A stretch of 64,000 bases of DNA from contig NZ_QRDW01000008.1 in NCBI RefSeq assembly GCF_003385955.1, positions 1-64,000 on the forward strand. The letters run 5' to 3'. The position numbers and the translations under genes were made by a program. The DNA comes from Aestuariispira insulae. Lineage in GTDB: Bacteria > Pseudomonadota > Alphaproteobacteria > UBA8366 > Aestuariispiraceae. Position 1 is the first letter of the stretch. Every line of letters starts with the position of its first letter. The notes under the pieces were generated by a model that was given only the letters and a program-made list of their open reading frames with translations, did not search any database and was not told the origin of the DNA. This document shows, piece by piece, positions 1-64,000 of this stretch.

Positions 1-20
1 CTGTTTCCGTTTGGACATAA

Positions 21-43
21 CTGATCTCCATTGTTGAGATCAG
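21..43. repeat. Perfect inverted repeat at the left edge
   Basis: An 8-base arm CTGATCTC is followed by a 7-base loop and its exact complement GAGATCAG. There is no T-run on either side, so it does not look like an intrinsic terminator. It lies about 60 bases upstream of the small membrane-protein gene and could be an operator or the remnant of a structure belonging to a gene outside the window. Confidence 0.35.
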
Positions 44-102
44 AAAACACTCTTCTGTAGCTTACGTCACTGTCCGATTTCCGGGGACTAGCTCAATTGA
101 GT

Positions 103-402
103 ATGTACAACTATCTTACTATTTATGGTGCATTGCGTAGCCTATCACTTTCGTTCGTTATTTTTGCCTGGACGGCTATCGTACAGCTCTTGATCGATCT
201 CCCGCTATTTGGACAAGGCAAGCTCTCTACATGGATATCTGGTGAGGCTTGGTTGTTCTCTAGAGAAGTTTGGTTAGTTGTTCTTTTTAGCCTTCTTGGT
301 TGGTTCTGTTTTTTGGGTTTTGTGAAGTTCTTTAGGCGATACTCTGAGGCCGGTTTTTGGGGTTATCTCGTTGAAGATCATCGAAACTCGTCGGAACGAT
401 AA
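103..402 (+). CDS. Small hypothetical membrane protein, AT-rich
   Basis: I do not recognise this protein of about 99 residues. It has two clear hydrophobic stretches (roughly residues 10-35 and 55-75) separated by a short polar loop, and ends in a charged tail, which suggests a small two-pass inner-membrane protein. The first ATG is used; a TTG two codons upstream (97) is equally possible because no strong ribosome binding site is visible. Codon use and base composition are clearly more AT-rich than in the neighbouring greA and carB, so it may be a recent acquisition or a poorly conserved lineage gene. It faces greA and the two share a bidirectional terminator immediately after its stop codon. 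Coding status is likely but not certain. Confidence 0.5.
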   Translation: MYNYLTIYGALRSLSLSFVIFAWTAIVQLLIDLPLFGQGKLSTWISGEAWLFSREVWLVVLFSLLGWFCFLGFVKFFRRYSEAGFWGYLVEDHRNSSER

Positions 403-403
403 A

Positions 404-429
404 AAAACGGGGCCGTTTGGCCCCGTTTT
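404..429. terminator. Bidirectional terminator between the small membrane protein gene and greA
   Basis: An 11-base-pair perfect stem (AAAACGGGGCC / GGCCCCGTTTT) with a GTTT loop. The A-run on the left and T-run on the right allow it to end transcripts from both sides. It starts directly behind the stop codon of the + gene and lies about 28 bases past the greA stop. Confidence 0.85.
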
Positions 430-456
430 CACGTCGATCACGTCTGTCGTGGAAGA

Positions 457-933
457 TTATTTATATTCCACGGAAACCACTTCGTAATCCTTGGTGCCGC
501 CCGGTGCGGACAGCTCGAAGGCGTCGCCCTCGGTTTTCCCGATCAAGGCGCGGGCCAGCGGGGAAGAAAGCGAGATCAGGCCTTTGGAAATATCGGATTC
601 CAATTCGCCAACGATCTGATAGATCTTTTCTTCGTCCGTATCGCAATCGGCAACGGTCACGGTCGCGCCGAATTTGATATTTTCGTCACCGGCAAATTTC
701 GCGGGGTCAATCACCTCGGCGCGGCTGGTCTTGTCTTCCAGCTCCATGATGCGGCCTTCGGTCAGGCTCTGCTGTTCGCGGGCAGCATGATATTCCGCGT
801 TCTCCGACAAATCGCCATGTTCGCGCGCCTCGGCAATCGCCTGGATGATTGCCGGACGGGTGACGGATTTCAATGTTTTCAATTCTTCCTGCAGGGCTTC
901 GTAGCCGCGCAGGGTCATGGGTACTTTTTCCAT
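457..933 (-). CDS. greA: Transcription elongation factor GreA
   Basis: GreA enters the secondary channel of RNA polymerase and stimulates cleavage of backtracked transcripts. The 158-residue length is the usual one. The N-terminal coiled coil (about residues 10-75) carries the family signature around [13 protein letters not shown], including the acidic residues at the tip that position the catalytic magnesium, and the C-terminal FKBP-like domain (about 80-158) ends in the typical GxExxxxxxPxGxxxYEVxSVEY-like tail. The start MEKVPMT is the form common in alphaproteobacteria. It lies downstream of carB on the same strand but carB has its own terminator between them, so it probably has a separate promoter in the 934-1000 region. 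Confidence 0.97.
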
Positions 934-1002
934 GAACGTGCCACCATTCTTTTCAATTCTGAGCTCTTCGTTCCTGCCACTCCTCAGTTACGAAGATCCG
1001 TT

Positions 1003-1045
1003 AAAAACAAAAAAAGAGCGTCCGCGAGGCGTCTCTTCCTCGCGG
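1003..1045 (-). terminator. carB intrinsic terminator
   Basis: Read on the minus strand, an 8-base-pair stem (CCGCGAGG / CCTCGCGG, 1022-1029 and 1038-1045) is followed by a short spacer and a T-rich tract at 1003-1016. It lies about 30 bases past the carB stop codon. Confidence 0.75.
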
Positions 1046-1072
1046 GGCCCGGCCTAAAGGCAGATACTATGT

Positions 1073-4000
1073 TTACCCAAAATAGGTCTGAAGCGGCGCA
1101 ACTTCAAGCTTTCCTTTGCGCAGCGCCCGGATTGCCTGGGCAGCGGCCCACATGCCACGGGTGGTGGTATAGTAGGGAATGGACTGCATCAGGGCGGTGT
1201 TGCGGATGGAAAAGCTGTCTTTGAGCGCCTGTGCTCCTTCGGTGGTGTTGAAGACCAATTGCACTTCGCCGTTGATCATCGCATCCACGATATGGGGCTG
1301 GCCTTCCTGCACCTTATTGATGCTTCTGACCGGAATGCCGTTCTCGGTGAGATAAGACGCCGTGCCATGGGTGGCAATCAGTTCGAACCCGTCTTCGGCC
1401 ATCATACGCGCCGGTTCCAGGATCTTTTCCTTGTCGCTGTCCTTGACCGAAATGAAGATGCCACCCTGGTCCGGCAGATCCGCGCCACAGCCCAGCTGGG
1501 CCTTGGCGAAGGCGATGGCAAAATCCTTGTCCAGGCCCATTACCTCACCGGTGGAGCGCATTTCCGGCCCCAGAACCACATCAACGCCGGGGAAACGGGC
1601 AAACGGGAAGACCGCTTCTTTGACCGCGATATGTTCGCCCAGCGCATTGTTGGTCAGGTCGAAATCGGTGAGACGCTCACCGGCCATCACACGGGCCGCG
1701 ATCTTGGCCAGCGGAATGCCGGTTGCCTTGGCAACAAAAGGCACGGTCCGGCTGGCGCGCGGGTTCACTTCCAGGATGAAGATATTCTCGCCCTGGACGG
1801 CAAACTGGATATTCATCAATCCAACCACCTTGAGGGCATGGGCCAGGGCTTCGGCCTGGCGTTTCATCTCCTCAACGATGTCATCGCCCAGGGTATAGGG
1901 CGGCAGGGCGCAGGCGCTGTCACCGGAATGGATGCCCGCTTCCTCGATATGTTCCATGACGCCGGCCACATAGACCTGGGCACCGTCGCACAGCGCGTCC
2001 ACATCCACCTCGACCGCATCCTTGAGGTAATAATCGATCAGGACCGGGCTGTCGCCGGAGACAGTCACAGCACTGTCCATATAGCGTTCCAGCTGTTCCC
2101 GGTTGTAAACGATTTCCATGGCGCGGCCACCCAGCACGTAGGACGGGCGGATCACCACCGGATAACCGATATTCTCGGCAATGGCGGCGGCTTCGGCCTC
2201 GGTGGTGGCGATGCCGTTGGGCGGCTGGCGCAGGTCCAGATCCTGCAACAGTTTCTGGAACCGCTCGCGGTCCTCGGCCAGGTCGATGGCATCCGGGCTG
2301 GTGCCCAGGATCGGGATCCCGGCTTTTTCCAGCGCGTGGCTGAGTTTCAGCGGGGTTTGGCCGCCAAACTGTACGATCACGCCTTTGAGCGTGCCCTTCT
2401 GCTGTTCCTTATGGCAGAGCGCGATTACGTCTTCGTCGGTCAGCGGCTCGAAATACAGGCGGTCGGATGTGTCATAGTCGGTGGAAACCGTTTCCGGGTT
2501 ACAGTTGACCATGATGCTCTCGATACCGGCATCGCTGAGCGCATAGGCGGCGTGAACACAGCAATAGTCAAATTCGATACCCTGGCCGATCCGGTTCGGG
2601 CCGCCGCCCAGGATGATAACTTTTTCCCGGTCGGAAATGTCGGCTTCACATTCCGCCTCATTGATGCCGTCGCCTTCGTAACAGCCATACATATAGCTGG
2701 TCTGGCTCGGGAATTCGGCGGCGCAGGTATCGATGCGCTTGTAAACCGGCAGGACATCCAGCTCCCGGCGCAGCAGGGCAACATCATCGGAAAGCCGGTT
2801 GGCCAGCGTGGCCAGCCTTGCATCCGCGAAGCCCATTTTCTTCAGCCGCAGCAGATCCTGGCGATTGTCGGGCAGGCCGTTGGCGATCACCTCGGCCTCG
2901 GCGGCCAGAATGTCCTGGATCTGCTCCAGGAACCAGGGGTCGATCTTGGTGGCGTCGAAGATTTCCTTCTGGGTCATGCCGTGGCGGAAGGCCTGGGCCA
3001 CTTTCAACAGCCGGTCCGGTTCCGGACGGGAAATGGCGGCACGGATGGCACCCTTATGGACCTCGCCATTTTCGTCAACGGCGCCGGGGATCACAATGTC
3101 ATCCAGGCCGGTCAGGCCGGTTTCCATGGAACGCAGCGCTTTTTGCAGCGATTCGGCAAAGGACCGGCCGATGGACATGGCTTCGCCCACGGATTTCATC
3201 GCGGTGGAGAGGATCGGCTCGGCACCGGCGAATTTCTCAAAGGTGAAACGCGGCATCTTGGTGACCACATAATCGATGGTCGGCTCGAAAGAGGCCGGGG
3301 TCACTTCGGTGATGTCGTTTTTCAACTCGTCCAGGGTATAGCCGATGGCCAGTTTGGCTGCGATCTTGGCAATCGGGAAGCCGGTGGCCTTGGACGCCAG
3401 CGCGGACGAGCGCGACACGCGGGGGTTCATCTCAATCACGATCAGGCGGCCATCTTCGGGATTGACCGCGAACTGGACGTTGGAACCGCCGGTTTCAACA
3501 CCGATCTCGCGCAGGACCGCGATCGAGGCGTTGCGCATGATCTGATATTCTTTGTCGGTCAGGGTCAGGGCCGGAGCGACGGTGATGGAATCACCCGTAT
3601 GCACGCCCATGGGGTCGATATTTTCGATGGAACAGATGATGATGCAGTTATCGTCCTTGTCGCGGACAACCTCCATCTCATATTCCTTCCAGCCCAGGAT
3701 TGATTCCTCGACCAAGACCGTGGTCACCGGCGAGGCCTTCAGGCCGCTGGTCACGATGTCGCGATATTCTTCCTTGTTATAGGCAACGCCGCCGCCGGTG
3801 CCGCCCAGGGTGAAGCTGGGACGGATGATTGCCGGCAAGCCGATGAAGTCGAGCGCATCCATGGCCTCTTCCACGGTGCCGACCTGGCGTGAGCGCGCGC
3901 TTTCCAGCCCGATCTTGTCCATGGCGACCTTGAACCGGTCCCGGTCCTCCGCCTTGTCGATCACGTCGCCATTGGCGCCGATCATTTCAACGCCCAGTTT

Positions 4001-4345
4001 CTCAAGCGTGCCATCCTGGTCCAGCGCCAGCGCGGTATTCAGCGCGGTCTGGCCGCCCATGGTCGGCAGCACCACCAGTTTTTCATCCGGGCGCTCGGCC
4101 AGCTCGCGTTCGATGATGCGGCGCACGATATCCGGGGTGATGGGTTCGATATAGGTGGCGTCCGCGGTGCCCGGGTCCGTCATGATCGTCGCCGGGTTGG
4201 AGTTGATCAAAACAACGCGATACCCTTCTTCCTTCAACGCTTTACACGCTTGCGTGCCGGAATAGTCAAACTCACAGGCCTGGCCGATGATGATCGGGCC
4301 GGCGCCGATGATGAGGACGGTATCGATATCGGAGCGTTTGGGCAT
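1073..4345 (-). CDS. carB: Carbamoyl-phosphate synthase large subunit
   Basis: Makes carbamoyl phosphate from bicarbonate, ammonia (from the CarA glutaminase) and two ATP, feeding pyrimidine and arginine synthesis. The 1090-residue protein shows the internal duplication of the family: two ATP-grasp halves, each beginning with a dinucleotide-like glycine motif ([17 protein letters not shown] near the start; [15 protein letters not shown] past the middle), and a C-terminal MGS-like allosteric domain (about residues 950-1085). The ATG at 4345 (MPKRSD) is chosen because homologues start there; an extension to 4396 would add a polar, unconserved leader. carA is not in the window. argG, which uses the arginine branch, lies about 11 kb away on the same strand. 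Codon bias and sequence are ordinary. Confidence 0.97.
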
Positions 4346-4544
4346 CGCGCAAAAACCTTCACTGCAGTGTCTATTTTGCGCCTGTCGACCCGGCAACCTG
4401 CCACGAATGAAAGAAACCGGGTCCTTAGGCGGCGCAGATGTACAGCAAGTGACCTGAAATGGCCAGCCCTGTATGACAGGAAAATGACGGAAATGCGCCG
4501 GAATTACTGACTGTTTGGTCAGGAACTGCCGCCTGGGAGCTGAG

Positions 4545-5312
4545 TCAGGGAATGATGATCGGTTTTTTCTGCTTGGTCATAAAAGCCAGTTGCTCGATCG
4601 GGTCGCCCAATTGGACCACCGGGATATACTGGATCTCTTTGAGCAGCTTGCGCTGGATGGCACGGGCGTAATCTCCATAATCCTGGGCCTTGACGACGAA
4701 GGCACCGGGGCCGCCGATGACCCAGTCGCGGTAGTAGAAATCCAGCGTCCGGTGATCATTGGTGATGGCCAGGCCGTTGATGATGGTGCCGCGCATCACC
4801 GCCTGATCCCGGGCGATCAGGATATTTTCGCCGGTATTGTTACGTCCGTCGCCTGAAATATCGAGCACCTGACGATCACCCTGATAAGGGCTGGTTTCAA
4901 ACAAAACCTGGGAAAAGGAAATCACCGAGGAAATGGCGGTTGCGCCCAGCTCGGATATCCGGGGCATGCTGTCAATCTGATCTGCCAGCGCCAGCGCATC
5001 GGCGCGGCTGGAGACCTTGGTCCAGGGAATGGCGACCGCCTCCAGGCGGACATTGGACCATTGCACGACCGTGATCGCGATAGAGCCAATGGGGCCTGAC
5101 TGGATCGCGGTAATCACTTCGGGGCTTCTGAGTGCCTGGGCCATGCCGCTCACCTGCTGGCGGAATTCCAGCCGGTTCACCGAATAGGAACAGTCAATGG
5201 CCAGGATCAGCTCTAGATCCACCGGTTCGGCCAGCGCAGCCCGCCCGCCCCACAAGAGGCTGAACGCCAGGGCGGCAAGGATGGTCAGGCGTCGAAACGG
5301 GCGAAAGGTCAG
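4545..5312 (-). CDS. Secreted DUF1194 (von Willebrand A-like) protein, non-ATG start
   Basis: The mature part is a DUF1194 protein, a family with a von Willebrand A-type fold; [11 protein letters not shown] is a MIDAS-like DxSxS motif near the N-terminus and DISGDGRNN a later metal-site segment. The first ATG/GTG/TTG start (TTG at 5255) would cut into a signal peptide. Reading upstream in frame gives TFRPFRR, then a hydrophobic core and an AxA-type cleavage site (ALA) before EPVD, a textbook Sec signal. The only well-placed start is a CTG at 5312, preceded by GAGGGAG with a 7-base gap; ATC or ATT codons just before it are alternatives. The protein would be periplasmic, about 255 residues. Function of the family is unknown. 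It follows the MocR gene on the same strand with a 136-base gap. Confidence 0.75.
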
Positions 5313-5448
5313 GATAATTCTCCCTCTTTGACACTATCCTAATATCCTAAGCTTTTTCTGTGAAGCCTTTCCAAACAAGATGATGAGATTGGGTCAATCG
5401 CCAGGCGGGTGGGAGGGGCGGAAGGATTATATGTGGGGGCACAGCCGT

Positions 5449-6846
5449 TCAAACAGTATGTGCCGCGATAATTTCACCCAGCCGGTCCAACCCGTCCTGC
5501 CAGTGCGGATTGTCCTCATAATGGGCAATATTGAGGCGGATGCAGTTTTTGAACTGGCCCGTTGTGGAAAAGATGCTGCCCGGCGCGATGCCGATCCGGG
5601 CGGCCTGCGCATGGCGGTAGATGGCGTCGCCATCGGTGCCGGGCGGCAGGGTGATCCACAGCAGGAAACCGCCGTCGCTGCGATGGATGCGTCCGCGCCA
5701 GTGTGGGGTCTCGGCCAATCGTCGGCGCACCGCCTGGGCGCGCTGGTGATAGCTGCGCCGGACCCGGTCCAAATGGCGGCGGAACTGGCCGGATGAAAGG
5801 AAGCGGGCGATGCCCAACTGCATCAGATTGACCCCGCCCAGACCGGTCAGCATCAGCTTTTTGGCGATGGCCTCCTGATACCGGCCTGCCGCGATCCAGC
5901 CGAGGCGCAGCCGGGAATCCAGGCATTTGGATAGTGAGCTGCAATAAATCACCCGTCCGGCCAGGTCCATGGATTTCAGGCTGGGGGGTATCTCATCCAT
6001 ATGCAGCATGGCAAAACAATCATCCTCGATGATCGGCAGATCCCCGGTCTTGGCCATGATCGCGCGGCGGTTTTCTTCCGGCAGGCTGTATCCGGCGGGG
6101 TTGTTGACCGTGGGGTTAAGCAGCAAAGCCTTGACCGGCCATTTTTTCAACGCATCGCGGAGCGCGTTAATATCCATGCCGTGGACCGGGTCGGCGGGGA
6201 TCTCGATGACTTTCAGCTCCAATGCTTCCAGGGATAAGAGGGTGCCGAAGTAACAGGGCGCATTGACCAGCACGATATCGCCAGGCCTCGTGATTTCCTG
6301 GAGCGCGATGCTAATCGCCTGCTGGGCGCCCTGGGTGACCAGAACGTCATCGGGCGGCAGATAGGCAGCTTCCTGGAGGCTGATCCGGCCCAGATGCTTG
6401 CGCAGATCGGCCAGGCCGGGGGGCAATTGATAACCATTGGGCTGGTCCAGCTGGTCACGCGCGCTTCTGGCGATGTCGCCATAGAGCCGCCGCACCGCCG
6501 GGAAATTGACACAAGGATGGGCCGACCCCATGGGCAATAATGTGGAATTGCTGGCCTGTTCCATGACCTTGCGGGCCAGATGGAAAACACCGACAAATTC
6601 CGGATCGGGCAGGTTAGCCTCCTCGTTCCGGGACAAGTTATCACTGCACAGGACAAAACCCGACCGGTCATAGGCTGTGATCGTGCCGTCGGCCTCCAAT
6701 TCCTGATAGGCGCGGATCACGGTGTTAAGCCCGATATTCATCTGACCGGCCATGGCACGCAGGGATGGCAGCCTGTCGCCTGCCGCCAGCAGCCCCTGTT
6801 CGCGCTGGTCTTCGATATGGCGGATAACATCCTGGTATTTGGCCAT
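5449..6846 (-). CDS. MocR-type GntR/aminotransferase transcriptional regulator
   Basis: A 465-residue fusion of an N-terminal GntR winged helix (about residues 5-68, with DRLPSLRAMAGQ and NTVIRAYQELE) and a fold-type I aminotransferase domain (about 90-460). The PLP-binding lysine is in SLSKCLDSRLRLG (about residue 307) and the aspartate of IIEDDCF is also present. MocR proteins sense PLP or amino-compound ligands and usually control a divergent neighbour; here that is the EamA exporter at 6963, which suggests control of amino-acid or amine export. The ATG at 6846 is preferred to a TTG four codons upstream. Ligand cannot be told from the sequence. Confidence 0.9.
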   Translation of the reverse strand: MAKYQDVIRHIEDQREQGLLAAGDRLPSLRAMAGQMNIGLNTVIRAYQELEADGTITAYDRSGFVLCSDNLSRNEEANLPDPEFVGVFHLARKVMEQASNSTLLPMGSAHPCVNFPAVRRLYGDIARSARDQLDQPNGYQLPPGLADLRKHLGRISLQEAAYLPPDDVLVTQGAQQAISIALQEITRPGDIVLVNAPCYFGTLLSLEALELKVIEIPADPVHGMDINALRDALKKWPVKALLLNPTVNNPAGYSLPEENRRAIMAKTGDLPIIEDDCFAMLHMDEIPPSLKSMDLAGRVIYCSSLSKCLDSRLRLGWIAAGRYQEAIAKKLMLTGLGGVNLMQLGIARFLSSGQFRRHLDRVRRSYHQRAQAVRRRLAETPHWRGRIHRSDGGFLLWITLPPGTDGDAIYRHAQAARIGIAPGSIFSTTGQFKNCIRLNIAHYEDNPHWQDGLDRLGEIIAAHTV

Positions 6847-6962
6847 TGCTATTTCCAACTGTACCTATTCAATTTCAAGAATCTGTGTCTTTTAACCATA
6901 TCTGTTTCCTATTAGATAGGGGGCAGGTTTTGTTTCACATTAGGAAAATACCGGATCCATCC
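6847..6962. promoter_or_regulatory. Divergent regulatory region between MocR gene and EamA exporter
   Basis: This 116-base, AT-rich interval separates the two start codons. CCTATT occurs twice in direct orientation (6864-6869 and 6909-6914), and TTTCCTA (from 6906) has an inverted near-copy TTAGGAAA (6940-6947). Direct repeats are typical of MocR operators, so these are candidates for the regulator's binding sites; I did not find a convincing -35/-10 pair. Confidence 0.4.
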
Positions 6963-7871
6963 ATGTTAGACCGTTTTGCCCCCATTCTCTTTGTGCTGCT
7001 CTGGAGTACCGGTTTCATCGGGGCCAAATACGGTTTGCCCTATGCAGAGCCGATGACCCTGCTTTCGGTGCGCATGGGTTTCAATGTGGCGGTGTTCCTG
7101 TTGATTGCCTATTGGATGGGGGTGCGCTGGCCGAAAGGGATCGAGATCCTTCATGCCATGGTGGCGGGCATCCTGATTCACGGCATTTATCTTGGCGGCG
7201 TCTTCTATGCCATTGGTGAAGGCTTTCCGGCGGGTCTGTCGGCTCTGATCGTGGGGCTGCAGCCCATTGTGACCGCCTTTCTGGCCGGTTTCCTGTTTGG
7301 CGAACGCCTGCGGCAGGTGCAGTGGATCGGGCTGGCGTTGGGTTTCATTGGGGTGGCTTTGGTTTTAAGCGGCCGTTTCCAGATCCCCGGCAGCGCGGAG
7401 GTGATGCAATTGGGAGTGATGGTTTCCGTTTGCTCCCTCTTTGGGATCACCATCGGCACGCTTTATCAGAAACGCTTTTGCGGCAATTTGAATTTGATCG
7501 GCAGCAGCATTTGGCAATATCTGGGGGCGGCTTGCTTCTATCTGCCGCTGGCACTTGCTTTCGAGGAGATGACCATCCGCTGGACGCCGGAATTTATCGC
7601 GACCATGGCCTGGCTGGTGCTTGGGCTTTCTGTGGTGGCGGTGTTGTTGCTGCTTCACCTGATCCGCAAGGGCGAGGCGTCCAAGGTGGCGTCACTCTTC
7701 TATCTGGTACCACCGACGGTGGCCCTGGAAACATATTTCCTGTTCGATGAACGTCTGGACCTGATGGGAGTTGCCGGGATGGCGCTGGTGGCCTGCGGTG
7801 TCTGGCTGGTGCTGCGCCAGGGCGCGGCAAAGGGGCTGAAGAAGCCGCTGGCCTCGGGGCCGGCGGAATAA
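6963..7871 (+). CDS. EamA-family (DMT) exporter
   Basis: A 302-residue integral membrane protein with about ten transmembrane helices arranged as two EamA repeats (residues about 4-137 and 150-290), the plan of drug/metabolite transporters that export amino acids and other small metabolites. The second repeat shows the usual small-residue-rich helices and the pattern near the end, YLVPPTVALETYFLFDE. The ATG at 6963 is chosen because the first helix begins directly after it; earlier in-frame codons read through the promoter region. It is divergent from the MocR regulator at 5449-6846. A second, related EamA gene with the same YAEPMTLLS motif lies at 54217. Substrate unknown. Confidence 0.9.
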   Translation: MLDRFAPILFVLLWSTGFIGAKYGLPYAEPMTLLSVRMGFNVAVFLLIAYWMGVRWPKGIEILHAMVAGILIHGIYLGGVFYAIGEGFPAGLSALIVGLQPIVTAFLAGFLFGERLRQVQWIGLALGFIGVALVLSGRFQIPGSAEVMQLGVMVSVCSLFGITIGTLYQKRFCGNLNLIGSSIWQYLGAACFYLPLALAFEEMTIRWTPEFIATMAWLVLGLSVVAVLLLLHLIRKGEASKVASLFYLVPPTVALETYFLFDERLDLMGVAGMALVACGVWLVLRQGAAKGLKKPLASGPAE

Positions 7872-7893
7872 TTTAAAAAAAATCAGCCGCCAC

Positions 7894-7921
7894 TGTCACA
7901 ATCGCTGAAATTTTCCGTCTA
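7894..7921 (+). promoter_or_regulatory. Candidate ECF-type promoter (TGTCACA, 15 bases, CGTCTAA)
   Basis: TGTCACA at 7894-7900 and CGTCTAA from 7916 are separated by 15 bases, 55 bases ahead of the secreted-protein gene that is co-transcribed with an ECF sigma factor. TGTCACA with a downstream CGTC is the form of promoter known for some ECF groups (for example ECF41). The spacing is slightly short, and assignment to this sigma factor is inference. Confidence 0.5.
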
Positions 7922-7932
7922 ACCCTGTGCAA

Positions 7933-7947
7933 GCCGCTTTTTGCGGC
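7933..7947. repeat. Small hairpin in the 5' leader
   Basis: GCCGC, five T residues, GCGGC: a compact stem-loop between the candidate ECF promoter and the ribosome binding site (AAGAAGG) of the secreted protein. It may affect leader stability; no T-run follows, so it is not a terminator. Confidence 0.35.
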
Positions 7948-7975
7948 AAAACACAGATGAAAGAAGGTTAGACCA

Positions 7976-8686
7976 ATGAAATTTCTACGCGCAGCATTGA
8001 TGGCGGGTGCCGCCTGTCTGGCGACCGAGGCAGCCCTGGCCGCGGATGCCGGTATCACGCCGGTTATCAAAGGACCTGTGGCCGAAGTGGCGATTTATCA
8101 TGTGGCGGATCCGGAGAATTATCCGGCCATGATGGCGGCGGTCATGGAGGAGGTGGGCGAGATGCCGGGCCTGAGGAATGGCGTGCATATGCGATCCTTG
8201 AAGGATCCCACACTCTTTGCCGATGTCAATCTGTGGGATAGCCTGGAAGAGGCGGTAGCCGCCGCTAAACAGGTTGAAACTGAAGACCGGTTCAAACCCT
8301 TCATGAACAGCATCAAGGAAATCAAGCTGTTTGGTCATTTTGTGCCGGGCCAGGATGGATCGGCGTTGCGGAAATTCCTGGCGGATGGAGCGGTCATTGA
8401 AATGGCGGTTTATTCGGTCAAGGACCCCGCTGTCCAGGAAGGGCCGCGGCAGTCCGTCTATAATGCGTTGCAAAAGACGGATGCTTTTTTTGGCGGCCTC
8501 CCGCTAAGCCCGGCCCATGAAGGCGAGCCTTATATTGACTTCATTGCCTGGTCTTCGGAAAAAGAGGGCATGGCGACAGCGGAAAGCATGATGGCAATGG
8601 ATGAGCATAAAGCCTTTTTTGCCAATGCGGAGAAGATGTCGATGTTTGAGTTTTTTGAGATTTATGACATGGACGGATTCGAGTGA
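7976..8686 (+). CDS. Secreted tandem dimeric-barrel (ABM-like) protein of unknown function
   Basis: The 236-residue product starts with a Sec signal peptide (about residues 1-22, ending ALA before ADAG), so it should be periplasmic. The rest is two related ferredoxin-like segments: residues about 30-118 open with VAEVAIYHVADPENYP and residues about 134-232 open with VIEMAVYSVKDP, and each ends in an aromatic-rich strand (LFGHF; MFEFFEIY). This is the layout of antibiotic-biosynthesis-monooxygenase / EthD-like dimeric barrels, in which two copies make one barrel. No cofactor or catalytic residues can be named. The stop codon overlaps the start of the ECF sigma gene, so the pair is translationally coupled; a partner, target or sensor role is inference. 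Confidence 0.75.
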   Translation: MKFLRAALMAGAACLATEAALAADAGITPVIKGPVAEVAIYHVADPENYPAMMAAVMEEVGEMPGLRNGVHMRSLKDPTLFADVNLWDSLEEAVAAAKQVETEDRFKPFMNSIKEIKLFGHFVPGQDGSALRKFLADGAVIEMAVYSVKDPAVQEGPRQSVYNALQKTDAFFGGLPLSPAHEGEPYIDFIAWSSEKEGMATAESMMAMDEHKAFFANAEKMSMFEFFEIYDMDGFE

Positions 8687-9582
8687 TGGCCGCCAATCCC
8701 TTCCTGGCCAGTGAAACACGGGATGAAGAGGACGCCGCTTTGGCGGCGTCCGCAGCCCGGGGCGACCGAGAGGCCTTGGAAGCCCTGATCCGGCGGTATC
8801 AGGCCTGGATCTATAATCTGGCGGTGCGCATGATCCTGAATCCTCAAGACGCCCAGGAACTGACCCAGGAAGCCCTGTTGCGCATCATCACACGCATCGC
8901 CCAGTTTGAGGGGCGTTCCTCCTTCCGGACATGGGCCTACCGCATCGTGACCAATTGTTTCCTGGATGCCAAACGCGGTCAGTTGGAAGGGTTCATCACC
9001 AGTTTTGACGATTATGGCCGGGATCTCGATGCAATTCCGATGGCGGCACTGACCCTGACTGCGGATCAGGAGCCGGACCGCGCACTGATTGTCGAAGAGG
9101 CCAAGCTGGGCTGTATGTTGGGCATGCTGCTCTGCCTCAGCCGGGAACAGCGGATTGTTTATACCCTAGGCGACATTTTCGAGGCGCCGTCAAAAATCGC
9201 AGCGGAGATCCTGGGATTGTCAGCTGTGAATTTCCGTCAGAAATTGACCCGTGCCCGGCGGGATCTGATCAGTTTCATGCAGGATAAATGCGGCCTGATC
9301 AACCAAGCCAACCCCTGTCGTTGCGACCGCAAGGCAGCCGGTTTCCGGCAGGCAGGCTGGCTGGAGCCGGACCGGTTGAAATTCGCGGGCCGTCATTTGC
9401 AGCGGATCAAGGGGAAAGTGGCGGCAGAAAGCGCGCCGCTGGATGATTTTGTGGAAGAAGCCTATGCTAGGCTTTTCCGTGATCATCCGATGCAGGAGCC
9501 ATTGGCCGAAGGGGGGACGCAGGCGATCCTCTCTGACCTGCTCGACAGCCCGGAATATAAACGGATTTTCGATTTGCCCTAG
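8686..9582 (+). CDS. ECF sigma factor with a cysteine-containing C-terminal extension
   Basis: A 298-residue sigma-70 family protein. Region 2 spans about residues 30-100 (AWIYNLAVRMILNPQDAQEL ... FRTWAYRIVTN) and region 4 about 140-195 (LSREQRIVYTL ... IAAEILGLS). A further 100 residues follow, opening with a cysteine cluster (KCGL at about 202, NPCRCDRK at about 210-216) that could bind a metal or act as a redox switch, then a helical tail. Such extensions often replace a separate anti-sigma factor, and none is seen next door. The ATG at 8686 overlaps the upstream stop (TGATG); a GTG at 8683 is the alternative. It probably drives its own operon from the ECF-like promoter at 7894. Confidence 0.88.
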   Translation: MAANPFLASETRDEEDAALAASAARGDREALEALIRRYQAWIYNLAVRMILNPQDAQELTQEALLRIITRIAQFEGRSSFRTWAYRIVTNCFLDAKRGQLEGFITSFDDYGRDLDAIPMAALTLTADQEPDRALIVEEAKLGCMLGMLLCLSREQRIVYTLGDIFEAPSKIAAEILGLSAVNFRQKLTRARRDLISFMQDKCGLINQANPCRCDRKAAGFRQAGWLEPDRLKFAGRHLQRIKGKVAAESAPLDDFVEEAYARLFRDHPMQEPLAEGGTQAILSDLLDSPEYKRIFDLP

Positions 9583-9615
9583 CGGCTGGGCCCGGCTCGG
9601 CATAGACTCAATTTC

Positions 9616-10047
9616 ATGAAGCCGACATTGACCCATATTGCCCTCCATGTCCGCGATCTTGAGGCCTGCGTGGCTTTCTATCGGGATTACTGCGGATTGG
9701 TGATCGTGCATGAACGGTCCCATGAGGATGTGAAACAGGTGGTCTGGCTGGCGGAAGACCCGGAGCGGCATGATTTCATTTTCGTGCTGCTAAAAGGTGG
9801 TCCCGGTCGAGACCAGGAGAAAGAGGATTACTCCCATTTGGGCTTTGCCTGCCCGTCGAAACAGGCGGTGGACGTGATCGCGGCAAAAGCCAGGGCGGCG
9901 GGCTGCCTGATTTGGGAGCCACGCGCAGAACCCTATCCGACCGGTTATTATTGCGGGATCCGCGATCCTGACGGCAATGCCGTGGAATTTTCCTTCGGCC
10001 AGCCGCTGGGGCCCGGCGCGGCTGTGATTGGCTGGCCGGAATCCTGA
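9616..10047 (+). CDS. VOC-family (glyoxalase-like) protein
   Basis: A 143-residue single-module vicinal-oxygen-chelate protein. It shows the paired beta-alpha-beta-beta-beta units: LTHIALHVRDLEACVAFYRD at the start, with a histidine at the first metal position, HLGFAC in the middle with a second histidine, and IRDPDGNAVEFSF near the end with the closing glutamate. Those three ligands suggest a metal-dependent lyase, dioxygenase or isomerase; the substrate cannot be told. It starts 33 bases after the ECF sigma gene on the same strand and may be the last gene of that operon, which would make it a candidate effector of the sigma regulon. Confidence 0.85.
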   Translation: MKPTLTHIALHVRDLEACVAFYRDYCGLVIVHERSHEDVKQVVWLAEDPERHDFIFVLLKGGPGRDQEKEDYSHLGFACPSKQAVDVIAAKARAAGCLIWEPRAEPYPTGYYCGIRDPDGNAVEFSFGQPLGPGAAVIGWPES

Positions 10048-10128
10048 TCCGGCTCTTTTCCTGCGGGCTTGCGCTTCCTATATGGATATGCGTAAAGTTT
10101 GATCCCGCTCGAAACAGCAATTACAGAA

Positions 10129-10428
10129 ATGGGTTATTCACCGATGGTCGCACCGGTTCAGTGGCTTCTTTATAACATTCTCCAGATATATTTTGTTTTC
10201 GTGATTGCCAATGTGATCCTGAGCTGGCTGGTGGCGTTTAACGTGATCAACACCCGCAACCAGTTTGTCTATATGGTTGGGAATTTCCTGCATAAAGTCA
10301 CCGAACCCGTGATGGCGCCGATCCGCCGGGTGCTGCCGGCCATGGGTGGGCTGGATCTGTCCCCGATTGTGGTGCTGCTTGGCATTGGCTTCCTGCAGCT
10401 GATGATCCTGCGCTATATCCATTTCTGA
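10129..10428 (+). CDS. YggT family membrane protein
   Basis: About 99 residues with two long hydrophobic helices (approximately 8-32 and 70-95). The motif ILSWLVAFNVINTRN followed by FLHKVTEPVMAPIRRVLP is diagnostic of YggT proteins, which are implicated in osmotic tolerance and division-site processes in several bacteria but have no established activity. The start is uncertain: ATG codons at 10129 and 10144 both leave the family core intact, and a TTG at 10099 is possible. It sits directly upstream of DUF167 (yggU-like), a pairing seen widely in proteobacteria, and folD follows. Confidence 0.88.
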   Translation: MGYSPMVAPVQWLLYNILQIYFVFVIANVILSWLVAFNVINTRNQFVYMVGNFLHKVTEPVMAPIRRVLPAMGGLDLSPIVVLLGIGFLQLMILRYIHF

Positions 10429-10447
10429 TCACCAGGATAGACCCGCC

Positions 10448-10765
10448 ATGCCGGTCAAGCCGGTCTGCGATGGCATCCACCTGTTCCTGCGTGTGACGCC
10501 GAAAGCGTCCGCCAACCGTCTCCGTTCTGTGGAGCTGGATGGCGCTGGCCAGGCACGCCTGAAGATCCAGGTCACCGCCCCGCCGGAGGGCGGAAAAGCG
10601 AATGCTGCGGTGATCAAACTCTTGTCAAAGGCGTTGGGAATAGGGAAAACGTCGCTCAGGGTCGTATCCGGCCAGACGGATCGGCATAAGATGCTGCATA
10701 TTGCCGGGGAACCGGCAGAACGAGAAAAACTGATTAGAGACTTGCTTAGGGAAAACCATGTCTGA
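10448..10765 (+). CDS. DUF167 (YggU-like) family protein
   Basis: A 105-residue cytosolic protein of the DUF167 family. The characteristic stretch [19 protein letters not shown] is at about residues 38-56 and [23 protein letters not shown] follows it, matching the small alpha/beta fold known from YggU structures. Biochemical role is unknown. It starts 20 bases after yggT and its last codons overlap the start of folD by 8 bases, so the three are almost certainly one transcript. Confidence 0.9.
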
Positions 10766-11651
10766 ACCGAAAATCATCGACGGCAAGGCCTTTGCCGCGG
10801 GTCTGCGGGACCGGATCGCAACCGAGGTTGCCAAGCTGAAAGAAGAAAACGGGATCACGCCGGGACTGGCCGTGGTTCTGGTGGGTGAAGATCCCGCCTC
10901 CCAGGTCTATGTGCGCTCCAAGGGCAAGCAGACCGTGGAAGCCGGCATGCAGAGCTTTGAGTATAAAATGCCGGAAACCACCAGCCAGGAAGAGCTGCTG
11001 GCCAAGGTGGAAGAGCTGAATAATGACCCGGCCGTCAACGGCATCCTGGTCCAGCTGCCGCTGCCCAAACAGATTGACGAGCAGGCTGTCCTGGCGGCGA
11101 TCGATCCGGCAAAAGACGTGGATGGTTTCCACACCACCAATGTGGGGCTGCTCGGCACCGGTTCCGACAATGGCCTGGTGCCCTGCACGCCGCTTGGCTG
11201 CATCATGCTGCTGCGCGATCATTTCGACGGTAACCTGAGCGGCAAGAAAGCGGTTGTGATCGGTCGCTCCAACATCGTCGGCAAACCGATGTTCAATCTG
11301 CTGCTGAAAGAAAGCTGCACCGTGACCGTTGCGCATTCCCGTACCCAGGATCTGCCCGGCGAAGTGCGTCAGGCCGATATCGTTGTTGCGGCCGTGGGTC
11401 GTCCGGAAATGGTCAAGGGCGACTGGCTCAAAGACGGGGCTGTTGTGATTGATGTGGGCATCAACCGCATCGACAAGCCGGAAGGCGGCACCCGGCTGGT
11501 GGGCGACGTTGATTTTGCCAGCGCTTGCGAGCGCGCATCGGCCATCACCCCGGTTCCGGGCGGTGTCGGTCCGATGACCATCGCGGTACTGCTGGCCAAT
11601 ACGGTCACGGCCGCCTGCCAGCAGAACGGCATTGCGGTGCCGAAACTGTAA
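10758..11651 (+). CDS. folD: Bifunctional methylenetetrahydrofolate dehydrogenase / cyclohydrolase
   Basis: Interconverts 5,10-methylene-THF, 5,10-methenyl-THF and 10-formyl-THF using NADP, supplying one-carbon units for purines and formyl-methionine. The 297-residue length is normal. Signatures visible are the catalytic tyrosine and lysine in YVRSKGKQ (about residues 50-57), GILVQLPLP, the DVDGFH segment, the Rossmann motif [11 protein letters not shown] (about 167-177) and the closing [16 protein letters not shown]. It overlaps the DUF167 gene by 8 bases and is followed by a strong terminator, so it ends the yggT operon. Confidence 0.97.
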
Positions 11652-11676
11652 GGCGATCGTCGTAAGACGGAATTAA

Positions 11677-11711
11677 AAAAAAGGCCGGATCTATTCGATC
11701 CGGCCTTTTTT
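11677..11711 (+). terminator. folD intrinsic terminator
   Basis: A 9-base-pair stem (GGCCGGATC / GATCCGGCC) with a five-base loop, flanked by an A-run on the left and six T residues on the right. It could work in both directions. Confidence 0.9.
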
Positions 11712-11730
11712 GAATGTTGTTCCCTTTGCC

Positions 11731-11820
11731 GTCATGCCGGACTTGATCCGGCATCCGGGAAGGTGATCTCTAATCCATTGTGCCATGCGCCCTGGATCCC
11801 GGCTCGGTGACCGGGATGAC
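11731..11820. repeat. Alphaproteobacterial-type palindromic intergenic repeat
   Basis: The element opens with GTCATGCCGGACTTGATCCG and closes with a segment containing GGATCCCGGC and CCGGGATGAC; its ends are near-perfect inverted copies (GTCATgCCGG / CCGGgATGAC) and each half is itself a small palindrome. Such TGCCGGACTTGATCCGGCATCC-like elements are found in many copies in alphaproteobacterial intergenic regions. It lies between the folD terminator and the convergent DUF3253 gene. This is the only copy I noticed in the window. Confidence 0.7.
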
Positions 11821-11836
11821 AGGTTGCAGCATGGTT

Positions 11837-12136
11837 TTAATCCTGCTTGGGCAGGCGGATGCGCCAAAGGCCCTTGAGGTCATTCAGGTCCGCGGGTTCG
11901 CCCTTGCGGATGATCTCGACCTGGCCGGTGCGGGCAAGGTGCAATGCCTGCTGTTTGGCGGCATTCATATAGCGGCGCCACAATTCCGGGCCGTCTTTGG
12001 GTTTGCGCACCCGGTCAGCGGTCGCCTTGGCCACGTCTTGCGGACTCACCGACTTGCCGTCTTCCAGGTAATGCAGCAGCTCCAGGATATCCCGGGCAAC
12101 GGGGTCGAGGGGCTTTTCATCTTGCGTATCAGTCAT
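11837..12136 (-). CDS. DUF3253 family protein
   Basis: A 99-residue cytosolic protein. The pattern of a helical N-terminal part (DPVARDILELLHYLEDGKSV), then SPQDVAKATAD, ELWRRYMNAAKQQALHLARTG, VEIIRKGEPAD and a closing WRIRLPK matches DUF3253, a predicted winged-helix-like family of unknown function. It is followed, on the same strand and 58 bases upstream, by a second small protein of similar plan (12195-12485), suggesting an old tandem duplication. It converges on the folD operon across the palindromic repeat. Confidence 0.8.
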   Translation of the reverse strand: MTDTQDEKPLDPVARDILELLHYLEDGKSVSPQDVAKATADRVRKPKDGPELWRRYMNAAKQQALHLARTGQVEIIRKGEPADLNDLKGLWRIRLPKQD

Positions 12137-12194
12137 GGCGGTCCTTTATCACGACCATGTTTGGTTGGAAAGAGAATCCATGCCAAACCGGTTG

Positions 12195-12485
12195 TCAGCG
12201 CGGTTTAATGCGCAAAAAGATGGCCCCGTCGGTCCGGATGGGATCCACGGCAATTCCGTTTTTCCGGGCCTCGATCTCGCCCCTGTTGACCAGGATCTGG
12301 GCGGCCTGCAAAACTTCCGAGAGGATTATTTCCGGCGCCTCATCCGGGTAAAGAGTATCAATAAACCAATGGGGTGTGATCTCGCCCCGGCTGTGCAGGC
12401 TGTCGAGTAAATGGCGCTGAACCTGTTCGGTTGTACGGCGGAAGCGAAAGCCGAACAACCGGTTGAGAATACGTGAAATTGTCAT
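12195..12485 (-). CDS. Small hypothetical protein, DUF3253-like
   Basis: A 96-residue protein starting at the ATG MTISRIL. I do not know it by name. After a basic N-terminus (LNRLFGFRFRR) come two helices (TTEQVQRHLLDSLHSRGEIT and a long one around VLQAAQILVNRGEIE), then a short strand pair ending AIFLRIKPR. The order helix - helix - GEIEARKNG - DP - RIK resembles the adjacent DUF3253 protein (GQVEIIRKGEPAD ... RIRLPK), so the two may be diverged tandem copies. It starts 45 bases from the divergent NnrU-like gene, so both share a very short promoter region. Confidence 0.65.
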   Translation of the reverse strand: MTISRILNRLFGFRFRRTTEQVQRHLLDSLHSRGEITPHWFIDTLYPDEAPEIILSEVLQAAQILVNRGEIEARKNGIAVDPIRTDGAIFLRIKPR

Positions 12486-12530
12486 CTTTCCACTATGGAC
12501 AGCCGGGGGGCTCAAGTCCATACTCTGGCC

Positions 12531-13220
12531 ATGACAGAACCGATCAACATTCTCTTTTTCTGGACCTTGGCCTTTGTCGGCGGGCATTTCCTGCTCTCTT
12601 CCCGGGCGATGCGGACACCGCTGGAGCATAAGCTGGGGGTTCAGCCCTATCGGGGCCTTTATTCCCTGTTGGCGCTTGGCACATTTGCCATGATGTTGTT
12701 GGCCTTCCGTGATGCGCCTTTTGTGGAGGTTTGGAGCCCCAGCCCGGCCTTGCGGGCGGTGCCGGGGCTTTTGATGATTCCGGCCTTGATTTTATTTGTT
12801 TCCAGCCTGACCACACCCAACGTCACCCTGGTTGGCGGCGAACGCCTGGCGGCTGAACCACAGCCGGTTACGGGCATCATGACCATCACCCGCCATCCTT
12901 TCTTATGGGCGGCGTCCCTGTGGGCGATCGGTCATTTGAGCGTGAATGGCGATCAGGCTTCGATCATTCTTTTTGGCGGCATTCTGGTGCTCTCGATCGG
13001 GGGCATGCTGCATATTGACCGGCGCCGGGCGGGGACGCTCGGGGCGGCGTGGGGCCCGGTGGCACTGGCCTCTTCTGTGATCCCCTTCCATGCCGCTTTG
13101 CAGGGGCGTACCAAGATTGATTGGCGTGGGATCGGCCTGATCCGCCCGCTGGCCGGGTTGGCGCTTTATAGCGCCTTGTTGATGGGCCATGAATGGATCG
13201 CCGGGATCGCGCTGTTTTAA
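12531..13220 (+). CDS. NnrU family membrane protein
   Basis: A 229-residue protein with about six transmembrane helices. It carries the NnrU/isoprenylcysteine-methyltransferase-like pattern: an early helix with FVGGHFLLSS, the segment ITRHPFLWAASLWAIGHL with the conserved RHP, and a last third with GPVALASSVIPFHAALQGR. NnrU was named in denitrifiers but this form is widespread in alphaproteobacteria without denitrification genes, and its activity is not established; a membrane methyltransferase-like or haem-related role has been suggested by fold. The ATG at 12531 is used; the TTG/ATG codons upstream fall in the shared promoter region. Confidence 0.82.
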   Translation: MTEPINILFFWTLAFVGGHFLLSSRAMRTPLEHKLGVQPYRGLYSLLALGTFAMMLLAFRDAPFVEVWSPSPALRAVPGLLMIPALILFVSSLTTPNVTLVGGERLAAEPQPVTGIMTITRHPFLWAASLWAIGHLSVNGDQASIILFGGILVLSIGGMLHIDRRRAGTLGAAWGPVALASSVIPFHAALQGRTKIDWRGIGLIRPLAGLALYSALLMGHEWIAGIALF

Positions 13221-13410
13221 CCCTTCGTCTATTTAAGAGAAAATTAGCAATTAGCCTGTTACCGTCCGCCTTACGGGTGATCTGGGCTGAATGGATCTTG
13301 TTTTGTGGGGTCTATTTGGTGATTTTTCTAAACCAGATTCAAAAAGTATTACAATGATATGGCCGTCTTGTTGCAGAAACTGGATGAACCTGTAGGAAAG
13401 GCACAAGTAT

Positions 13411-13983
13411 TTGTTATCGGTAACCGACCCGCTGACCGGCAGTTACAACCGGATGCATTTCATTGAGACCGCTGAACAGTTCCTGGAGGATTGCCGTGCC
13501 CGCGATTGCAGGCTTTCCCTGGCCTTGATTGATGTGGACCGGTTCGGTGCGTTGAATGATGAGTATGGCGAGGCAGCGGGAGATCAAGCCCTTGTTGCGG
13601 TGGTCGACGCCTGCAATGCTATCCTTCATGACGCTTTTTCCGACCTGAAAGAAAAGGGAATTGGGGTTTCCCGTCTGGGCGGAGAGGAGTTTGCTTTCAT
13701 GTTGCCGACCATGGATTCCGCCATTGCGGTTTCTTTCTTGGAAAGCATCCGTGCCTGCGTGGCAGATCGGGAGATCAATCATCAGGATAACCGGTTCCGG
13801 GTGACCATCAGCATCGGTGTTGCGGTGCTGGGGGCAGGGGACAGTTTGGATGACCTGCTGGCGCATGCCGATTGCGCATTGTATCAGGCCAAGGAGGAGG
13901 GCCGGAACAAGGTTGTTCTTTACCGCCCGGGCTTAGCCACGCCGCCGGTGGGACGTCGGGTAACCCGGTCAGAAGGGCGCTAA
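13411..13983 (+). CDS. Short GGDEF-domain protein (diguanylate cyclase), TTG start or frameshifted
   Basis: The 190-residue protein is almost entirely a GGDEF domain: TDPLTGSYNRMHF at residues 5-17 and the active site GGEEF at about 90-94, so it may make cyclic-di-GMP. No RxxD inhibitory site precedes GGEEF. The frame is closed upstream by TAG, leaving only a TTG start (13411), which does have AGGAAAGG nine bases ahead. In the +1 frame an ATG at 13359 opens a peptide reading MAVLLQKLDEPVGKAQ that would join the GGDEF frame perfectly if one T of the TTT at about 13410-13412 were absent. Either the TTG start is real or a single-base indel has cut off a short leader. A PAS-GGDEF gene follows 127 bases later. 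Confidence 0.75.
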   Translation: MLSVTDPLTGSYNRMHFIETAEQFLEDCRARDCRLSLALIDVDRFGALNDEYGEAAGDQALVAVVDACNAILHDAFSDLKEKGIGVSRLGGEEFAFMLPTMDSAIAVSFLESIRACVADREINHQDNRFRVTISIGVAVLGAGDSLDDLLAHADCALYQAKEEGRNKVVLYRPGLATPPVGRRVTRSEGR

Positions 13984-14110
13984 GCAGTATCGCACCCCCC
14001 GACGGTTAACCTTTTTCATACCGGGATCCAGCAATTTAATAAATTATTAGAAAGCTTATAGGTACCGTATTAGCCGTTTGTCAGGACGGAGCAGGCGTAG
14101 CTGCGGATAT

Positions 14111-15142
14111 ATGACTGATTTTTTTTATGAAGATGAAGAAGGGCTGGAAGAGGCCCAATCCACATTCCGACAGCTGGCGGATACCCAGCAGCGCATGGGC
14201 GAGATTATCGAATTGATGCCGGTCGGTCTGTTCATCCATCGGGACCAGACCATTGTCTTTGCCAATAAGGAAAGCGCCCGGATGCTGGGCATCGACCAGG
14301 AAGGGTTGATTGGACGGCATCTGTTTGACTTTGTCGAGGATGCGGCCGCCTCTGATCTGTTTCTGAAATTTCAGGAGCTGTTTCAGAAAGATGAAAATCT
14401 GCAGCTTGAGGATGTCCGGATCCGATCCACGGACGGAACTGAGCGCATTGTCAGGATCACTGCCAGCCGCCTGCCCTGGGAGGGGACCCCGGTTGCCCAG
14501 ATTCTGCTGTTGGATATCACCGAACTGAAGGAAAAGGAGAACGAGCTTTTCACCATTTCCATCACAGACCCGCTGACCGTTTGTTTCAACCGGTCTTATT
14601 TCGCCAAGGTTTCCGGCGATTTGATTGCGGCCTCCCGGCGGCTGAATGAATGTCTGGCGTTGACGATTTTGGATGTGGATCATTTCAAAAAGATCAATGA
14701 TACCCATGGCCATGCAGGCGGGGACCAGGTCCTGATGAACCTGGTCAGGATCTGCAAGGCGAAACTGGAACAGGTCTATGCCGATGCCCCGGACAGGGCC
14801 GGCGCGGTCTTCCGGTTGGGCGGGGAGGAGTTTGCCCTGTTACTGCCAGGGCTTGGAGACAGCCAGGCGCAGGCACTTTGTGATGAGCTGCGTGAGGAAA
14901 TTGCAGCACAGGGAACGTTTTTTGAAGAAGCAGTGATTCCGATGACGGTCAGTATGGGGCATTCCCAACTGCAGCCCGGGGAAGGGGTCGATGCTTTTTT
15001 GCGCCGGGCGGACAGCGCGCTCTATCACGCCAAGGAAACCGGTCGGAACCGGGTGGTGGCCTGGCGGGCCGATCTGTGTCTGCCGCCCGAGCGCGCGCGT
15101 ATTGCCCGCAAGGATGGAAAACGCCCGGAAGAACAGGAATAG
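14111..15142 (+). CDS. PAS-GGDEF diguanylate cyclase
   Basis: A 343-residue cytosolic protein. A short helical lead-in (residues 1-30) is followed by a PAS sensor domain (about 32-137; ELMPVGLFIHRDQTIVFANKE) and a GGDEF domain (about 148-325) with TDPLTVCFNRSYF, LDVDHFKKINDTHGH and the active site GGEEF at 237-241. No RxxD product-inhibition site is seen five residues upstream. It should synthesise cyclic-di-GMP in response to a ligand or redox state sensed by the PAS domain. The ATG at 14111 is preferred to a TTG at 14078. Shares a bidirectional terminator with convergent argG. Confidence 0.92.
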   Translation: MTDFFYEDEEGLEEAQSTFRQLADTQQRMGEIIELMPVGLFIHRDQTIVFANKESARMLGIDQEGLIGRHLFDFVEDAAASDLFLKFQELFQKDENLQLEDVRIRSTDGTERIVRITASRLPWEGTPVAQILLLDITELKEKENELFTISITDPLTVCFNRSYFAKVSGDLIAASRRLNECLALTILDVDHFKKINDTHGHAGGDQVLMNLVRICKAKLEQVYADAPDRAGAVFRLGGEEFALLLPGLGDSQAQALCDELREEIAAQGTFFEEAVIPMTVSMGHSQLQPGEGVDAFLRRADSALYHAKETGRNRVVAWRADLCLPPERARIARKDGKRPEEQE

Positions 15143-15148
15143 GGCGGC

Positions 15149-15178
15149 AAAAAAGGGGGCTATGAAGCCCCCTTTTTT
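15149..15178. terminator. Bidirectional terminator between the PAS-GGDEF gene and argG
   Basis: A perfect 13-base-pair stem AAAAAAGGGGGCT / AGCCCCCTTTTTT with an ATGA loop. It begins just after the PAS-GGDEF stop codon and lies about 25 bases past the argG stop, so it serves both convergent genes. Confidence 0.9.
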
Positions 15179-15203
15179 AGATTGTTCAGGCAAATGACCC
15201 GGA

Positions 15204-16421
15204 TCAGACGCCGTCGATCGGCCCCTTGCGCAGGCGCAGGCGGAGCGCGTTTAGCTTGATAAAGCCTTCCGCATCGCGCTGATCGTAAACATCATCTTCC
15301 TCAAAGGTCACCATGGCCTCGGAATAGAGGCTGTTTTCGGATTTGCGGCCGGTGATGATGACATTGCCTTTATACAGTTTCAGGCGCACGGTGCCGGAAA
15401 CCATTTCATTGGCTTTATCGATGGCAGCCTGCAGCATTTCGCGTTCCGGTGCGAACCAGAAACCGTTATAGAGCAGCTCGGCATAGCGCGGCATTAGCTC
15501 GTCTTTCATATGCATGGTGCCACGATCAAGGGTGATCGATTCCATGGCACGGCGCGCATGGAACAGAACGGTGCCGCCAGGCGTTTCATAAATGCCGCGG
15601 GATTTCATGCCGATGAAGCGGTTTTCTACGATATCGATGCAGCCAACGCCATTGCGACCGCCCATCTCATTCAGTTTGGTCAGCAGGGCCGCAGGCGTGA
15701 GGCGCTCGCCATTGATGGCAACCGGGTCGCCCTTTTCAAACTCGATCAGGACCTCTTCCGGCTTGTCAGGCGCATCAAACGGGCTGACCATGCGGGAAAG
15801 CACATTGTCATATTCCGGCTCCATCCACGGATCTTCCAGAACTTTGCCCTCGGAAGAGATATGCAGCAGGTTCGCATCCTGGGAGAAGGGGGCTTCGCCG
15901 CGCTTGTCTTTCGGGACCGGGATCTGATGCTTTTCCGCATAATCGATCAATTTGGTGCGCGAAGTCAGGTCCCATTCACGCCAGGGAGAGATGATCTTGA
16001 TGTCGGGTTTGAGCGCGTAATAGCCAAGCTCGAACCGGACCTGGTCATTGCCCTTGCCGGTGGCGCCATGGGCAACGGCATCGGCCCCGACCTGTTTGGC
16101 GATCTCAATCTGTTTCTTGGCGATCAGCGGGCGCGCAATGGAGGTGCCCAACAGATAGGTGCCTTCATAAAGCGCGTTGGCGCGAAACATGGGGAAGACA
16201 TAGTCGCGAACAAATTCCTCGCGGACATCCTCGATGAAGATCTCCTTGATGCCCATCATTTCCGCTTTTTTGCGGGCGGGCTCCAGCTCTTCACCCTGGC
16301 CCAGGTCCGCGGTGAAGGTCACCACTTCACAGCCATAGGTTTCCTGAAGCCATTTGAGGATGATGGAGGTATCCAGGCCGCCCGAATAGGCCAGGACGAC
16401 TTTTTTCACGCTGTCCGTCAT
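15204..16421 (-). CDS. argG: Argininosuccinate synthase
   Basis: Condenses citrulline with aspartate using ATP, the penultimate step of arginine synthesis. The 405-residue protein has the N-type ATP pyrophosphatase PP-loop AYSGGLDTS (about residues 10-18), the conserved [14 protein letters not shown] segment (about 119-132) and the SPWREW motif, all typical of the bacterial type. It stands alone in its transcription unit: argH is not adjacent. The 148-base upstream gap holds an imperfect long hairpin (16512-16550) that might act as a leader structure. Confidence 0.97.
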
Positions 16422-16511
16422 GTTCCGCGTTCCTTGCGTCAGAAAAATTCAAAACGCGCGGAGTATAGGCATTGCCAGCGGTGGGGCAAGCGCTCATGCA
16501 TTATTTTCTGC

Positions 16512-16550
16512 GGAGAAAGCGCAAGTTTTTGGCATTTTCTGCGTTTCTCC
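16512..16550. repeat. Imperfect inverted repeat upstream of argG
   Basis: GGAGAAAGCGCA (16512-16523) pairs with TGCGTTTCTCC (16540-16550) except for one bulged G, enclosing a 16-base T-rich loop. It lies between the stop of the cupredoxin-like gene and the argG start, both on the minus strand. No T-run follows on that strand, so termination is doubtful; it may be a leader structure of argG. Confidence 0.35.
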
Positions 16551-16569
16551 TTCTGGCTAAACCGAAAAT

Positions 16570-17043
16570 CTATTCCGTCACGATCAATTTGTAGTCCGGT
16601 GTGGTATTCAGCGGACAGGAATAAAGATATTCACCAGGCGCCAGATCAACCGCATAATCGCGCGATGTGCCGGAGGTCAGGCCGCCGCCGGAAACACTGG
16701 TCTTGGTCAGTTTGTGAAGCGGGTTCTTCCAGTCATAATCCTTATCCCGGATCCAGAAACCCAATTCATAGGGCACATCCCGGTTGGTGACCCGGAAAGT
16801 ATAGCGCCCGGCTTTCAGGGTTATGGGTTTGGCGCTTTGCAGGCGACCTGTACCTGTCTTGGCATTGATCGCTTCGCAATCGGCCTTCTTGCTGCTCTTA
16901 TATTGATGATCCACGCCATTTTCCGATTCAATGAACTGGCAGGCAGTCTGGGTGAGGGTGATAACATCGGCGGCATTTGCCTGAGCGGAAGGTAAGAGGA
17001 AGGTAAGTGCGAAAAACGGAATGGGTAGAGCTTTTATAAGCAT
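16570..17043 (-). CDS. Secreted cupredoxin-like protein without obvious copper ligands
   Basis: A 157-residue protein with a Sec signal peptide (about residues 1-24, ending ANA before ADVI). The second half has a cupredoxin-like strand pattern: ITLKAGRYTFRVTNRDVPYE, then a strand-rich middle, and APGEYLYSCPLNTTPDYKLI at the end, which resembles the copper loop of blue copper proteins. The cysteine (about 143) is kept, but the histidine and methionine ligands expected around it are missing, so copper binding of the usual type is unlikely. Three cysteines (35, 56, 143) could form a disulfide. It probably acts in the periplasm; function unknown. A perfect 18-base palindrome lies about 77 bases upstream of its start. 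Confidence 0.6.
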   Translation of the reverse strand: MLIKALPIPFFALTFLLPSAQANAADVITLTQTACQFIESENGVDHQYKSSKKADCEAINAKTGTGRLQSAKPITLKAGRYTFRVTNRDVPYELGFWIRDKDYDWKNPLHKLTKTSVSGGGLTSGTSRDYAVDLAPGEYLYSCPLNTTPDYKLIVTE

Positions 17044-17119
17044 GATCGGCTATCTCCAACGCGGATTCTTTTACTGCCGGAAGATGGGCAGCGGAGGCCT
17101 GCCAGACAATTCAATCCGT

Positions 17120-17137
17120 TGTCACATTGATGTGACA
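17120..17137. promoter_or_regulatory. Perfect 18-base palindrome, candidate operator
   Basis: TGTCACATTGATGTGACA: two 7-base arms, TGTCACA and TGTGACA, around TTGA. It lies between the stop of the solute-binding-protein gene and the start of the secreted cupredoxin-like gene, both on the minus strand, at a distance (about 77 bases from the start codon) suited to a regulator site. The arms differ from the CRP/FNR consensus in spacing and I cannot assign a regulator. Confidence 0.5.
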
Positions 17138-17169
17138 GATCTGTGTGGGTTTGTATCGGCCGAAGCTCT

Positions 17170-17973
17170 TCAGAATAACTGTTGGAAATTTTCCCGGATA
17201 CGTCGATAGGTGCCGTCCTGATGCATTGTGCTCAACTGGCTGTTAAACTGATCACGCAAACCGCTGTCCCGGAAGCCGACGAACCACCAAAGCGCATTGT
17301 CGCCAGGAAAGGCGGCATAGCGTGCGGTGACTTCATGGGGAACACCCGCTTCGCGCTGTAAAACCTGGACCCACCATTTCAGCAGAGTATCGTCAATTAA
17401 GATGGCCTGGCAGCCGCCCTTCAACCATTGTCGGACCTGTTTTTTCTGAAGCGCAAATTCACGATAATCGGAGAAGAAGGGAATGGTCTCGTCAAAGGGA
17501 GACCCAAGATTTTCTCTCGCGTTCTGCCAGGCGCAGACCGAATGCCCGCGCAGGTCGGGCCAGTCCTGAAAACTAATGTCATCCCGCTCGTGGGTGACGA
17601 CATAATTGCGGTAGGCAATGAAAGGGCTGGAATAATAGATTGACGGATCGGTGGGCTGAACCTCGACGGCGACATCGACATTTTGGTGTTTGAGTGCAAT
17701 TTCAAGGCGCTTATTGGCCCCAAAAGACGGGACGAATTTGCGGCCCATGCGGTTAAAGATTTCGCGGGTCAGCTCGACCGATATGCCGGTTTGGTTTTCT
17801 TCCATGACATAGGGCGGCCGGGAGATGCCGAATATGACGGAAAGCACCTCATCCGCCCTTGCGGCCGGGGCTAAAACACTAACCATCACAAGGACGAAAA
17901 GCGATAACCGTCTTGTAGACAAGACGAACAGGGGGCGGCCGGGCCGGGAATTGAAGGCGGGTCCATTGCGCAT
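17170..17973 (-). CDS. Periplasmic solute-binding protein, family 3-like
   Basis: A 267-residue protein with an unusually long basic N-terminus before its signal-peptide core (hydrophobic stretch about residues 22-36, cleavage near ARADEV). The mature part matches the bacterial extracellular solute-binding protein family 3 fold: an opening strand with SVIFGISRPPYVM, GISVELTREIFNRMG, a hinge region with RNYVVTHERD, and WFVGFRDSGLRDQFNSQL near the C-terminus. Such proteins bind amino acids or related compounds. No ABC permease or ATPase is adjacent, so it may act as an orphan receptor or be a non-transport member. Ligand unknown. Confidence 0.8.
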   Translation of the reverse strand: MRNGPAFNSRPGRPLFVLSTRRLSLFVLVMVSVLAPAARADEVLSVIFGISRPPYVMEENQTGISVELTREIFNRMGRKFVPSFGANKRLEIALKHQNVDVAVEVQPTDPSIYYSSPFIAYRNYVVTHERDDISFQDWPDLRGHSVCAWQNARENLGSPFDETIPFFSDYREFALQKKQVRQWLKGGCQAILIDDTLLKWWVQVLQREAGVPHEVTARYAAFPGDNALWWFVGFRDSGLRDQFNSQLSTMHQDGTYRRIRENFQQLF

Positions 17974-18061
17974 ATGCGAAAACTATAACGCAAACACCGC
18001 CGGAAAAACAGTTTCGGGAAAGGAAGGCCTTATAATCGGTCTTGCAGGCATGCCCAGTGCG

Positions 18062-18604
18062 TTAATGGAGGCTTTGCCGGTGTGACGCTTCCGATTTGGC
18101 CAACGATGTTTCGGTTGTCTGTGATGCCGGATCGGAGATTGCCGGGATCCAGTCGCGGAAAGGAACGGCGTGCCCAGCCTGTTTCATGGCATCAGACCAG
18201 GATTGGATCATCGGCATGGCGATGCGCAGCGCCGCCGGCTGGATCAGACTTTCCAGCGCGGTCTCAGCGAGACCGATTTGATCTCGCTGGCAGAGAGCCA
18301 GGGCCTCCATTATCAGGAATTCCTCCTCTGAGATGCCCGGACAATGCACGCATCTTATGTCGATCGGTGCTTGCAGGCCTGACACCAGAACGCTCATGAA
18401 ACCATCCATGTCGGCCATGGCCCGCGGTGCGCCCGCCAGTTTATAGGCATCACGCAGCAATTGCTGGGGGTGCTTGCCGCGCCGGAAAAAATCCGCCCAG
18501 AACCGCACGCTCCACAGGCACAGCTGTTCAGAGAAAGTCATGTCTTTAAGGTGCGGAACCGCGCGCAGGCGGGGCATCTCGGAAGGGTGTGCGGTAGATT
18601 TCAT
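18062..18604 (-). CDS. Hypothetical protein, paralogue of the divergent gene at 18725
   Basis: I do not recognise this 180-residue soluble protein. It is mainly helical. The central part, EEEFLIMEALALCQRDQ followed by about 25 residues to MPMIQSWSDAM, aligns with PDELLILRALAAVQRDE ... VDMMALARLMG in the divergent gene, and LCLWSVRFWADFFRRGKHP aligns with the segment around AMRLWQDGRRNWHL, so the two are paralogues. Two cysteines are close together (RCVHCPG, about residues 80-84) and absent from the partner. The 120-base gap between the two starts holds a 19-base palindrome and a good promoter, which suggests shared control. Confidence 0.6.
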   Translation of the reverse strand: MKSTAHPSEMPRLRAVPHLKDMTFSEQLCLWSVRFWADFFRRGKHPQQLLRDAYKLAGAPRAMADMDGFMSVLVSGLQAPIDIRCVHCPGISEEEFLIMEALALCQRDQIGLAETALESLIQPAALRIAMPMIQSWSDAMKQAGHAVPFRDWIPAISDPASQTTETSLAKSEASHRQSLH

Positions 18605-18631
18605 TGATCTGGATCACTTTTTGCCAAAGTT

Positions 18632-18650
18632 GTTAAGAATTATTCTCAAC
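18632..18650. promoter_or_regulatory. 19-base palindrome resembling an iron-regulator (Irr/Fur-type) box
   Basis: GTTAAGAATTATTCTCAAC has two 9-base arms that match in eight positions around a single central base. Its core AGAA-TTA-TTCT with flanking TT/AA fits the pattern TTnAGAAnnnTTCTnAA known for the alphaproteobacterial Irr iron-control element; Fur-family sites are also AT-rich dyads. It lies between the starts of two divergent paralogous genes and just upstream of a -35 element. Confidence 0.5.
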
Positions 18651-18654
18651 TATA

Positions 18655-18684
18655 TTGACATTAATAATCACTCGCAACAATAAT
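18655..18684 (+). promoter_or_regulatory. Sigma-70-type promoter for the 18725 gene
   Basis: TTGACA (18655-18660), an 18-base spacer, then AATAAT (18679-18684) at a normal distance from the start codon at 18725. The 19-base palindrome ends five bases ahead of the -35, a position suited to activation or repression. Confidence 0.6.
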
Positions 18685-18724
18685 CAAGCCTAGAAACCGC
18701 ATCCTTACGAGTCTTGAAATCGTC

Positions 18725-19288
18725 ATGAAATCTCCACAAAGTCGAAACGACCTAACCCTATATCCACCCCGCGGCCGGATCTCTCTGAGCCGATCTCATG
18801 GAAAGGGTAATGCTGTGTGGCAGGAATCCTCTACTGGCTCTTTGATACTGGACCCTACTTCGGGTCTTTTGGTCACCGCCATGCGTCTCTGGCAGGATGG
18901 CCGGCGCAACTGGCATCTGGTTTCGCGTGAATTCCGGTCCCTGATGGGTTCCGAGAAAGGTGGCTGGGCGCTGGAACATTTTGAATCGATGATGGCGGCG
19001 ATCCTGAACCATGCCAATCGTGAACTTTCCATATCCAACCCGGGTCAAGCCGCGCTCTCGCCGGATGAATTGCTGATTTTAAGGGCGTTGGCGGCTGTCC
19101 AGCGTGACGAATTTGATATCTTTGCCACCGCCATGCAGGGGCTTTTCGATCCCATGCACCGGGCGGAGCCGGCGGTGGACATGATGGCGCTGGCCCGTCT
19201 GATGGGTCGCTGCGGTGTGACCATCGGCAATGTGCCGGCGGAAACCGGCGATTATCTGGCGATGCCGGATCTGGTGGCTGCCGAATAG
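18725..19288 (+). CDS. Hypothetical protein, paralogue of the divergent gene at 18062-18604
   Basis: A 187-residue soluble protein, not recognised. The first 35 residues are polar and probably disordered. A helical core follows: LLVTAMRLWQDGRRNWHL, a middle helix around EHFESMMAAILNHANRE, and PDELLILRALAAVQRDE leading to VDMMALARLMGRCG. The core is homologous to the gene on the other side of the palindrome. The hydrophobic pattern suggests a compact helical bundle rather than a membrane protein. Start chosen at the only nearby ATG, 40 bases downstream of a good -35/-10 pair. No function can be given from sequence; a role under iron-dependent control is a guess based on the operator-like site. 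Confidence 0.65.
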   Translation: MKSPQSRNDLTLYPPRGRISLSRSHGKGNAVWQESSTGSLILDPTSGLLVTAMRLWQDGRRNWHLVSREFRSLMGSEKGGWALEHFESMMAAILNHANRELSISNPGQAALSPDELLILRALAAVQRDEFDIFATAMQGLFDPMHRAEPAVDMMALARLMGRCGVTIGNVPAETGDYLAMPDLVAAE

Positions 19289-19299
19289 GAAACCTGCGG

Positions 19300-20154
19300 T
19301 TAACCGAGGCGTTCGGCTATGCGATACAGCTCGTCAAGGGCGGTCCTGACGGGACCTGTTTCGCGGATCTGGTCACCAACCACCACATAGACCGGCTGTT
19401 CAATCACCGGTGCCTCCTCAATGATGCGGCAGCCATGGCGCTCGACCAGCATCTGGGCGGTGCGTTGTGGAAAATACCCGCAGCCGCCACGTTCCAGAAT
19501 ATGGTCGACGGCCATTGAGCCCAGCCCCACTGAAACCGCAGTGGCCTGCAAATGGGGCAACAGTTCCAGGTGCCGATTCTTGAAATGCGGGCTCCAGTCG
19601 ATGAACACATAATCATCGGCCGTAACATCGGACAGGGCCGCAGGGCCTGCGCCGATCATTAAATATCGTTCCGTGAAGAGATTTTCCACCAGCAGGCCGG
19701 GCAAGGCGCGCGGAATGTAAATGACGCCGATATCCAGGGTGCCGTCGGAAAGCTGCTGCAGTACGCTTGGGGAATAGTCCGCCTCGATATAGACCGCGAT
19801 ATTGGGGTGGTTGTCGCGCATGGCAGCCAGCCAGTCGCGGACAAAGGCGTCGCGCAGGCTGGGCTGGGTCGCAAGACGCACCGACGCGGCCAGCCCTTCC
19901 GGTAGGGCCAGTTCCTGCCGGGCCTGGTTCCAGATCTGGCGCAGTCTTGTGGCATGGGGCAGAAATTTGAACCCGGCGGCGGTAGGTTCCGCCCCGAACC
20001 GGCCGCGATGGAATAACGGTGATCGCACCGCCTCTTCCAGGGCGCGGATTCTTGCGCTCACCGTGGACTGGGTGACATTAATCCGTTCTGCCGAGCGGTT
20101 GAAATTCCGAGTTTCCATCACATCGAGGAAGGTTTCCAGATAGTTGATATTCAT
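19300..20154 (-). CDS. LysR-type regulator of choline-sulfatase
   Basis: A 284-residue LysR-family protein: N-terminal winged helix (about residues 1-60; NFNRSAERINVTQSTVSARIRALE) and a two-lobed effector-binding domain (about 85-280). It is divergent from betC across a 121-base region that contains a T-N11-A dyad, the normal LysR arrangement, and a LysR regulator is often found next to betC. The likely inducer is choline sulfate or a downstream product, which is inference. The neighbouring hypothetical gene (18725) converges on it with only 11 bases between the stop codons. Confidence 0.9.
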   Translation of the reverse strand: MNINYLETFLDVMETRNFNRSAERINVTQSTVSARIRALEEAVRSPLFHRGRFGAEPTAAGFKFLPHATRLRQIWNQARQELALPEGLAASVRLATQPSLRDAFVRDWLAAMRDNHPNIAVYIEADYSPSVLQQLSDGTLDIGVIYIPRALPGLLVENLFTERYLMIGAGPAALSDVTADDYVFIDWSPHFKNRHLELLPHLQATAVSVGLGSMAVDHILERGGCGYFPQRTAQMLVERHGCRIIEEAPVIEQPVYVVVGDQIRETGPVRTALDELYRIAERLG

Positions 20155-20175
20155 CTTCTCGTCACCTTGATTTCA

Positions 20176-20200
20176 TATCAATCGGATAAGCCGATTATAT
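20176..20200. promoter_or_regulatory. LysR operator in the betC divergent region
   Basis: AATCGG-ATAAG-CCGATT (20180-20196) is a perfect six-base-arm dyad and contains the LysR consensus T-N11-A (TCGGATAAGCCGA, 20182-20194). Flanking ATAT-type bases extend the symmetry. It lies 22 bases from the regulator start codon and 80 from betC. A second AT-rich dyad, GCGCAAATTAATTCGC (20202-20217), lies just downstream. Confidence 0.7.
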
Positions 20201-20275
20201 AGCGCAAATTAATTCGCTTTAACAGTTGCAACATTTCCGTATCCTTTGTTCAACTCAAAACAAGGAGACAGGACA

Positions 20276-21832
20276 ATGACCGCAACCAAGGGCATGAATA
20301 TCCTGGTGATCATGGCCGATCAGCTGAATGGCTTTTCGCTCGGCTGTTATGGCAACCCGGTTGTGAAGACCCCAACCTTTGACAAATTGGCGGCGGAAGG
20401 GGTTTTGTTTGAAAACGCCTATGTGAACAGCCCGCTTTGTGCGCCGGCCCGTTTCACCATGATGGCGGGCCAGCATGCGTCGCGCATCAAGGCCTATGAC
20501 AATGCGGCCTATTATCCCTCCAACGTTCCGACCTTCGCCCATTACCTGCGCGCCATGGGCTATCAGACCTGCCTGTCGGGCAAGATGCATTTTATCGGTG
20601 CCGACCAGATGCATGGCTTTGAAGAACGTGTGACCACCGATATCTACCCTGCTGATTTCGGCTGGGTGCCTGACTGGGAATCGGAAGAGCGTATCGACTG
20701 GTGGTATCACAATATGATGTCGGTCAAGCAAGCAGGCGTGGCCGAAGCCACCAACCAGCTGGATTTTGATGACGAAGTGGCGTTCCAGGCCCGGCGCAAG
20801 CTCTATGATTATGCCCGGGCGCAATCGTCCGGTGTGGACCAGCGGCCTTTCTTCCTGCTGGCCAGCTTCACTCATCCCCATGACCCTTATGCCACGCGGC
20901 AGAAATATTGGGACATGTATGATAATGCGGAGATCGACCTGCCCAGGGTTCCGGCGATGGATTATGCCGACATGGACCCGCACAGCCAGCGCCTGCACCA
21001 GGTTTCCGACATTGGCGCAGTGGATATCACCGAACAGGATATCCGCAATGCCAGGCGCGCTTATTACGGCAATATCACTTATGTGGATGAACAGGCAGCC
21101 AGCCTGTTGAAGGTTCTCGACGAAACCGGTATGCGCGACAATACGATTGTTGTCGTCATTTCCGACCATGGTGACATGCTGGGTGAGCGGGGCCTTTGGT
21201 ACAAGATGAGCTTCTTTGAAGCCTCCTGCCGGATCCCGATGATTGTCTCGGCCCCGAAACTGTTCGGGTCCAAACGGGTAACCAATGCAGTTTCCCAGAT
21301 GGATTTCCTGCCGACCTTGATGGATCTTGCGGAATTGAGTGGGTCAGAAGAGAAGCCGGAAGTTGTGGAGCCCCTTGATGGGCGCTCCCTGCTGCCGCTG
21401 CTGGAAGGGGCTGCGATCGATGACCCGGATGAGGTGATCGGTGAATATATGGGCGAGGGGGCCATCGCCCCGGTCCTGATGATCCGGCGCGGCAAATACA
21501 AATACATCCATTGCGACGCCGACCCGGTCCAGCTCTATGACCTGGAGGCCGACCCCAACGAGCTGACCAACCTGGCGGAAGACCCGGCCCATTCGGAACG
21601 CAAAGCCGCGTTCGAGAAGGAAGTTTACGAGCGCTGGCAGCCGGAAGAGCTGCATTGGCAGGTTCTGCAGGATCAGAAAAAGCGCCGTCTGCTTTACAAT
21701 GCGTTGAAAACCGGTCGGTTCCAGCCCTGGGATTATCAGCCGGGCCGCGACGCCACCCAGCAATATATGAGGAACCATCTGGATCTCAACGATCTGGAGC
21801 GAACCTCCCGTTTCCCTGCGCCAAAAGCCTAA
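20276..21832 (+). CDS. betC: Choline-sulfatase
   Basis: Hydrolyses choline-O-sulfate to choline and sulfate in the cytoplasm, giving a betaine precursor and sulfur. The 518-residue protein has the type I sulfatase motif CAPAR with the formylglycine cysteine at 55, metal-site residues in MADQ (about 13-16) and SDHGDM, and a C-terminal tail typical of BetC (PWDYQPGRDA ... YMRNHLDLNDLER). The ATG at 20276 has AAGGAGA eight bases ahead; a TTG at 20246 is unlikely. It is divergent from a LysR regulator. The rest of the bet pathway is not here, but a BCCT carrier (33437) and a betaine-homocysteine-type methyltransferase (55257) are in the window. Conversion of the cysteine needs a sulfatase-maturating enzyme not seen here. 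Confidence 0.95.
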   Translation: MTATKGMNILVIMADQLNGFSLGCYGNPVVKTPTFDKLAAEGVLFENAYVNSPLCAPARFTMMAGQHASRIKAYDNAAYYPSNVPTFAHYLRAMGYQTCLSGKMHFIGADQMHGFEERVTTDIYPADFGWVPDWESEERIDWWYHNMMSVKQAGVAEATNQLDFDDEVAFQARRKLYDYARAQSSGVDQRPFFLLASFTHPHDPYATRQKYWDMYDNAEIDLPRVPAMDYADMDPHSQRLHQVSDIGAVDITEQDIRNARRAYYGNITYVDEQAASLLKVLDETGMRDNTIVVVISDHGDMLGERGLWYKMSFFEASCRIPMIVSAPKLFGSKRVTNAVSQMDFLPTLMDLAELSGSEEKPEVVEPLDGRSLLPLLEGAAIDDPDEVIGEYMGEGAIAPVLMIRRGKYKYIHCDADPVQLYDLEADPNELTNLAEDPAHSERKAAFEKEVYERWQPEELHWQVLQDQKKRRLLYNALKTGRFQPWDYQPGRDATQQYMRNHLDLNDLERTSRFPAPKA

Positions 21833-21865
21833 AAACAGCACGGGCTTGAGGTTGCAAACTGGAGA

Positions 21866-21891
21866 GGCTGCCCTGAGGGGCAGCCTTTTTT
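21866..21891 (+). terminator. betC intrinsic terminator
   Basis: An 8-base-pair stem GGCTGCCC / GGGCAGCC with a TGAG loop, followed by six T residues, 33 bases after the betC stop codon. Confidence 0.9.
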
Positions 21892-22020
21892 CTTTTGTGC
21901 TGAAAAATTATGGAGAAGGATTGATGCGATACAAAGTTTGTTGGACGAAACGTTGAAAGATCGAAATTTTCACATATATGACAAAGGGTTAAATGATTTC
22001 AGGAAGTGGAGATACCTTAA

Positions 22021-22425
22021 GTGACCTCAATACCGAAATCCGCTGTTTTAAGGGTGGCGCGCCCCACCGATAACCTGCAACAGATTACCGGGATGTATCT
22101 GGGCGGGCTGGGCTTCAAATTACTGGCGTCCTTTGAGGGGCATAACGGATTTGATGGCACTGTCCTGGGCCATGAAAAACACAATTACCATCTGGAGTTT
22201 ACCCATCATCACGGCACGACGGTGGGCAGGGCACCAACCCAGGATAACCTGCTGGTCTTTTATCTTCCTGATGAAGAGGCATGGCAGCAGCAATGTGATC
22301 AGATGATCAATGCCGGATTTGTTCAGGTCCCGTCCTATAACAGTTATTGGGATGACTGCGGGCGTACCTTTGAAGATCCGGACGGATACCGGGTGGTGTT
22401 AGCGAAACGGGATTGGGCTGCTTGA
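22021..22425 (+). CDS. VOC-family protein (YycE-like)
   Basis: A 134-residue glyoxalase/bleomycin-resistance-fold protein. RVARPTDNLQQITGMYLGGLGFKLL at the start is cut here only for description, and the closing YWDDCGRTFEDPDGYRVVLA gives the second half of the fold; HLEFTHHHG in the middle carries histidines. The pattern resembles YycE-like proteins, whose substrates are unknown. The start is a GTG with GGAGA at a suitable distance; the first strand begins directly after it. It stands alone after the betC terminator, and nothing nearby suggests a substrate. Confidence 0.8.
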   Translation: MTSIPKSAVLRVARPTDNLQQITGMYLGGLGFKLLASFEGHNGFDGTVLGHEKHNYHLEFTHHHGTTVGRAPTQDNLLVFYLPDEEAWQQQCDQMINAGFVQVPSYNSYWDDCGRTFEDPDGYRVVLAKRDWAA

Positions 22426-22552
22426 GCATGCTTTCTTGGGGGGGCTGAATAAAACGGTCGAAGGAATTCCAGTCATTAAAACAGGAAAATGCGGTTCAGC
22501 GCGGATAGGGATATTGGCTTGGATTAGCTCTCAAATGACGTGCTTTTGAGTG

Positions 22553-22915
22553 TCAGTCAGTTTTGGTGCTTTCCAGTGCTTTGCCCCATTGAACCGCCCA
22601 TCGGCCCATAGGCACCAACAATTCAAAAAGCTCTTTGCCCAGCGGCAGGGCCTGGTAGCCACATTCACCATGATCAACCAGGCCGGCTGCGCGCAATTCC
22701 TTCAACCTCGTGTTCAAGACGGTGGGGGAAAGGCCGTCGCAATAGGCCTGCAATTCGCGAAATGTTGAAGGGCCCTGTTTGTTGAGCGCCCACAAAATCC
22801 CCATGGCCCAACGCCGCCCCATCAGGTCAAACAGCGCCATGATCGGCTCACCGGTTTTTGACCCCCGGACCGGCTGGCCCGGCCTCGGGATCGGTTTAGT
22901 CTTTTTCTCGTTCAT
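22553..22915 (-). CDS. HxlR-family winged-helix regulator
   Basis: A 120-residue protein with the HxlR pattern: GRRWAMGILWALNKQGPSTFRELQ (first helix and recognition region), then LSPTVLNTRLKELRAAGLVD and a beta wing, GECGYQALPLGKEL. Family members respond to aldehydes, quinones or oxidants, often through a cysteine; here cysteines are at about residues 59 and 86. The usual HxlR N-terminal cysteine is not obvious. The ATG at 22915 is chosen over a TTG eight codons upstream. It is convergent with the VOC gene at 22021, 127 bases away, and a functional link is possible but unproven. Confidence 0.85.
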   Translation of the reverse strand: MNEKKTKPIPRPGQPVRGSKTGEPIMALFDLMGRRWAMGILWALNKQGPSTFRELQAYCDGLSPTVLNTRLKELRAAGLVDHGECGYQALPLGKELFELLVPMGRWAVQWGKALESTKTD

Positions 22916-22972
22916 GGTCCCTGTCGTCGTAATCTTCAATCGCTACTGAATTTATAGCATGAAGATGGGAGG

Positions 22973-23035
22973 GAGCAAGCTTACGCTTGCGGACGCTGAA
23001 GCGCGTCAGCCTTCGGCTCAATGGCTGGAGCTGGT
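22973..23035. repeat. Hairpin-rich intergenic element
   Basis: Between the rlmN stop and the HxlR start lies a run of short inverted repeats: GCAAGC-TTAC-GCTTGC (22975-22990), a gapped GCTGA/TCAGC pair (22996-23011), and AGCC-TTC-GGCT (23008-23018), followed by GCTGG-AGCTGG. The density of stems suggests a REP-like or structured RNA element; there is no T-run. It is on the 3' side of rlmN. Confidence 0.4.
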
Positions 23036-23060
23036 AAGTCTCTGAGAAAACTAATGGGGA

Positions 23061-24251
23061 TTAAACCGGTAATGCGATCCCGGCGGCTTCTTCCTTTTCC
23101 CGGCGCATGGCTTCCATAGCCATGCGTTCGCGCTTCCCGATGCGTTCGCTTTCCGATTTCAGCTGGCCGCAGGCGGCCAGGATATCGCGGCCTCTAGGCT
23201 TGCGGATCGGCGCGGAATAGCCTGCATTCCAGAGGATGTCGGCAAATTTCTTAATCTGCGCATCGTCGGAACATTCATACGGGCTGCCCGGCCAGGCGTT
23301 GAACGGGATCAGGTTGAATTTCGACGGAATGCCCTTGATCAGCTGGACGAGGCGGCGTGCATCCGCTTCCGAGTCATTGACGCCTTTCAGCATCACATAT
23401 TCCCAGGTCACCCGGTTGGAATTGCCCAGGCCCGGATAGTTGCGCACCGCTTCCATCAGGGTTTCAATATTATATTTGCGGTTGATCGGCACAATGTCGT
23501 TGCGCAGCTCGTCATGTACCGCATGCAGGGAAACCGCCAGCAGGGCACCGGTCTCTGCACCGACCCGTTCCATTTCCGGAACTACGCCCGACGTGGACAG
23601 GGTCACCCGGCGCTTGGACAGCTGGATGCCGTCCTCGGCCATGATGACTTTCAAGGCCTTGATCACATTATCGGTATTATAGAGCGGTTCGCCCATACCC
23701 ATCATGACGATGTTGGTCAAACGGCGGTCCTCGCCCGGGCTCGGCCATTCGCCAAGCTCGTCCCGGGCCAGCATCACCTGGCCGACAATATCGCCGGGGG
23801 TCAGGTTCCGGACCAGCTTCTGGGTGCCGGTATGGCAGAATTTACAGGTTAAGGTACAGCCGACCTGGGAGGAAACGCATAAGGTGCCGCGATCGCCATC
23901 AGGGATGAAGACGGTTTCCGCTTCATTGCCATCTTCATAGCGCAGCAGCCATTTGATGGTGCCGTCTTCGGATTTTTGCAGGGTGGTCACCTGCGGCCGG
24001 TCCATGCGGTAAAGCTCTTTCAGTTTGGAACGCAGGGGCTTTGCCACATTGGTCATATCGTCGAAATCAAGCACGCCGCGGTTATAGATCCATTGGAAGA
24101 TCTGCTGGGCACGGAATTTTGGCTCGCCGAGTTTTTCCATCTCGGCGATGATGTCGTCCTTGCTCATCCCAATCAGGTTGGGACGCGGATCGGGGGCGGG
24201 CGCATGGGCACCGCCCGGCATGAAATCGGTCAGATTGGCTGTGTTTTCCAT
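23061..24251 (-). CDS. rlmN: 23S rRNA (adenine-2503-C2)-methyltransferase RlmN
   Basis: A radical-SAM enzyme that methylates A2503 of 23S rRNA and A37 of some tRNAs. The 396-residue protein has the CxxxCxxC cluster motif at residues 132, 136 and 139 ([12 protein letters not shown]), the SAM-binding GMGEPLYN segment (about 197-204), and a C-terminal [12 protein letters not shown] motif with the reactive cysteine. The N-terminal accessory domain is present. The extra first 25 residues are unconserved and the real start could be MSKDDI at about residue 29. It is separated from the upstream glycosyltransferase gene by about 90 bases on the same strand. Confidence 0.96.
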
Positions 24252-24341
24252 AATGGCGCCCCATATAGGCGTTTTAGCTTTCGCTGTAAAGCCCGGAAAA
24301 CCGGGGGTTGGGACTCAAATATTGCCCCGTTCGGTGTGTCT

Positions 24342-25289
24342 TCAGCCCTGACTGGATATTGTCAGATGGGCCAGACGTTTCATTTCCAGGCGCTGTTTGG
24401 CGACCGAGTCCAGGATAAACCCGCTGGTCAGGCTAAGCAAAGCACAAATGCCGATACCGGACGCCAGGATCGCGGTCGGGATCCGCGGCACCAGGCCGGT
24501 TTCCAGATATTCCAGGATCACCGGTAGCGCGGTCAGTCCCGAGATCATGGCCAGGATCAGGGCGATGATCGAAAAGAAAGCCATGGGGCGGTAATCCTTG
24601 AACAGCCGGACCATGGTCATCAGGATGCGCCAGCCGTCCCTGTAGGTGCTGAGTTTGGATTCGGTTCCTTCCGCACGCTCGAAATAAGGGGTTACAATCT
24701 CTTTGGTCGGCAGGTTGAGGCTGAGCGCATGGATGGTCATTTCAGTTTCGATTTCAAAACCGGCGGACATGACCGGGAAAGATTTCACAAACCGGCGGGA
24801 AAAACCGCGATAGCCGGACAGCATGTCGGTAAAGCCGCGGCCGAAGAAATAGCGCGCCGTGCTGGTCAGGGCCCAATTGCCGAAGCGATGACCGGACCGG
24901 TAGGTCTCCTGGCCTTCAACCGATTCACGGCAGCCCACCACCATATCCACGCCGTCATCATGCAGCGCGGAGAGAAGTTTGGGCGCGCTCTCGGCGTCAT
25001 AGGTGGCATCGCCATCGGCCATCAGGTAATAATCGGCATCGATCTGGACGAACATGGAACGGACCACATAGCCTTTGCCCTGCATGCCTTCACGCCGGAC
25101 GACGGCCCCGGCTGCACGGGCTTCCTCAACCGAATTGTCCTTGGAATTATTGTCAAAGACATAGATCTGTGCGTTGGGGAGGACGGTCCTGAATTGCTGC
25201 ACAACCTTGCCGATCGCACCTTCTTCATTATAGCAAGGCAGTAAAACGGCCACGCGGCACTGTTCCAGCGGTTTATCCATGATCTCCAT
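24342..25289 (-). CDS. Family 2 glycosyltransferase with two C-terminal membrane helices
   Basis: A 315-residue GT-A enzyme of the dolichyl/polyprenyl-phosphate sugar transferase type. The catalytic domain (residues about 10-230) begins VAVLLPCYNEEGAIG, and includes VFDNNSKDNS and LMADGDATYDAES, the acidic metal-binding motif. The C-terminal part has two hydrophobic helices (about 235-257 and 272-298) that anchor it in the inner membrane. Such enzymes load a sugar onto a lipid carrier at the cytoplasmic face for later use in cell-envelope glycans. No other glycan genes are near. Start could also be the ATG at 25280. Confidence 0.88.
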   Translation of the reverse strand: MEIMDKPLEQCRVAVLLPCYNEEGAIGKVVQQFRTVLPNAQIYVFDNNSKDNSVEEARAAGAVVRREGMQGKGYVVRSMFVQIDADYYLMADGDATYDAESAPKLLSALHDDGVDMVVGCRESVEGQETYRSGHRFGNWALTSTARYFFGRGFTDMLSGYRGFSRRFVKSFPVMSAGFEIETEMTIHALSLNLPTKEIVTPYFERAEGTESKLSTYRDGWRILMTMVRLFKDYRPMAFFSIIALILAMISGLTALPVILEYLETGLVPRIPTAILASGIGICALLSLTSGFILDSVAKQRLEMKRLAHLTISSQG

Positions 25290-25496
25290 CCAAAACTGTC
25301 AGTGATCTTTGTATAGCGATTGTCGCCACGCCAGGCAATTGAAAGATGTGTAACGGACCAATGGTGCGGGTTGTGAAGAAAATTTACGGCAGGTCCGCCG
25401 ATTTGATATAGAGCATATGGTCAAGCCGGTGAGTGGTGTTATGATGACTTCATCCCGCCAGAGGATTGATATTGAACTGTAAAGTGAGGCTGAGCT

Positions 25497-25694
25497 ATGG
25501 ATGAAGTGGATTATAACGCGGAGATCGCACTGTTGATCAATGAAATGCAGGGCGAACCGGAAGACATCCATGAAATCCAGATGCGACTGCGTCAGATGAT
25601 CTCCACCATGCGCGCCGAAGGCCTGCCAGTGCCGGAAGATATTAAAAAGCTTGAGGCGGAACTGGATAAGGCGCTGTCAGGCGAGGCTGACTAG
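25497..25694 (+). CDS. Small conserved-looking hypothetical protein
   Basis: A 65-residue acidic helical protein, mostly two amphipathic helices (AEIALLINEMQ and a coiled-coil-like stretch IQMRLRQMISTMR ... IKKLEAELDKAL). A ribosome binding site GAGG lies at a good distance. I do not recognise it. It is convergent with korB, 15 bases away, and divergent from the glycosyltransferase across about 200 bases. The absence of hydrophobic segments indicates a cytosolic protein, perhaps a small protein-protein adaptor; function is open. Confidence 0.6.
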   Translation: MDEVDYNAEIALLINEMQGEPEDIHEIQMRLRQMISTMRAEGLPVPEDIKKLEAELDKALSGEAD

Positions 25695-25709
25695 GGCAGC
25701 GTATCCCAC

Positions 25710-26729
25710 CTAGCCGACGGTCCAGGTATGGCCAGCCTCTATCAAATTTTGTAATTTTTTAATGCTGGGATTTCTCCTGCCCATGACGTCGGCAATCTGC
25801 TGGTCGAAGGCTGCAGTGGGGGCACAATAGATCACGCCCATGGCCACGGGTAAGTCAGGGCCTTCCATGGCGGCCAACATCCCTGCCATGACCCGGTCGG
25901 TTTCATCATGGATCAGGATGTCGGCTTCGGTCACACCGTTTTCACCGATCGTAACGGCTTCCAATTGTAATTTCCCGGGTTTCAGGCGCAGGCCTTTCTT
26001 TGCTTCCCTGCCAAAGCGCATGGGCTGACCGTTTTCCAGATGGATCTGGGCGTCATCGGCCTTGTCCTTGTCCATAATATGGCCAAAGGCACCATCATTA
26101 TAGACGATGCAGTTTTGCAGGATTTCGACGAAACTGGCCCCTTTATGCGCGTGGGCGCGTTTCAGCGTCTCGCTCAACTCCTTGATCCGCACATCGCCGC
26201 CGCGCGCCACAAACCGCGCGCCGGCCCCCAACGCAAAGGGAATGGCATGGGCCGGTTGTTCCATCGCACCGGCAGGCGAGGATGGCGTGCGCAGGCCCGC
26301 GCGGGATGTCGGTGAATACTGCCCCTTTGTCAGGCCGTAAATCTCATTGTTGAACAGCAAATATTGCACATCCACATTGCGCCGAAGCAGGTGAAACAGA
26401 TGGTTGGCGCCAATGGATAGGGAATCCCCGTCGCCCCCGACAATCCAGAGATCCAGATCCGGATTGGCCAGCTTGACACCGGTTGCCACCGCCGCCGCGC
26501 GTCCGTGGATGGTGTGGAAGCCATAGGTCTTCATGTAATAGGGAAATCGCGCGGCACAGCCGATACCGGAAATAAAGACAGTGTTTTCCGGCCTGGCCCC
26601 GATATCGGCCAGTGTTTTCTGCACACCTTTCAGGATCGCATAGTCACCACAGCCGGGGCACCAGCGCACATCCTGGTCGGTGGCGAAATCCTTGGGGCCG
26701 AGCGGTTTCATCGGGCTGGTTTCATTCAT
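25710..26729 (-). CDS. korB: 2-oxoacid:ferredoxin oxidoreductase, beta subunit
   Basis: Partner of the upstream alpha subunit; together they oxidatively decarboxylate a 2-oxoacid (probably 2-oxoglutarate) to acyl-CoA with ferredoxin as electron acceptor. The 339-residue protein has the cluster-binding segment RWCPGCGDYAI (about residues 22-32), the thiamine diphosphate site GGDGDSLSIGANHL, and the metal-binding NNEIYGLTKGQ. The ATG at 26729 overlaps the end of korA by 8 bases; an extension to 26864 would be spurious. The pair could bypass the lipoamide-dependent dehydrogenase under low oxygen or supply reduced ferredoxin. Confidence 0.92.
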   Translation of the reverse strand: MNETSPMKPLGPKDFATDQDVRWCPGCGDYAILKGVQKTLADIGARPENTVFISGIGCAARFPYYMKTYGFHTIHGRAAAVATGVKLANPDLDLWIVGGDGDSLSIGANHLFHLLRRNVDVQYLLFNNEIYGLTKGQYSPTSRAGLRTPSSPAGAMEQPAHAIPFALGAGARFVARGGDVRIKELSETLKRAHAHKGASFVEILQNCIVYNDGAFGHIMDKDKADDAQIHLENGQPMRFGREAKKGLRLKPGKLQLEAVTIGENGVTEADILIHDETDRVMAGMLAAMEGPDLPVAMGVIYCAPTAAFDQQIADVMGRRNPSIKKLQNLIEAGHTWTVG

Positions 26730-28608
26730 CGTCGGATCCTTCCAGCAGGGCGGCCGCGGCGGTTTCGATCTCATGCACCTTGAAAGGTTTGCCGGTGACC
26801 TTCCTGAGGCTGGTTGCTTCCAGTAACAATTCCGCGCGCAGGAATTTAAACAGCTGGCCGTCATTCATTTCCGGGATCAGAACATGATCGAAACGATCCA
26901 GGATATCGGCAAGATTGGCCGGAAGGGGCCAAATATGGCGCAGATGAATGTGCGAGACGGCCAGGCCGGTTTCATTCATGTTGCCGACGGCCCGATGGAT
27001 CGGTCCGAAGGTGGACCCCCAGCCCAGGATCGCAAGCACGCCTTGCTCTGGCCCGCGGCAGATTTCCTGAGGCGCGATGTCATCGGCGATGCCAAGGATC
27101 TTGTTGCGCCGGAAATCGGTCATTTTTTGGTGATTATCCGGATCATAGGAAATATTGCCGGTGACATCCGCCCGTTCGATCCCGCCGATCCGGTGCATCA
27201 ATCCGGGGGTGCCGGGCACGGCCCACGGCCGGGCGAGCGTTTCCCCGTCCCGGTCGTAGGGATGGAAATCGGTGACTTCGGTCACGATCCGTTCCTTGGC
27301 AAAATGCTCGTAATCCTTTTCCAGGTCCGGAATGCGCCAGGGTTCGGAAGCATTTTGCAGATAGCCGTCGGTTAACAGCATGACTGGGGTCATGTATTTG
27401 GTGGCCAGGCGTACCGCCTCGATGGCCACATCAAAACAATCGGAAGCGGTCCTGGCGGCCAGCACCGGCATGGGGGCATCACTGTTGCGGCCGAAAACCG
27501 CCTGAAACAGATCCGATTGCTCGGTTTTGGTCGGCAGGCCGGTCGAGGGGCCGCCCCTTTGGGCATTGACAACAACAAGCGGCAGTTCGGTGGCAATGGC
27601 CAAGCCCAGTGCCTCGGTTTTCAAAGCGATGCCGGGGCCGGAACTGGAGGTAACCCCCATCTTGCCAGCATAGGACGCGCCGATCGCGGCACAGGCGGCG
27701 GCGATCTCATCCTCGGCCTGGAAGGTCAGCACGTCATGGTCACGCATCTTTGAAAGCACATGGAGAAGCTGAGAGGCAGGGGTGATCGGATAGGAACAGA
27801 AAGTCATGCCCAGATCGGCCATCCGGCATCCGGCGGTCAGGCCCCAAGCGAGAGCTTCCGCCCCGGTGATATTGCGGTAGAGGCCCGGCGGGATGTCGGC
27901 TGGCGGCACATGATAAAGTGGTAATTCGGCAGAGATCTCTGCCGTTTCACCAAAAGCGTGCCCGGCCTTCAATGCGGCTTTGTTGGCAGCCAGGATGTCG
28001 GCTTTGCCGGCGAATTTTTCCTCCAGCCAGCGAAGTGTTGTTCCGGTATCGCGCTCAAACATCCAGAGCACCAGGCCCAGGGACCAGAGGTTTTTCGTGC
28101 GCAGGGCTTCCTTGTTGGAAATATTGCAATCCGCGACCGCATCCTGGGTCAGTTTCTGGATATCGAGCGGAATGATCCGATAAGCATCCAGGCTGCCATC
28201 TTCCAGCGGATTGGCCTCATATCCAGCCTTGCGCAGGTTACGGTCGGTAAAGGATCCGGCATCGGCGATGATCAGGCCGCCACGGCGCAGATCGTTGAGA
28301 TTGGTGATTAGGGCGGCGGGATTCATTACCACCAGCACATCCACCATATCACCGATGGTACGGATCTTTCGGGCACCGAAATGAATCTGGAAGGCGGAAA
28401 CGCCATAGGTGGTGCCGACGGGGGCCCTGATTTCCGCCGGGAAGTCTGGAAAAGTGGCCAGGTCATTCCCGGCAACTGCGGTCGCCAGGGTGAACTGCCC
28501 GCCGGTCAGTTGCATGCCGTCACCGGAATCGCCGGCAAAGCGGACAACGGCTGACTCAAGCGCGTCACTATGGTCTGGGTTCGGTACAGTATTTGATGAT
28601 CCGTCCAT
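26722..28608 (-). CDS. korA: 2-oxoacid:ferredoxin oxidoreductase, fused gamma-alpha subunit
   Basis: A 628-residue protein with the gamma domain first (about residues 20-200; VVRFAGDSGDGMQLTGGQF) and the pyrimidine-binding alpha domain after it (about 220-600; TFCSYPITPASQLLHVL, SSSGPGIALKTEALGLA and LGWGSTFGP). This fused order is typical of the two-subunit enzyme family in aerobic and microaerobic bacteria. SD AGGAG is seven bases ahead of the ATG. The gene overlaps korB, so the complex should be made in a fixed ratio. No ferredoxin gene is next to it. The assignment to 2-oxoglutarate is by family; a pyruvate or branched-chain substrate cannot be excluded. Confidence 0.92.
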   Translation of the reverse strand: MDGSSNTVPNPDHSDALESAVVRFAGDSGDGMQLTGGQFTLATAVAGNDLATFPDFPAEIRAPVGTTYGVSAFQIHFGARKIRTIGDMVDVLVVMNPAALITNLNDLRRGGLIIADAGSFTDRNLRKAGYEANPLEDGSLDAYRIIPLDIQKLTQDAVADCNISNKEALRTKNLWSLGLVLWMFERDTGTTLRWLEEKFAGKADILAANKAALKAGHAFGETAEISAELPLYHVPPADIPPGLYRNITGAEALAWGLTAGCRMADLGMTFCSYPITPASQLLHVLSKMRDHDVLTFQAEDEIAAACAAIGASYAGKMGVTSSSGPGIALKTEALGLAIATELPLVVVNAQRGGPSTGLPTKTEQSDLFQAVFGRNSDAPMPVLAARTASDCFDVAIEAVRLATKYMTPVMLLTDGYLQNASEPWRIPDLEKDYEHFAKERIVTEVTDFHPYDRDGETLARPWAVPGTPGLMHRIGGIERADVTGNISYDPDNHQKMTDFRRNKILGIADDIAPQEICRGPEQGVLAILGWGSTFGPIHRAVGNMNETGLAVSHIHLRHIWPLPANLADILDRFDHVLIPEMNDGQLFKFLRAELLLEATSLRKVTGKPFKVHEIETAAAALLEGSDDE

Positions 28609-28831
28609 ATCGGAACTCCTGCCCTGATCCGCCCGGCGGTTAGCTTTTTGATTTCCACCGATGTCTTAGAGATTACATGGTGATTTGCCCAAGCGCCAAC
28701 AAGGGAATTGCCCCGGCCGGAGTTTTTCACCCCGGCCAGGGGAATCAGGACAGTTTTATATCTTGAAAGGATTGGCGGTGCGACGGTGCCATCGCAATGG
28801 CGGGCAGATCCTATTTTTGCGGATCAGTTTG

Positions 28832-29287
28832 TCAGGCCATGTCCTCGCGCAGGGTGGATACCCGGCCCAGCAGGGTCAGCGCGCGCGTGGCATTATTGAC
28901 AGCGGTGAAATTGTTGCTGCCCATGCTGCCTGCTAACTGCATTTGCCAGTCCGCTAGATAGTTGCGCGGCAGATTTCTGGACTGGTTCGACCGGCTTTTA
29001 GGGGCACTCATCAGAATATCGTAATCATGATAACTTATGGCATCTGCATCAAACAGCAGATCCGCCAGCCGCTGATTCTGGGACGGGCTCATCTTGGTCG
29101 GATCAAATTCCTTGGCCGCCAGGATAAAAGCGGCTTCTTGGCTCATGGTGATGATGTCGGCATCTTCATGAGCGGGGGCCGGGAATGGTTCCAACGGGTT
29201 TGCAGGCACACCCGGCGGTGGCGGCAGCTGGGCTTTGTAGCCCTCGGCGCCGCCGATAATATTGGTAAATAGGTTTACCAGCTTCAT
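28832..29287 (-). CDS. Hypothetical soluble protein
   Basis: A 151-residue protein, not recognised. After MKLVNLFTNIIGGAEGYKA comes a proline-rich segment (LPPPPGVPANPLEPFPAPAHEDAD), then helices: MSQEAAFILAAKEFDPTKMS, PSQNQRLADLLFDADAIS, and a charged C-terminal part with RNLPRNYLADWQMQLAG. No signal peptide is convincing. AGGAGAGAG lies well placed before the ATG. It is downstream of korA on the opposite side of a 223-base gap, in the same orientation as korBA. Possibly a dosage- or stress-related helical protein; the function is open. The proline-rich part may be a flexible linker. Confidence 0.55.
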   Translation of the reverse strand: MKLVNLFTNIIGGAEGYKAQLPPPPGVPANPLEPFPAPAHEDADIITMSQEAAFILAAKEFDPTKMSPSQNQRLADLLFDADAISYHDYDILMSAPKSRSNQSRNLPRNYLADWQMQLAGSMGSNNFTAVNNATRALTLLGRVSTLREDMA

Positions 29288-29565
29288 GGTCTCTCTCCTG
29301 TGCTCCGCAATCCGACTCGCAGGATTCGTGCCAAAGGAAGAATCGAAGGTGAATCAACAAATTACCATTGCAGTTTTTCTAAGGAGGCAGTTTCAACCGG
29401 GCAAAAATGAGATGGCCTGACCCCTTGATGGCAATTCATGCCGCCAACCGGGCTCAAGAAAAAGTCATCATTGGCCTATTGGGACGATGCGGATCGTTAA
29501 CCGTTTGGTGATGCTTGCCTGTTAACTTGTGAGAAATCTAACCAGAGGCGTTGGGGAAATTTCCG

Positions 29566-31611
29566 ATGGGGGCGAATAGCCGCGTTGAAAACTGCGACTT
29601 CCAGATTTTGGGGCCGGACTTTGATTCCGTTGCTTTGAAGCTGATAATGGCTGCAGGTCCCTGTTCCATCGCGCAGACCTTGGGGCTGCGTCGGGAAACC
29701 TTGCAGGATGACCATATTCTGAATTACCTGAGCGCCAACAGTTTGCGCGTGATTTTCAATGTGCTTTTGACTCGGAAAATCCTCCAGATGAACCCGGCGG
29801 TAAATGAAATGGCCCGGCATGACCGCTTCGAACAACTATTACCGCCGCTTTCGGAGAACTATGCCGAAAACCAGCGGGAACGGGATCGGGAAATCTTGGA
29901 AAACAGTTTTGTTCAGGCCCGGGTCACGGATCTTTGCCGAGTGCTCAGTCCTCTCGCACAGGATGAAAATCCCATCGCAGACAGTATGCCGTCCGGGGCT
30001 GTGCGCAAAATTTACACGGATAAAATACGGCCGATCCTGGCCCAGCTGGATCTCAGCCTGGAAGCGACATTGCAGGATAGCGGGTTTGAAAGCGCGATTA
30101 TTGGCGTCAACAATCTGATGATGGTCTTTCCGGTCGCGGTGATCATGCATATGCGGCGCCTCGCCCTGGAGGATGATGAATTATCGGCCTCTATTCATCC
30201 CAATCAGTTGCGAATCCTGTTCAATATCTGGCTGACCCAGAAAATCCGGGGGTTGGAGGAAGAAGCCTTTCATCAGGCCCGTGAGGAGAATTTCAATTCA
30301 CTGCTGCCGATTTATGACCGGGAAGGAGCGGATGAAATCTGGGCGGCGGATCGAGATACCCTGAATTACGCCTTTGCCCAGGCGCGCATGACCAATCTGG
30401 GCATCGATGAAATTGAAAAACACAAATTGTCTGTGCCCGAGGCATATCTGAGTTCGGCTTCAGCGACAGGCGATGGCAAGGCTCAATCACCGGATGGGTT
30501 TGGCGGTGTCTTTACCAGTTGGTTCACCCCTTATGTGATGGATCTGCTGAACAGCAAGCTGCAATTGATGGTAACCGAGAATGACAAAAAGAATTTCCTG
30601 TTGAGTGACGCTTTTGCCAAGGTCTTCCTGGACCGGTTTTTTCCGAAATTGGTGTTGCCGCACATGGATCGCAATATCGAGGCGATGGCCACCAGTTTTG
30701 AATTGCATGCAAAAACCGCCAAACTGAAACTTGGCAAATTGTCGGACGAAACATCGCGTGAGCAGAGCCTGAAGAAGTTCCTGGAAAGCGACGGCGCGGA
30801 GGAGTTTCATGAATTCCTGTCCAAAAGCGCAATGATTGTCCGTGAATTTCCACAACAGCTGGGCAAGGCGAAAAAGGTGATCTCGGAACATAAGGAATCG
30901 TCTGAAAAGCAAGGTGCCTTTTCCAAGCTGTTCAAAGGCGAGGATAAAAATCTTAAATCCCGGGCAAAGGACGGCAAGAAATATCTAGCCGTCGAGCAGG
31001 CATTCCATGATGCTGCAAGCCGCCTGGAAGAGCCGCCGGTCGTCCGCCTGGATGAAACCGATTTTGCACTGTTGGGTGATTTTGTCGAAAAGATTGATCC
31101 TGCACGGATCGATATGCTCTACAAGTCGGTTGAATATGAGATTTTCAAGCCCAGCGGCGACACGAAACCAGGGGCGGCCCTGACCGATACCCTGTGCAAG
31201 ATTTTCAGGGATGAGGAAACCGATCCCCTGGAAATCGGGATCATTCTGACGCAGATGATCTATCGTCGTTACCCGTTCAATTTGGAATATATTGATACCT
31301 TCTTCCAGAATAATGCGCGTTTCTCCAAGGAGAAGGTGATCGGGGCTTACCCCTATCTCAAGAATGCCATGGTTTGGGAATTGAAAAGTCAGGCAAGCCG
31401 TTTGGCGGAGCTTGCGGACCAGGATGACGAATCTGCCTTCGATGAAGAAGTGCAATTATATAAAGTTTCGCGCCGGGTCGCCCTGGTGATGGAAATGCGC
31501 GGCCCGGCGGACAAGATTGCCAAAGACCTTAGTTCGAAGCCCCTGGATCTGCCGGCTGACCGGCGGCGCTATTGGGAAGAGAAAAAACTTCCGGAGTTGC
31601 GTCCCGCCTGA
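29566..31611 (+). CDS. Large hypothetical helical protein with an internal tandem duplication
   Basis: The 681-residue product is highly charged, without signal peptide or membrane helix. I do not recognise it. Residues about 18-123 and 172-278 are homologous: SLRVIFNVLLTRKI matches QLRILFNIWLTQKI, RFEQLLPPLSENYAENQRERDREILENSFVQAR (only the pattern is noted here) matches the second copy ending in LNYAFAQARMTNL, and MRRLALEDDE follows the same helix as LRRETLQDDH. The period is about 155 residues. The remaining 400 residues form a helical region with no repeat I can see. Start: ATG at 29566; a TTG at 29551 is possible. It is convergent with the flavin reductase gene, 16 bases away. Confidence 0.7.
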   Translation: MGANSRVENCDFQILGPDFDSVALKLIMAAGPCSIAQTLGLRRETLQDDHILNYLSANSLRVIFNVLLTRKILQMNPAVNEMARHDRFEQLLPPLSENYAENQRERDREILENSFVQARVTDLCRVLSPLAQDENPIADSMPSGAVRKIYTDKIRPILAQLDLSLEATLQDSGFESAIIGVNNLMMVFPVAVIMHMRRLALEDDELSASIHPNQLRILFNIWLTQKIRGLEEEAFHQAREENFNSLLPIYDREGADEIWAADRDTLNYAFAQARMTNLGIDEIEKHKLSVPEAYLSSASATGDGKAQSPDGFGGVFTSWFTPYVMDLLNSKLQLMVTENDKKNFLLSDAFAKVFLDRFFPKLVLPHMDRNIEAMATSFELHAKTAKLKLGKLSDETSREQSLKKFLESDGAEEFHEFLSKSAMIVREFPQQLGKAKKVISEHKESSEKQGAFSKLFKGEDKNLKSRAKDGKKYLAVEQAFHDAASRLEEPPVVRLDETDFALLGDFVEKIDPARIDMLYKSVEYEIFKPSGDTKPGAALTDTLCKIFRDEETDPLEIGIILTQMIYRRYPFNLEYIDTFFQNNARFSKEKVIGAYPYLKNAMVWELKSQASRLAELADQDDESAFDEEVQLYKVSRRVALVMEMRGPADKIAKDLSSKPLDLPADRRRYWEEKKLPELRPA

Positions 31612-31626
31612 TAACCGGCCGGATGA

Positions 31627-33054
31627 TCAGAATTTCAACAGGAAACGGACAATCTTCCGCATGCGCTCCGAAAAGAGTTTCGGTGTGTAATAACTGCCTG
31701 CGGCCCGTTTCGAGACTTCGCTTAATGTGGGATAGGGAATGATCAGCCCCGCCATGGCACCGATTTTCATCTTCTGCTGGATCGCGAGGGTCCAAAGAGA
31801 GATCAGTTCTCCGGCCTGTTTGCCGACAATGGTCGCCCCCAGGATCCGGCCTTTTGGATCGGTCAGCACCTTTGCGAAGCCGTCAGTTGCCTTTTCCGCC
31901 CGTGCCCGGTCATTTTCACCATAGCTCCAACGTAAAATCGTGACTTTGCCGGATCCCAGCTTTTGAATAGCCTGTTGCTCCGTCAACCCGACCTGGGCCA
32001 GTTCCGGGTCGGTATAGCTGACCCAGGGGACAGCATTATGGGAAACCTTGGCGGGCAGTTTGAAAAGAATGTTGCGAATGACAATGCCGGCATCATAACC
32101 CGCCATATGGGTGAACTGATAACCGCCGGTCACATCGCCGATGGCATAAATATGTTTGTTGCTGGTACGCAGGCGCTCGTCGACATTGATCCCGCGCGGT
32201 GAGAATTTCACATTGGCCCGGTCCAGATCCAGGCTCTCCACATTGGCCTTGCGCCCGGCGGCAATCAAAAGATGGCTGCCTTCCAGGGATTGCGTCTGAC
32301 CGTCCCGGCTGATGGAAAGCTGGATGATATCACCATTTTGACTGCTGCCGACAACGCTGGTTTTCTCGTGGATCGAAACCCCTTCAGAAATGAGTTTCCG
32401 GCGCACGATGTCGGCGGCTTCCGGATCATCCTTGCCCATGAAGCGATCCATCTCGATCAGAGTCACTTTGGCCCCGAGACGCCTGTGGGCCTGGGCCAAT
32501 TCGGCACCGATCGGTCCGCCCCCCACCACCAGCAGATGGTCGATCCTTTCGGTGACGTTGAAAATGGTTTCATTGGTGAAATAGGGGGTGTCTTTCAGGC
32601 CCGGAATCGGCGGGACCATCGCGGAGGAACCGGTGGCGATGACAAAATACTTCGCCTGGATGCGAAAATCACCCGCGGCGATCTCGTGGCCGCTGAGGAA
32701 CCGGCCGGGAGCCTGGACCACCCGGACACCCAAACCTTCAAAGCGCTCGACCGAATCATGGGGGGCAATGCCATCGATCACGGAACGGACATGATCATGG
32801 ACCGCCTGCATATCAATGGCGGGATCGGCGGATCGGATCCCGAACATGTCGGCTTCGCGAATATCCTGTGCCCTATGGGCTGCGGCAAGCAACGCTTTTG
32901 ACGGGACACAGCCGAAATTCAAACAATCGCCCCCCATAAGATCCCGCTCGACCAGAACGACATTGGCCCCCATTTGGGAGGCGCCGGCCGCGACAGAAAG
33001 GCCGCCGCTGCCTGCACCGATGACACAGATATCCGCATTGATGTTTTCGACCAT
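31627..33054 (-). CDS. Flavin-dependent NAD(P)-disulfide oxidoreductase (mercuric-reductase-like)
   Basis: A 475-residue class I pyridine-nucleotide disulfide reductase. The FAD site GAGSGG is at about 13-18, the redox-active pair is in GGDCLNFGCVPSKALL (C44 and C49), a NAD(P) site GGGPIGAELAQAHRRLG is in the middle, and the C-terminal dimerisation segment reads IPYPTLSEVSKRA. The usual HxHPT histidine of lipoamide dehydrogenases is replaced by the YPT form seen in the mercuric-reductase-like subgroup, and there is no N-terminal metal-binding domain, so mercury reduction should not be assumed. The ATG at 33054 is preferred to one 39 codons upstream. Confidence 0.88.
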   Translation of the reverse strand: MVENINADICVIGAGSGGLSVAAGASQMGANVVLVERDLMGGDCLNFGCVPSKALLAAAHRAQDIREADMFGIRSADPAIDMQAVHDHVRSVIDGIAPHDSVERFEGLGVRVVQAPGRFLSGHEIAAGDFRIQAKYFVIATGSSAMVPPIPGLKDTPYFTNETIFNVTERIDHLLVVGGGPIGAELAQAHRRLGAKVTLIEMDRFMGKDDPEAADIVRRKLISEGVSIHEKTSVVGSSQNGDIIQLSISRDGQTQSLEGSHLLIAAGRKANVESLDLDRANVKFSPRGINVDERLRTSNKHIYAIGDVTGGYQFTHMAGYDAGIVIRNILFKLPAKVSHNAVPWVSYTDPELAQVGLTEQQAIQKLGSGKVTILRWSYGENDRARAEKATDGFAKVLTDPKGRILGATIVGKQAGELISLWTLAIQQKMKIGAMAGLIIPYPTLSEVSKRAAGSYYTPKLFSERMRKIVRFLLKF

Positions 33055-33436
33055 GATTTTTCCAGCACCCTTTATTGTTCTGACATCATATTTAGCCAAC
33101 GAGCGCTGAAACACCCTTAAATTTTTAGTGAGAATGCCGTTAGCATGATTATGGCGTAATTTTTTTGTCACATGTCGTCACGGCCAAAGTCTGGACCGGG
33201 TCCATTCTTCATCTTGTCCGCCGTTATGTCGGCAGCCGGTGCCGACACAAATTAACGTATAAAAAAATACCGGCTGGGAAGCTGCAGAGGTCTTGATAGG
33301 AAATTTTCCTGGGTCTTATCGACCCGCTGTCCGTCTTATCCGGCGGGCAAGCCTGCTGTTTCAGACTGAGTCAAAATTGGATCCTCTTGAAGGCGAGTCG
33401 CTCTCCCTTCAGGAAACAGTGGAGGTTACTCAGCAT
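33055..33436. other. 382-base divergent region between the flavin reductase and the BCCT transporter
   Basis: Both genes start outward from this AT-rich interval. It contains TGTCACATGTCGTCACG (about 33170-33186) and an A/T-rich block around 33253-33270, but I found no convincing -35/-10 pair or operator. The in-frame stretch from 33293 before the BCCT start codon (33437) is probably untranslated leader, since the family core begins after MSDEKRP and GGAGGT precedes that ATG. Confidence 0.5.
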
Positions 33437-35035
33437 ATGAGTGATGAAAAACGTCCTGAATATGTCGTGGGGCAGGATAATGTCGAGAAATTCGGTTTCG
33501 ACGTCCATAACCCCGTATTCTTTCTTTCCGGTCTTGTGACCGTCTTATTTGTTCTTTTTGCCCTGATCTTTAAAGAAGACGCCGCCAAGATGTTCGGCGA
33601 TCTGCGCCCGTACCTGACCAACAATTTTGATTGGGTATTCATGATCGCGGGCAATATCTTCGTTCTTGTCTGTTTGTTTCTGATCGTCTCACCCTATGGC
33701 AAAATTCGCCTGGGCGGCCAGGATGCGAAACCTGATTATTCCTATGCCGGTTGGTTTGCGATGCTGTTCGCGGCCGGTATGGGGATCGGCCTGATGTTTT
33801 ATGGCGTGCTGGAGCCGGTCTATCACATGCAAAATCCGCCGCTGGGTGTTGATCCGGCGAATACGGAGCTGGCGCGTGAAGTCGGCATGGCGGCAACCAT
33901 CTTCCATTGGGGGCTGCATCCCTGGGCGATCTACGCTGTTGTGGCGCTGGCGCTGGCCTTCTTCTGTTATAACCGGGGCTTGCCGCTGACCATCCGCGCA
34001 GCGTTTTATCCGCTGGTGGGTAAAGCCGCCTGGGGCTGGTTCGGTCATATCGTTGATATCCTGGCTGTGTTTGCGACCCTGTTTGGTCTGGCAACCTCGC
34101 TGGGCCTGGGCGCGGAACAAGCCGGTGCCGGTCTGAGCTACCTGTTTGGTATTGAATCCACTGATTATACCAAGGTTGCTCTCATCATCGGTATCACGGC
34201 TGTTGCGCTGATTTCTGTCGTGGCAGGCCTTGAAGCGGGTGTGAAACGCCTGTCCGAGATCAATATGGTGCTGGCGGCTGTGCTGCTGATCTTCATCATT
34301 GCTGTGGGGCCGACGCTCGATATTGTCGCAGGCTTCTTCAACAATACCGTGGCCTATCTGGAGCATCTGCCAGCTCTGTCTAACTGGATCGATCGCGAAG
34401 ACGAAAGCTTCATGCAGGGCTGGACCACCTTTTATTGGGCCTGGTGGATTTCCTGGTCACCGTTTGTCGGCATGTTCATCGCCCGTGTGTCCCGTGGCCG
34501 GACCGTCCGGGAATTCATCACCTGCGTTCTGATCATTCCGACCCTGGTCAGCATCCTCTGGATGACGGTCTTCGGCGGCACTGCCATCGACCAAATCGTC
34601 AATGATGGCTATCAGGGTGTGACCGAGACCATTGCAGCCTGGACCCCGGAATTGTCTCTGTTCAAGATGCTGGATCAGCTGCCGATGACTCAGATTGCGT
34701 CTCTGGTCGGTATCGTTCTGGTGATTGTCTTCTTCGTAACCTCGTCCGATTCCGGCTCGCTGGTGATCGACACCATCACCGCCGGGGGCAAGGTGGATGC
34801 ACCGACCCGCCAGCGTGTTTTCTGGTGTGTGATTGAAGGCCTGATCGCGATTGCGTTGCTGCTGGGGGGCGGGCTCGCCTCGTTGCAGGCGGCGGCCATT
34901 GCCACCGGGTTCCCCTTTGCTATCGTCCTGGTCCTGATGTGTGTGAGCATCATCATTGGACTGGCGCGCGAGAAAAGGCGTGTTTGGGGCGCGTCCGGTA
35001 AAGTGGCGAAAGAGGCAGCTAAAGAAAAAGCCTGA
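33437..35035 (+). CDS. BCCT-family betaine/choline/carnitine transporter
   Basis: A 532-residue inner-membrane symporter with about twelve helices that takes up trimethylammonium compounds with sodium or protons. The family signature is in FYWAWWISWSPFVGMFIARVS region (only its tryptophan-rich core is cited here; about residues 330-350), GMGIGLMFYGVLEPVYH is in helix 3 and FFVTSSDSGSLVIDT in helix 10. The ATG at 33437 follows GGAGGT. Substrate, whether glycine betaine, choline or carnitine, cannot be told from sequence; the betC and betaine-type methyltransferase genes elsewhere in the window make choline or betaine likely. A bidirectional terminator shared with pepN follows. Confidence 0.93.
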   Translation: MSDEKRPEYVVGQDNVEKFGFDVHNPVFFLSGLVTVLFVLFALIFKEDAAKMFGDLRPYLTNNFDWVFMIAGNIFVLVCLFLIVSPYGKIRLGGQDAKPDYSYAGWFAMLFAAGMGIGLMFYGVLEPVYHMQNPPLGVDPANTELAREVGMAATIFHWGLHPWAIYAVVALALAFFCYNRGLPLTIRAAFYPLVGKAAWGWFGHIVDILAVFATLFGLATSLGLGAEQAGAGLSYLFGIESTDYTKVALIIGITAVALISVVAGLEAGVKRLSEINMVLAAVLLIFIIAVGPTLDIVAGFFNNTVAYLEHLPALSNWIDREDESFMQGWTTFYWAWWISWSPFVGMFIARVSRGRTVREFITCVLIIPTLVSILWMTVFGGTAIDQIVNDGYQGVTETIAAWTPELSLFKMLDQLPMTQIASLVGIVLVIVFFVTSSDSGSLVIDTITAGGKVDAPTRQRVFWCVIEGLIAIALLLGGGLASLQAAAIATGFPFAIVLVLMCVSIIIGLAREKRRVWGASGKVAKEAAKEKA

Positions 35036-35071
35036 CGCGGCGCCTGAACAGGCAAAGCCGACTCAGTAACT

Positions 35072-35107
35072 AAAAAAGCCCCGCCGGTTTGGCGGGGCTT
35101 CTTTTTT
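35072..35107. terminator. Bidirectional terminator between the BCCT gene and pepN
   Basis: A 10-base-pair stem AAGCCCCGCC / GGCGGGGCTT with a GGTTT loop, an A-run before it and CTTTTTT after it, located between two convergent stop codons. Confidence 0.9.
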
Positions 35108-35127
35108 GTCTGGTCACCGCCCGGATT

Positions 35128-37767
35128 TTAACCGGCAAGCGACTTACTGGCGATCTCGTAGACATCCTTGCTCAATTCTCCGGATTCCAGAACATGGCTG
35201 ATGGCGGCCTTCATCTTTTCCTGATGCCCACTGTCGAACCGTCGCCACTGACCGAGCGGCCCCATAAGGCGGGCGGCAACCTGTGGATTGATCTTGTCGA
35301 GCGCGATGACCTGTTCAGCCAGGAAATCATAACCGCTGCCGTCCTGTACATGGAAATGGAGTGGATTACCGATACAAAACGCCCCGATCAGGGAGCGGAC
35401 CCGGTTCGGGTTTTTCATGGTGAAGGCGGGATGCTCCATCAGGCCACGCACGTCATCCAGGGTGTTTTGCCGCGCCGACATGGCCTGGATACCGAACCAT
35501 TTATCCATCACCTGCTGGTTACCCTTCCAGCGCTCTTCGAATGCTGTGAGACAGCTGGCACGTTCCGGCACATCCATATCCGTCAGATACCGCAAAGCGG
35601 CCATGGCATCGGTCATGTTGTCGGCCTGATCGAAATGGGATTTCAACACCGGGGCGGCCGTGTCGCCATCGGCGCTGCCAAGATAGCCAAGTGCGACGGA
35701 ACGCAGCGCACGATGGCCGGCCGCTTCCGCGCCGGGATCAAATCTACCGTCTTCCAGACGGTGGGTTTCGTAGAGATGCTGGAACTGGTCCCGGTGAGCG
35801 GTGCCGATGGCCCGGCGCAGATGTTCCCTGGCCCCATGAATGGCCTCCACGTCAACGACTTGCATCTGTTCAGCGACATAATCTTCAGACGGCAGGGTCA
35901 GGGCCAGGGCTTTGAAGGCAGGATCGATTGCCTGATCACGCGCGATACGGCCCATGGCATCCAGGAAAGCGGGGTCAACATCCGGCTTGCCGCCGTTTTG
36001 CAGAGTTTCGACCATTTCCAAAATCAGGCTGACGCCGTAATCCTGACCGGCATTCCAGCGATTGAACGGATCGGCATCATGTGCCATTTGGAAGGCCTTT
36101 TCCGGGTGTCCCGCGTCGGATTTCAAAATCACGGGGGCGGAAAAACCGCGGTTGATGGAAAGAATCGGTTTCTCCCCGACCCCCTCAAAAACAAAATCCT
36201 GTTCCGCCTTGGTCAGGGTCAGCACATGTTCTCGCGCCTCCACCCCATCAAACCGGCAGCTCAAATCCTGGCCATCCTGACCGATCAGGGCGGTACGTAG
36301 GGGGATATAGAGCGGTTGCTTTTTTTCCTGGCCCGGGGTCGGTCGGGTTTCCTGGCGCACCCGGATGCGGAAGGTTTTGGCGGTTTCGTCATAATGTTCG
36401 GAAACGGTGACCAACGGGGTGCCTGACTGGGAATACCAAAGTTTGAAATGGGAGAGATCCATATCATTGGCATCGCTCATGGCAGCGGTGAAATCATCAC
36501 AGGTGACGGCCTGGCCGTCATGGCGCTCGAAATAGAGCTTCATGCCCCTCTGGAAACCGTCCTCGCCCAGAATAGAATGCATCATACGGATGACTTCGGC
36601 ACCTTTTTCATAAACAGTGGCGGTATAGAAGTTATTAATCTCGATATAGCTGTCCGGGCGCACAGGGTGTGATAGAGGGCCTGCATCCTCCGGGAACTGG
36701 CGCGCGCGCAGCATACGGACATCCTCGATCCGCTGCACGGCATGGGAACGCTGGTCTCCGGAAAATTCCTGGTCGCGGAAGACGGTCAGGCCTTCCTTCA
36801 GGCTGAGTTGGAACCAGTCTCGGCAGGTGACACGGTTGCCGGTCCAGTTATGGAAATATTCATGTGCCACAATGCCTTCGACCAATGCGAAATCAGCGTC
36901 CGTCGCGGTTTCCGGATCGGCCAGGATGTATTTGGCATTGAAGATATTGAGGCTCTTATTTTCCATCGCGCCCATGTTGAAATCGGAAACGGCGACGATG
37001 TTGAAAATATCCAGGTCATATTCCAGGCCAAATCGCTCTTCGTCCCATTTCATCGAGCGGATGAGCGAATCCATGGCATAAGCGCAGCGGCTCTCGTTGC
37101 CATGTTCGACAAAGATCCTCAAGGTGACGTCACGATCACCCATGGTGGTGAATCTGTCCTCCATCATGGCCAAGTCACCCGCCACTAGGGCAAATAGGTA
37201 AGAGGGTTTCGGGAAAGGGTCGTCCCAGACCGCATAATGACGGCCATCGGGCAGATCACCATTTTCCACGTTATTGCCATTGGACAGCAGCACCGGATAG
37301 TCGGCCTTGGGCGCGCGGATTGTCACCCGGTAGGTGGTCATCACGTCCGGGCGGTCCGGGAAGAACGTGATCCGTCGGAAGCCTTCCGCTTCACATTGGG
37401 TGCAGAACATGCCGTTCGACTGGTAAAGCCCTTCCAGCTTGGTGTTAGCCTTGGGATTGATGCTGGTCTGAATCTGAAGCTCAAATTCTTCTGGCAGATC
37501 GCGCAAGGTCAGGCTTTCTTCAGTCAGCTCATAGCGCCCGTCCGGCAGTTCGCGGTTGTCGAGCCAGACCGATACCAGCGCCATGTCCCTGTCACCGTCC
37601 AGTTCCAGTGGCACCTCCATTCCGGCCAGCCGGGTGACGGCCATTGTGGTGGTGACCAGGGTGCTTTCCGGATCCAGGTCAAACACCATCTCCACATGGC
37701 GCAGCCGATAGGCGGGCGCGGTATAGTCCTGAAGACGGATGACGGGCGGGTTAGTATCTGCGCTCAT
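35128..37767 (-). CDS. pepN: Aminopeptidase N (alanyl aminopeptidase)
   Basis: A cytosolic M1-family zinc aminopeptidase that removes N-terminal residues from peptides. The 879-residue length is normal. The exopeptidase motif GAMEN is at about 266-270, and the zinc site HEYFH (302-306) with the third ligand glutamate at about 325 matches the pattern HExxH-x18-E of E. coli PepN. The C-terminal helical domain of PepN is present (ALGYLGSADGDTAAPVL, and YEIASKSL at the end). The ATG at 37767 is chosen because it directly precedes the family core; the ORF is open 19 codons further. It may follow the SGNH hydrolase gene's transcript by 26 bases. Confidence 0.95.
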   Translation of the reverse strand: MSADTNPPVIRLQDYTAPAYRLRHVEMVFDLDPESTLVTTTMAVTRLAGMEVPLELDGDRDMALVSVWLDNRELPDGRYELTEESLTLRDLPEEFELQIQTSINPKANTKLEGLYQSNGMFCTQCEAEGFRRITFFPDRPDVMTTYRVTIRAPKADYPVLLSNGNNVENGDLPDGRHYAVWDDPFPKPSYLFALVAGDLAMMEDRFTTMGDRDVTLRIFVEHGNESRCAYAMDSLIRSMKWDEERFGLEYDLDIFNIVAVSDFNMGAMENKSLNIFNAKYILADPETATDADFALVEGIVAHEYFHNWTGNRVTCRDWFQLSLKEGLTVFRDQEFSGDQRSHAVQRIEDVRMLRARQFPEDAGPLSHPVRPDSYIEINNFYTATVYEKGAEVIRMMHSILGEDGFQRGMKLYFERHDGQAVTCDDFTAAMSDANDMDLSHFKLWYSQSGTPLVTVSEHYDETAKTFRIRVRQETRPTPGQEKKQPLYIPLRTALIGQDGQDLSCRFDGVEAREHVLTLTKAEQDFVFEGVGEKPILSINRGFSAPVILKSDAGHPEKAFQMAHDADPFNRWNAGQDYGVSLILEMVETLQNGGKPDVDPAFLDAMGRIARDQAIDPAFKALALTLPSEDYVAEQMQVVDVEAIHGAREHLRRAIGTAHRDQFQHLYETHRLEDGRFDPGAEAAGHRALRSVALGYLGSADGDTAAPVLKSHFDQADNMTDAMAALRYLTDMDVPERASCLTAFEERWKGNQQVMDKWFGIQAMSARQNTLDDVRGLMEHPAFTMKNPNRVRSLIGAFCIGNPLHFHVQDGSGYDFLAEQVIALDKINPQVAARLMGPLGQWRRFDSGHQEKMKAAISHVLESGELSKDVYEIASKSLAG

Positions 37768-37793
37768 ATAAATCTGCTCTTCACTTAAGAGGG

Positions 37794-38432
37794 TTAGTCG
37801 AACCAGCGGCGCCAGGGCCGCCAATTTTCAATCAGCCGGGACAGGAATTCATAACCCGCGCCGGTGGGATGAACACCATCACCTTCATTCAGACTGTGAT
37901 CCCATTCGGGCGTGTCGGCAAGATGGCCATGACAATCTAGATAGGGGATATCGAGCCGCTTTGCCAGGGTGGAGAAACGGGCATTCAATTCCGTGACCCG
38001 ATCTGCATGAAACCGATAGGTGATGCCCTTGCCGGGGCTGATTTTCGGATTGTCCCGGCGCACTGGTGTCGGTCCTAACCATAGAACGGGCCAGGTTGCG
38101 GCTGAGGCGGTCAAAACGGCCTCGGCATTTTCCAGGGATTGTGCCAGCGAAACCCTCCGGCTGTCCTGTTCATCCGCGATATCATTCAGGCCGAACATGA
38201 AGGTGATGCCGGCGGGGACATGGCCGGGCAGGCGTGCACGGCATTCATCCTGCCAGCGATCCCGGATCTGGCTGCTGGTCTCGGCGCGTACGCCGAGATT
38301 ATAGCAGGTGAGGTCATGGCCGTTTGCCGTTATTTCCGCTGCGCTCAGACGCCCTGGCCAGCCCCGGCAATCAGCGTCGCCGGTGCCGTTGGTAACGCTG
38401 TCGCCGACAAAACAGATCCGCCGAAGGCTCAT
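37794..38432 (-). CDS. SGNH/GDSL-type esterase
   Basis: A 212-residue SGNH hydrolase without signal peptide. Block I FVGDSVTNGTGD carries the nucleophile serine (about residue 12), block II has the glycine in the GVRAETSSQ segment, block III is GLNDIADEQ with the asparagine, and block V is EGDGVHPTGAGY with the Asp and His. All four catalytic positions are present, so it should be an active esterase, lipase or acyl-transferase on small substrates, but which is unknown. The ATG overlaps the cca stop by 4 bases, so it is the last gene of the DUF1285-NUDIX-DUF6111-cca operon. Confidence 0.88.
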   Translation of the reverse strand: MSLRRICFVGDSVTNGTGDADCRGWPGRLSAAEITANGHDLTCYNLGVRAETSSQIRDRWQDECRARLPGHVPAGITFMFGLNDIADEQDSRRVSLAQSLENAEAVLTASAATWPVLWLGPTPVRRDNPKISPGKGITYRFHADRVTELNARFSTLAKRLDIPYLDCHGHLADTPEWDHSLNEGDGVHPTGAGYEFLSRLIENWRPWRRWFD

Positions 38433-39694
38433 GCAGGTAATTCCCGATTGTCCGTGGCAAGCTGGCGCAGTTTTTCCTGGCAGGCAGAAAGATCGGGCCG
38501 GAATCCTTCATGGATCCACCAATCCCGGACTTGGGCAAGCCTCGCACCGATCGCGGGGCCTGGGGGCAGGCCCAGATCCTGTGCGTCCCGGCCACGTAGC
38601 TCGAATCTGGGCAGACCGGTTTGTTCGGCATAGTCGATGACATCATGCCAATGGCCGGGCGCTTCTACCGCGAGGCCGATCATGGCGGCATCAATTGCAC
38701 CTTCGGGCCCGGTCCGGAAATAGGTGAGAAAAAAGTCACTGTCGCCCGGTTGCTGGCCGTTAAACGGTTTTGAGAGGATCTCAGAAAAGCGATGCTGTTC
38801 CGCATTGGACAGGCGTAAGGCGCGGGCATGCTTTTTGGCATCCGCAAAATCCATCGCATCATAGAACAGGCAGGCCAGGCGCCGGATCGGGTCGGCAGGT
38901 CCGCGTTCCTTTTCCAGTGCGATCAGTCGATTAAGATGGTCCAGTCCGGTTTCGTCAAAATGAATGGCGCCGGCAGCGGAAAGCATTTCAAAGACACCGG
39001 CGCTATACATCAGGCGCAGGCTCGGGGCCGGATCATCCGCAGCAAGAAGCTTTAGCAACTCCACCCGCACGCGCTCGGCGGCCAGCCGGGGCAGGTGGAC
39101 GGCCATGGACTGGCAGGCGGCAATGGCTTCGGCATCGGGCGCGCCCTTGCCATAGTGAGCGTAAAAGCGGAAATAGCGCAAAAGCCGCAGGACATCCTCT
39201 TCCAGCCGGGTCTTGGCATTGCCTACGAACCGGATATGACCGGTTTTTGCATCTTCGACACCGTTGAAAAAATCAGTGATCAGCCCTTCGCCATCCATAG
39301 AGAGCGCATTCATGGTGAAATCACGCCGGCTGGCATCTTCCTTCCAGTCATCGGTGAAGGCGACTACCGCATGGCGACCATCGGTTTCCACATCTCGGCG
39401 CAGGGTCGTGATTTCATAGGGGATATGACTGGCAATGGCGGTGACCGTGCCATGTTTCAGGCCGGTTGGCACACATCGGATACCCGCCAGTTCCAAAAGC
39501 TGCTGAACCTTTTCCGGCGGCAGGTTTGTGGCGATATCAATATCGCCGATCGCGCGTCCCAACAGCGCATCACGCACACAGCCGCCAACGAAACGGGCCT
39601 CCCCGCCGCCATTGGATAGACAATCCATCACCGCACGGGTTTCCGGGGTGGCCATCCAGGGCTGTTTCGGCAGTCGGGTTTGGTGCGCAGTCAT
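38429..39694 (-). CDS. CCA tRNA nucleotidyltransferase
   Basis: Adds or repairs the CCA end of tRNA. The 421-residue class II enzyme has GGCVRD (residues 37-42) and the metal-binding DID (51-53), followed by RRD (about 104) and DFTMNALS, plus the neck-region RLEEDVLRLLRYFRFYAHYG. The C-terminal half is an alphaproteobacterial form. It sits in the middle of an operon whose four genes (DUF1285, NUDIX, DUF6111, cca) occur together in many alphaproteobacteria, here overlapped on its end by an SGNH hydrolase. Because it could be a CCA-adding or an A-adding enzyme, no symbol is given. Confidence 0.93.
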   Translation of the reverse strand: MTAHQTRLPKQPWMATPETRAVMDCLSNGGGEARFVGGCVRDALLGRAIGDIDIATNLPPEKVQQLLELAGIRCVPTGLKHGTVTAIASHIPYEITTLRRDVETDGRHAVVAFTDDWKEDASRRDFTMNALSMDGEGLITDFFNGVEDAKTGHIRFVGNAKTRLEEDVLRLLRYFRFYAHYGKGAPDAEAIAACQSMAVHLPRLAAERVRVELLKLLAADDPAPSLRLMYSAGVFEMLSAAGAIHFDETGLDHLNRLIALEKERGPADPIRRLACLFYDAMDFADAKKHARALRLSNAEQHRFSEILSKPFNGQQPGDSDFFLTYFRTGPEGAIDAAMIGLAVEAPGHWHDVIDYAEQTGLPRFELRGRDAQDLGLPPGPAIGARLAQVRDWWIHEGFRPDLSACQEKLRQLATDNRELPA

Positions 39695-39722
39695 GATATC
39701 TGTCAGCTAAAAATATGTTGGC

Positions 39723-40034
39723 TCATTGCTGTGTTGGTTCGTTTGTTGGCGCATCTTCGAAATGGCCGGGGACCAGGACCCCGTCTTCCATGCGCGGCGG
39801 CACATAGATGCTGTCCCGGTCATGGGTGCTCGGGATCCCGATGATCAGCAGGCTGACGACGGTAAGGATGCAGCCGCCGCCGATAAGCCAGGGCCAGGGC
39901 AGCTTTTCCCATTCCGGCAAAGGTTCGCCCGTTGCCATCGCCTTGGCTTTGTGGCGGCGCAGCTTCATCCAGAAGAAATACAGCACCGTCGGTGCGATCA
40001 GCGGAAGAAGAATTGTCAGAATTAACTTAATCAT
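39723..40034 (-). CDS. DUF6111 family membrane protein
   Basis: A 103-residue protein with two transmembrane helices (about residues 3-22 and 47-67) joined by a basic loop (KLRRHKAKAMA), and a soluble tail ending in DSIYVPPRMEDGVLVPGHFED, the most conserved part of DUF6111. Its position between a NUDIX hydrolase and cca is the usual one. The activity of the family is unknown. Its start overlaps the NUDIX stop by 4 bases (ATGA), which indicates translational coupling, and it is 28 bases from the cca start. Confidence 0.85.
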   Translation of the reverse strand: MIKLILTILLPLIAPTVLYFFWMKLRRHKAKAMATGEPLPEWEKLPWPWLIGGGCILTVVSLLIIGIPSTHDRDSIYVPPRMEDGVLVPGHFEDAPTNEPTQQ

Positions 40035-40654
40035 TGCTCACTCAATATATCCACCAGATTAACCAGCATGCCGGCTGTCGCGCCCCAGATATAATACTCC
40101 AGGTAGGGCATGACATAGAAATAGCGTGTCTTTCCCTGCCATTCGCGTGACCGTTTTTCATGATTTTCCCGGGCCATGAAAAACGAGAGCGGCACCTCGA
40201 ATATTTCTGCGACCTCAAAGGAATCCGGGCTCAGGGAAAAGGGCGGCCGCACCAGGCCGACAACCGGTGTCACATCAAATCCCGTTCTGGTGATATAGCG
40301 GTCCAACTGGCCGATGGTTTCGATATGGCGGCGGTCGAGGCCGATTTCTTCCTCGGTTTCCCGTAAGGCGGTCTCAATCAGGCTGTCATCATCCGGTTCT
40401 ACCCGGCCACCGGGAAAACTGACCTGGCCGGCATGGTCATTCAAATGATCGGTCCGCTTGGTCAAAAGCACGGTCAGGCCGTCCTCGCGCTCGATGATCG
40501 GGACTAATACGGCGGCGGGGACAAGCCGGTCGCGCACTGGTGCCATGCCGGGATTCAGATCATCATCGCCCCGGTTGCGCCCCAGCGGGCGATTGATGAA
40601 TTGATCGAGGATTTGCTGCCGTTCCAACGGGTATTCCATGCTTTCCGGTTTCAT
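40031..40654 (-). CDS. CoA-pyrophosphatase-like NUDIX hydrolase
   Basis: A 207-residue NUDIX protein. The NUDIX box, of the form Gx5Ex7REUxEExGU, is at about residues 82-106 (GGRVEPDDD ... RETEEEIGL), and the upstream VSFPGGRVEP plus the C-terminal VPLSFFMARENHEK match the NudL/CoA-diphosphatase group that hydrolyses CoA and acyl-CoA to phosphopantetheine and adenosine diphosphate. The stop overlaps DUF6111 by 4 bases and its ATG overlaps the DUF1285 stop by 4 bases. Its ratio to the neighbouring genes should therefore be fixed by translation coupling. Confidence 0.9.
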   Translation of the reverse strand: MKPESMEYPLERQQILDQFINRPLGRNRGDDDLNPGMAPVRDRLVPAAVLVPIIEREDGLTVLLTKRTDHLNDHAGQVSFPGGRVEPDDDSLIETALRETEEEIGLDRRHIETIGQLDRYITRTGFDVTPVVGLVRPPFSLSPDSFEVAEIFEVPLSFFMARENHEKRSREWQGKTRYFYVMPYLEYYIWGATAGMLVNLVDILSEQ

Positions 40655-41247
40655 ACGCTGCCTAAGGGAAAGAAAGAACCATGGCTCCAGACGCCCAAAA
40701 TCGTCTGTCCGTTTTCTTCCCCCTCTTCCGCGGGCCCTTCTTCCGCAAGATTGGCCAGGTCAAAAAAGACCGCCCGGCCGATCAAAGCTTCCAGGCCGTC
40801 CCTGACATGGATGTAAGGTGATGGTGTGCCTGTATCAAGATCTTCTTCAATCCGAAGAGTGTGGTTTTCATCCAGAGCCACCCAATGATCCAGATTGGTC
40901 CGAAAGCCCAATTTTTGCTCGCGGCCGCTGCCCTCGACGGTCATTTCAACCGCGACAAAGGGCGCATCCTCAACCTCGATTCGGCCTTTTTCCCCGGGGG
41001 TGACCAGCCAGAAATCGCCGTCTTTATCCCGTTGCAGGACGGTGGCGAAAAGCTGGCACAGTTTGATCCGGTCGATCGGGCTGTCTTGATAATGCCAGCT
41101 GCCGTCCCGTTTGATGCGGATATCAAAGTCGCAATAATGGTCGGGCCAGGGAAAACCGGAGAAGCCGCCACCTGTTTCCATCAGCTGTTTAAGCCTGGTT
41201 GGCGCGGTTTCTTTCATCTTTGATTGCGGTTTTTTATCTTGGCTCAT
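40651..41247 (-). CDS. DUF1285 family protein
   Basis: The first gene of the cca operon: a 198-residue cytosolic protein with the pattern CDFDIRIKRDGSWHYQDSPI, FFWLVTPGEKGRIEVEDAPF (noted as WLVTPGEKGRIEVEDAPF), and FRTNLDHWVALDENH that marks DUF1285. The family has no established activity, but a structure of a member shows two domains with a possible ligand pocket. Its stop overlaps the NUDIX start by 4 bases. It is divergent from the MoxR gene; the 182-base region between them is AT-rich and should hold both promoters. The C-terminal tail is rich in glutamate. Confidence 0.85.
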   Translation of the reverse strand: MSQDKKPQSKMKETAPTRLKQLMETGGGFSGFPWPDHYCDFDIRIKRDGSWHYQDSPIDRIKLCQLFATVLQRDKDGDFWLVTPGEKGRIEVEDAPFVAVEMTVEGSGREQKLGFRTNLDHWVALDENHTLRIEEDLDTGTPSPYIHVRDGLEALIGRAVFFDLANLAEEGPAEEGEENGQTILGVWSHGSFFPLGSV

Positions 41248-41429
41248 CCCTGGGATGTCTTTCTCGCGATTATTTTATGATACAAAGATCTGTTAAGACT
41301 TATATAGTCATTAGACCATATACTGGGAATTAGACAGTTTTCATTACTGTTCAACCCTGTTGTCCGAAACTGGTTACCGGCAGATCCCTGGACGGGTCTG
41401 TGCGGCCCAAAAGCTCCTGGAGGTATGCC
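41248..41429. promoter_or_regulatory. AT-rich divergent promoter region between the cca and MoxR operons
   Basis: The 182-base region includes the near-palindrome GACTTATATAGTC (about 41297-41309), TATA-rich blocks and the sequence GGAGG (41419-41423) for the MoxR start. Both operons must be transcribed outward from here. No -35/-10 pair is convincing enough to name. Confidence 0.45.
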
Positions 41430-42458
41430 TTGTCCAAGCTCGATTCAGACGGCACTGTGGAAACCGAGACCTTGGAACCTGTTCCGGATATCGAAAACCA
41501 GTTGGAACAGATTGTCGATTCCATGAATCGTGCCCGGCAGGAGATCCAGCGGGTTATCATTGGGCAGGACCAGGTCGTCGACCAGTCCCTGATCACCCTT
41601 TTGGCCGGCGGGCATGCCCTGATGGTTGGCGTGCCGGGGCTGGGCAAGACGCTTTTGGTGGAAACCTTGGGGCGCGTGCTGGGCTTGGATGAAATGCGCA
41701 TTCAGTTCACCCCGGATTTGATGCCGGCGGATATCCTGGGATCTGAGGTGCTGGAGGAAGGCGATGATGGAAAGCGCCATTTCCGTTTCATTAAGGGGCC
41801 GGTTTTCACCCAGCTTCTGATGGGTGACGAGATCAACCGCGCCAGCCCGCGCACACAATCCGCCCTGTTGCAGGCCATGCAGGAAGGGCGGGTGTCGATC
41901 GCGGGGGAATATCACCGTTTGCCGCAGCCGTTTCATGTGCTGGCGACCCAGAACCCGATTGAGCAGGAAGGCACCTATCCGCTGCCGGAAGCACAGCTGG
42001 ACCGGTTCCTGGCTCAGATCAATATCGAATATCCCGACAGCGCGTCGGAACGTGAAATCATCCTGGCCACCACCGGCGTCAGTCGGGCGCAGGCGGATCG
42101 TGTGCTGACGTCGGAAAAGCTGCGCGATGCCCAAAAACTGGTGCGTCATGTGCCGGTGGGCGACAGTGTGGTAGAGGCCATCTTGACCCTGGTCCGCAGC
42201 GCACGGCCGGAAAGCAGCCCGCTGGAACTGGTCCAGCGCCATGTGGCCTGGGGACCGGGGCCGAGGGCCAGCCAGGCACTGATGCTGGCGGTTCGGGCCC
42301 GTGCGGTGCTGGACGGACGATTGGCACCATCCGTTGATGATGTGATCGCGTTGGCAAAACCGGTGCTGCAGCATCGCATGGCGCTGAGCTTCAGCGCGCG
42401 TAGCGAGGGTGTGACCTTACAGGATGTCGTTGGAGGCCTGACGGAGCAGTTGCGTTGA
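41430..42458 (+). CDS. MoxR-family AAA+ ATPase
   Basis: A 342-residue AAA+ chaperone-like ATPase. Walker A GVPGLGKT is at about 67-74, Walker B LLMGDEIN at 129-136, and sensor 1 and arginine-finger motifs follow (ATQNPIEQEGTYPLPEAQ and LDRFL). MoxR proteins mature or assemble other proteins, often periplasmic ones handled by the DUF58 and von Willebrand A proteins encoded beside them. The start is a TTG at 41430, chosen because GGAGG sits six bases ahead; a GTG at 41400 precedes the Shine-Dalgarno. Its TTGA stop overlaps the DUF58 start by 4 bases. Confidence 0.92.
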   Translation: MSKLDSDGTVETETLEPVPDIENQLEQIVDSMNRARQEIQRVIIGQDQVVDQSLITLLAGGHALMVGVPGLGKTLLVETLGRVLGLDEMRIQFTPDLMPADILGSEVLEEGDDGKRHFRFIKGPVFTQLLMGDEINRASPRTQSALLQAMQEGRVSIAGEYHRLPQPFHVLATQNPIEQEGTYPLPEAQLDRFLAQINIEYPDSASEREIILATTGVSRAQADRVLTSEKLRDAQKLVRHVPVGDSVVEAILTLVRSARPESSPLELVQRHVAWGPGPRASQALMLAVRARAVLDGRLAPSVDDVIALAKPVLQHRMALSFSARSEGVTLQDVVGGLTEQLR

Positions 42459-43429
42459 GAAAACAGCATGCCGATCATAACCTGACCCGGGATCAGGCGC
42501 TCAGCCTGGCAGAGCATCATGTTGCGGACATGCCGGGATTGATGATCGAGGCTGAAAGGGTCGCCGCCACGGTGGATCAGGGCATTCACGGGCGACGGCG
42601 TACCGGCCAGGGCGAAAGCTTCTGGCAATATCGGGCCTTTCACCAGGGGGATAGTGCGGCCCAGGTGGATTGGCGGCGTTCCGCAAAATCAGACAGTCTT
42701 TACGTACGGGAATCCGAATGGGAGGCGTCCCAGACCGTTTGGGCCTGGCGCGATTCCTCCCCATCCATGGCGTTCCGGTCGGTGCGCGGCCTGCCGACCA
42801 AGCTGGACCGGGCGACAGTCCTGACCCTGGGGCTGGCGATCCTGCTGCTGCGCTCTGGCGAGCGGATCGGTTTAATGGATGGCGTGACCCGCGCGGGGTC
42901 CGGCAAGGCCACCCTGCACCGGCTGGCCGAAGCGTTGACCCTGACACCGGGCAAGGTGGCGGGCATTGGCGCGGATACCCTGGAACGTGGCCTGTCGGAG
43001 AGTTTGCCGGCACCGCTGCCCCTGCCGCCTTTTGGCCAGGTGGTCCTGATCAGTGATTTCCTGGCGCCGATGGACAAGCTGCTGGGCATGATGGAGGCGA
43101 TGGCCGACCGGCGGCAAAAAGGCCTGTTATGGCTAATCACGGATCCTGCGGAAGAGGCCTTGCCCTATCGTGGTCGGGTGCGGTTCTCCGGCCTGGAGGA
43201 GGAGGGTATGCTGCTGGTCCGCAAGGCGCAGTCACTGCGCAGCGAATATCGGGAAAAACGCCATGCCCATTATGCTGCCCTTCGAGACCAGGCGCGGCGG
43301 TTGGGCTGGCAGTGGCTGGAACATCGGACGGATATGCCCGCGGAAACCGCTTTGCTGGCGGCATTTCAGTCACTCAGCCATGATCGGGGCGGTGCGGATT
43401 GGCAGGCACGCGCGGGAGAACATGGATGA
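42455..43429 (+). CDS. DUF58 family protein of the MoxR operon
   Basis: A 324-residue DUF58 protein, the usual companion of MoxR ATPases. The conserved segment GQGESFWQYRAFHQGDSAAQVDWRRSAKSD (only its pattern GES...DWRRSA is cited) is at about residues 50-80, with the diagnostic D-x-R. DUF58 proteins have a von Willebrand A-related fold and are thought to bind the MoxR partner. It starts with a TTG overlapping the moxR stop. Its last codon overlaps the next gene's ATG by 4 bases. No membrane helix is obvious, in contrast to the next two proteins. Confidence 0.88.
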   Translation: MRKQHADHNLTRDQALSLAEHHVADMPGLMIEAERVAATVDQGIHGRRRTGQGESFWQYRAFHQGDSAAQVDWRRSAKSDSLYVRESEWEASQTVWAWRDSSPSMAFRSVRGLPTKLDRATVLTLGLAILLLRSGERIGLMDGVTRAGSGKATLHRLAEALTLTPGKVAGIGADTLERGLSESLPAPLPLPPFGQVVLISDFLAPMDKLLGMMEAMADRRQKGLLWLITDPAEEALPYRGRVRFSGLEEEGMLLVRKAQSLRSEYREKRHAHYAALRDQARRLGWQWLEHRTDMPAETALLAAFQSLSHDRGGADWQARAGEHG

Positions 43430-46200
43430 TCAGTTTCGGCGCGCTCAGTTTCATTGAACCCTGGCTTTTGCTGGGGCTGTTGGGGCTGCCTCTGCTCTGG
43501 TGGCTGCTCCGGGTGACGCCGCCGGCGCCAAAGCAACTGCATTTTCCGGCCATCCGCCTGCTCTTCGGTCTGAATGCTACGGAACAGACCAGCGCCGACG
43601 CCCCCTGGTGGCTTGTGCTGTTGCGGCTGGTGGCTGTGGCTCTGCTGATCGTGGCCTGCGCGCATCCCCTGATGAATGATAACCGGACCCTGAAAGGCCA
43701 GGGGCCGCTGGTGTTGGTGGTTGAAAACGGCTGGACTGCTGCAAAGGGCTGGACCGGTCGTATGGATGCTTTGAGCGCGATTGTTGACCTGGCCGGGCGT
43801 GAGGAGAGGGGGGTGATCACGGTGAGCACGGCCCCTGGCGCGGATGGCGAAGTGCCTGCCGCGCGCCAGATGAACCATGATGATGCTTTGAGCTGGCTGA
43901 AATCCCTGCAGCCATTCCCGTGGCCGGGTGATCCGGAGGCGGCGGTTGACGCGGTTGAAGAGGCATTGTCTGAAGGGCCCGCGAATGTGGTTTGGGCCGG
44001 TAGTGGGCTGATGCCGATGGAAGGGGCGGGATTATTCGGCCGCCTCCAACGCTATGGCACTATCAAGATTCTCACGCCGGAAAGTCAGGCCTTGCCGGCC
44101 TTTGTGGCGGTGGAACGCGGGGCGGCCGGTCATCCGACGGTGCGTATCAGCCGGGCTTCGGACAGTTTTCCTCAGCAGCTGGCCGTTTTGGCGCGTGGCG
44201 CTGACGGACGGGTTCTGATGCGCCAAGATGTGACCATGGCACAAGGGGAGAAATCCCGGGAGCTGGCTCTGGAATTGCCGCAGGCGATTGAAACGCAGTT
44301 GGCCTATATCGAGGTCCAGGGCGAGCGGCATGCCGGCGCGGTCTACCTTCTGGATACACTTTGGGATCGGGTGGCGGTCGGTTTGGCGCAAAATGTAGCG
44401 GCAGGCAGTTCGCTGACGTTGCTGTCGGATAATTATTACCTCACGCGGGCCTTGGCACCCGAGGCTGAGATGAGCCAGGCTCCTGTGGACATCCTGGTTC
44501 GGTCGGGGCAGGGCATGATTGTGCTGCCGGATGCGGTAGCCCTGGCAGAAGAAGAGCGGGAGATGCTGGACCGCTGGACCCGCGATGGCGGGGTCTTGGT
44601 GCGGTTTGCCGGGCCCAGGCTTTCCCATCATCCCGACGACGGGTTGCTGCCGGTGACTCTGCGACAGGGCGGCCGGATACAGGATGGGGCCATGCAGTGG
44701 GGCAGTGCAGTCAAGTTGGGCGCGTTTTCCGATGACGGGCCCTTTGCCGGTTTGGAACCGTCTGAAGATGTGACCGTCACTCGTCAGGTTTTGGCGCAAC
44801 CGGGCCCGGATCTGGCTGCGCGCACCTGGGCGGAACTGGATGACGGAACCCCCTTAGTGACCGGCAGGCGACTGGGCAAGGGCTGGCTGGTTCTGTTCCA
44901 CACCACGGCGAATGCGGACTGGTCCAGCTTGGCGCTTTCGGGGTTATTTGTGGAAATGCTGGAACGTCTGGGCCGTCTTTCCTCCAGCAGCCAGACCACC
45001 TTGGGTGACGAGATCAAGCTGCTGCCACCGCTAAAAACACTGGATGCGTTTGGAGAATTGGGGCCGCCGCTCAAATCCGCACGGGCATTGCCCGTCGAAG
45101 ACGGCGAAGACGGTGCCGGAACGGAAGGCGGCCTCTCTGCCCTGTTCCCGCCGGGGCTTTATGGCTCGGAAGGGTTTGGTAGAGCTGTGAATGTCATGGA
45201 TCATATGACGGTACCGGAGCGGCTCTCGGATATTCCCCCAGGTGTGGAACTGGATGGCTATCGAACCGATGCGGGCTTTGATCTGCAACCCTGGCTGCTG
45301 GTATCGGCGCTGCTTCTGGTCTTGCTGGATGCCTGGCTGTCCCTCTATCTGCGCGGACAATTGACCGCGGTCCGGACCGCGGTACCGGTTTTGGCACTGA
45401 TCCTGGTCGGGATTGTGCAACCCGGCAGCGGGCAGGCCCAGCAAACCGTGATTTCCCCGGCCGCAGCTCCGGGCGCCAACAATCCCCGGGAAGCATTTGC
45501 GTTGGCGGCGTCGGGTGGCACCGCGCTTGCTTATGTGGTTACCGGCAACGATCAGGTGGACCGGATCAGCCAGGAAGGCCTGGAAGGGCTGGGCCGGGTG
45601 CTGAACCAGCGCACCGCCGTGGAGGCGACCCAGCCGATTGGGGTAGATCTGGTCCAGGATGATCTTTCATTCTTTCCGTTGCTCTATTGGCCGATCACCC
45701 CGGACCAGCCGGATCTTAGCCGGACGGCGGTTGAAAATCTCAATCAATTTATGGCGGCGGGTGGCACGATCCTGATTGATACCCGCTCCAAGAATCCCAA
45801 TAGCCTGCTGGATTCGGAGCGCAGCGAACTTTGGCGACTGACGCGGGGGCTGGATATTCCGCCTTTGACCAAGATCCCGGCTGGGCATGTTTTGACCAAA
45901 TCCTTTTACCTGCTGCAGGAATTTCCAGGCCGTTGGCAGGATGGCGGCCTTTGGGTCGAGCCGCAGGGGCGCGGCGCCAATGACGGCGTGTCCCGGATGG
46001 TGATTGGCAATGCGGATTGGGCCGGGGCCTGGGCGTTGGATTCCTATGGGCGACCGCGTTTTGCGACCGTGCCCGGTGGTGAGAGGCAGCGAGAAATTGC
46101 CTATCGGTTCGGGGTCAATCTGGTGATGTATATGCTGACCGGAAATTACAAAGCCGACCAGGTGCATGTGCCGGCGATTTTGGAACGGCTGGGGCAATAG
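43426..46200 (+). CDS. BatA-like N-terminal / DUF4159 membrane protein
   Basis: The 924-residue protein begins with two membrane helices in a BatA/aerotolerance-operon N-terminal domain (residues about 5-85; FIEPWLLLGLLGLPLLWWLL), then a long periplasmic-type middle part, a membrane helix near 620-640, a second near 650-672 and a C-terminal DUF4159 domain (about 690-920), which belongs to the glutamine-amidotransferase-like fold. The combination is common in alphaproteobacterial MoxR operons. It could be a membrane receptor or assembly partner for the MoxR ATPase. Its ATG overlaps the DUF58 stop by 4 bases. The ORF is unusually long because of the fusion. Confidence 0.85.
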   Translation: MISFGALSFIEPWLLLGLLGLPLLWWLLRVTPPAPKQLHFPAIRLLFGLNATEQTSADAPWWLVLLRLVAVALLIVACAHPLMNDNRTLKGQGPLVLVVENGWTAAKGWTGRMDALSAIVDLAGREERGVITVSTAPGADGEVPAARQMNHDDALSWLKSLQPFPWPGDPEAAVDAVEEALSEGPANVVWAGSGLMPMEGAGLFGRLQRYGTIKILTPESQALPAFVAVERGAAGHPTVRISRASDSFPQQLAVLARGADGRVLMRQDVTMAQGEKSRELALELPQAIETQLAYIEVQGERHAGAVYLLDTLWDRVAVGLAQNVAAGSSLTLLSDNYYLTRALAPEAEMSQAPVDILVRSGQGMIVLPDAVALAEEEREMLDRWTRDGGVLVRFAGPRLSHHPDDGLLPVTLRQGGRIQDGAMQWGSAVKLGAFSDDGPFAGLEPSEDVTVTRQVLAQPGPDLAARTWAELDDGTPLVTGRRLGKGWLVLFHTTANADWSSLALSGLFVEMLERLGRLSSSSQTTLGDEIKLLPPLKTLDAFGELGPPLKSARALPVEDGEDGAGTEGGLSALFPPGLYGSEGFGRAVNVMDHMTVPERLSDIPPGVELDGYRTDAGFDLQPWLLVSALLLVLLDAWLSLYLRGQLTAVRTAVPVLALILVGIVQPGSGQAQQTVISPAAAPGANNPREAFALAASGGTALAYVVTGNDQVDRISQEGLEGLGRVLNQRTAVEATQPIGVDLVQDDLSFFPLLYWPITPDQPDLSRTAVENLNQFMAAGGTILIDTRSKNPNSLLDSERSELWRLTRGLDIPPLTKIPAGHVLTKSFYLLQEFPGRWQDGGLWVEPQGRGANDGVSRMVIGNADWAGAWALDSYGRPRFATVPGGERQREIAYRFGVNLVMYMLTGNYKADQVHVPAILERLGQ

Positions 46201-46214
46201 GGGATGATGGGATC

Positions 46215-48302
46215 GTGAATACCGCAAGCATTGCCTGGTCACCGATGGTCTCGCCTGAGATCCTGGCGGCGCTTGGCCTCTTATGTCTGCTGACCGGAAT
46301 CTATGCTATGGTCCGCCGGGCCAGAGGCAGCATGGTCAGGATCTTTGTTTTTGCAGCCATCCTGGTGGTATTGGCCGATCCCAGTCTGGTTCTGGAACAG
46401 CGGGAGACCCGCAAAGATGTGGCGCTGATCATGGTGGACCGGACGCCGTCCCAGGGTTTGGGGGCGCGGGCTGAACAGACCGACGCCGCAGAAAAGGCCT
46501 TACTTGAAAGCCTGGCCATCCATGAAGATACGCTTGAGATCCGCAGGGTGACCCTGCGTCATGACAATCTGGCGGAAGGCCGGCGCGGGACCAGGCTGCA
46601 TGATGCCCTGCGCGAAGCCGTTGCCGACATCCCGCGCCAGCGCCTGGCGGGTACAATCATCATCTCGGACGGCCAGATCCACGATGTGCCGCCAGTTGAG
46701 GAGATTGAGGGCCAGCGCCAGGTGAGTGCGCCCGTTCATGTGTTATTGACCGGCAGCGCGCGGGACCATGACCGCAGGCTGGTGGTGGTCAAGGCACCGG
46801 GCTATGGCGTGGTCGGCGAACAGGCGACCCTGACCGTGCGGGTGGAAGACAGCCGCATGGCGGAAGGCCAGGCCGGTCTGGTCCTGAAAGTAGCGGGCGA
46901 ACGGGAGCGCCGGATCAATGTGCCGCTGGGCCGGGATGTGCAGCTGGAAGTGCCGCTGGAACGGCGCGGCAAAATGCTGATCTCGCTGGCAACGGATGTG
47001 GTCGATGGGGAATTGCTGGCGGAAAACAACCGCGCGCTGGTCACGGTGAATGCAGTGCGTGACCGGTTGCGGGTGCTGCTGGTGTCTGGGGTGCCGCATC
47101 CGGGCGAGCGGACCTGGCGCAATCTTTTAAAGGCGGACCCTTCGGTGGATCTGGTGCATTTCACCATCTTGCGCCCACCGGAAAAACAGGATGGCACCCC
47201 GATCCATGAGCTGTCGCTGATTGCCTTTCCGACCCGGGAGCTGTTCCAGAACAAATTGGAAGAATTTGATCTGATAGTTTTTGACCGTTATCGCCGCCGG
47301 GGCGTGCTGCCGTCGCTTTATTTACGCAATATCGTTGAATTTGTCCGCAATGGCGGGGCGCTGCTGGAAGTGGTCGGCCCTGGATTTGCCGGGCCGATGA
47401 GCCTTTATCGCACCGCCATGGGCGAGATATTGCCAGGTGAGCCGACCGGGGCGGTGATTGAGCGAGGCTTTAAACCGGCCCTGACCGGCGATGGCCTGCG
47501 TCATCCGATCACGGCGCGCCTGCCCGGCGGGCCGGTGATCTCCCTGGAAGATGACATCCGTTGGGGCCGGTGGTACCGCCAGATTGAAGTGCGGCCCAGA
47601 GGCGGCAATGTGTTGATGGCCGGGCTGGATGACAATCCTTTGCTGGTGGTCGACCGGGTTGGCAAGGGCCGTGTCGCGCAATTGACCAGTGACCAGATCT
47701 GGCTCTGGGCCAGGGGCTATGAAGGCGGCGGGCCTTATGCGGAACTGATCCGTCGTCTGGCCCATTGGCTGATGAAGGAACCGGAACTGGAAGAAAACGA
47801 TCTGCGGGCCACGGTCCGGGATGGGCATATGCAAATTGAGCTTCGCAGCCTGCTGCCGATTGCACCTTCGGTCGACATCTATAAGCCGGATGGCAGCAAA
47901 GAGACACTGACCCTGAAACATACGGGCAATGGCCGCTATCAGGGCGGGGTTGGCGTTGATCAGAACGGCATTTACCGGGTGACGGACGAAACCCATGAGG
48001 TGTTGGCGGCGGTTGGCGGGGCAGCGGGGCTGGAACTGGCGGAAGTGATCTCCACCGATGCCCAGGTCGCGCCTTTGGTGAAGGCAAGCCAGGGGTCGGT
48101 GCGCTGGATCGACAACCGGGTACCGGATATCAGGTTGCGGCGCACACTGAGCGCTAGCGCGGGGAATGACTGGATCGGTCTGCGGCGCAATGAGGATCAT
48201 GTGGTAACCGGCTTGCAGGTGGTTTCCCTGTTGCCGGCCTGGGTCTCGCTCTCGGTTCTTCTGGCGCTGCTGCTGCTCGCCTGGCGGCGGGAAGCGGAAT
48301 AA
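46215..48302 (+). CDS. Membrane protein with glutamine-amidotransferase-like domain, MoxR operon
   Basis: The 695-residue protein has two N-terminal helices (about 17-33 and 38-56), a von Willebrand A-like segment (residues about 65-190; VALIMVDRTPS and GTIIISDGQ, a metal-site pattern), a GATase1-like region (about 285-500; LRVLLVSGVPHPGE, FVRNGGALLEVVGPGF) and a C-terminal helix (about 672-690). It is the fourth gene of the MoxR operon and, like the DUF4159 protein, probably projects into the periplasm. The start is a GTG; an ATG ten codons later is possible. Role is inferred from neighbours. Confidence 0.8.
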   Translation: MNTASIAWSPMVSPEILAALGLLCLLTGIYAMVRRARGSMVRIFVFAAILVVLADPSLVLEQRETRKDVALIMVDRTPSQGLGARAEQTDAAEKALLESLAIHEDTLEIRRVTLRHDNLAEGRRGTRLHDALREAVADIPRQRLAGTIIISDGQIHDVPPVEEIEGQRQVSAPVHVLLTGSARDHDRRLVVVKAPGYGVVGEQATLTVRVEDSRMAEGQAGLVLKVAGERERRINVPLGRDVQLEVPLERRGKMLISLATDVVDGELLAENNRALVTVNAVRDRLRVLLVSGVPHPGERTWRNLLKADPSVDLVHFTILRPPEKQDGTPIHELSLIAFPTRELFQNKLEEFDLIVFDRYRRRGVLPSLYLRNIVEFVRNGGALLEVVGPGFAGPMSLYRTAMGEILPGEPTGAVIERGFKPALTGDGLRHPITARLPGGPVISLEDDIRWGRWYRQIEVRPRGGNVLMAGLDDNPLLVVDRVGKGRVAQLTSDQIWLWARGYEGGGPYAELIRRLAHWLMKEPELEENDLRATVRDGHMQIELRSLLPIAPSVDIYKPDGSKETLTLKHTGNGRYQGGVGVDQNGIYRVTDETHEVLAAVGGAAGLELAEVISTDAQVAPLVKASQGSVRWIDNRVPDIRLRRTLSASAGNDWIGLRRNEDHVVTGLQVVSLLPAWVSLSVLLALLLLAWRREAE

Positions 48303-48417
48303 AAAGTCATTTCGCCCGATTTTGCGTAGTATTTGACGCAAATTTACTTGACCGGATGCCGCGCTGCACACAGAGTCGGCCTGTTGCAACCGGGGTTGAA
48401 ACTGTGCGGGTTAGAGA

Positions 48418-49602
48418 ATGAACATAACGTCCAATGACAGCGGCCAAGCCGCGCGAATGGAATGGGGACGGGATGCCAGGAAATTCTGGTATCTGGAAGA
48501 AGAATGCACCTATCTGAATCATGGCGCTTATGGAGCCATATCCAGGCCAGTCATGGAAGCGGCGGAAAAAACGCGGCACGGGATCGAGCGCCAGCCGACC
48601 CGCTATCTCCGGGAAGAGCTGATCCCGCAATTACGTGGTTCCGCCAGCTTGTTGGGCAGTTACCTGGGCGGCAATGGCGAAGACCTTGTCTTTGTCGATA
48701 ACGCCACGACCGGCGTGAATGCGATTTTGCGATCCCTGGCGCTGTTGCCCGGCGACGAGATTGTCACCACGGATCATTGTTATGGCGCGGTTCTGCGCAC
48801 CCTCGAATTTGTTGCCGAACGAGCAGGCGCACGGATCATCTATGCCAAAGTGCCTTTCCCGGTCAGGGATCCGGGTGATGCGACCGAGGCGATCGTCGGC
48901 AAGCTCAGCCCGCGCACCAGGCTTGTAGTGATTGACCATGTGACCTCGCCAACCGCGGTGAAATTACCGATTGCGGACATTATCGATGAATGCCAGGACA
49001 GGGCCATCCCGGTTCTGGTGGATGGTGCCCATGCGCCGGGCATGTTGAATTTGAAACTGAACGAGCTGGGGGCGACCTGGTATGTGGGCAATGCCCATAA
49101 ATGGCTGGGGGCGCCGCGCGGCTGTGGCTTCATCTGGACCGATCCAGACCGGCAGCACCGTTTGCGCCCGACCACGATCAGCCATTTTATCGGCGACGGC
49201 TATAATATGGCCTTTGACTGGCCGGGTACTAAGGATTTCACCCCCTATCTTTCGATCAAGGATGCGATTGTCTTCCGCGCCGGTTGGGGGGAAAAGGAAA
49301 TCTATCAATATTGCCGGACTTTGGTGCGTGATGGCGCGAACCTGCTAAGTGAGGCCTGGGGTACGGAGCGTGGTGAGTCCGACAGGATGAGCGGCTTTAT
49401 GGCCACGGTTGCCTGGCCGGGTTCCGAACCGGCCAAGGATGATGCCGCCTTGACTTTGATCCGCAAATTCCGCGACGAACATGGTATCGAGGTTGCGGTC
49501 AAACCCTTTGCCGGGAAATTGTGGGTCCGGACCTGCGCCTATATCTACAGCGAACTTGGTGATTTCGAAAAACTGGCCAATGCGGGCCGGGCCTATCTGT
49601 GA
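48418..49602 (+). CDS. Class V PLP-dependent aminotransferase-like enzyme
   Basis: A 394-residue fold-type I PLP enzyme of the isopenicillin-N-epimerase/cysteine-desulfurase superfamily. LNHGAYGAISRPV is at about 33-45, DHVTSPTAVKLPI carries a strand near the cofactor, VDGAHAPGM holds the conserved Asp-x-x-His, and the PLP lysine is in NAHKWLGAPRG (about residue 226). The catalytic cysteine loop of NifS/SufS desulfurases is not seen, so a desulfurase is unlikely; epimerase, lyase or selenocysteine-related activities remain. It starts 115 bases after the MoxR operon on the same strand and may be independent. Confidence 0.87.
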   Translation: MNITSNDSGQAARMEWGRDARKFWYLEEECTYLNHGAYGAISRPVMEAAEKTRHGIERQPTRYLREELIPQLRGSASLLGSYLGGNGEDLVFVDNATTGVNAILRSLALLPGDEIVTTDHCYGAVLRTLEFVAERAGARIIYAKVPFPVRDPGDATEAIVGKLSPRTRLVVIDHVTSPTAVKLPIADIIDECQDRAIPVLVDGAHAPGMLNLKLNELGATWYVGNAHKWLGAPRGCGFIWTDPDRQHRLRPTTISHFIGDGYNMAFDWPGTKDFTPYLSIKDAIVFRAGWGEKEIYQYCRTLVRDGANLLSEAWGTERGESDRMSGFMATVAWPGSEPAKDDAALTLIRKFRDEHGIEVAVKPFAGKLWVRTCAYIYSELGDFEKLANAGRAYL

Positions 49603-49611
49603 CCAGGGCAT

Positions 49612-49653
49612 GAAAAACCCCGGAAAGCCGGATGGCGGTTTCCGGGGCAAAAA
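49612..49653 (-). terminator. Terminator of the HAD hydrolase gene
   Basis: A 9-base-pair stem CCCCGGAAA / TTTCCGGGG (49618-49626 and 49639-49647). On the minus strand it is followed by TTTTTC, so it ends the HAD transcript; on the plus strand the hairpin is followed by an A-run and would be weak for the aminotransferase gene. Confidence 0.75.
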
Positions 49654-49669
49654 TTAGCGCTGTTATCTT

Positions 49670-50524
49670 TTACCAGACGAACCGGGCCACCGAGTATTTC
49701 GGCGTGATCGCGTAAATATCAAACAGGTTGGCCAGCGCCACTTCGTTGGGCGGGTTGCCCACTTCATCGGCATGGATGCCGCCGCAGACAAACAAACCAT
49801 CCCCGCCCGCGTCATTGGCGCCCTTGATATCATGGCGCAGAGAATCCCCGATGCCTAAGATGCGGGTGCAATCGGGGGCCAGCGCCTTGCAATGGTCGTA
49901 GGTTTCTTTCTGTGGCTTGCCGTGCCAGCGCACAGGCCCGCCCATTTCTTCATAAGTTTTGGCCACCATGCCGGGACACATGTTCAATGTGCCGTCGGGT
50001 GCCACACTGACCAGATCCGGGTTGGCGCAGATCAGCGGCAGGTTGCGGGTCACGGCCTTTTCCAGGATCGGGCGGTAAAAATCCAAATCCCCCTGGTCGG
50101 TGCCGGTGCAGAGGATGAAATCGGCATCATCGATATCATCCACCTTCTGTTTGTCGGAACCATCGGTCACAGCGTTGGAATCGTCATTCCAGCTGAAAAT
50201 CACATAATTTTTGCCGAGAGCCGCATAGAAAGGATCTTTGGGCTCGAGGAAATTGCGATGGACCATCTCGCCGGAGGTGACCACATGATCATAATAATCC
50301 GGCTTTACCCCCATCCGTTCCATGCGGGCAAAGGAATCCTCCACCCGTTTTCCGGAATTAGACAGGATGATCACCCGCTTATTGGCCTCATGCAGTTTGG
50401 CCAATGCTTCCAATGCGCCGTCATGGGCGGTTTCGCCATTATGGATGACGCCCCATTGGTCGATCAGGAAAAGGTCGTAATCGTCGACGATCTCGGAAAG
50501 GCCGCTGACCAGATTTGTGCTCAT
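49670..50524 (-). CDS. TIGR01459-type HAD-superfamily hydrolase
   Basis: A 284-residue class IIA HAD phosphatase. Motif I is LFLIDQWGVIHNG (nucleophile Asp at about 22), motif II is LSNSGKR, and motif III/IV is GIGDSLRHDIKGANDAG. The middle cap domain is the C2 type that also binds nucleotide or sugar phosphates. The pattern DxWGVxxxG and the length fit the TIGR01459 family, common in alphaproteobacteria and without a known substrate. It is the last gene of a minus-strand run with the EAL protein and pyrD, 49 bases after the EAL stop. Confidence 0.88.
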   Translation of the reverse strand: MSTNLVSGLSEIVDDYDLFLIDQWGVIHNGETAHDGALEALAKLHEANKRVIILSNSGKRVEDSFARMERMGVKPDYYDHVVTSGEMVHRNFLEPKDPFYAALGKNYVIFSWNDDSNAVTDGSDKQKVDDIDDADFILCTGTDQGDLDFYRPILEKAVTRNLPLICANPDLVSVAPDGTLNMCPGMVAKTYEEMGGPVRWHGKPQKETYDHCKALAPDCTRILGIGDSLRHDIKGANDAGGDGLFVCGGIHADEVGNPPNEVALANLFDIYAITPKYSVARFVW

Positions 50525-50572
50525 GATGCGAAATAAGTCCCTATTGGGTAAAAGACGAATGGCAAAGGCCGA

Positions 50573-52087
50573 TCAGATTGCCCGCATGCCGGTGGTGGGG
50601 TCCTTGCTGATCCGTGGTTCGCCGAACAAGAAACCCTGACCATAATCAATATTGAAGTCGAGCAGTTCAATCAACATTTGCTCGGTCTCGATATTTTCAA
50701 CGATCATATCGATACCCTTGTCATCCAACTGCTGTTTGAAGCTGCGAATCTCGCCGCCGGCAGGGCTTTCCTTGAACCGGTTGATCAGGGCCTTGGCGTC
50801 AACCTTGACGAAATGGAAATGATGACGCTGCAATTCTTTGAAATCCAGGTCGAAATCGGTGACGCTGTTCAAGGCGAAGCGGTAACCCATCCGGCCCAGG
50901 CGGTCCATCTGCGGGCTCAGTCCATTCAGGTCGTCCGGCACATCGCCCTGTTTCAGTTCCATGACCAGGCTGGGGGCCAGATCCTGATGGCTTTCCATAT
51001 AACTGATGAATTCCTTCAGGAATTTTTCATCGCCCAAGCTGTAGGGCGAGACATTGCAGAAAAAGGCCATGGAATAATCATGGGCGCGCACCTTGCGCAG
51101 CAACTGGACCGATCGGAAGAGCAGCATATTGTCGATGGCTGCGACCAGTCCTTCTTTCTCGGCCACTGGCATATATTCCTGGGGCTTGATCACCGCGCCA
51201 TCGGCGGCCCGGATCCGGCTGAAACACTCATAAAACCGGCGCTTGCGCTGGGGCAGGCTGACAATAGGCTGTAAATAGAGGTCGATCCGGTCATGGCGCA
51301 GGCCTTCACGCACCGTGTCCAGAAGGGCGCTGTCGCTGCCCTTGCCGACAATGCGCAGGCCCCGGCGCTTTGGCTTGACCGGTTCCGGGGCGGGTGCGCT
51401 CTCGGTTTTGCGGCCATAAAGGCCATCATCATTATAAAGCTGTTCGACCAGGGAATGCAGCACCTTCACCTCGGCCTCCATATCCTGGAGCTCCTTGGTC
51501 TGCAGGCCAGACTGGCCTCCTGCCTTTTGCACTTGGCGTTGTTCGGGGAAGAGGGGTTCATCCTCATCTTCCGGTGCGTTGTGCAATGGCGGCCGTTCGG
51601 GACGGGCATCGGGCAGTGGCATTTCCCGGTGCATCCTGTCGGGACGGGGGGGCACCTGCCGGGGCGCGGCCTGTCTTGGCATGGGCTGCGGCGGGCGGTC
51701 CTCGGCAGGGGCCGGGCGACTGGATGGGAAATCACTGCCGCTGACCGGCGGATCGGGGCGGAAAAAATCTTCACTGTCCGAAATCGGATTGCGCGGGGCG
51801 GGGCGTCGACCACCCTGGCTCCTGATATCGGCCAGCGCCTGCTGCAATTCCTCTTTTTGCAGGTCGTAGGCCTTTTTTAAGGCCAGCATGCGGCGCACGG
51901 TCTGGGCGTCATTCTGGCGGCGGGTGAAAATCTCATGGGCCAGCGCACAGGCCATGAAACTGACGATGGCCAACAGGATCGCAATGCCGCCCGCCGTCTC
52001 CGGCAAGAGCGCAGGCAAAAGCAGCGCGATCATCGCCGCGAGCAGCGCATATCCAGCGATCAAGATGCCATGCCAGGCTGTTTTCAT
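50573..52087 (-). CDS. Degenerate EAL-domain protein with membrane anchor (TipF-like)
   Basis: A 504-residue protein: two N-terminal membrane helices (about 5-25 and 32-52), a coiled coil (about 58-90), a proline/arginine-rich linker (95-180), another helix pair (195-220), and an EAL domain (260-493). The EAL signature glutamate is in YECFSRIR (287) and the asparagine (345), a glutamate (377) and VENIET (463-468) remain, but the catalytic DDFG is replaced by LNSVTD (406-411), so c-di-GMP breakdown is unlikely. This layout matches TipF, a flagellum-assembly scaffold in alphaproteobacteria that binds but does not degrade c-di-GMP. A longer start at 52165 is possible but lies just after a TATAAT. 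Confidence 0.75.
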   Translation of the reverse strand: MKTAWHGILIAGYALLAAMIALLLPALLPETAGGIAILLAIVSFMACALAHEIFTRRQNDAQTVRRMLALKKAYDLQKEELQQALADIRSQGGRRPAPRNPISDSEDFFRPDPPVSGSDFPSSRPAPAEDRPPQPMPRQAAPRQVPPRPDRMHREMPLPDARPERPPLHNAPEDEDEPLFPEQRQVQKAGGQSGLQTKELQDMEAEVKVLHSLVEQLYNDDGLYGRKTESAPAPEPVKPKRRGLRIVGKGSDSALLDTVREGLRHDRIDLYLQPIVSLPQRKRRFYECFSRIRAADGAVIKPQEYMPVAEKEGLVAAIDNMLLFRSVQLLRKVRAHDYSMAFFCNVSPYSLGDEKFLKEFISYMESHQDLAPSLVMELKQGDVPDDLNGLSPQMDRLGRMGYRFALNSVTDFDLDFKELQRHHFHFVKVDAKALINRFKESPAGGEIRSFKQQLDDKGIDMIVENIETEQMLIELLDFNIDYGQGFLFGEPRISKDPTTGMRAI

Positions 52088-52171
52088 TCTACCCCCGGGC
52101 CCAAAGCCGAAAGCAAACCGAAAACCTGCGAAACCCTCCCGCCTCGCAAGTTTTTGCTTCTTCATACCACT

Positions 52172-52177
52172 ATTATA
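52172..52177 (-). promoter_or_regulatory. TATAAT -10-like hexamer ahead of the EAL gene
   Basis: On the minus strand a perfect TATAAT lies just upstream of an ATG at 52165. If it is the -10 element, transcription would begin at about that ATG and the 52087 start would be used. The matching -35 region is weak. Confidence 0.4.
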
Positions 52178-52195
52178 ACGAAATCAAGCCGTTGG

Positions 52196-53272
52196 CTAGG
52201 ATTCCTTAACCGAAGCCTTTGCATGATCGGCACCGACCGCCTCTTGGACAGAGGCAAAGCCATCGCGTTTAAGGCATTCCGCCAATTCCCGCTTGATCGC
52301 AGGGATGAGCGCCGGACCATGGAAAACCAGGGCGGTGTAGAGCTGGACCAGGCTGGCCCCGGCGCGGATTTTTTCATAGGCATCGCGGCCGCTGGCCACC
52401 CCGCCGACACCGATCAGCGGGATTTTACCCTCGGTGCCGATATAGACCTTGCGCAGCATCTCGGTGGAGGGGCCAAAGACCGGCTTGCCACTCAGCCCTC
52501 CGGTTTCCCTAGCGACATCCTGGTGATGCAGGCTTTCCGGCCGGGCGATGGTGGTATTGGAGACGATCATGCCGTCCAGAGCCTGCTCAAGCGCGAGATT
52601 GCAGATCTCGGCCACATCCTCGTCATTGAGGTCGGGCGCGATCTTGACCAGGACCGGCAGATTGCGCTCCCGGGCCACCGCATCGCGCTCGCGCCGAACT
52701 GCCTGGATCAGGCCAATCAACTCGGACGGGTCCTGCAGGGCGCGCAGGCCCGGTGTGTTGGGGGAAGAGACATTGATCACCAGATAATCGGCAAAGGGGG
52801 CCAGCTTCCTGGTGCCCATGGCATAGTCGGCGGCGGCATCCTCGGAGGTTTTATTCTTGCCCAGATTGACCCCGATGATGCCGTTGTGACGCTTTGCCAG
52901 ATTTTTCGCCGCCTCGTCCATGCCCAGATTGTTAAAACCCAGCCGGTTGATCACACCACCATCGTCCGGCAGGCGGAAGATGCGCGGTTTCGGATTGCCG
53001 GGCTGGGCCTTGGGCGTGATCGATCCGACCTCGACAAAGCCCATGCCGGTGGCCAGCATGGCGGCCGTTACCTCGGCATTTTTGTCAAAGCCGGCGGAGA
53101 GGCCGATCGGGTTGGGGAAGCGGCGGTTCCACAAAGTGGTTTCCAGCACCGGATCATCATTACCGGTATCCTTCGGCCCCAGGCCCAGTTTGAGCGCTTT
53201 CAGGGTCAGGTTATGGGCGGTTTCCGGATCCAGGCAGCGGAGCAGCGGCAGGGCGAGGCTGGCAAGAGACAT
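52196..53272 (-). CDS. pyrD: Dihydroorotate dehydrogenase (quinone)
   Basis: Oxidises dihydroorotate to orotate with a membrane quinone as acceptor in pyrimidine synthesis. The 358-residue class 2 enzyme has the N-terminal helical extension that docks to the membrane (LASLALPLLRCLDPETAHNLTLKAL in pattern), the substrate loop NVSSPNTPG (about 179-187; the serine base of class 2) and the FMN-binding GVGGVASGRDAYEKIRAGASLVQLYT. It is 12 bases after a DUF952 gene in the same direction. It is not linked with other pyr genes here; carB lies far to the left on the same strand. Confidence 0.96.
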   Translation of the reverse strand: MSLASLALPLLRCLDPETAHNLTLKALKLGLGPKDTGNDDPVLETTLWNRRFPNPIGLSAGFDKNAEVTAAMLATGMGFVEVGSITPKAQPGNPKPRIFRLPDDGGVINRLGFNNLGMDEAAKNLAKRHNGIIGVNLGKNKTSEDAAADYAMGTRKLAPFADYLVINVSSPNTPGLRALQDPSELIGLIQAVRRERDAVARERNLPVLVKIAPDLNDEDVAEICNLALEQALDGMIVSNTTIARPESLHHQDVARETGGLSGKPVFGPSTEMLRKVYIGTEGKIPLIGVGGVASGRDAYEKIRAGASLVQLYTALVFHGPALIPAIKRELAECLKRDGFASVQEAVGADHAKASVKES

Positions 53273-53284
53273 GGGGCTTGGTCC

Positions 53285-53626
53285 TCAGTCGGTCAGGTCG
53301 GGGAAAAGATGCAGGCCATGCGGCCCCAGTTCCAGCGGTATCGCCATTTTGACAGCCGAAAGCGGCAGGTCGGCATAGAGATGCGGGAACAGCTGGCCAC
53401 CCCGGCTTTCCTCCCATTTGAGCGCTGCGCCCAATTCATCGCCCTCGGCCCCGATCAGGATCAGGTCGGTTTCGCCTGCGCGATGTTTGGCGGCACTTTC
53501 CGCCACCTGGGCGGCGGTGGAGAAATGCATGAAGCCATCGGCCAGATCCTCCGGCGTGCCGGTATAGGCCCCGGCTCGTTCTGCCTGTTCCCAGGCCGCT
53601 TTTCGTGCCAGATGATAGATGATCAT
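53285..53626 (-). CDS. DUF952 family protein
   Basis: A 113-residue small protein of the DUF952 family: YHLARKAAWEQAERAGAYTG at the N-terminus, then DLADGFMHFSTAAQVAESA, then ETDLILIGAEGDELG and FPHLYADLPLSAV, the conserved parts of the family. The family has a ferredoxin-like fold and possibly binds a nucleotide; its reaction is unknown. GGGAGG is at a good distance before the ATG. It lies 12 bases upstream of pyrD, so they are one operon. DUF952 proteins next to pyrD are common in alphaproteobacteria. Confidence 0.85.
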   Translation of the reverse strand: MIIYHLARKAAWEQAERAGAYTGTPEDLADGFMHFSTAAQVAESAAKHRAGETDLILIGAEGDELGAALKWEESRGGQLFPHLYADLPLSAVKMAIPLELGPHGLHLFPDLTD

Positions 53627-53913
53627 GGAATGCCTCCCGCCGAGCGTTGAAATATCCCGTTTTCTTTAAGGGCTGCGGGCGGAGAGGTCCAGATTTATTG
53701 AATTTTGGCGACTCGGCCTGCCTATTGCAGGTTTTTTTCGGGCGGAGAGTCATTTTTGTAGCGCACCAGCGAGAAGGGCAAAGTATCTAACATATGTAGA
53801 GCTATGAAAATAAATGCAAATATGACGCGAATATGCAAGTTGTCCTCCAGGAATACTGTCACACCATCGGCGCCAAAGTGGTAATTGTATCAGTATGATG
53901 GAGACGAATTTCA
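53627..53913. other. 287-base region with a small hairpin and T-run
   Basis: No gene is visible. CCTGC-CTATT-GCAGG followed by seven T residues (53717-53738) resembles an intrinsic terminator on the plus strand although no plus-strand gene is upstream; it might end a small RNA or be an accidental structure. The rest is AT-rich and includes the ribosome binding site GGAG ahead of the gene at 53914. Confidence 0.35.
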
Positions 53914-54198
53914 ATGAGCGAGGCTATTGTAGTGGACCTGAATGATGGTCTGACCGAAACTGTTGTCGAAGGTGTTTACGGGGCGCGATTGGGGCGGCGC
54001 CTGGGCCGGCTTTGGTTGGATTTTTATGTGGACCGCTGTGATCCCAATACGGGCAAAAAAAGGCGCGTGGTCGTTTCCAGACTTGCGATGGATCCCAGTG
54101 CGGTTGTGCAATTGGCGCAAACCTTGGTGGAAATGGATCTGGTCATCCGCAAGGATCAGGCCGATGAATCACAGGATTCAGGCAAGCGGATGAATTAA
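53914..54198 (+). CDS. Small hypothetical protein
   Basis: A 94-residue, unrecognised cytosolic protein with a strand-rich first half (AIVVDLNDGLTETVVEGVYG, then LGRLWLDFYVDRCDP) and a helix (VVQLAQTLVEMDLVIRKD) before a charged tail. The look is of a small beta-alpha regulatory protein. SD GGAG is nine bases ahead of the ATG. It faces the EamA gene, so it has a separate promoter. No family could be assigned, but composition and codon use match the neighbours. Confidence 0.6.
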   Translation: MSEAIVVDLNDGLTETVVEGVYGARLGRRLGRLWLDFYVDRCDPNTGKKRRVVVSRLAMDPSAVVQLAQTLVEMDLVIRKDQADESQDSGKRMN

Positions 54199-54216
54199 AG
54201 GGGCAGCCCAGGCAGG

Positions 54217-55110
54217 TCACCCTGCCCGGCGGTTGGTCCGTGTGATGGCGATGGAGACCCCCAGGGCCGCCAACGCCATCCCGGCCCAGGCGGCAGGCGG
54301 CATCGCCTCGCCCAAAAGCCACCAGCCGAAGAGGGCGGCCAGCGGTGGCACCAGGAACATCAGGGACGATACCCTGGCCACTTCACCGGACCGGATCATG
54401 GCCAGCAGCAGGCTGATTGCCAGGATCGAATTGCCGATCACCAGATAGGCCAGTGCCGCCATCAATTCCCCGGTCCATTTGACCGCCATGGTCTCAGTGA
54501 AATAGGCGATCGGGAGCACGGCAAACAGGCCTGCGCCATACTGAACCAGGTTGGAGACAACCGGGTGATAGCTGATGCCGAAGCGTTTTTCATACAAGAC
54601 ACCCGATGTGATGCCCAAAAGCCCCAGCAGGGAAAAGACGATGCCAGCCAATGTTGGCGGGGTAATGGTGGATCGGGCCAGAATGACAATCAAAACCCCG
54701 CCCAGCCCCAGCAGCAGACCCAGCCAGCGTTTCCAGCTGACCCTCTCGCGGGCCAGCCACGGGGCCAGCACCGCGACCAGGATTGGCTGCAGGGACATGA
54801 AAATGGCCAGAACACCCGCCGAAACCCCGGTCTTGAAGGCCCACCAGCAGAAACCGAAATAGACGGCCTGCATCAAGACCCCGACCACGGCCAGATGCAA
54901 CCAGTCCTTTGGGCGTTTTGGCAGGGCAGGGCGCAGGATCAGATAGAGCGGCAGCAATAGAATGAGGACGGCACCGAAACGCATGGAGAGCAGGGTCATC
55001 GGTTCGGCATATTGCAAACCGACCTTGGCGACAGCATATCCGCCCGCCCAGAGCAGGGTGAAGGCGACCGGCGCGAGGATGAGCCAGATCGGTTTTGACG
55101 GGCTTTCCAT
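54217..55110 (-). CDS. EamA-family (DMT) exporter
   Basis: A 297-residue membrane protein with ten predicted helices in two EamA repeats, closely similar in pattern to the gene at 6963 (QYAEPMTLLSMRFG against PYAEPMTLLSVRMG). The second repeat ends with GWWLLGEAMPPAAWAGMALAALGVSIAI. It probably exports amino acids or other small metabolites. Unlike its relative it has no adjacent MocR regulator. The ATG at 55110 (MESPSKP) is preferred to a TTG ten codons upstream; the first helix begins at about residue 8. Substrate unknown. Confidence 0.9.
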   Translation of the reverse strand: MESPSKPIWLILAPVAFTLLWAGGYAVAKVGLQYAEPMTLLSMRFGAVLILLLPLYLILRPALPKRPKDWLHLAVVGVLMQAVYFGFCWWAFKTGVSAGVLAIFMSLQPILVAVLAPWLARERVSWKRWLGLLLGLGGVLIVILARSTITPPTLAGIVFSLLGLLGITSGVLYEKRFGISYHPVVSNLVQYGAGLFAVLPIAYFTETMAVKWTGELMAALAYLVIGNSILAISLLLAMIRSGEVARVSSLMFLVPPLAALFGWWLLGEAMPPAAWAGMALAALGVSIAITRTNRRAG

Positions 55111-55219
55111 GAGGCCGGTTCCAATCAATTGCAAAAGCAAGTCTGAACCATAGAGGGGTTCGGCTATATTTGCCTATCACCAAACGGTGGCAATGACTTG
55201 GTCCAACAGGTCATGAATT

Positions 55220-55248
55220 GCCGGGGCGGTGGGGCCAACCGCCCCGGC
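55220..55248. repeat. GC-rich hairpin after the homocysteine methyltransferase gene
   Basis: GCCGGGGCGGT pairs perfectly with ACCGCCCCGGC around a seven-base loop. It lies just beyond the methyltransferase stop. The T-run needed for intrinsic termination is on the wrong side on the minus strand, so it may instead stabilise the 3' end. Confidence 0.45.
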
Positions 55249-55256
55249 GCGAAAAA

Positions 55257-56321
55257 TCAGGCATCGCCGCCCATGGCTTTTATATGATCCGGCAGGCGTT
55301 CATGGCTGCCATACATGAAGTGATTTTCCATTTTTTCCGAATAGCGGCTGGCCGGGGTTTCGCGACCGACCGCTTCGGCGACCTCGCGGATATGAATGGG
55401 AGAGGCGCCACAGCAGACCCCCAGATAACTGATGCCCGCTGCATAGGCCCGCTTGGCGAAATCACGAATCTCATAACGATTGACATAAAGCGGGTCGAGC
55501 GCGGTCGGGAAGGTGCGGCCATGGGGGCTGGGGCAGGTGCAGCCGTTATTATCGGTGAGGTTAAAGAAAGTGGGTTCGGCCTCGGTGGTGCGGTAAGGCA
55601 CCGGCAGACCGGCAACGGGGCAAGTGACCGCCGCGCGGATCTTGACCAGGTCATTGAGCATGATTTCCGGCCCGCGGAAGCAATTGAGCCCGACCACGTC
55701 GGCCCCCATTTGTTCCAATTCCTGGCAGGTTTCGACAATCCCGGCTCCGTCCATCATTTCATTGGCCGCCATGGGAGCCAATGTCACCACGGCCGGCAGA
55801 CCGCTCTGGCGCATCACTTCCAGCGCCACCAGGGCCTCGCCGGCGAAATAGAAGGTTTCCCCGATCAGCATGTCGGCCCCTTCCTCGACCGCCCAGCCGA
55901 CCATCTCTTCGAACATGCGCCGAACCTGTAGTTGTGCCTTGCGGTCATTGGGATCCCAGATATTGGTGTTGGAGATATTGCCTGCCATCAGGTTGGGTTC
56001 GCCCTTGGCACTGTCGGCCACTCGCCTGGCAATCTGAAGGGCGGCGCGGTTCAAGGGCTCCAACAGGCCTTCCTTGCCGATGACACGCATTTTCTCCCGG
56101 TGGCCGTTATAGGTGAAAGCCTCGACAATATCCGACCCGGCATGCTGGAAATCGCGATGAACGGCCTCCAGAATAAGGGGGTTCTCCAGTGCTACCTCCG
56201 GCACGAATTCCCCGGCTGTCAGATAGCCGCGCCGTTCCAATTCAAAAAGGAAACCTTCGGCACAGATAACCGGGCCGTCCTCCAGGCGTTGAAGCAGATT
56301 GCGGGTGTGTATTTTTGTCAT
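55257..56321 (-). CDS. Betaine-homocysteine-type S-methyltransferase
   Basis: Transfers a methyl group to homocysteine to make methionine; the zinc ligands expected for the family are Cys214 (in GLNCFRGPE) and Cys303-Cys304 (in GVCCGASP), the same three-cysteine pattern as betaine-homocysteine methyltransferase and MetH domain 1. Glu23 in AEGFLFELERRGY fits the substrate-binding position. The 354-residue stand-alone protein lacks cobalamin- or folate-binding domains, so it is B12-independent and the methyl donor could be betaine, dimethylsulfonium compounds or S-methylmethionine. A cobalamin riboswitch lies about 200 bases upstream on the same strand. Confidence 0.88.
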   Translation of the reverse strand: MTKIHTRNLLQRLEDGPVICAEGFLFELERRGYLTAGEFVPEVALENPLILEAVHRDFQHAGSDIVEAFTYNGHREKMRVIGKEGLLEPLNRAALQIARRVADSAKGEPNLMAGNISNTNIWDPNDRKAQLQVRRMFEEMVGWAVEEGADMLIGETFYFAGEALVALEVMRQSGLPAVVTLAPMAANEMMDGAGIVETCQELEQMGADVVGLNCFRGPEIMLNDLVKIRAAVTCPVAGLPVPYRTTEAEPTFFNLTDNNGCTCPSPHGRTFPTALDPLYVNRYEIRDFAKRAYAAGISYLGVCCGASPIHIREVAEAVGRETPASRYSEKMENHFMYGSHERLPDHIKAMGGDA

Positions 56322-56519
56322 GGCAGAAACCTTTCCGTGACGGATGTGAGTGCCGGGTCGCGGTCGGTTTTCAGCCGAGTTTGAAAATAACAGTCAGTCA
56401 TATGCGTATCCCCGTGCATGGTTGGCCGGGCCGGGTACTGACAGATTGGGGGCGTGTTTGGTTGAAACGACCGCAAAAACCCCAAGCCGCCGGGACACCC
56501 CGCCCGTTGACGAATTGGC

Positions 56520-56700
56520 TGATGGCAGGTCTCCTGGCTTGCGGGTCATGGCTGCCGTTCCGTCTTCCCGGCGATCAGGCCAGTGACTGGGTGGAACGGT
56601 GGCTTACCGCTTACAGTTGCGGGGGCAGCGCCGGACTTTCACCGGCTTCCCTCTTCGCTCCGCCCGGTTTTCACCGGTGCGCAGAACCAGAGCCAAATTC
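56520..56700 (-). ncRNA. Cobalamin (B12) riboswitch
   Basis: Read on the minus strand this leader has the features of the cobalamin family: the B12 box AGCCAGGAGACCTGCC near its 3' end (plus coordinates 56524-56538), the conserved GCCACT-type and GGGAAG segments, and the core GCAACTGTAAGCGG region with the pseudoknot-forming loop. It precedes the methyltransferase gene, with no other gene between. Riboswitches of this family normally turn expression off when adenosylcobalamin is bound, and B12-independent methionine synthases are classic targets. The expression platform is not certain; a GGCGGCTTGGGG-TTTTT stretch near 56470-56490 on the minus strand may be a weak terminator. Confidence 0.9.
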
Positions 56701-56806
56701 AGCATTACATCATTTGGACCAGGGTGCAATAAAGCATATAAAGAAAAGTTTATGTGCAAAAAGGAGCGGAGGGCTAACCTCCGCCCAAGTTAACCGACGT
56801 AGGGTA

Positions 56807-57445
56807 TTATTCCAGATAATCCGGAATGGGAATGCCGTCGGTAAGACGTGGATCCGCGACCAGCGGATCAATGATCTGGCGGGCAGGTTCAACCCCGGCC
56901 CAGATGGGCAGGGCGTAATCATCCTCATCATCGACAGGACCGCCGGTGCGGATCTTGGCGGAAGCTTCTTCGATCTCCATGGTGACCACGGTGGTGGCCT
57001 TGATTTCCTGGGCGCGGACCGGGCGCAATTCCTCCCAGCGGCCGGGCCAGAGATTATCCATCATCAGCTTCAAGGCTGCCTCTGCCTTGGCCGGGTCCTC
57101 AATCAACTTCGCTTTGCCAAAGGCCATCACTGCCCGGTAATTGGCGCTATGGTGAAAGGCGGAGCGCGCCAGCACATAGCCGTCAAACAGGGATGCGGTC
57201 ACACAGACCGGCACGCCGGTTTTGACCTGGCGCAGCATCCGGCTGGCGCTGGAGCCATGCCAATAGAGGCGGTTGCCGTCGCGCCAATGCAGGGTCGGGG
57301 TTACATAGGGCTGATCATCGATCACATAACCCACATGACAGAAATGGGCGGCATCCAGAATGCCGTGCACGGTTTTAAAATCATAGGCGGCACGCCTGTG
57401 CACGCGCTTCACACGGGAGATTTGACTGGGATTATATTCACTCAT
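56807..57445 (-). CDS. Pyridoxamine 5'-phosphate oxidase-family flavoprotein
   Basis: A 212-residue split-barrel flavin protein. The fold signature is FCHVGYVIDDQPYVTPTLHWRDGNRLYWHGS (only the pattern HVGYVxDDQPYVTP is cited), followed by VPVCVTASLFDGYVLARSAFHHSANYRAVMAFG, and a C-terminal extension to the strand of DYALPIWAGVEPA. These traits match the Nim/PPOX-like group rather than true PNPOx, since the PdxH active-site arginine cluster is not apparent. It is divergent from a MocR/PdxR-like regulator, which suggests a B6- or amine-related role. Cofactor, probably FMN or F420, is inferred. Confidence 0.82.
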   Translation of the reverse strand: MSEYNPSQISRVKRVHRRAAYDFKTVHGILDAAHFCHVGYVIDDQPYVTPTLHWRDGNRLYWHGSSASRMLRQVKTGVPVCVTASLFDGYVLARSAFHHSANYRAVMAFGKAKLIEDPAKAEAALKLMMDNLWPGRWEELRPVRAQEIKATTVVTMEIEEASAKIRTGGPVDDEDDYALPIWAGVEPARQIIDPLVADPRLTDGIPIPDYLE

Positions 57446-57571
57446 TTTCTTTGCCTGGAATGCTTGTGGTTCTGATGATGGTCATATGCCGGTTAAATTG
57501 GCTTGCATAAAAGAACCATTGTTGGAATATTGATGGTGCCATTTTTTGAAAGAGATTTGCGGGGGCATAAT
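57446..57571. promoter_or_regulatory. Divergent region between the PPOX gene and its MocR regulator
   Basis: The interval of about 126 bases contains TGGTTCT (57467-57473) and its exact complement AGAACCA (57512-57518), 38 bases apart. Inverted and direct repeats of this sort are common MocR operators; here the two arms straddle the likely promoter region. Confidence 0.4.
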
Positions 57572-59062
57572 ATGGTGCGCAGGACGGATAAAGCAGCATT
57601 GCTGCCGGTGGCCCTGGATCGGGACAGTGAAAAGCCAATGCATCGCCAGCTTTATGACCAGCTGCGCGACATGATCCTAACCGGGCGGCTGACGGCAGGC
57701 GAACGTCTGCCATCAACCCGGACCCTGGCCCAGGATCTGGGCGTGTCGCGCAATACGGTGGCGTCCGCCTTTGATCAATTGCTGGCGGAAGGCTATCTGG
57801 AAGGCCGGGTCGGGGCCGGATCCTATGTCACGACCGAACTACCGGAATCTTCCTGGCCTGCGGCCAATGATCCGGGCGCCGGGGCCAATCCGAGAACCAG
57901 GGGCCTATCCAAACGCGGCGAGCGTCTGGCATCACTGCGCCATCTGCGCAAAGGCAACCGGCATCCGGCATTTACCGCCGGTATGCCGGATTTGAAGGAA
58001 TTTCCTTTTGATATCTGGGCCCGGCTCATGTCCCGGGCCTGGCGCAATCCGCCGATGGATATCCTGGCCAATACGGAACCGGCGGGTTATCGCCCGTTAC
58101 GCGAAGCGATCGCGGGCTATGTCAGAACCTCACGGGCGGTGCGCTGTCATGCGGATCAGGTGATCATCGTTTCGGGTGCGCAGCAGGCGATCGGTCTGGC
58201 GGCTCATGTGCTGCTGGATGACGGTGATCCGGTGTTGGTGGAGGAGCCGGGTTATCCCGGCGTGCGCGGTGTGTTGTTGGCCGCAGGTGCTGAGCTGATC
58301 CCTGTGCCGGTGGATGATGAGGGGTTTGACGTGGAGGCGGGCGAGCGTATGGCGGCGGATGCCCGGCTGGCCTGTGTCGCGCCCAGCCATGAATATCCGC
58401 TGGGCGTTACTATGAGCCTCTCGCGCCGGCTCAAACTGCTCGATTGGGCGTCGCGCTGCGACAGTTGGGTGATCGAGGATGACTATGACAGCGAGTTTCG
58501 CTATTCCGGCAGGCCCTTGGCGGCTCTGCAGGGGCTGGACCGGGATGGTCGTGTGGTTTATGTCGGCAGCTTTTCCAAGGTGATGTTCCCCTCGCTTAGG
58601 CTGGGTTATCTGATTGTCCCGGAAGATCTGATCGATCCCTTCCGCCAGGCGCGTGCTGCCCTGGATGACCATCCGTCCACGACGGGTCAGCCCGCTTTGG
58701 CGCAGTTTATTGAAGAGGGGTATTTTGCCGCCCATCTGCGGCGGATGAAAAAGCTCTATGGTGCCAGGCAGGAAGCCCTGCTGGCGGCGGGCCAGAAATA
58801 TCTGGCGGGTGATCTGGATCTGAAAGCGACCGAAACAGGAATGCATCTGCCTGCCTTCTTCAAGCCGGCTTTAAGCGCGCGTATGAGTGATGTGGAGGCG
58901 TCCAGCCGGGCACGGGCACGCGGCATCACCGTTTCCGCCATGAGCGAATATTCCAGCACCGGACCGGGGCGGCAGGGGTTGCTGCTGGGATTTGCCGCGG
59001 TGCCGGAACATCAGATCGAGGCGTCCGTGCGCAAGCTGGCCGAAGCCCTGGCCGGGGATTGA
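57572..59062 (+). CDS. MocR-type (PdxR-like) transcriptional regulator
   Basis: A 497-residue fusion of a GntR winged helix (about residues 22-90; HRQLYDQLRDMILTGRL and SRNTVASAFDQLLAEGY) with a fold-type I aminotransferase domain (about 130-490). The PLP-lysine is in GSFSKVMFPSLRLGYL (about 336) and the aspartate-tyrosine segment IEDDYDSEFRY is present. PdxR-type MocR proteins sense PLP and regulate vitamin B6 genes; the divergent PPOX-like gene is a natural target. The ATG at 57572 with GCGGGGG ahead is preferred to earlier in-frame starts. It is distinct from the first MocR (5449). Confidence 0.9.
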   Translation: MVRRTDKAALLPVALDRDSEKPMHRQLYDQLRDMILTGRLTAGERLPSTRTLAQDLGVSRNTVASAFDQLLAEGYLEGRVGAGSYVTTELPESSWPAANDPGAGANPRTRGLSKRGERLASLRHLRKGNRHPAFTAGMPDLKEFPFDIWARLMSRAWRNPPMDILANTEPAGYRPLREAIAGYVRTSRAVRCHADQVIIVSGAQQAIGLAAHVLLDDGDPVLVEEPGYPGVRGVLLAAGAELIPVPVDDEGFDVEAGERMAADARLACVAPSHEYPLGVTMSLSRRLKLLDWASRCDSWVIEDDYDSEFRYSGRPLAALQGLDRDGRVVYVGSFSKVMFPSLRLGYLIVPEDLIDPFRQARAALDDHPSTTGQPALAQFIEEGYFAAHLRRMKKLYGARQEALLAAGQKYLAGDLDLKATETGMHLPAFFKPALSARMSDVEASSRARARGITVSAMSEYSSTGPGRQGLLLGFAAVPEHQIEASVRKLAEALAGD

Positions 59063-59151
59063 CCCTGTTGGAAAACGGTGATGCCAAAGATTGTATCAGC
59101 AGCTGAAAACCATAAATAATGAGTAACAAAGCCAATTTAACGGGGGAAAGA

Positions 59152-59577
59152 ATGACTACAAATTCCGCTTTTTCTGTCGAGATCGAACGGGCTTTTGCCG
59201 GTGCTGATCGTTCCTTGCTGAACGCGATGTCGGCTGCCTTTGGGTTGGTGGCCTGTTCCGATCAGGTGCTTGAACAGGTGGAAACCTCCCGGTTTCTGGC
59301 GCTGGCAAAAGAAACGGAGGCTTTGAAAGCTATTCCCTGGGAACAGGTGGAAACGGCCTTTCGGGAATGGACCCAAAGGTTGTTGCAGGAGGGAGAAACC
59401 GGCCGGGAAGAGGCGCTTAAGGCGGTCTCTGTCGTTCATGCCAGTGAGGCCTATCGTAAGCTTGTGCTTGGTAGCGCGCGCATTGCGCTCATTTCCAATT
59501 TCAAGGTCCAGGACATGGAAGAAAAGGCGCTTTCAGAAATTGCCGAAGCCCTGGGTCTGGATCCGGCTCAGGCCTGA
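59152..59577 (+). CDS. TerB-like helical protein
   Basis: A 141-residue cytosolic all-helical protein. RSLLNAMSAAFGLVACSDQVLEQVE at about 20-45 and the later ALSEIAEALGLDPAQA have the helical pattern of the TerB (tellurite-resistance) superfamily, whose members bind metal ions through acidic residues. The classic TerB metal-site acids are only partly seen. The family is widespread and most members are not involved in tellurite resistance. ATG 59152 is preferred because GGGGGAAAGA is well placed; ATG 59119 is possible. It stands alone and is convergent with the acetoacetyl-CoA synthetase gene. Confidence 0.65.
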   Translation: MTTNSAFSVEIERAFAGADRSLLNAMSAAFGLVACSDQVLEQVETSRFLALAKETEALKAIPWEQVETAFREWTQRLLQEGETGREEALKAVSVVHASEAYRKLVLGSARIALISNFKVQDMEEKALSEIAEALGLDPAQA

Positions 59578-59601
59578 ATTTTCATTCAGGGAAAAGACGA
59601 C

Positions 59602-59634
59602 AAGAAGGGGGCGGATAAATGCCGCCCCCTTCTT
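59602..59634. terminator. Terminator between the TerB-like gene and the acetoacetyl-CoA synthetase gene
   Basis: A perfect 13-base-pair stem, AAGAAGGGGGCGG / CCGCCCCCTTCTT, with a seven-base loop, located between two convergent genes. Confidence 0.85.
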
Positions 59635-59651
59635 TAATCTGGCCAGGAAAA

Positions 59652-61607
<1,956 letters not shown>

Positions 61608-61786
61608 GAATTTTTCCCTGCATATGTCTCTTCACGGGCCTCGGTTTATAGCACCGGTATCTAAACCCTGGTTGCCGGTTGCAATAGCATTAATCCGACA
61701 TAAAGCTCAAGTTTTCGCTGCGCTGCACCAAAATTATCGCAACGTCGATAAGATTTGAATCCATGATATACACAGCATTGCCTATG

Positions 61787-61826
61787 AAAAAGCCCGGACA
61801 GTGGGTATGCACTGTCCGGGCTTTTT
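61787..61826. terminator. Strong bidirectional terminator behind the RND pump gene
   Basis: A perfect 17-base-pair stem, AAAAAGCCCGGACAGTG / CACTGTCCGGGCTTTTT, with loop GGTATG. It lies 24 bases past the pump stop codon on the minus strand, ahead of the acetoacetyl-CoA synthetase start. Confidence 0.95.
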
Positions 61827-61849
61827 CTGATATCGGTGCTCACTTCCCG

Positions 61850-64000
61850 TCAGGTGTCATGAGCGATCAGGGTCTCCCCGGCAGCATGTTTTCGCTTGGA
61901 CCGGAACATCCTGCGCAGGGTCAGATAGAAGACCGGGGTCAGGAAGAGCCCGAAGAATGTGACCCCCAGCATGCCGAAAAAGACCGCTGAGCCCAGCGCC
62001 TGGCGCATTTCCGCGCCTGGGCCGGTGGCGATCATCAGAGGCACCACACCAAGCACGAAAGCAAAGGCGGTCATCAGGATCGGACGAAGACGCAGGCGCG
62101 CCGCTTCGATGACGGCGGCCCGCAGGGGCTTGCCTTCATCTTCCAGCTGTTTGGCAAATTCCACGATCAGGATCGCGTTTTTCGCCGCCAGTGCCACCAG
62201 CACAACCAAACCGATCTGGGTCAGGATATTATTATCCATGCCGCGCAGGGAGACCCCGGTCAGGGCGGAAAGCATGCTCATCGGCACGATCAAGATGATC
62301 GCCAGCGGCAGGACCCAGCTCTCATATTGTGCTGCCAACAGCAGGAAGACAAAGACGATTGCCAGCAGGAAGATAAAGACCGCCGTGTCGCCGGTCTGTT
62401 TTTCCTGATAGGCAAGCTCTGTCCACTCGATCTCCAGCCCCTGTGGCAATGTCTGGGCCGCCATGTCTTCCATGATCTTGAGCGCCTCCCCGGTGGAAAT
62501 GCCGGGCATGGCGCTGCCCTGCAACGGCACTGATGTATACATGTTATAGCGCTGGACCAGATCCGGCCCCGCCACATCACGAATTTCCACCAGTGTGCCC
62601 AGCGGCACCAGCGCGCCCGTGGCGGACCGCACTTTCAGGCTGGCAATATCCTCACGCTCTGCCCGAAAGGCCTGGTCGGCCTGGGCACGGACCTGGTAAA
62701 CCCGGCCAAAGGCATTGAAATCGTTAACATAGGCGGTGCCCAGATTGATCTGAAGGGTTTCGAAAATTGCCGGGATAGGCACATTCAGCATGCGCGCCTT
62801 GACCCGGTCAATCTCCAGATAGACCTGCGGGCTGGAGGCGCTGAAGGTTGTGAAGACGCCCATGACGCCCGGCGTCTGGCTGGCCTGCCCCATCATCTGA
62901 TAGGCTGCGGCCAGGACCCGTTGCACGCTGTCGCCATTGCGTTCCTGGATCTGCATCTTGAAACCGCCGGCATTCCCGATACCGCTGACCGGTGGGGGCG
63001 GCACGGCGATGATGAAGGCTTCCTGGATCGATTGCAGGCGGCCATAAATCTGGCCGATGATCGCATTGGCATTCTGGCCGTTTTCGATCCGGCTGTCGAA
63101 ATCCTCAAATGTGGCGAAGATAGCGGCGGCATTGGACGCGTTGGTGAAGGTTGCGCCTGAAAAACCGGCAAAGGCCACGGCATTTTTCACACCCGGCGTA
63201 TCCAAAATGATCTGGGTCGCGCGCTTGGTCACCTCGTCAGTCCGGGCCAGGGATGCGCCATCGGGCAGTTGGATCACCACGATGGAATATCCCTGGTCCT
63301 GCGTCGGGATGAAGCCGCGCGGTACCGTCATGAAGCTATTAACCGTTAACGCGACCAGACCGGCATAAAGCACCCACATGAGGGCGGTCCGTTTGGTGAC
63401 AAAGCGGATCGATCGGCCATAGCGGTTGGTCAGCCCGTCAAAGAGATGGTTGAAGCCGTTGGCGAAACTGCGGCCCCAGCGCGCCAGGAAAAAAGTGGGT
63501 TCCTGATCCTGGCCGGGCCGGTGCAGCAGCAGGGCGGCCAATGCCGGTGACAATGTCAGCGAGTTCAAGGCAGAAATCAGGGTGGATATAGCGATGGTCA
63601 GGGCAAATTGCTTGTAAAACTGTCCGGAAATGCCCGGTATGAAAGCGGTCGGCACAAAGACCGCGCACAAGACCAACGCCATGGCTATGAGCGCACTGCC
63701 AACCTCGTCCATGCTTTTGTGGGCGGCTTGGCGCGGGCTCATGCCCAGGGCGATGTTCCGCTCCACATTCTCCACCACGACAATAGCATCATCCACCACG
63801 ATACCGATGGCCAGGACCAGTCCAAACAGGGTCAGGGTGTTGAGCGAATAATCAAAGGCGGCCATGAAAGCCAATGTCCCGATCAGCGAGACTGGAATGG
63901 CGGCGATCGGAATGATCGCGGTGCGCCAGGATTGCAGGAAGATGATCACGACCAAGATCACCAGGATCATGGCTTCGAACAGGGTCTTGTAAACCTCGTT
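61850..64000 (-). CDS. RND-type hydrophobe/amphiphile efflux pump (HAE1), partial
   Basis: The visible 716 codons are the C-terminal part of an inner-membrane RND exporter that drives drugs or lipophilic compounds out with the proton gradient. The fragment includes LFGLVLAIGIVVDDAIVVVENVERN (pattern), the proton-relay aspartates in IGIVVDDAIVVVEN, a periplasmic docking and pore domain, and a second membrane half beginning LAAQYESWVLPLAIIL and ending MLGVTFFGLFLTPVFYLTLRRM. The reading frame is open to the window edge, so the N-terminal ~330 residues are missing; the codons in 63971-64000 read NEVYKTLFEA. The membrane-fusion partner is presumably beyond the edge. Confidence 0.93.
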   Translation of the reverse strand, partial: NEVYKTLFEAMILVILVVIIFLQSWRTAIIPIAAIPVSLIGTLAFMAAFDYSLNTLTLFGLVLAIGIVVDDAIVVVENVERNIALGMSPRQAAHKSMDEVGSALIAMALVLCAVFVPTAFIPGISGQFYKQFALTIAISTLISALNSLTLSPALAALLLHRPGQDQEPTFFLARWGRSFANGFNHLFDGLTNRYGRSIRFVTKRTALMWVLYAGLVALTVNSFMTVPRGFIPTQDQGYSIVVIQLPDGASLARTDEVTKRATQIILDTPGVKNAVAFAGFSGATFTNASNAAAIFATFEDFDSRIENGQNANAIIGQIYGRLQSIQEAFIIAVPPPPVSGIGNAGGFKMQIQERNGDSVQRVLAAAYQMMGQASQTPGVMGVFTTFSASSPQVYLEIDRVKARMLNVPIPAIFETLQINLGTAYVNDFNAFGRVYQVRAQADQAFRAEREDIASLKVRSATGALVPLGTLVEIRDVAGPDLVQRYNMYTSVPLQGSAMPGISTGEALKIMEDMAAQTLPQGLEIEWTELAYQEKQTGDTAVFIFLLAIVFVFLLLAAQYESWVLPLAIILIVPMSMLSALTGVSLRGMDNNILTQIGLVVLVALAAKNAILIVEFAKQLEDEGKPLRAAVIEAARLRLRPILMTAFAFVLGVVPLMIATGPGAEMRQALGSAVFFGMLGVTFFGLFLTPVFYLTLRRMFRSKRKHAAGETLIAHDT

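Follow-up and report, generated by a model that had tools for sequence, protein, structure and literature searches.

The closest described counterparts of the locus reported here are operators that respond to iron. Classical Fur boxes (E. coli and Vibrio consensus; PMC7536154) are 19-bp inverted repeats that lie at the core promoter and have GATAAT arms. A second counterpart is the Irr/ICE operator of Rhizobiales and Rhodobacterales (PMC3413700). The ICE box has an AGAA-N3-TTCT core. Fe-Fur is reported to repress bfd of Caulobacter (PMC11475020), and hemP, bfd and exbBD of Rhodobacter sphaeroides to rise under iron limitation (PMC4176601). We analysed a 64,000-nucleotide stretch of the Aestuariispira insulae genome (hereafter, the window), in which two divergent genes, A and B, flank a short spacer, and computed homology, boxes, predicted promoters, conservation and neighbouring genes. 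The spacer resembles a classical Fur-box promoter in that its core promoter region carries an inverted repeat of 19 bp; elsewhere in this genome, the pattern of that repeat also marks genes of the haem and siderophore type. It differs in its arms, which read TTGMGAAT, and in having two boxes, which would serve two overlapping, opposite promoters of paralogues. The AGAA-N3-TTCT core is shared with Irr/ICE operators and an IrrA protein is encoded here, but the genome-wide distribution of the ICE pattern does not fit. The operator type is well known; the protein family under its putative control is not. The larger result is an unnamed protein family of Alphaproteobacteria, in which most of the top-ranked members examined have a candidate Fur box upstream.

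Gene A (18062..18604, minus strand) encodes a helical protein of 180 amino acids that ends in ...SLH and has a single CxxC (CVHC), located in a loop preceding a conserved DE. Gene B (18725..19288, plus strand) encodes a diverged paralogue of 187 amino acids with no such cysteine pair, and the open reading frame list of the window leaves 120 bases between the two genes. BLASTP aligned A with B at 28% identity across 102 amino acids (E 2e-8), and a single profile captured both in profile searches. Neither protein matched a Pfam or NCBIfam family at E values up to 1, and seven relatives gave insignificant matches only against the same two databases. According to the initial annotation, two unrecognised genes on opposite strands encode a single type of helical protein in two diverged copies, only one of which has a CxxC, and our results bear out both statements. 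A and B are members of an unnamed, mainly alphaproteobacterial protein family, within which B groups with the Cys-less/CCPC side, although tree support for this grouping is weak. Reading of the two sequences alone suggests that both proteins are cytosolic.

The spacer holds two Fur-type boxes. Box 1 (GTTAAGAATTATTCTCAAC, 18632..18650) is a palindrome of 19 bases, in which 8 of 9 pairs are complementary about a central T. It has 1 mismatch to the Fur-type pattern TTGMGAATNATTCKCAA, which we composed after inspecting the sites of the window and of a related genome, G001. Box 2 (TTAATAATCACTCGCAA, 18661..18677) is a weaker, degenerate second copy that was absent from the initial annotation; it has 3 mismatches to the pattern, and its G001 equivalent has 1. 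Sigma-70 promoters are predicted for both genes: TTGACA-18-AATAAT (11/12) for B at 18655..18684 on the plus strand and, overlapping it, a weaker TTGCGA-17-TATAGT (9/12) for A at 18649..18677 on the minus strand. On these predictions, box 1 contacts the -10 hexamer of A and ends 4 bases ahead of the -35 hexamer of B, while box 2 occupies the gap that separates the two hexamers of B and also spans the -35 of A. The boxes accordingly overlap the core promoters in the manner of Fur boxes. A near-perfect palindrome and a good sigma-70 promoter abutting it had both been pointed out initially, and both are present. A repeat finder reported the spacer as free of inverted repeats, probably because one pair of the palindrome is mismatched.

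Since proteins A and B are only 28% identical and AT-rich palindromes do occur, the palindrome could in principle be an ordinary one that lies by chance between two unrelated short open reading frames. However, when searched with up to 3 mismatches, GTTAAGAATTATTCTCAAC matched only itself on each strand of the window, where shuffles lead one to expect 0.01 matches. The genome control gave 0, and the box is conserved together with both genes in G001 and across the family at large. We therefore rejected chance, which we regard as exceedingly improbable.

Conservation was examined in 14 genomes of the GTDB family, that of A. insulae included. A was matched in 11 of them and B in 2, a rarity that we count against the best explanation given below; a first search of the genome contigs with B alone as the query found no match. 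G001 is the only relative in this set found with both genes, which are divergent there too. Its spacer retains a block that contains the two boxes, the -35 hexamer TTGACA of B and the complete pair of promoter hexamers of A. The A hexamers and their 17-base spacing are identical in the two genomes; the B promoter has the same -35 in G001 but not the same -10. The initial annotation had made its reading depend on conservation of the palindrome in relatives that keep both genes, and in the sole such relative box 1 is conserved.

Which regulator would bind these boxes? The genome encodes Fur (L048), Irr (L049) and Zur-like (L050) proteins. The Irr protein matches NF045678 at 200.9 bits (cut-off 150), and the Fur protein matches PF01475 at 127.6 bits; its best NCBIfam match is also Fur, but at 101.3 bits against a cut-off of 146. 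Allowing up to 2 mismatches, TTGMGAATNATTCKCAA has 10 sites in the 4.8 Mb genome and 0 in a reversed control. Outside the A/B spacer, 6 of 9 sites adjoin iron-uptake genes: two adjoin the divergent pair of a HemS/ChuX gene and a TonB receptor gene, one adjoins another TonB receptor gene, and one each lies upstream of genes for an imelysin, a Peripla_BP_2 protein and a MotA/ExbB-family protein. The other 3 have no recognised iron neighbour, as judged from Pfam for L052 and L057 and from reading only for L055.

The initial annotation had instead read the core of the palindrome as an Irr ICE box, in which case Irr would set the iron response of both genes. The presence of an Irr protein above its cut-off speaks for this reading, as does the AGAA-N3-TTCT core, and box 1 fits the ICE consensus, taken as TTTAGAANNNTTCTAAA, with 2 mismatches. 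It fits the Fur-type pattern with 1, so the ICE likeness is fair but not discriminating. Genome-wide, the ICE pattern has 12 sites versus 22 in the reversed control and is thus not enriched, in contrast to the Fur-type pattern, and because of this we demoted Irr as the preferred reading. The family as a whole argues in the same direction: only 11 of 133 upstream regions contain an ICE pattern at up to 3 mismatches, compared with 95 of 133 for the Fur-type pattern, and 55 of those 95 boxes have an arm starting CGAA, which breaks the AGAA core. We consider an Irr operator at this locus highly unlikely. One ICE-like sequence of this genome, TTAAGAATGGTTCTTAA, lies outside the window (G000 contig C9:68122-68138) with 2 mismatches to the pattern. 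The irr gene (C9:65704) is about 2 kb away, and the sequence could be a genuine target of Irr.

Fur is a more probable regulator than Irr, and regulation of A and B by Fur, through the candidate boxes, is in our judgement very likely. Iron control from a shared operator, as proposed initially, has good sequence support, with the regulator the part to be revised. We propose that the spacer may act as a Fur-controlled bidirectional promoter. When iron is present, Fe-Fur would occupy box 1 and the weaker box 2 and block both promoters, leaving A and B silent; when iron is short, Fur would leave and the two proteins would be produced together. We infer this repression from the position of the boxes. 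A and B would then be small helical proteins that handle intracellular iron or the thiol redox state during iron starvation, acting alongside bacterioferritin and haem uptake, and A, with its CxxC, might form a heteromer with B, which has none. Taken as a whole, a Fur-repressed A/B pair with a possible part in iron handling is the best explanation of the locus, and we think it likely to be correct.

How far does this family extend? A profile of 14 rows (A1) found matches in 27 of 43 genomes of the order. For a profile of 37 rows (A2), the class Alphaproteobacteria was sampled with 387 genomes, of which 115 gave a match. In a sample of 397 genomes of the phylum, A2 matched 54, of which 1 belongs to another class. 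That single match outside the class (L230, G656:C18) has neither a Fur-type nor an ICE box upstream and may reflect horizontal transfer. Named copies occur on plasmids of Azospirillum, Pseudoroseomonas and Roseivivax and also in Denitrobaculum tricleocarpae; all six plasmid copies are annotated as hypothetical protein. A search of viral contigs with the CCPC-type alignment found none. Nor was the family recognisable in a text search of the literature, a kind of search that cannot show a family to be unpublished.

Fur-type boxes are frequent across this family. We surveyed 400 nt upstream of the first domain in 133 top-ranked family open reading frames from 114 loci and found a box in 95 of 133 at up to 3 mismatches and in 115 of 133 at up to 4. 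The corresponding figures for control open reading frames of at least 200 aa at the same loci, some of which share a divergent box or may themselves be iron genes, are 48/704 and 71/704, and shuffled upstream regions contained a box in 0.75% and 5.0% of cases, respectively. In the columns flanking the pattern used for the search, A is favoured on the left (63/95) and T on the right (75/95), which lengthens the palindrome. From these boxes, the family seems to be induced by iron starvation in many alphaproteobacteria. Being widespread in the class and, among the top-ranked members examined, mostly Fur-boxed, it would be a component of iron physiology that the annotated records consulted label as hypothetical protein.

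Not all members have a box. In 18 of the 133, none was found at 4 mismatches within 400 nt, and these are counted against the best explanation. Five of the 18 occupy the second position in a tandem pair (L135, L151, L152, L158 and L173); the first genes of these pairs have 3, 4, 4, 5 and 5 mismatches, with 5 at L152 and L158. Two more (L046 and L073, in G012 and G010) lie behind another gene that has a box about 1.3 kb upstream, with 2 mismatches. At both of these loci the family gene overlaps the end of a cysteine-containing gene of about 430 aa, which resembles DUF2325. Tandem pairs of the genus g243, from genomes of 6-8 Mb (L163, L226, L227, L228 and L229), have no Fur-type box (5-6 mismatches), and the same holds for L203, L204, L224, L230 and the Roseivivax copy (5-6 mismatches); the other plasmid copies examined have boxes at 3 or 4 mismatches. 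In g243, four of five upstream regions share TCTAGAA-N2-CCTCGATATCG, from which the fifth differs at two bases. This sequence has at least 4 mismatches to ICE; it may serve as an operator for a different iron regulator or simply be conserved. Roseivivax belongs to Rhodobacterales; most Alphaproteobacteria except Rhizobiales and Rhodobacterales are said to have a Fur orthologue (PMC11475020).

Pairing of paralogues is not peculiar to the window. Defining a pair as paralogues within 700 bases, accepting partner domains down to E 0.01 and excluding a split copy in L067, we found that 23 of the 136 loci contain a pair; the tool labels assign these loci to 14 genera, and 8 of the pairs are divergent, 13 tandem and 2 fused into one open reading frame. 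The 136 loci include 80 class-wide regions taken from the top of the A2 match list and 8 extra regions picked mostly for showing pairs. Some of the named and genome-contig loci also come from genomes that were already in the sample, so that counts over these loci lean upward. The CxxC is present in exactly one member of 17 pairs, in both members of 4 (the partner's as CCPC) and in neither member of 2. In each of the 8 divergent pairs, the spacer between the two genes contains a box; the mismatches number 1, 1, 1, 2, 2, 2, 3 and 4, the last of which is close to chance.

In the family tree, the two deep lineages are joined by 7 of 7 divergent pairs and by 2 of 9 tandem and fused pairs. Because the divergent pairs come from few lineages, these are not seven independent events, and mixing of lineages over all pairs (9/16) is not significant (permutation p 0.20). 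Deep support in the tree is weak, with root supports of 0.93 and 0.25. The tree omits domains shorter than 90 residues, identical domains and the repeated loci L196-L200, by which the L067, g243 and L173 pairs were dropped. At L067 (G041:C2, 6042-6568), the A-type gene of a divergent pair consists of two overlapping open reading frames in different frames, from a frameshift or a sequencing error; the counterpart of this gene in G042 (L068), a sister genome, occupies one frame throughout. The recurrent pairing and the two fusions make a complex of A with B plausible, although we put it forward tentatively.

What might these proteins do? AlphaFold2 models have a six-helix core, with pLDDT values of 76.5 for A and 86.3 for a CCPC-type relative. 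Neither model has a match in the PDB at E < 0.001, a result that does not prove a new fold; the best Z score from VIA-align was 4.3, and a profile search of PDB sequences returned annexins only, at E 0.36 or worse. A C-terminal histidine is present in 104 of 160 family open reading frames, a few of them repeated. The cysteine loop is variable: among 162 domains, 73 have a CxxC (CCPC included), 64 another cysteine and 25 none.

The main rival to an iron-handling role is that A-type proteins are thiol-redox partners, in which the CxxC passes electrons to a peroxiredoxin and protects iron-starved cells, with B non-catalytic. AhpD serves AhpC in this way, as its redox partner. The likeness to AhpD, an alkylhydroperoxidase, lies in the helical make-up, the CxxC and the peroxiredoxin gene (Redoxin/AhpC-TSA) that follows family genes on the same strand at 7 of 136 loci, 22-95 bases away in 6 of them and, at the seventh, in the open frame after a second copy. 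AhpD chains do appear among weak Foldseek matches. These are not significant, however (E 1.1 or worse, TM about 0.25), and a Z score of about 3 is level with those of unrelated chains. Moreover, fewer than half of the domains have a CxxC (73/162), the peroxiredoxin-adjacent family genes in L069 and L117 lack it, and the window locus itself yielded no peroxiredoxin. A role as thiol-redox partner is therefore unlikely, in our view.

Among the neighbours of the family genes, a ferritin-family gene (PF00210), which we read as a bacterioferritin gene, is present no more than 2.5 kb away at 21 of 136 loci, two of which (L111 and L198) are apparently from one genome. Small Bfd-like open reading frames, identified by motif, occur at 11 of 128 loci. 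Recurrent neighbour clusters include FUR, FecCD, TonB and solute-binding proteins; clusters with no iron link, namely an AMP-binding enzyme, a histidine kinase, a chemoreceptor and LysR, also recur and are counted against the best explanation. The Roseivivax copy is flanked by hemP and DUF1289, in a genomic island that also holds genes for haem uptake, ExbBD-TonB and imelysin. The family thus resembles bfd/bfr in having a Fur-type box and, at part of its loci, in neighbourhood, but we found no sequence relation of A or B to either. The Bfd [2Fe-2S] ferredoxin has four cysteines, CxC...CxxC, whereas A has one CxxC and B none.

A further possibility is that the family comprises iron-sparing regulators, which would alter expression or protein activity in iron starvation without touching iron themselves, as the RNA RyhB does for enterobacteria. 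A Fur-type box upstream, a variable cysteine loop and the lack of any recognised catalytic motif would all suit such a function. On the other hand, no nucleic-acid-binding or regulatory family was matched in Pfam or NCBIfam, the NusB matches to the A model are weak and insignificant, and the proximity of ferritin and uptake genes is explained no less well if the proteins act on iron directly. We regard a regulatory function as improbable. Iron handling by A and B, in connection with bacterioferritin or haem, is our best guess, though an uncertain one. More speculatively still, the family may represent an unrecognised branch of the response of alphaproteobacteria to iron starvation: a Fur-repressed family with no matched PDB fold, working as an asymmetric heteromer. 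One subunit would carry the CxxC and the other would be Cys-free or of the CCPC type; together they would bind or reduce iron and help to release it from bacterioferritin or haem, or else supply a peroxiredoxin.

The gene that lies downstream of A, with the same orientation, encodes a solute-binding protein of family 3 (17170..17973, minus strand), which may be a member of the same operon. It is followed by a cupredoxin-like gene (16570..17043, minus strand), whose resemblance to EfeO is sub-threshold only. A homologue of the cupredoxin-like gene stands directly after A in G001, so that this gene follows A in both genomes, in the window past the solute-binding protein gene. Two further stretches of the window, 15204-16421 and 20246-21832, are of interest here: relatives of argG occur near family genes at 7 loci, the window included, and sulfatase relatives likewise occur at 7 loci. 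These recurring relatives place gene A in a partly conserved neighbourhood.
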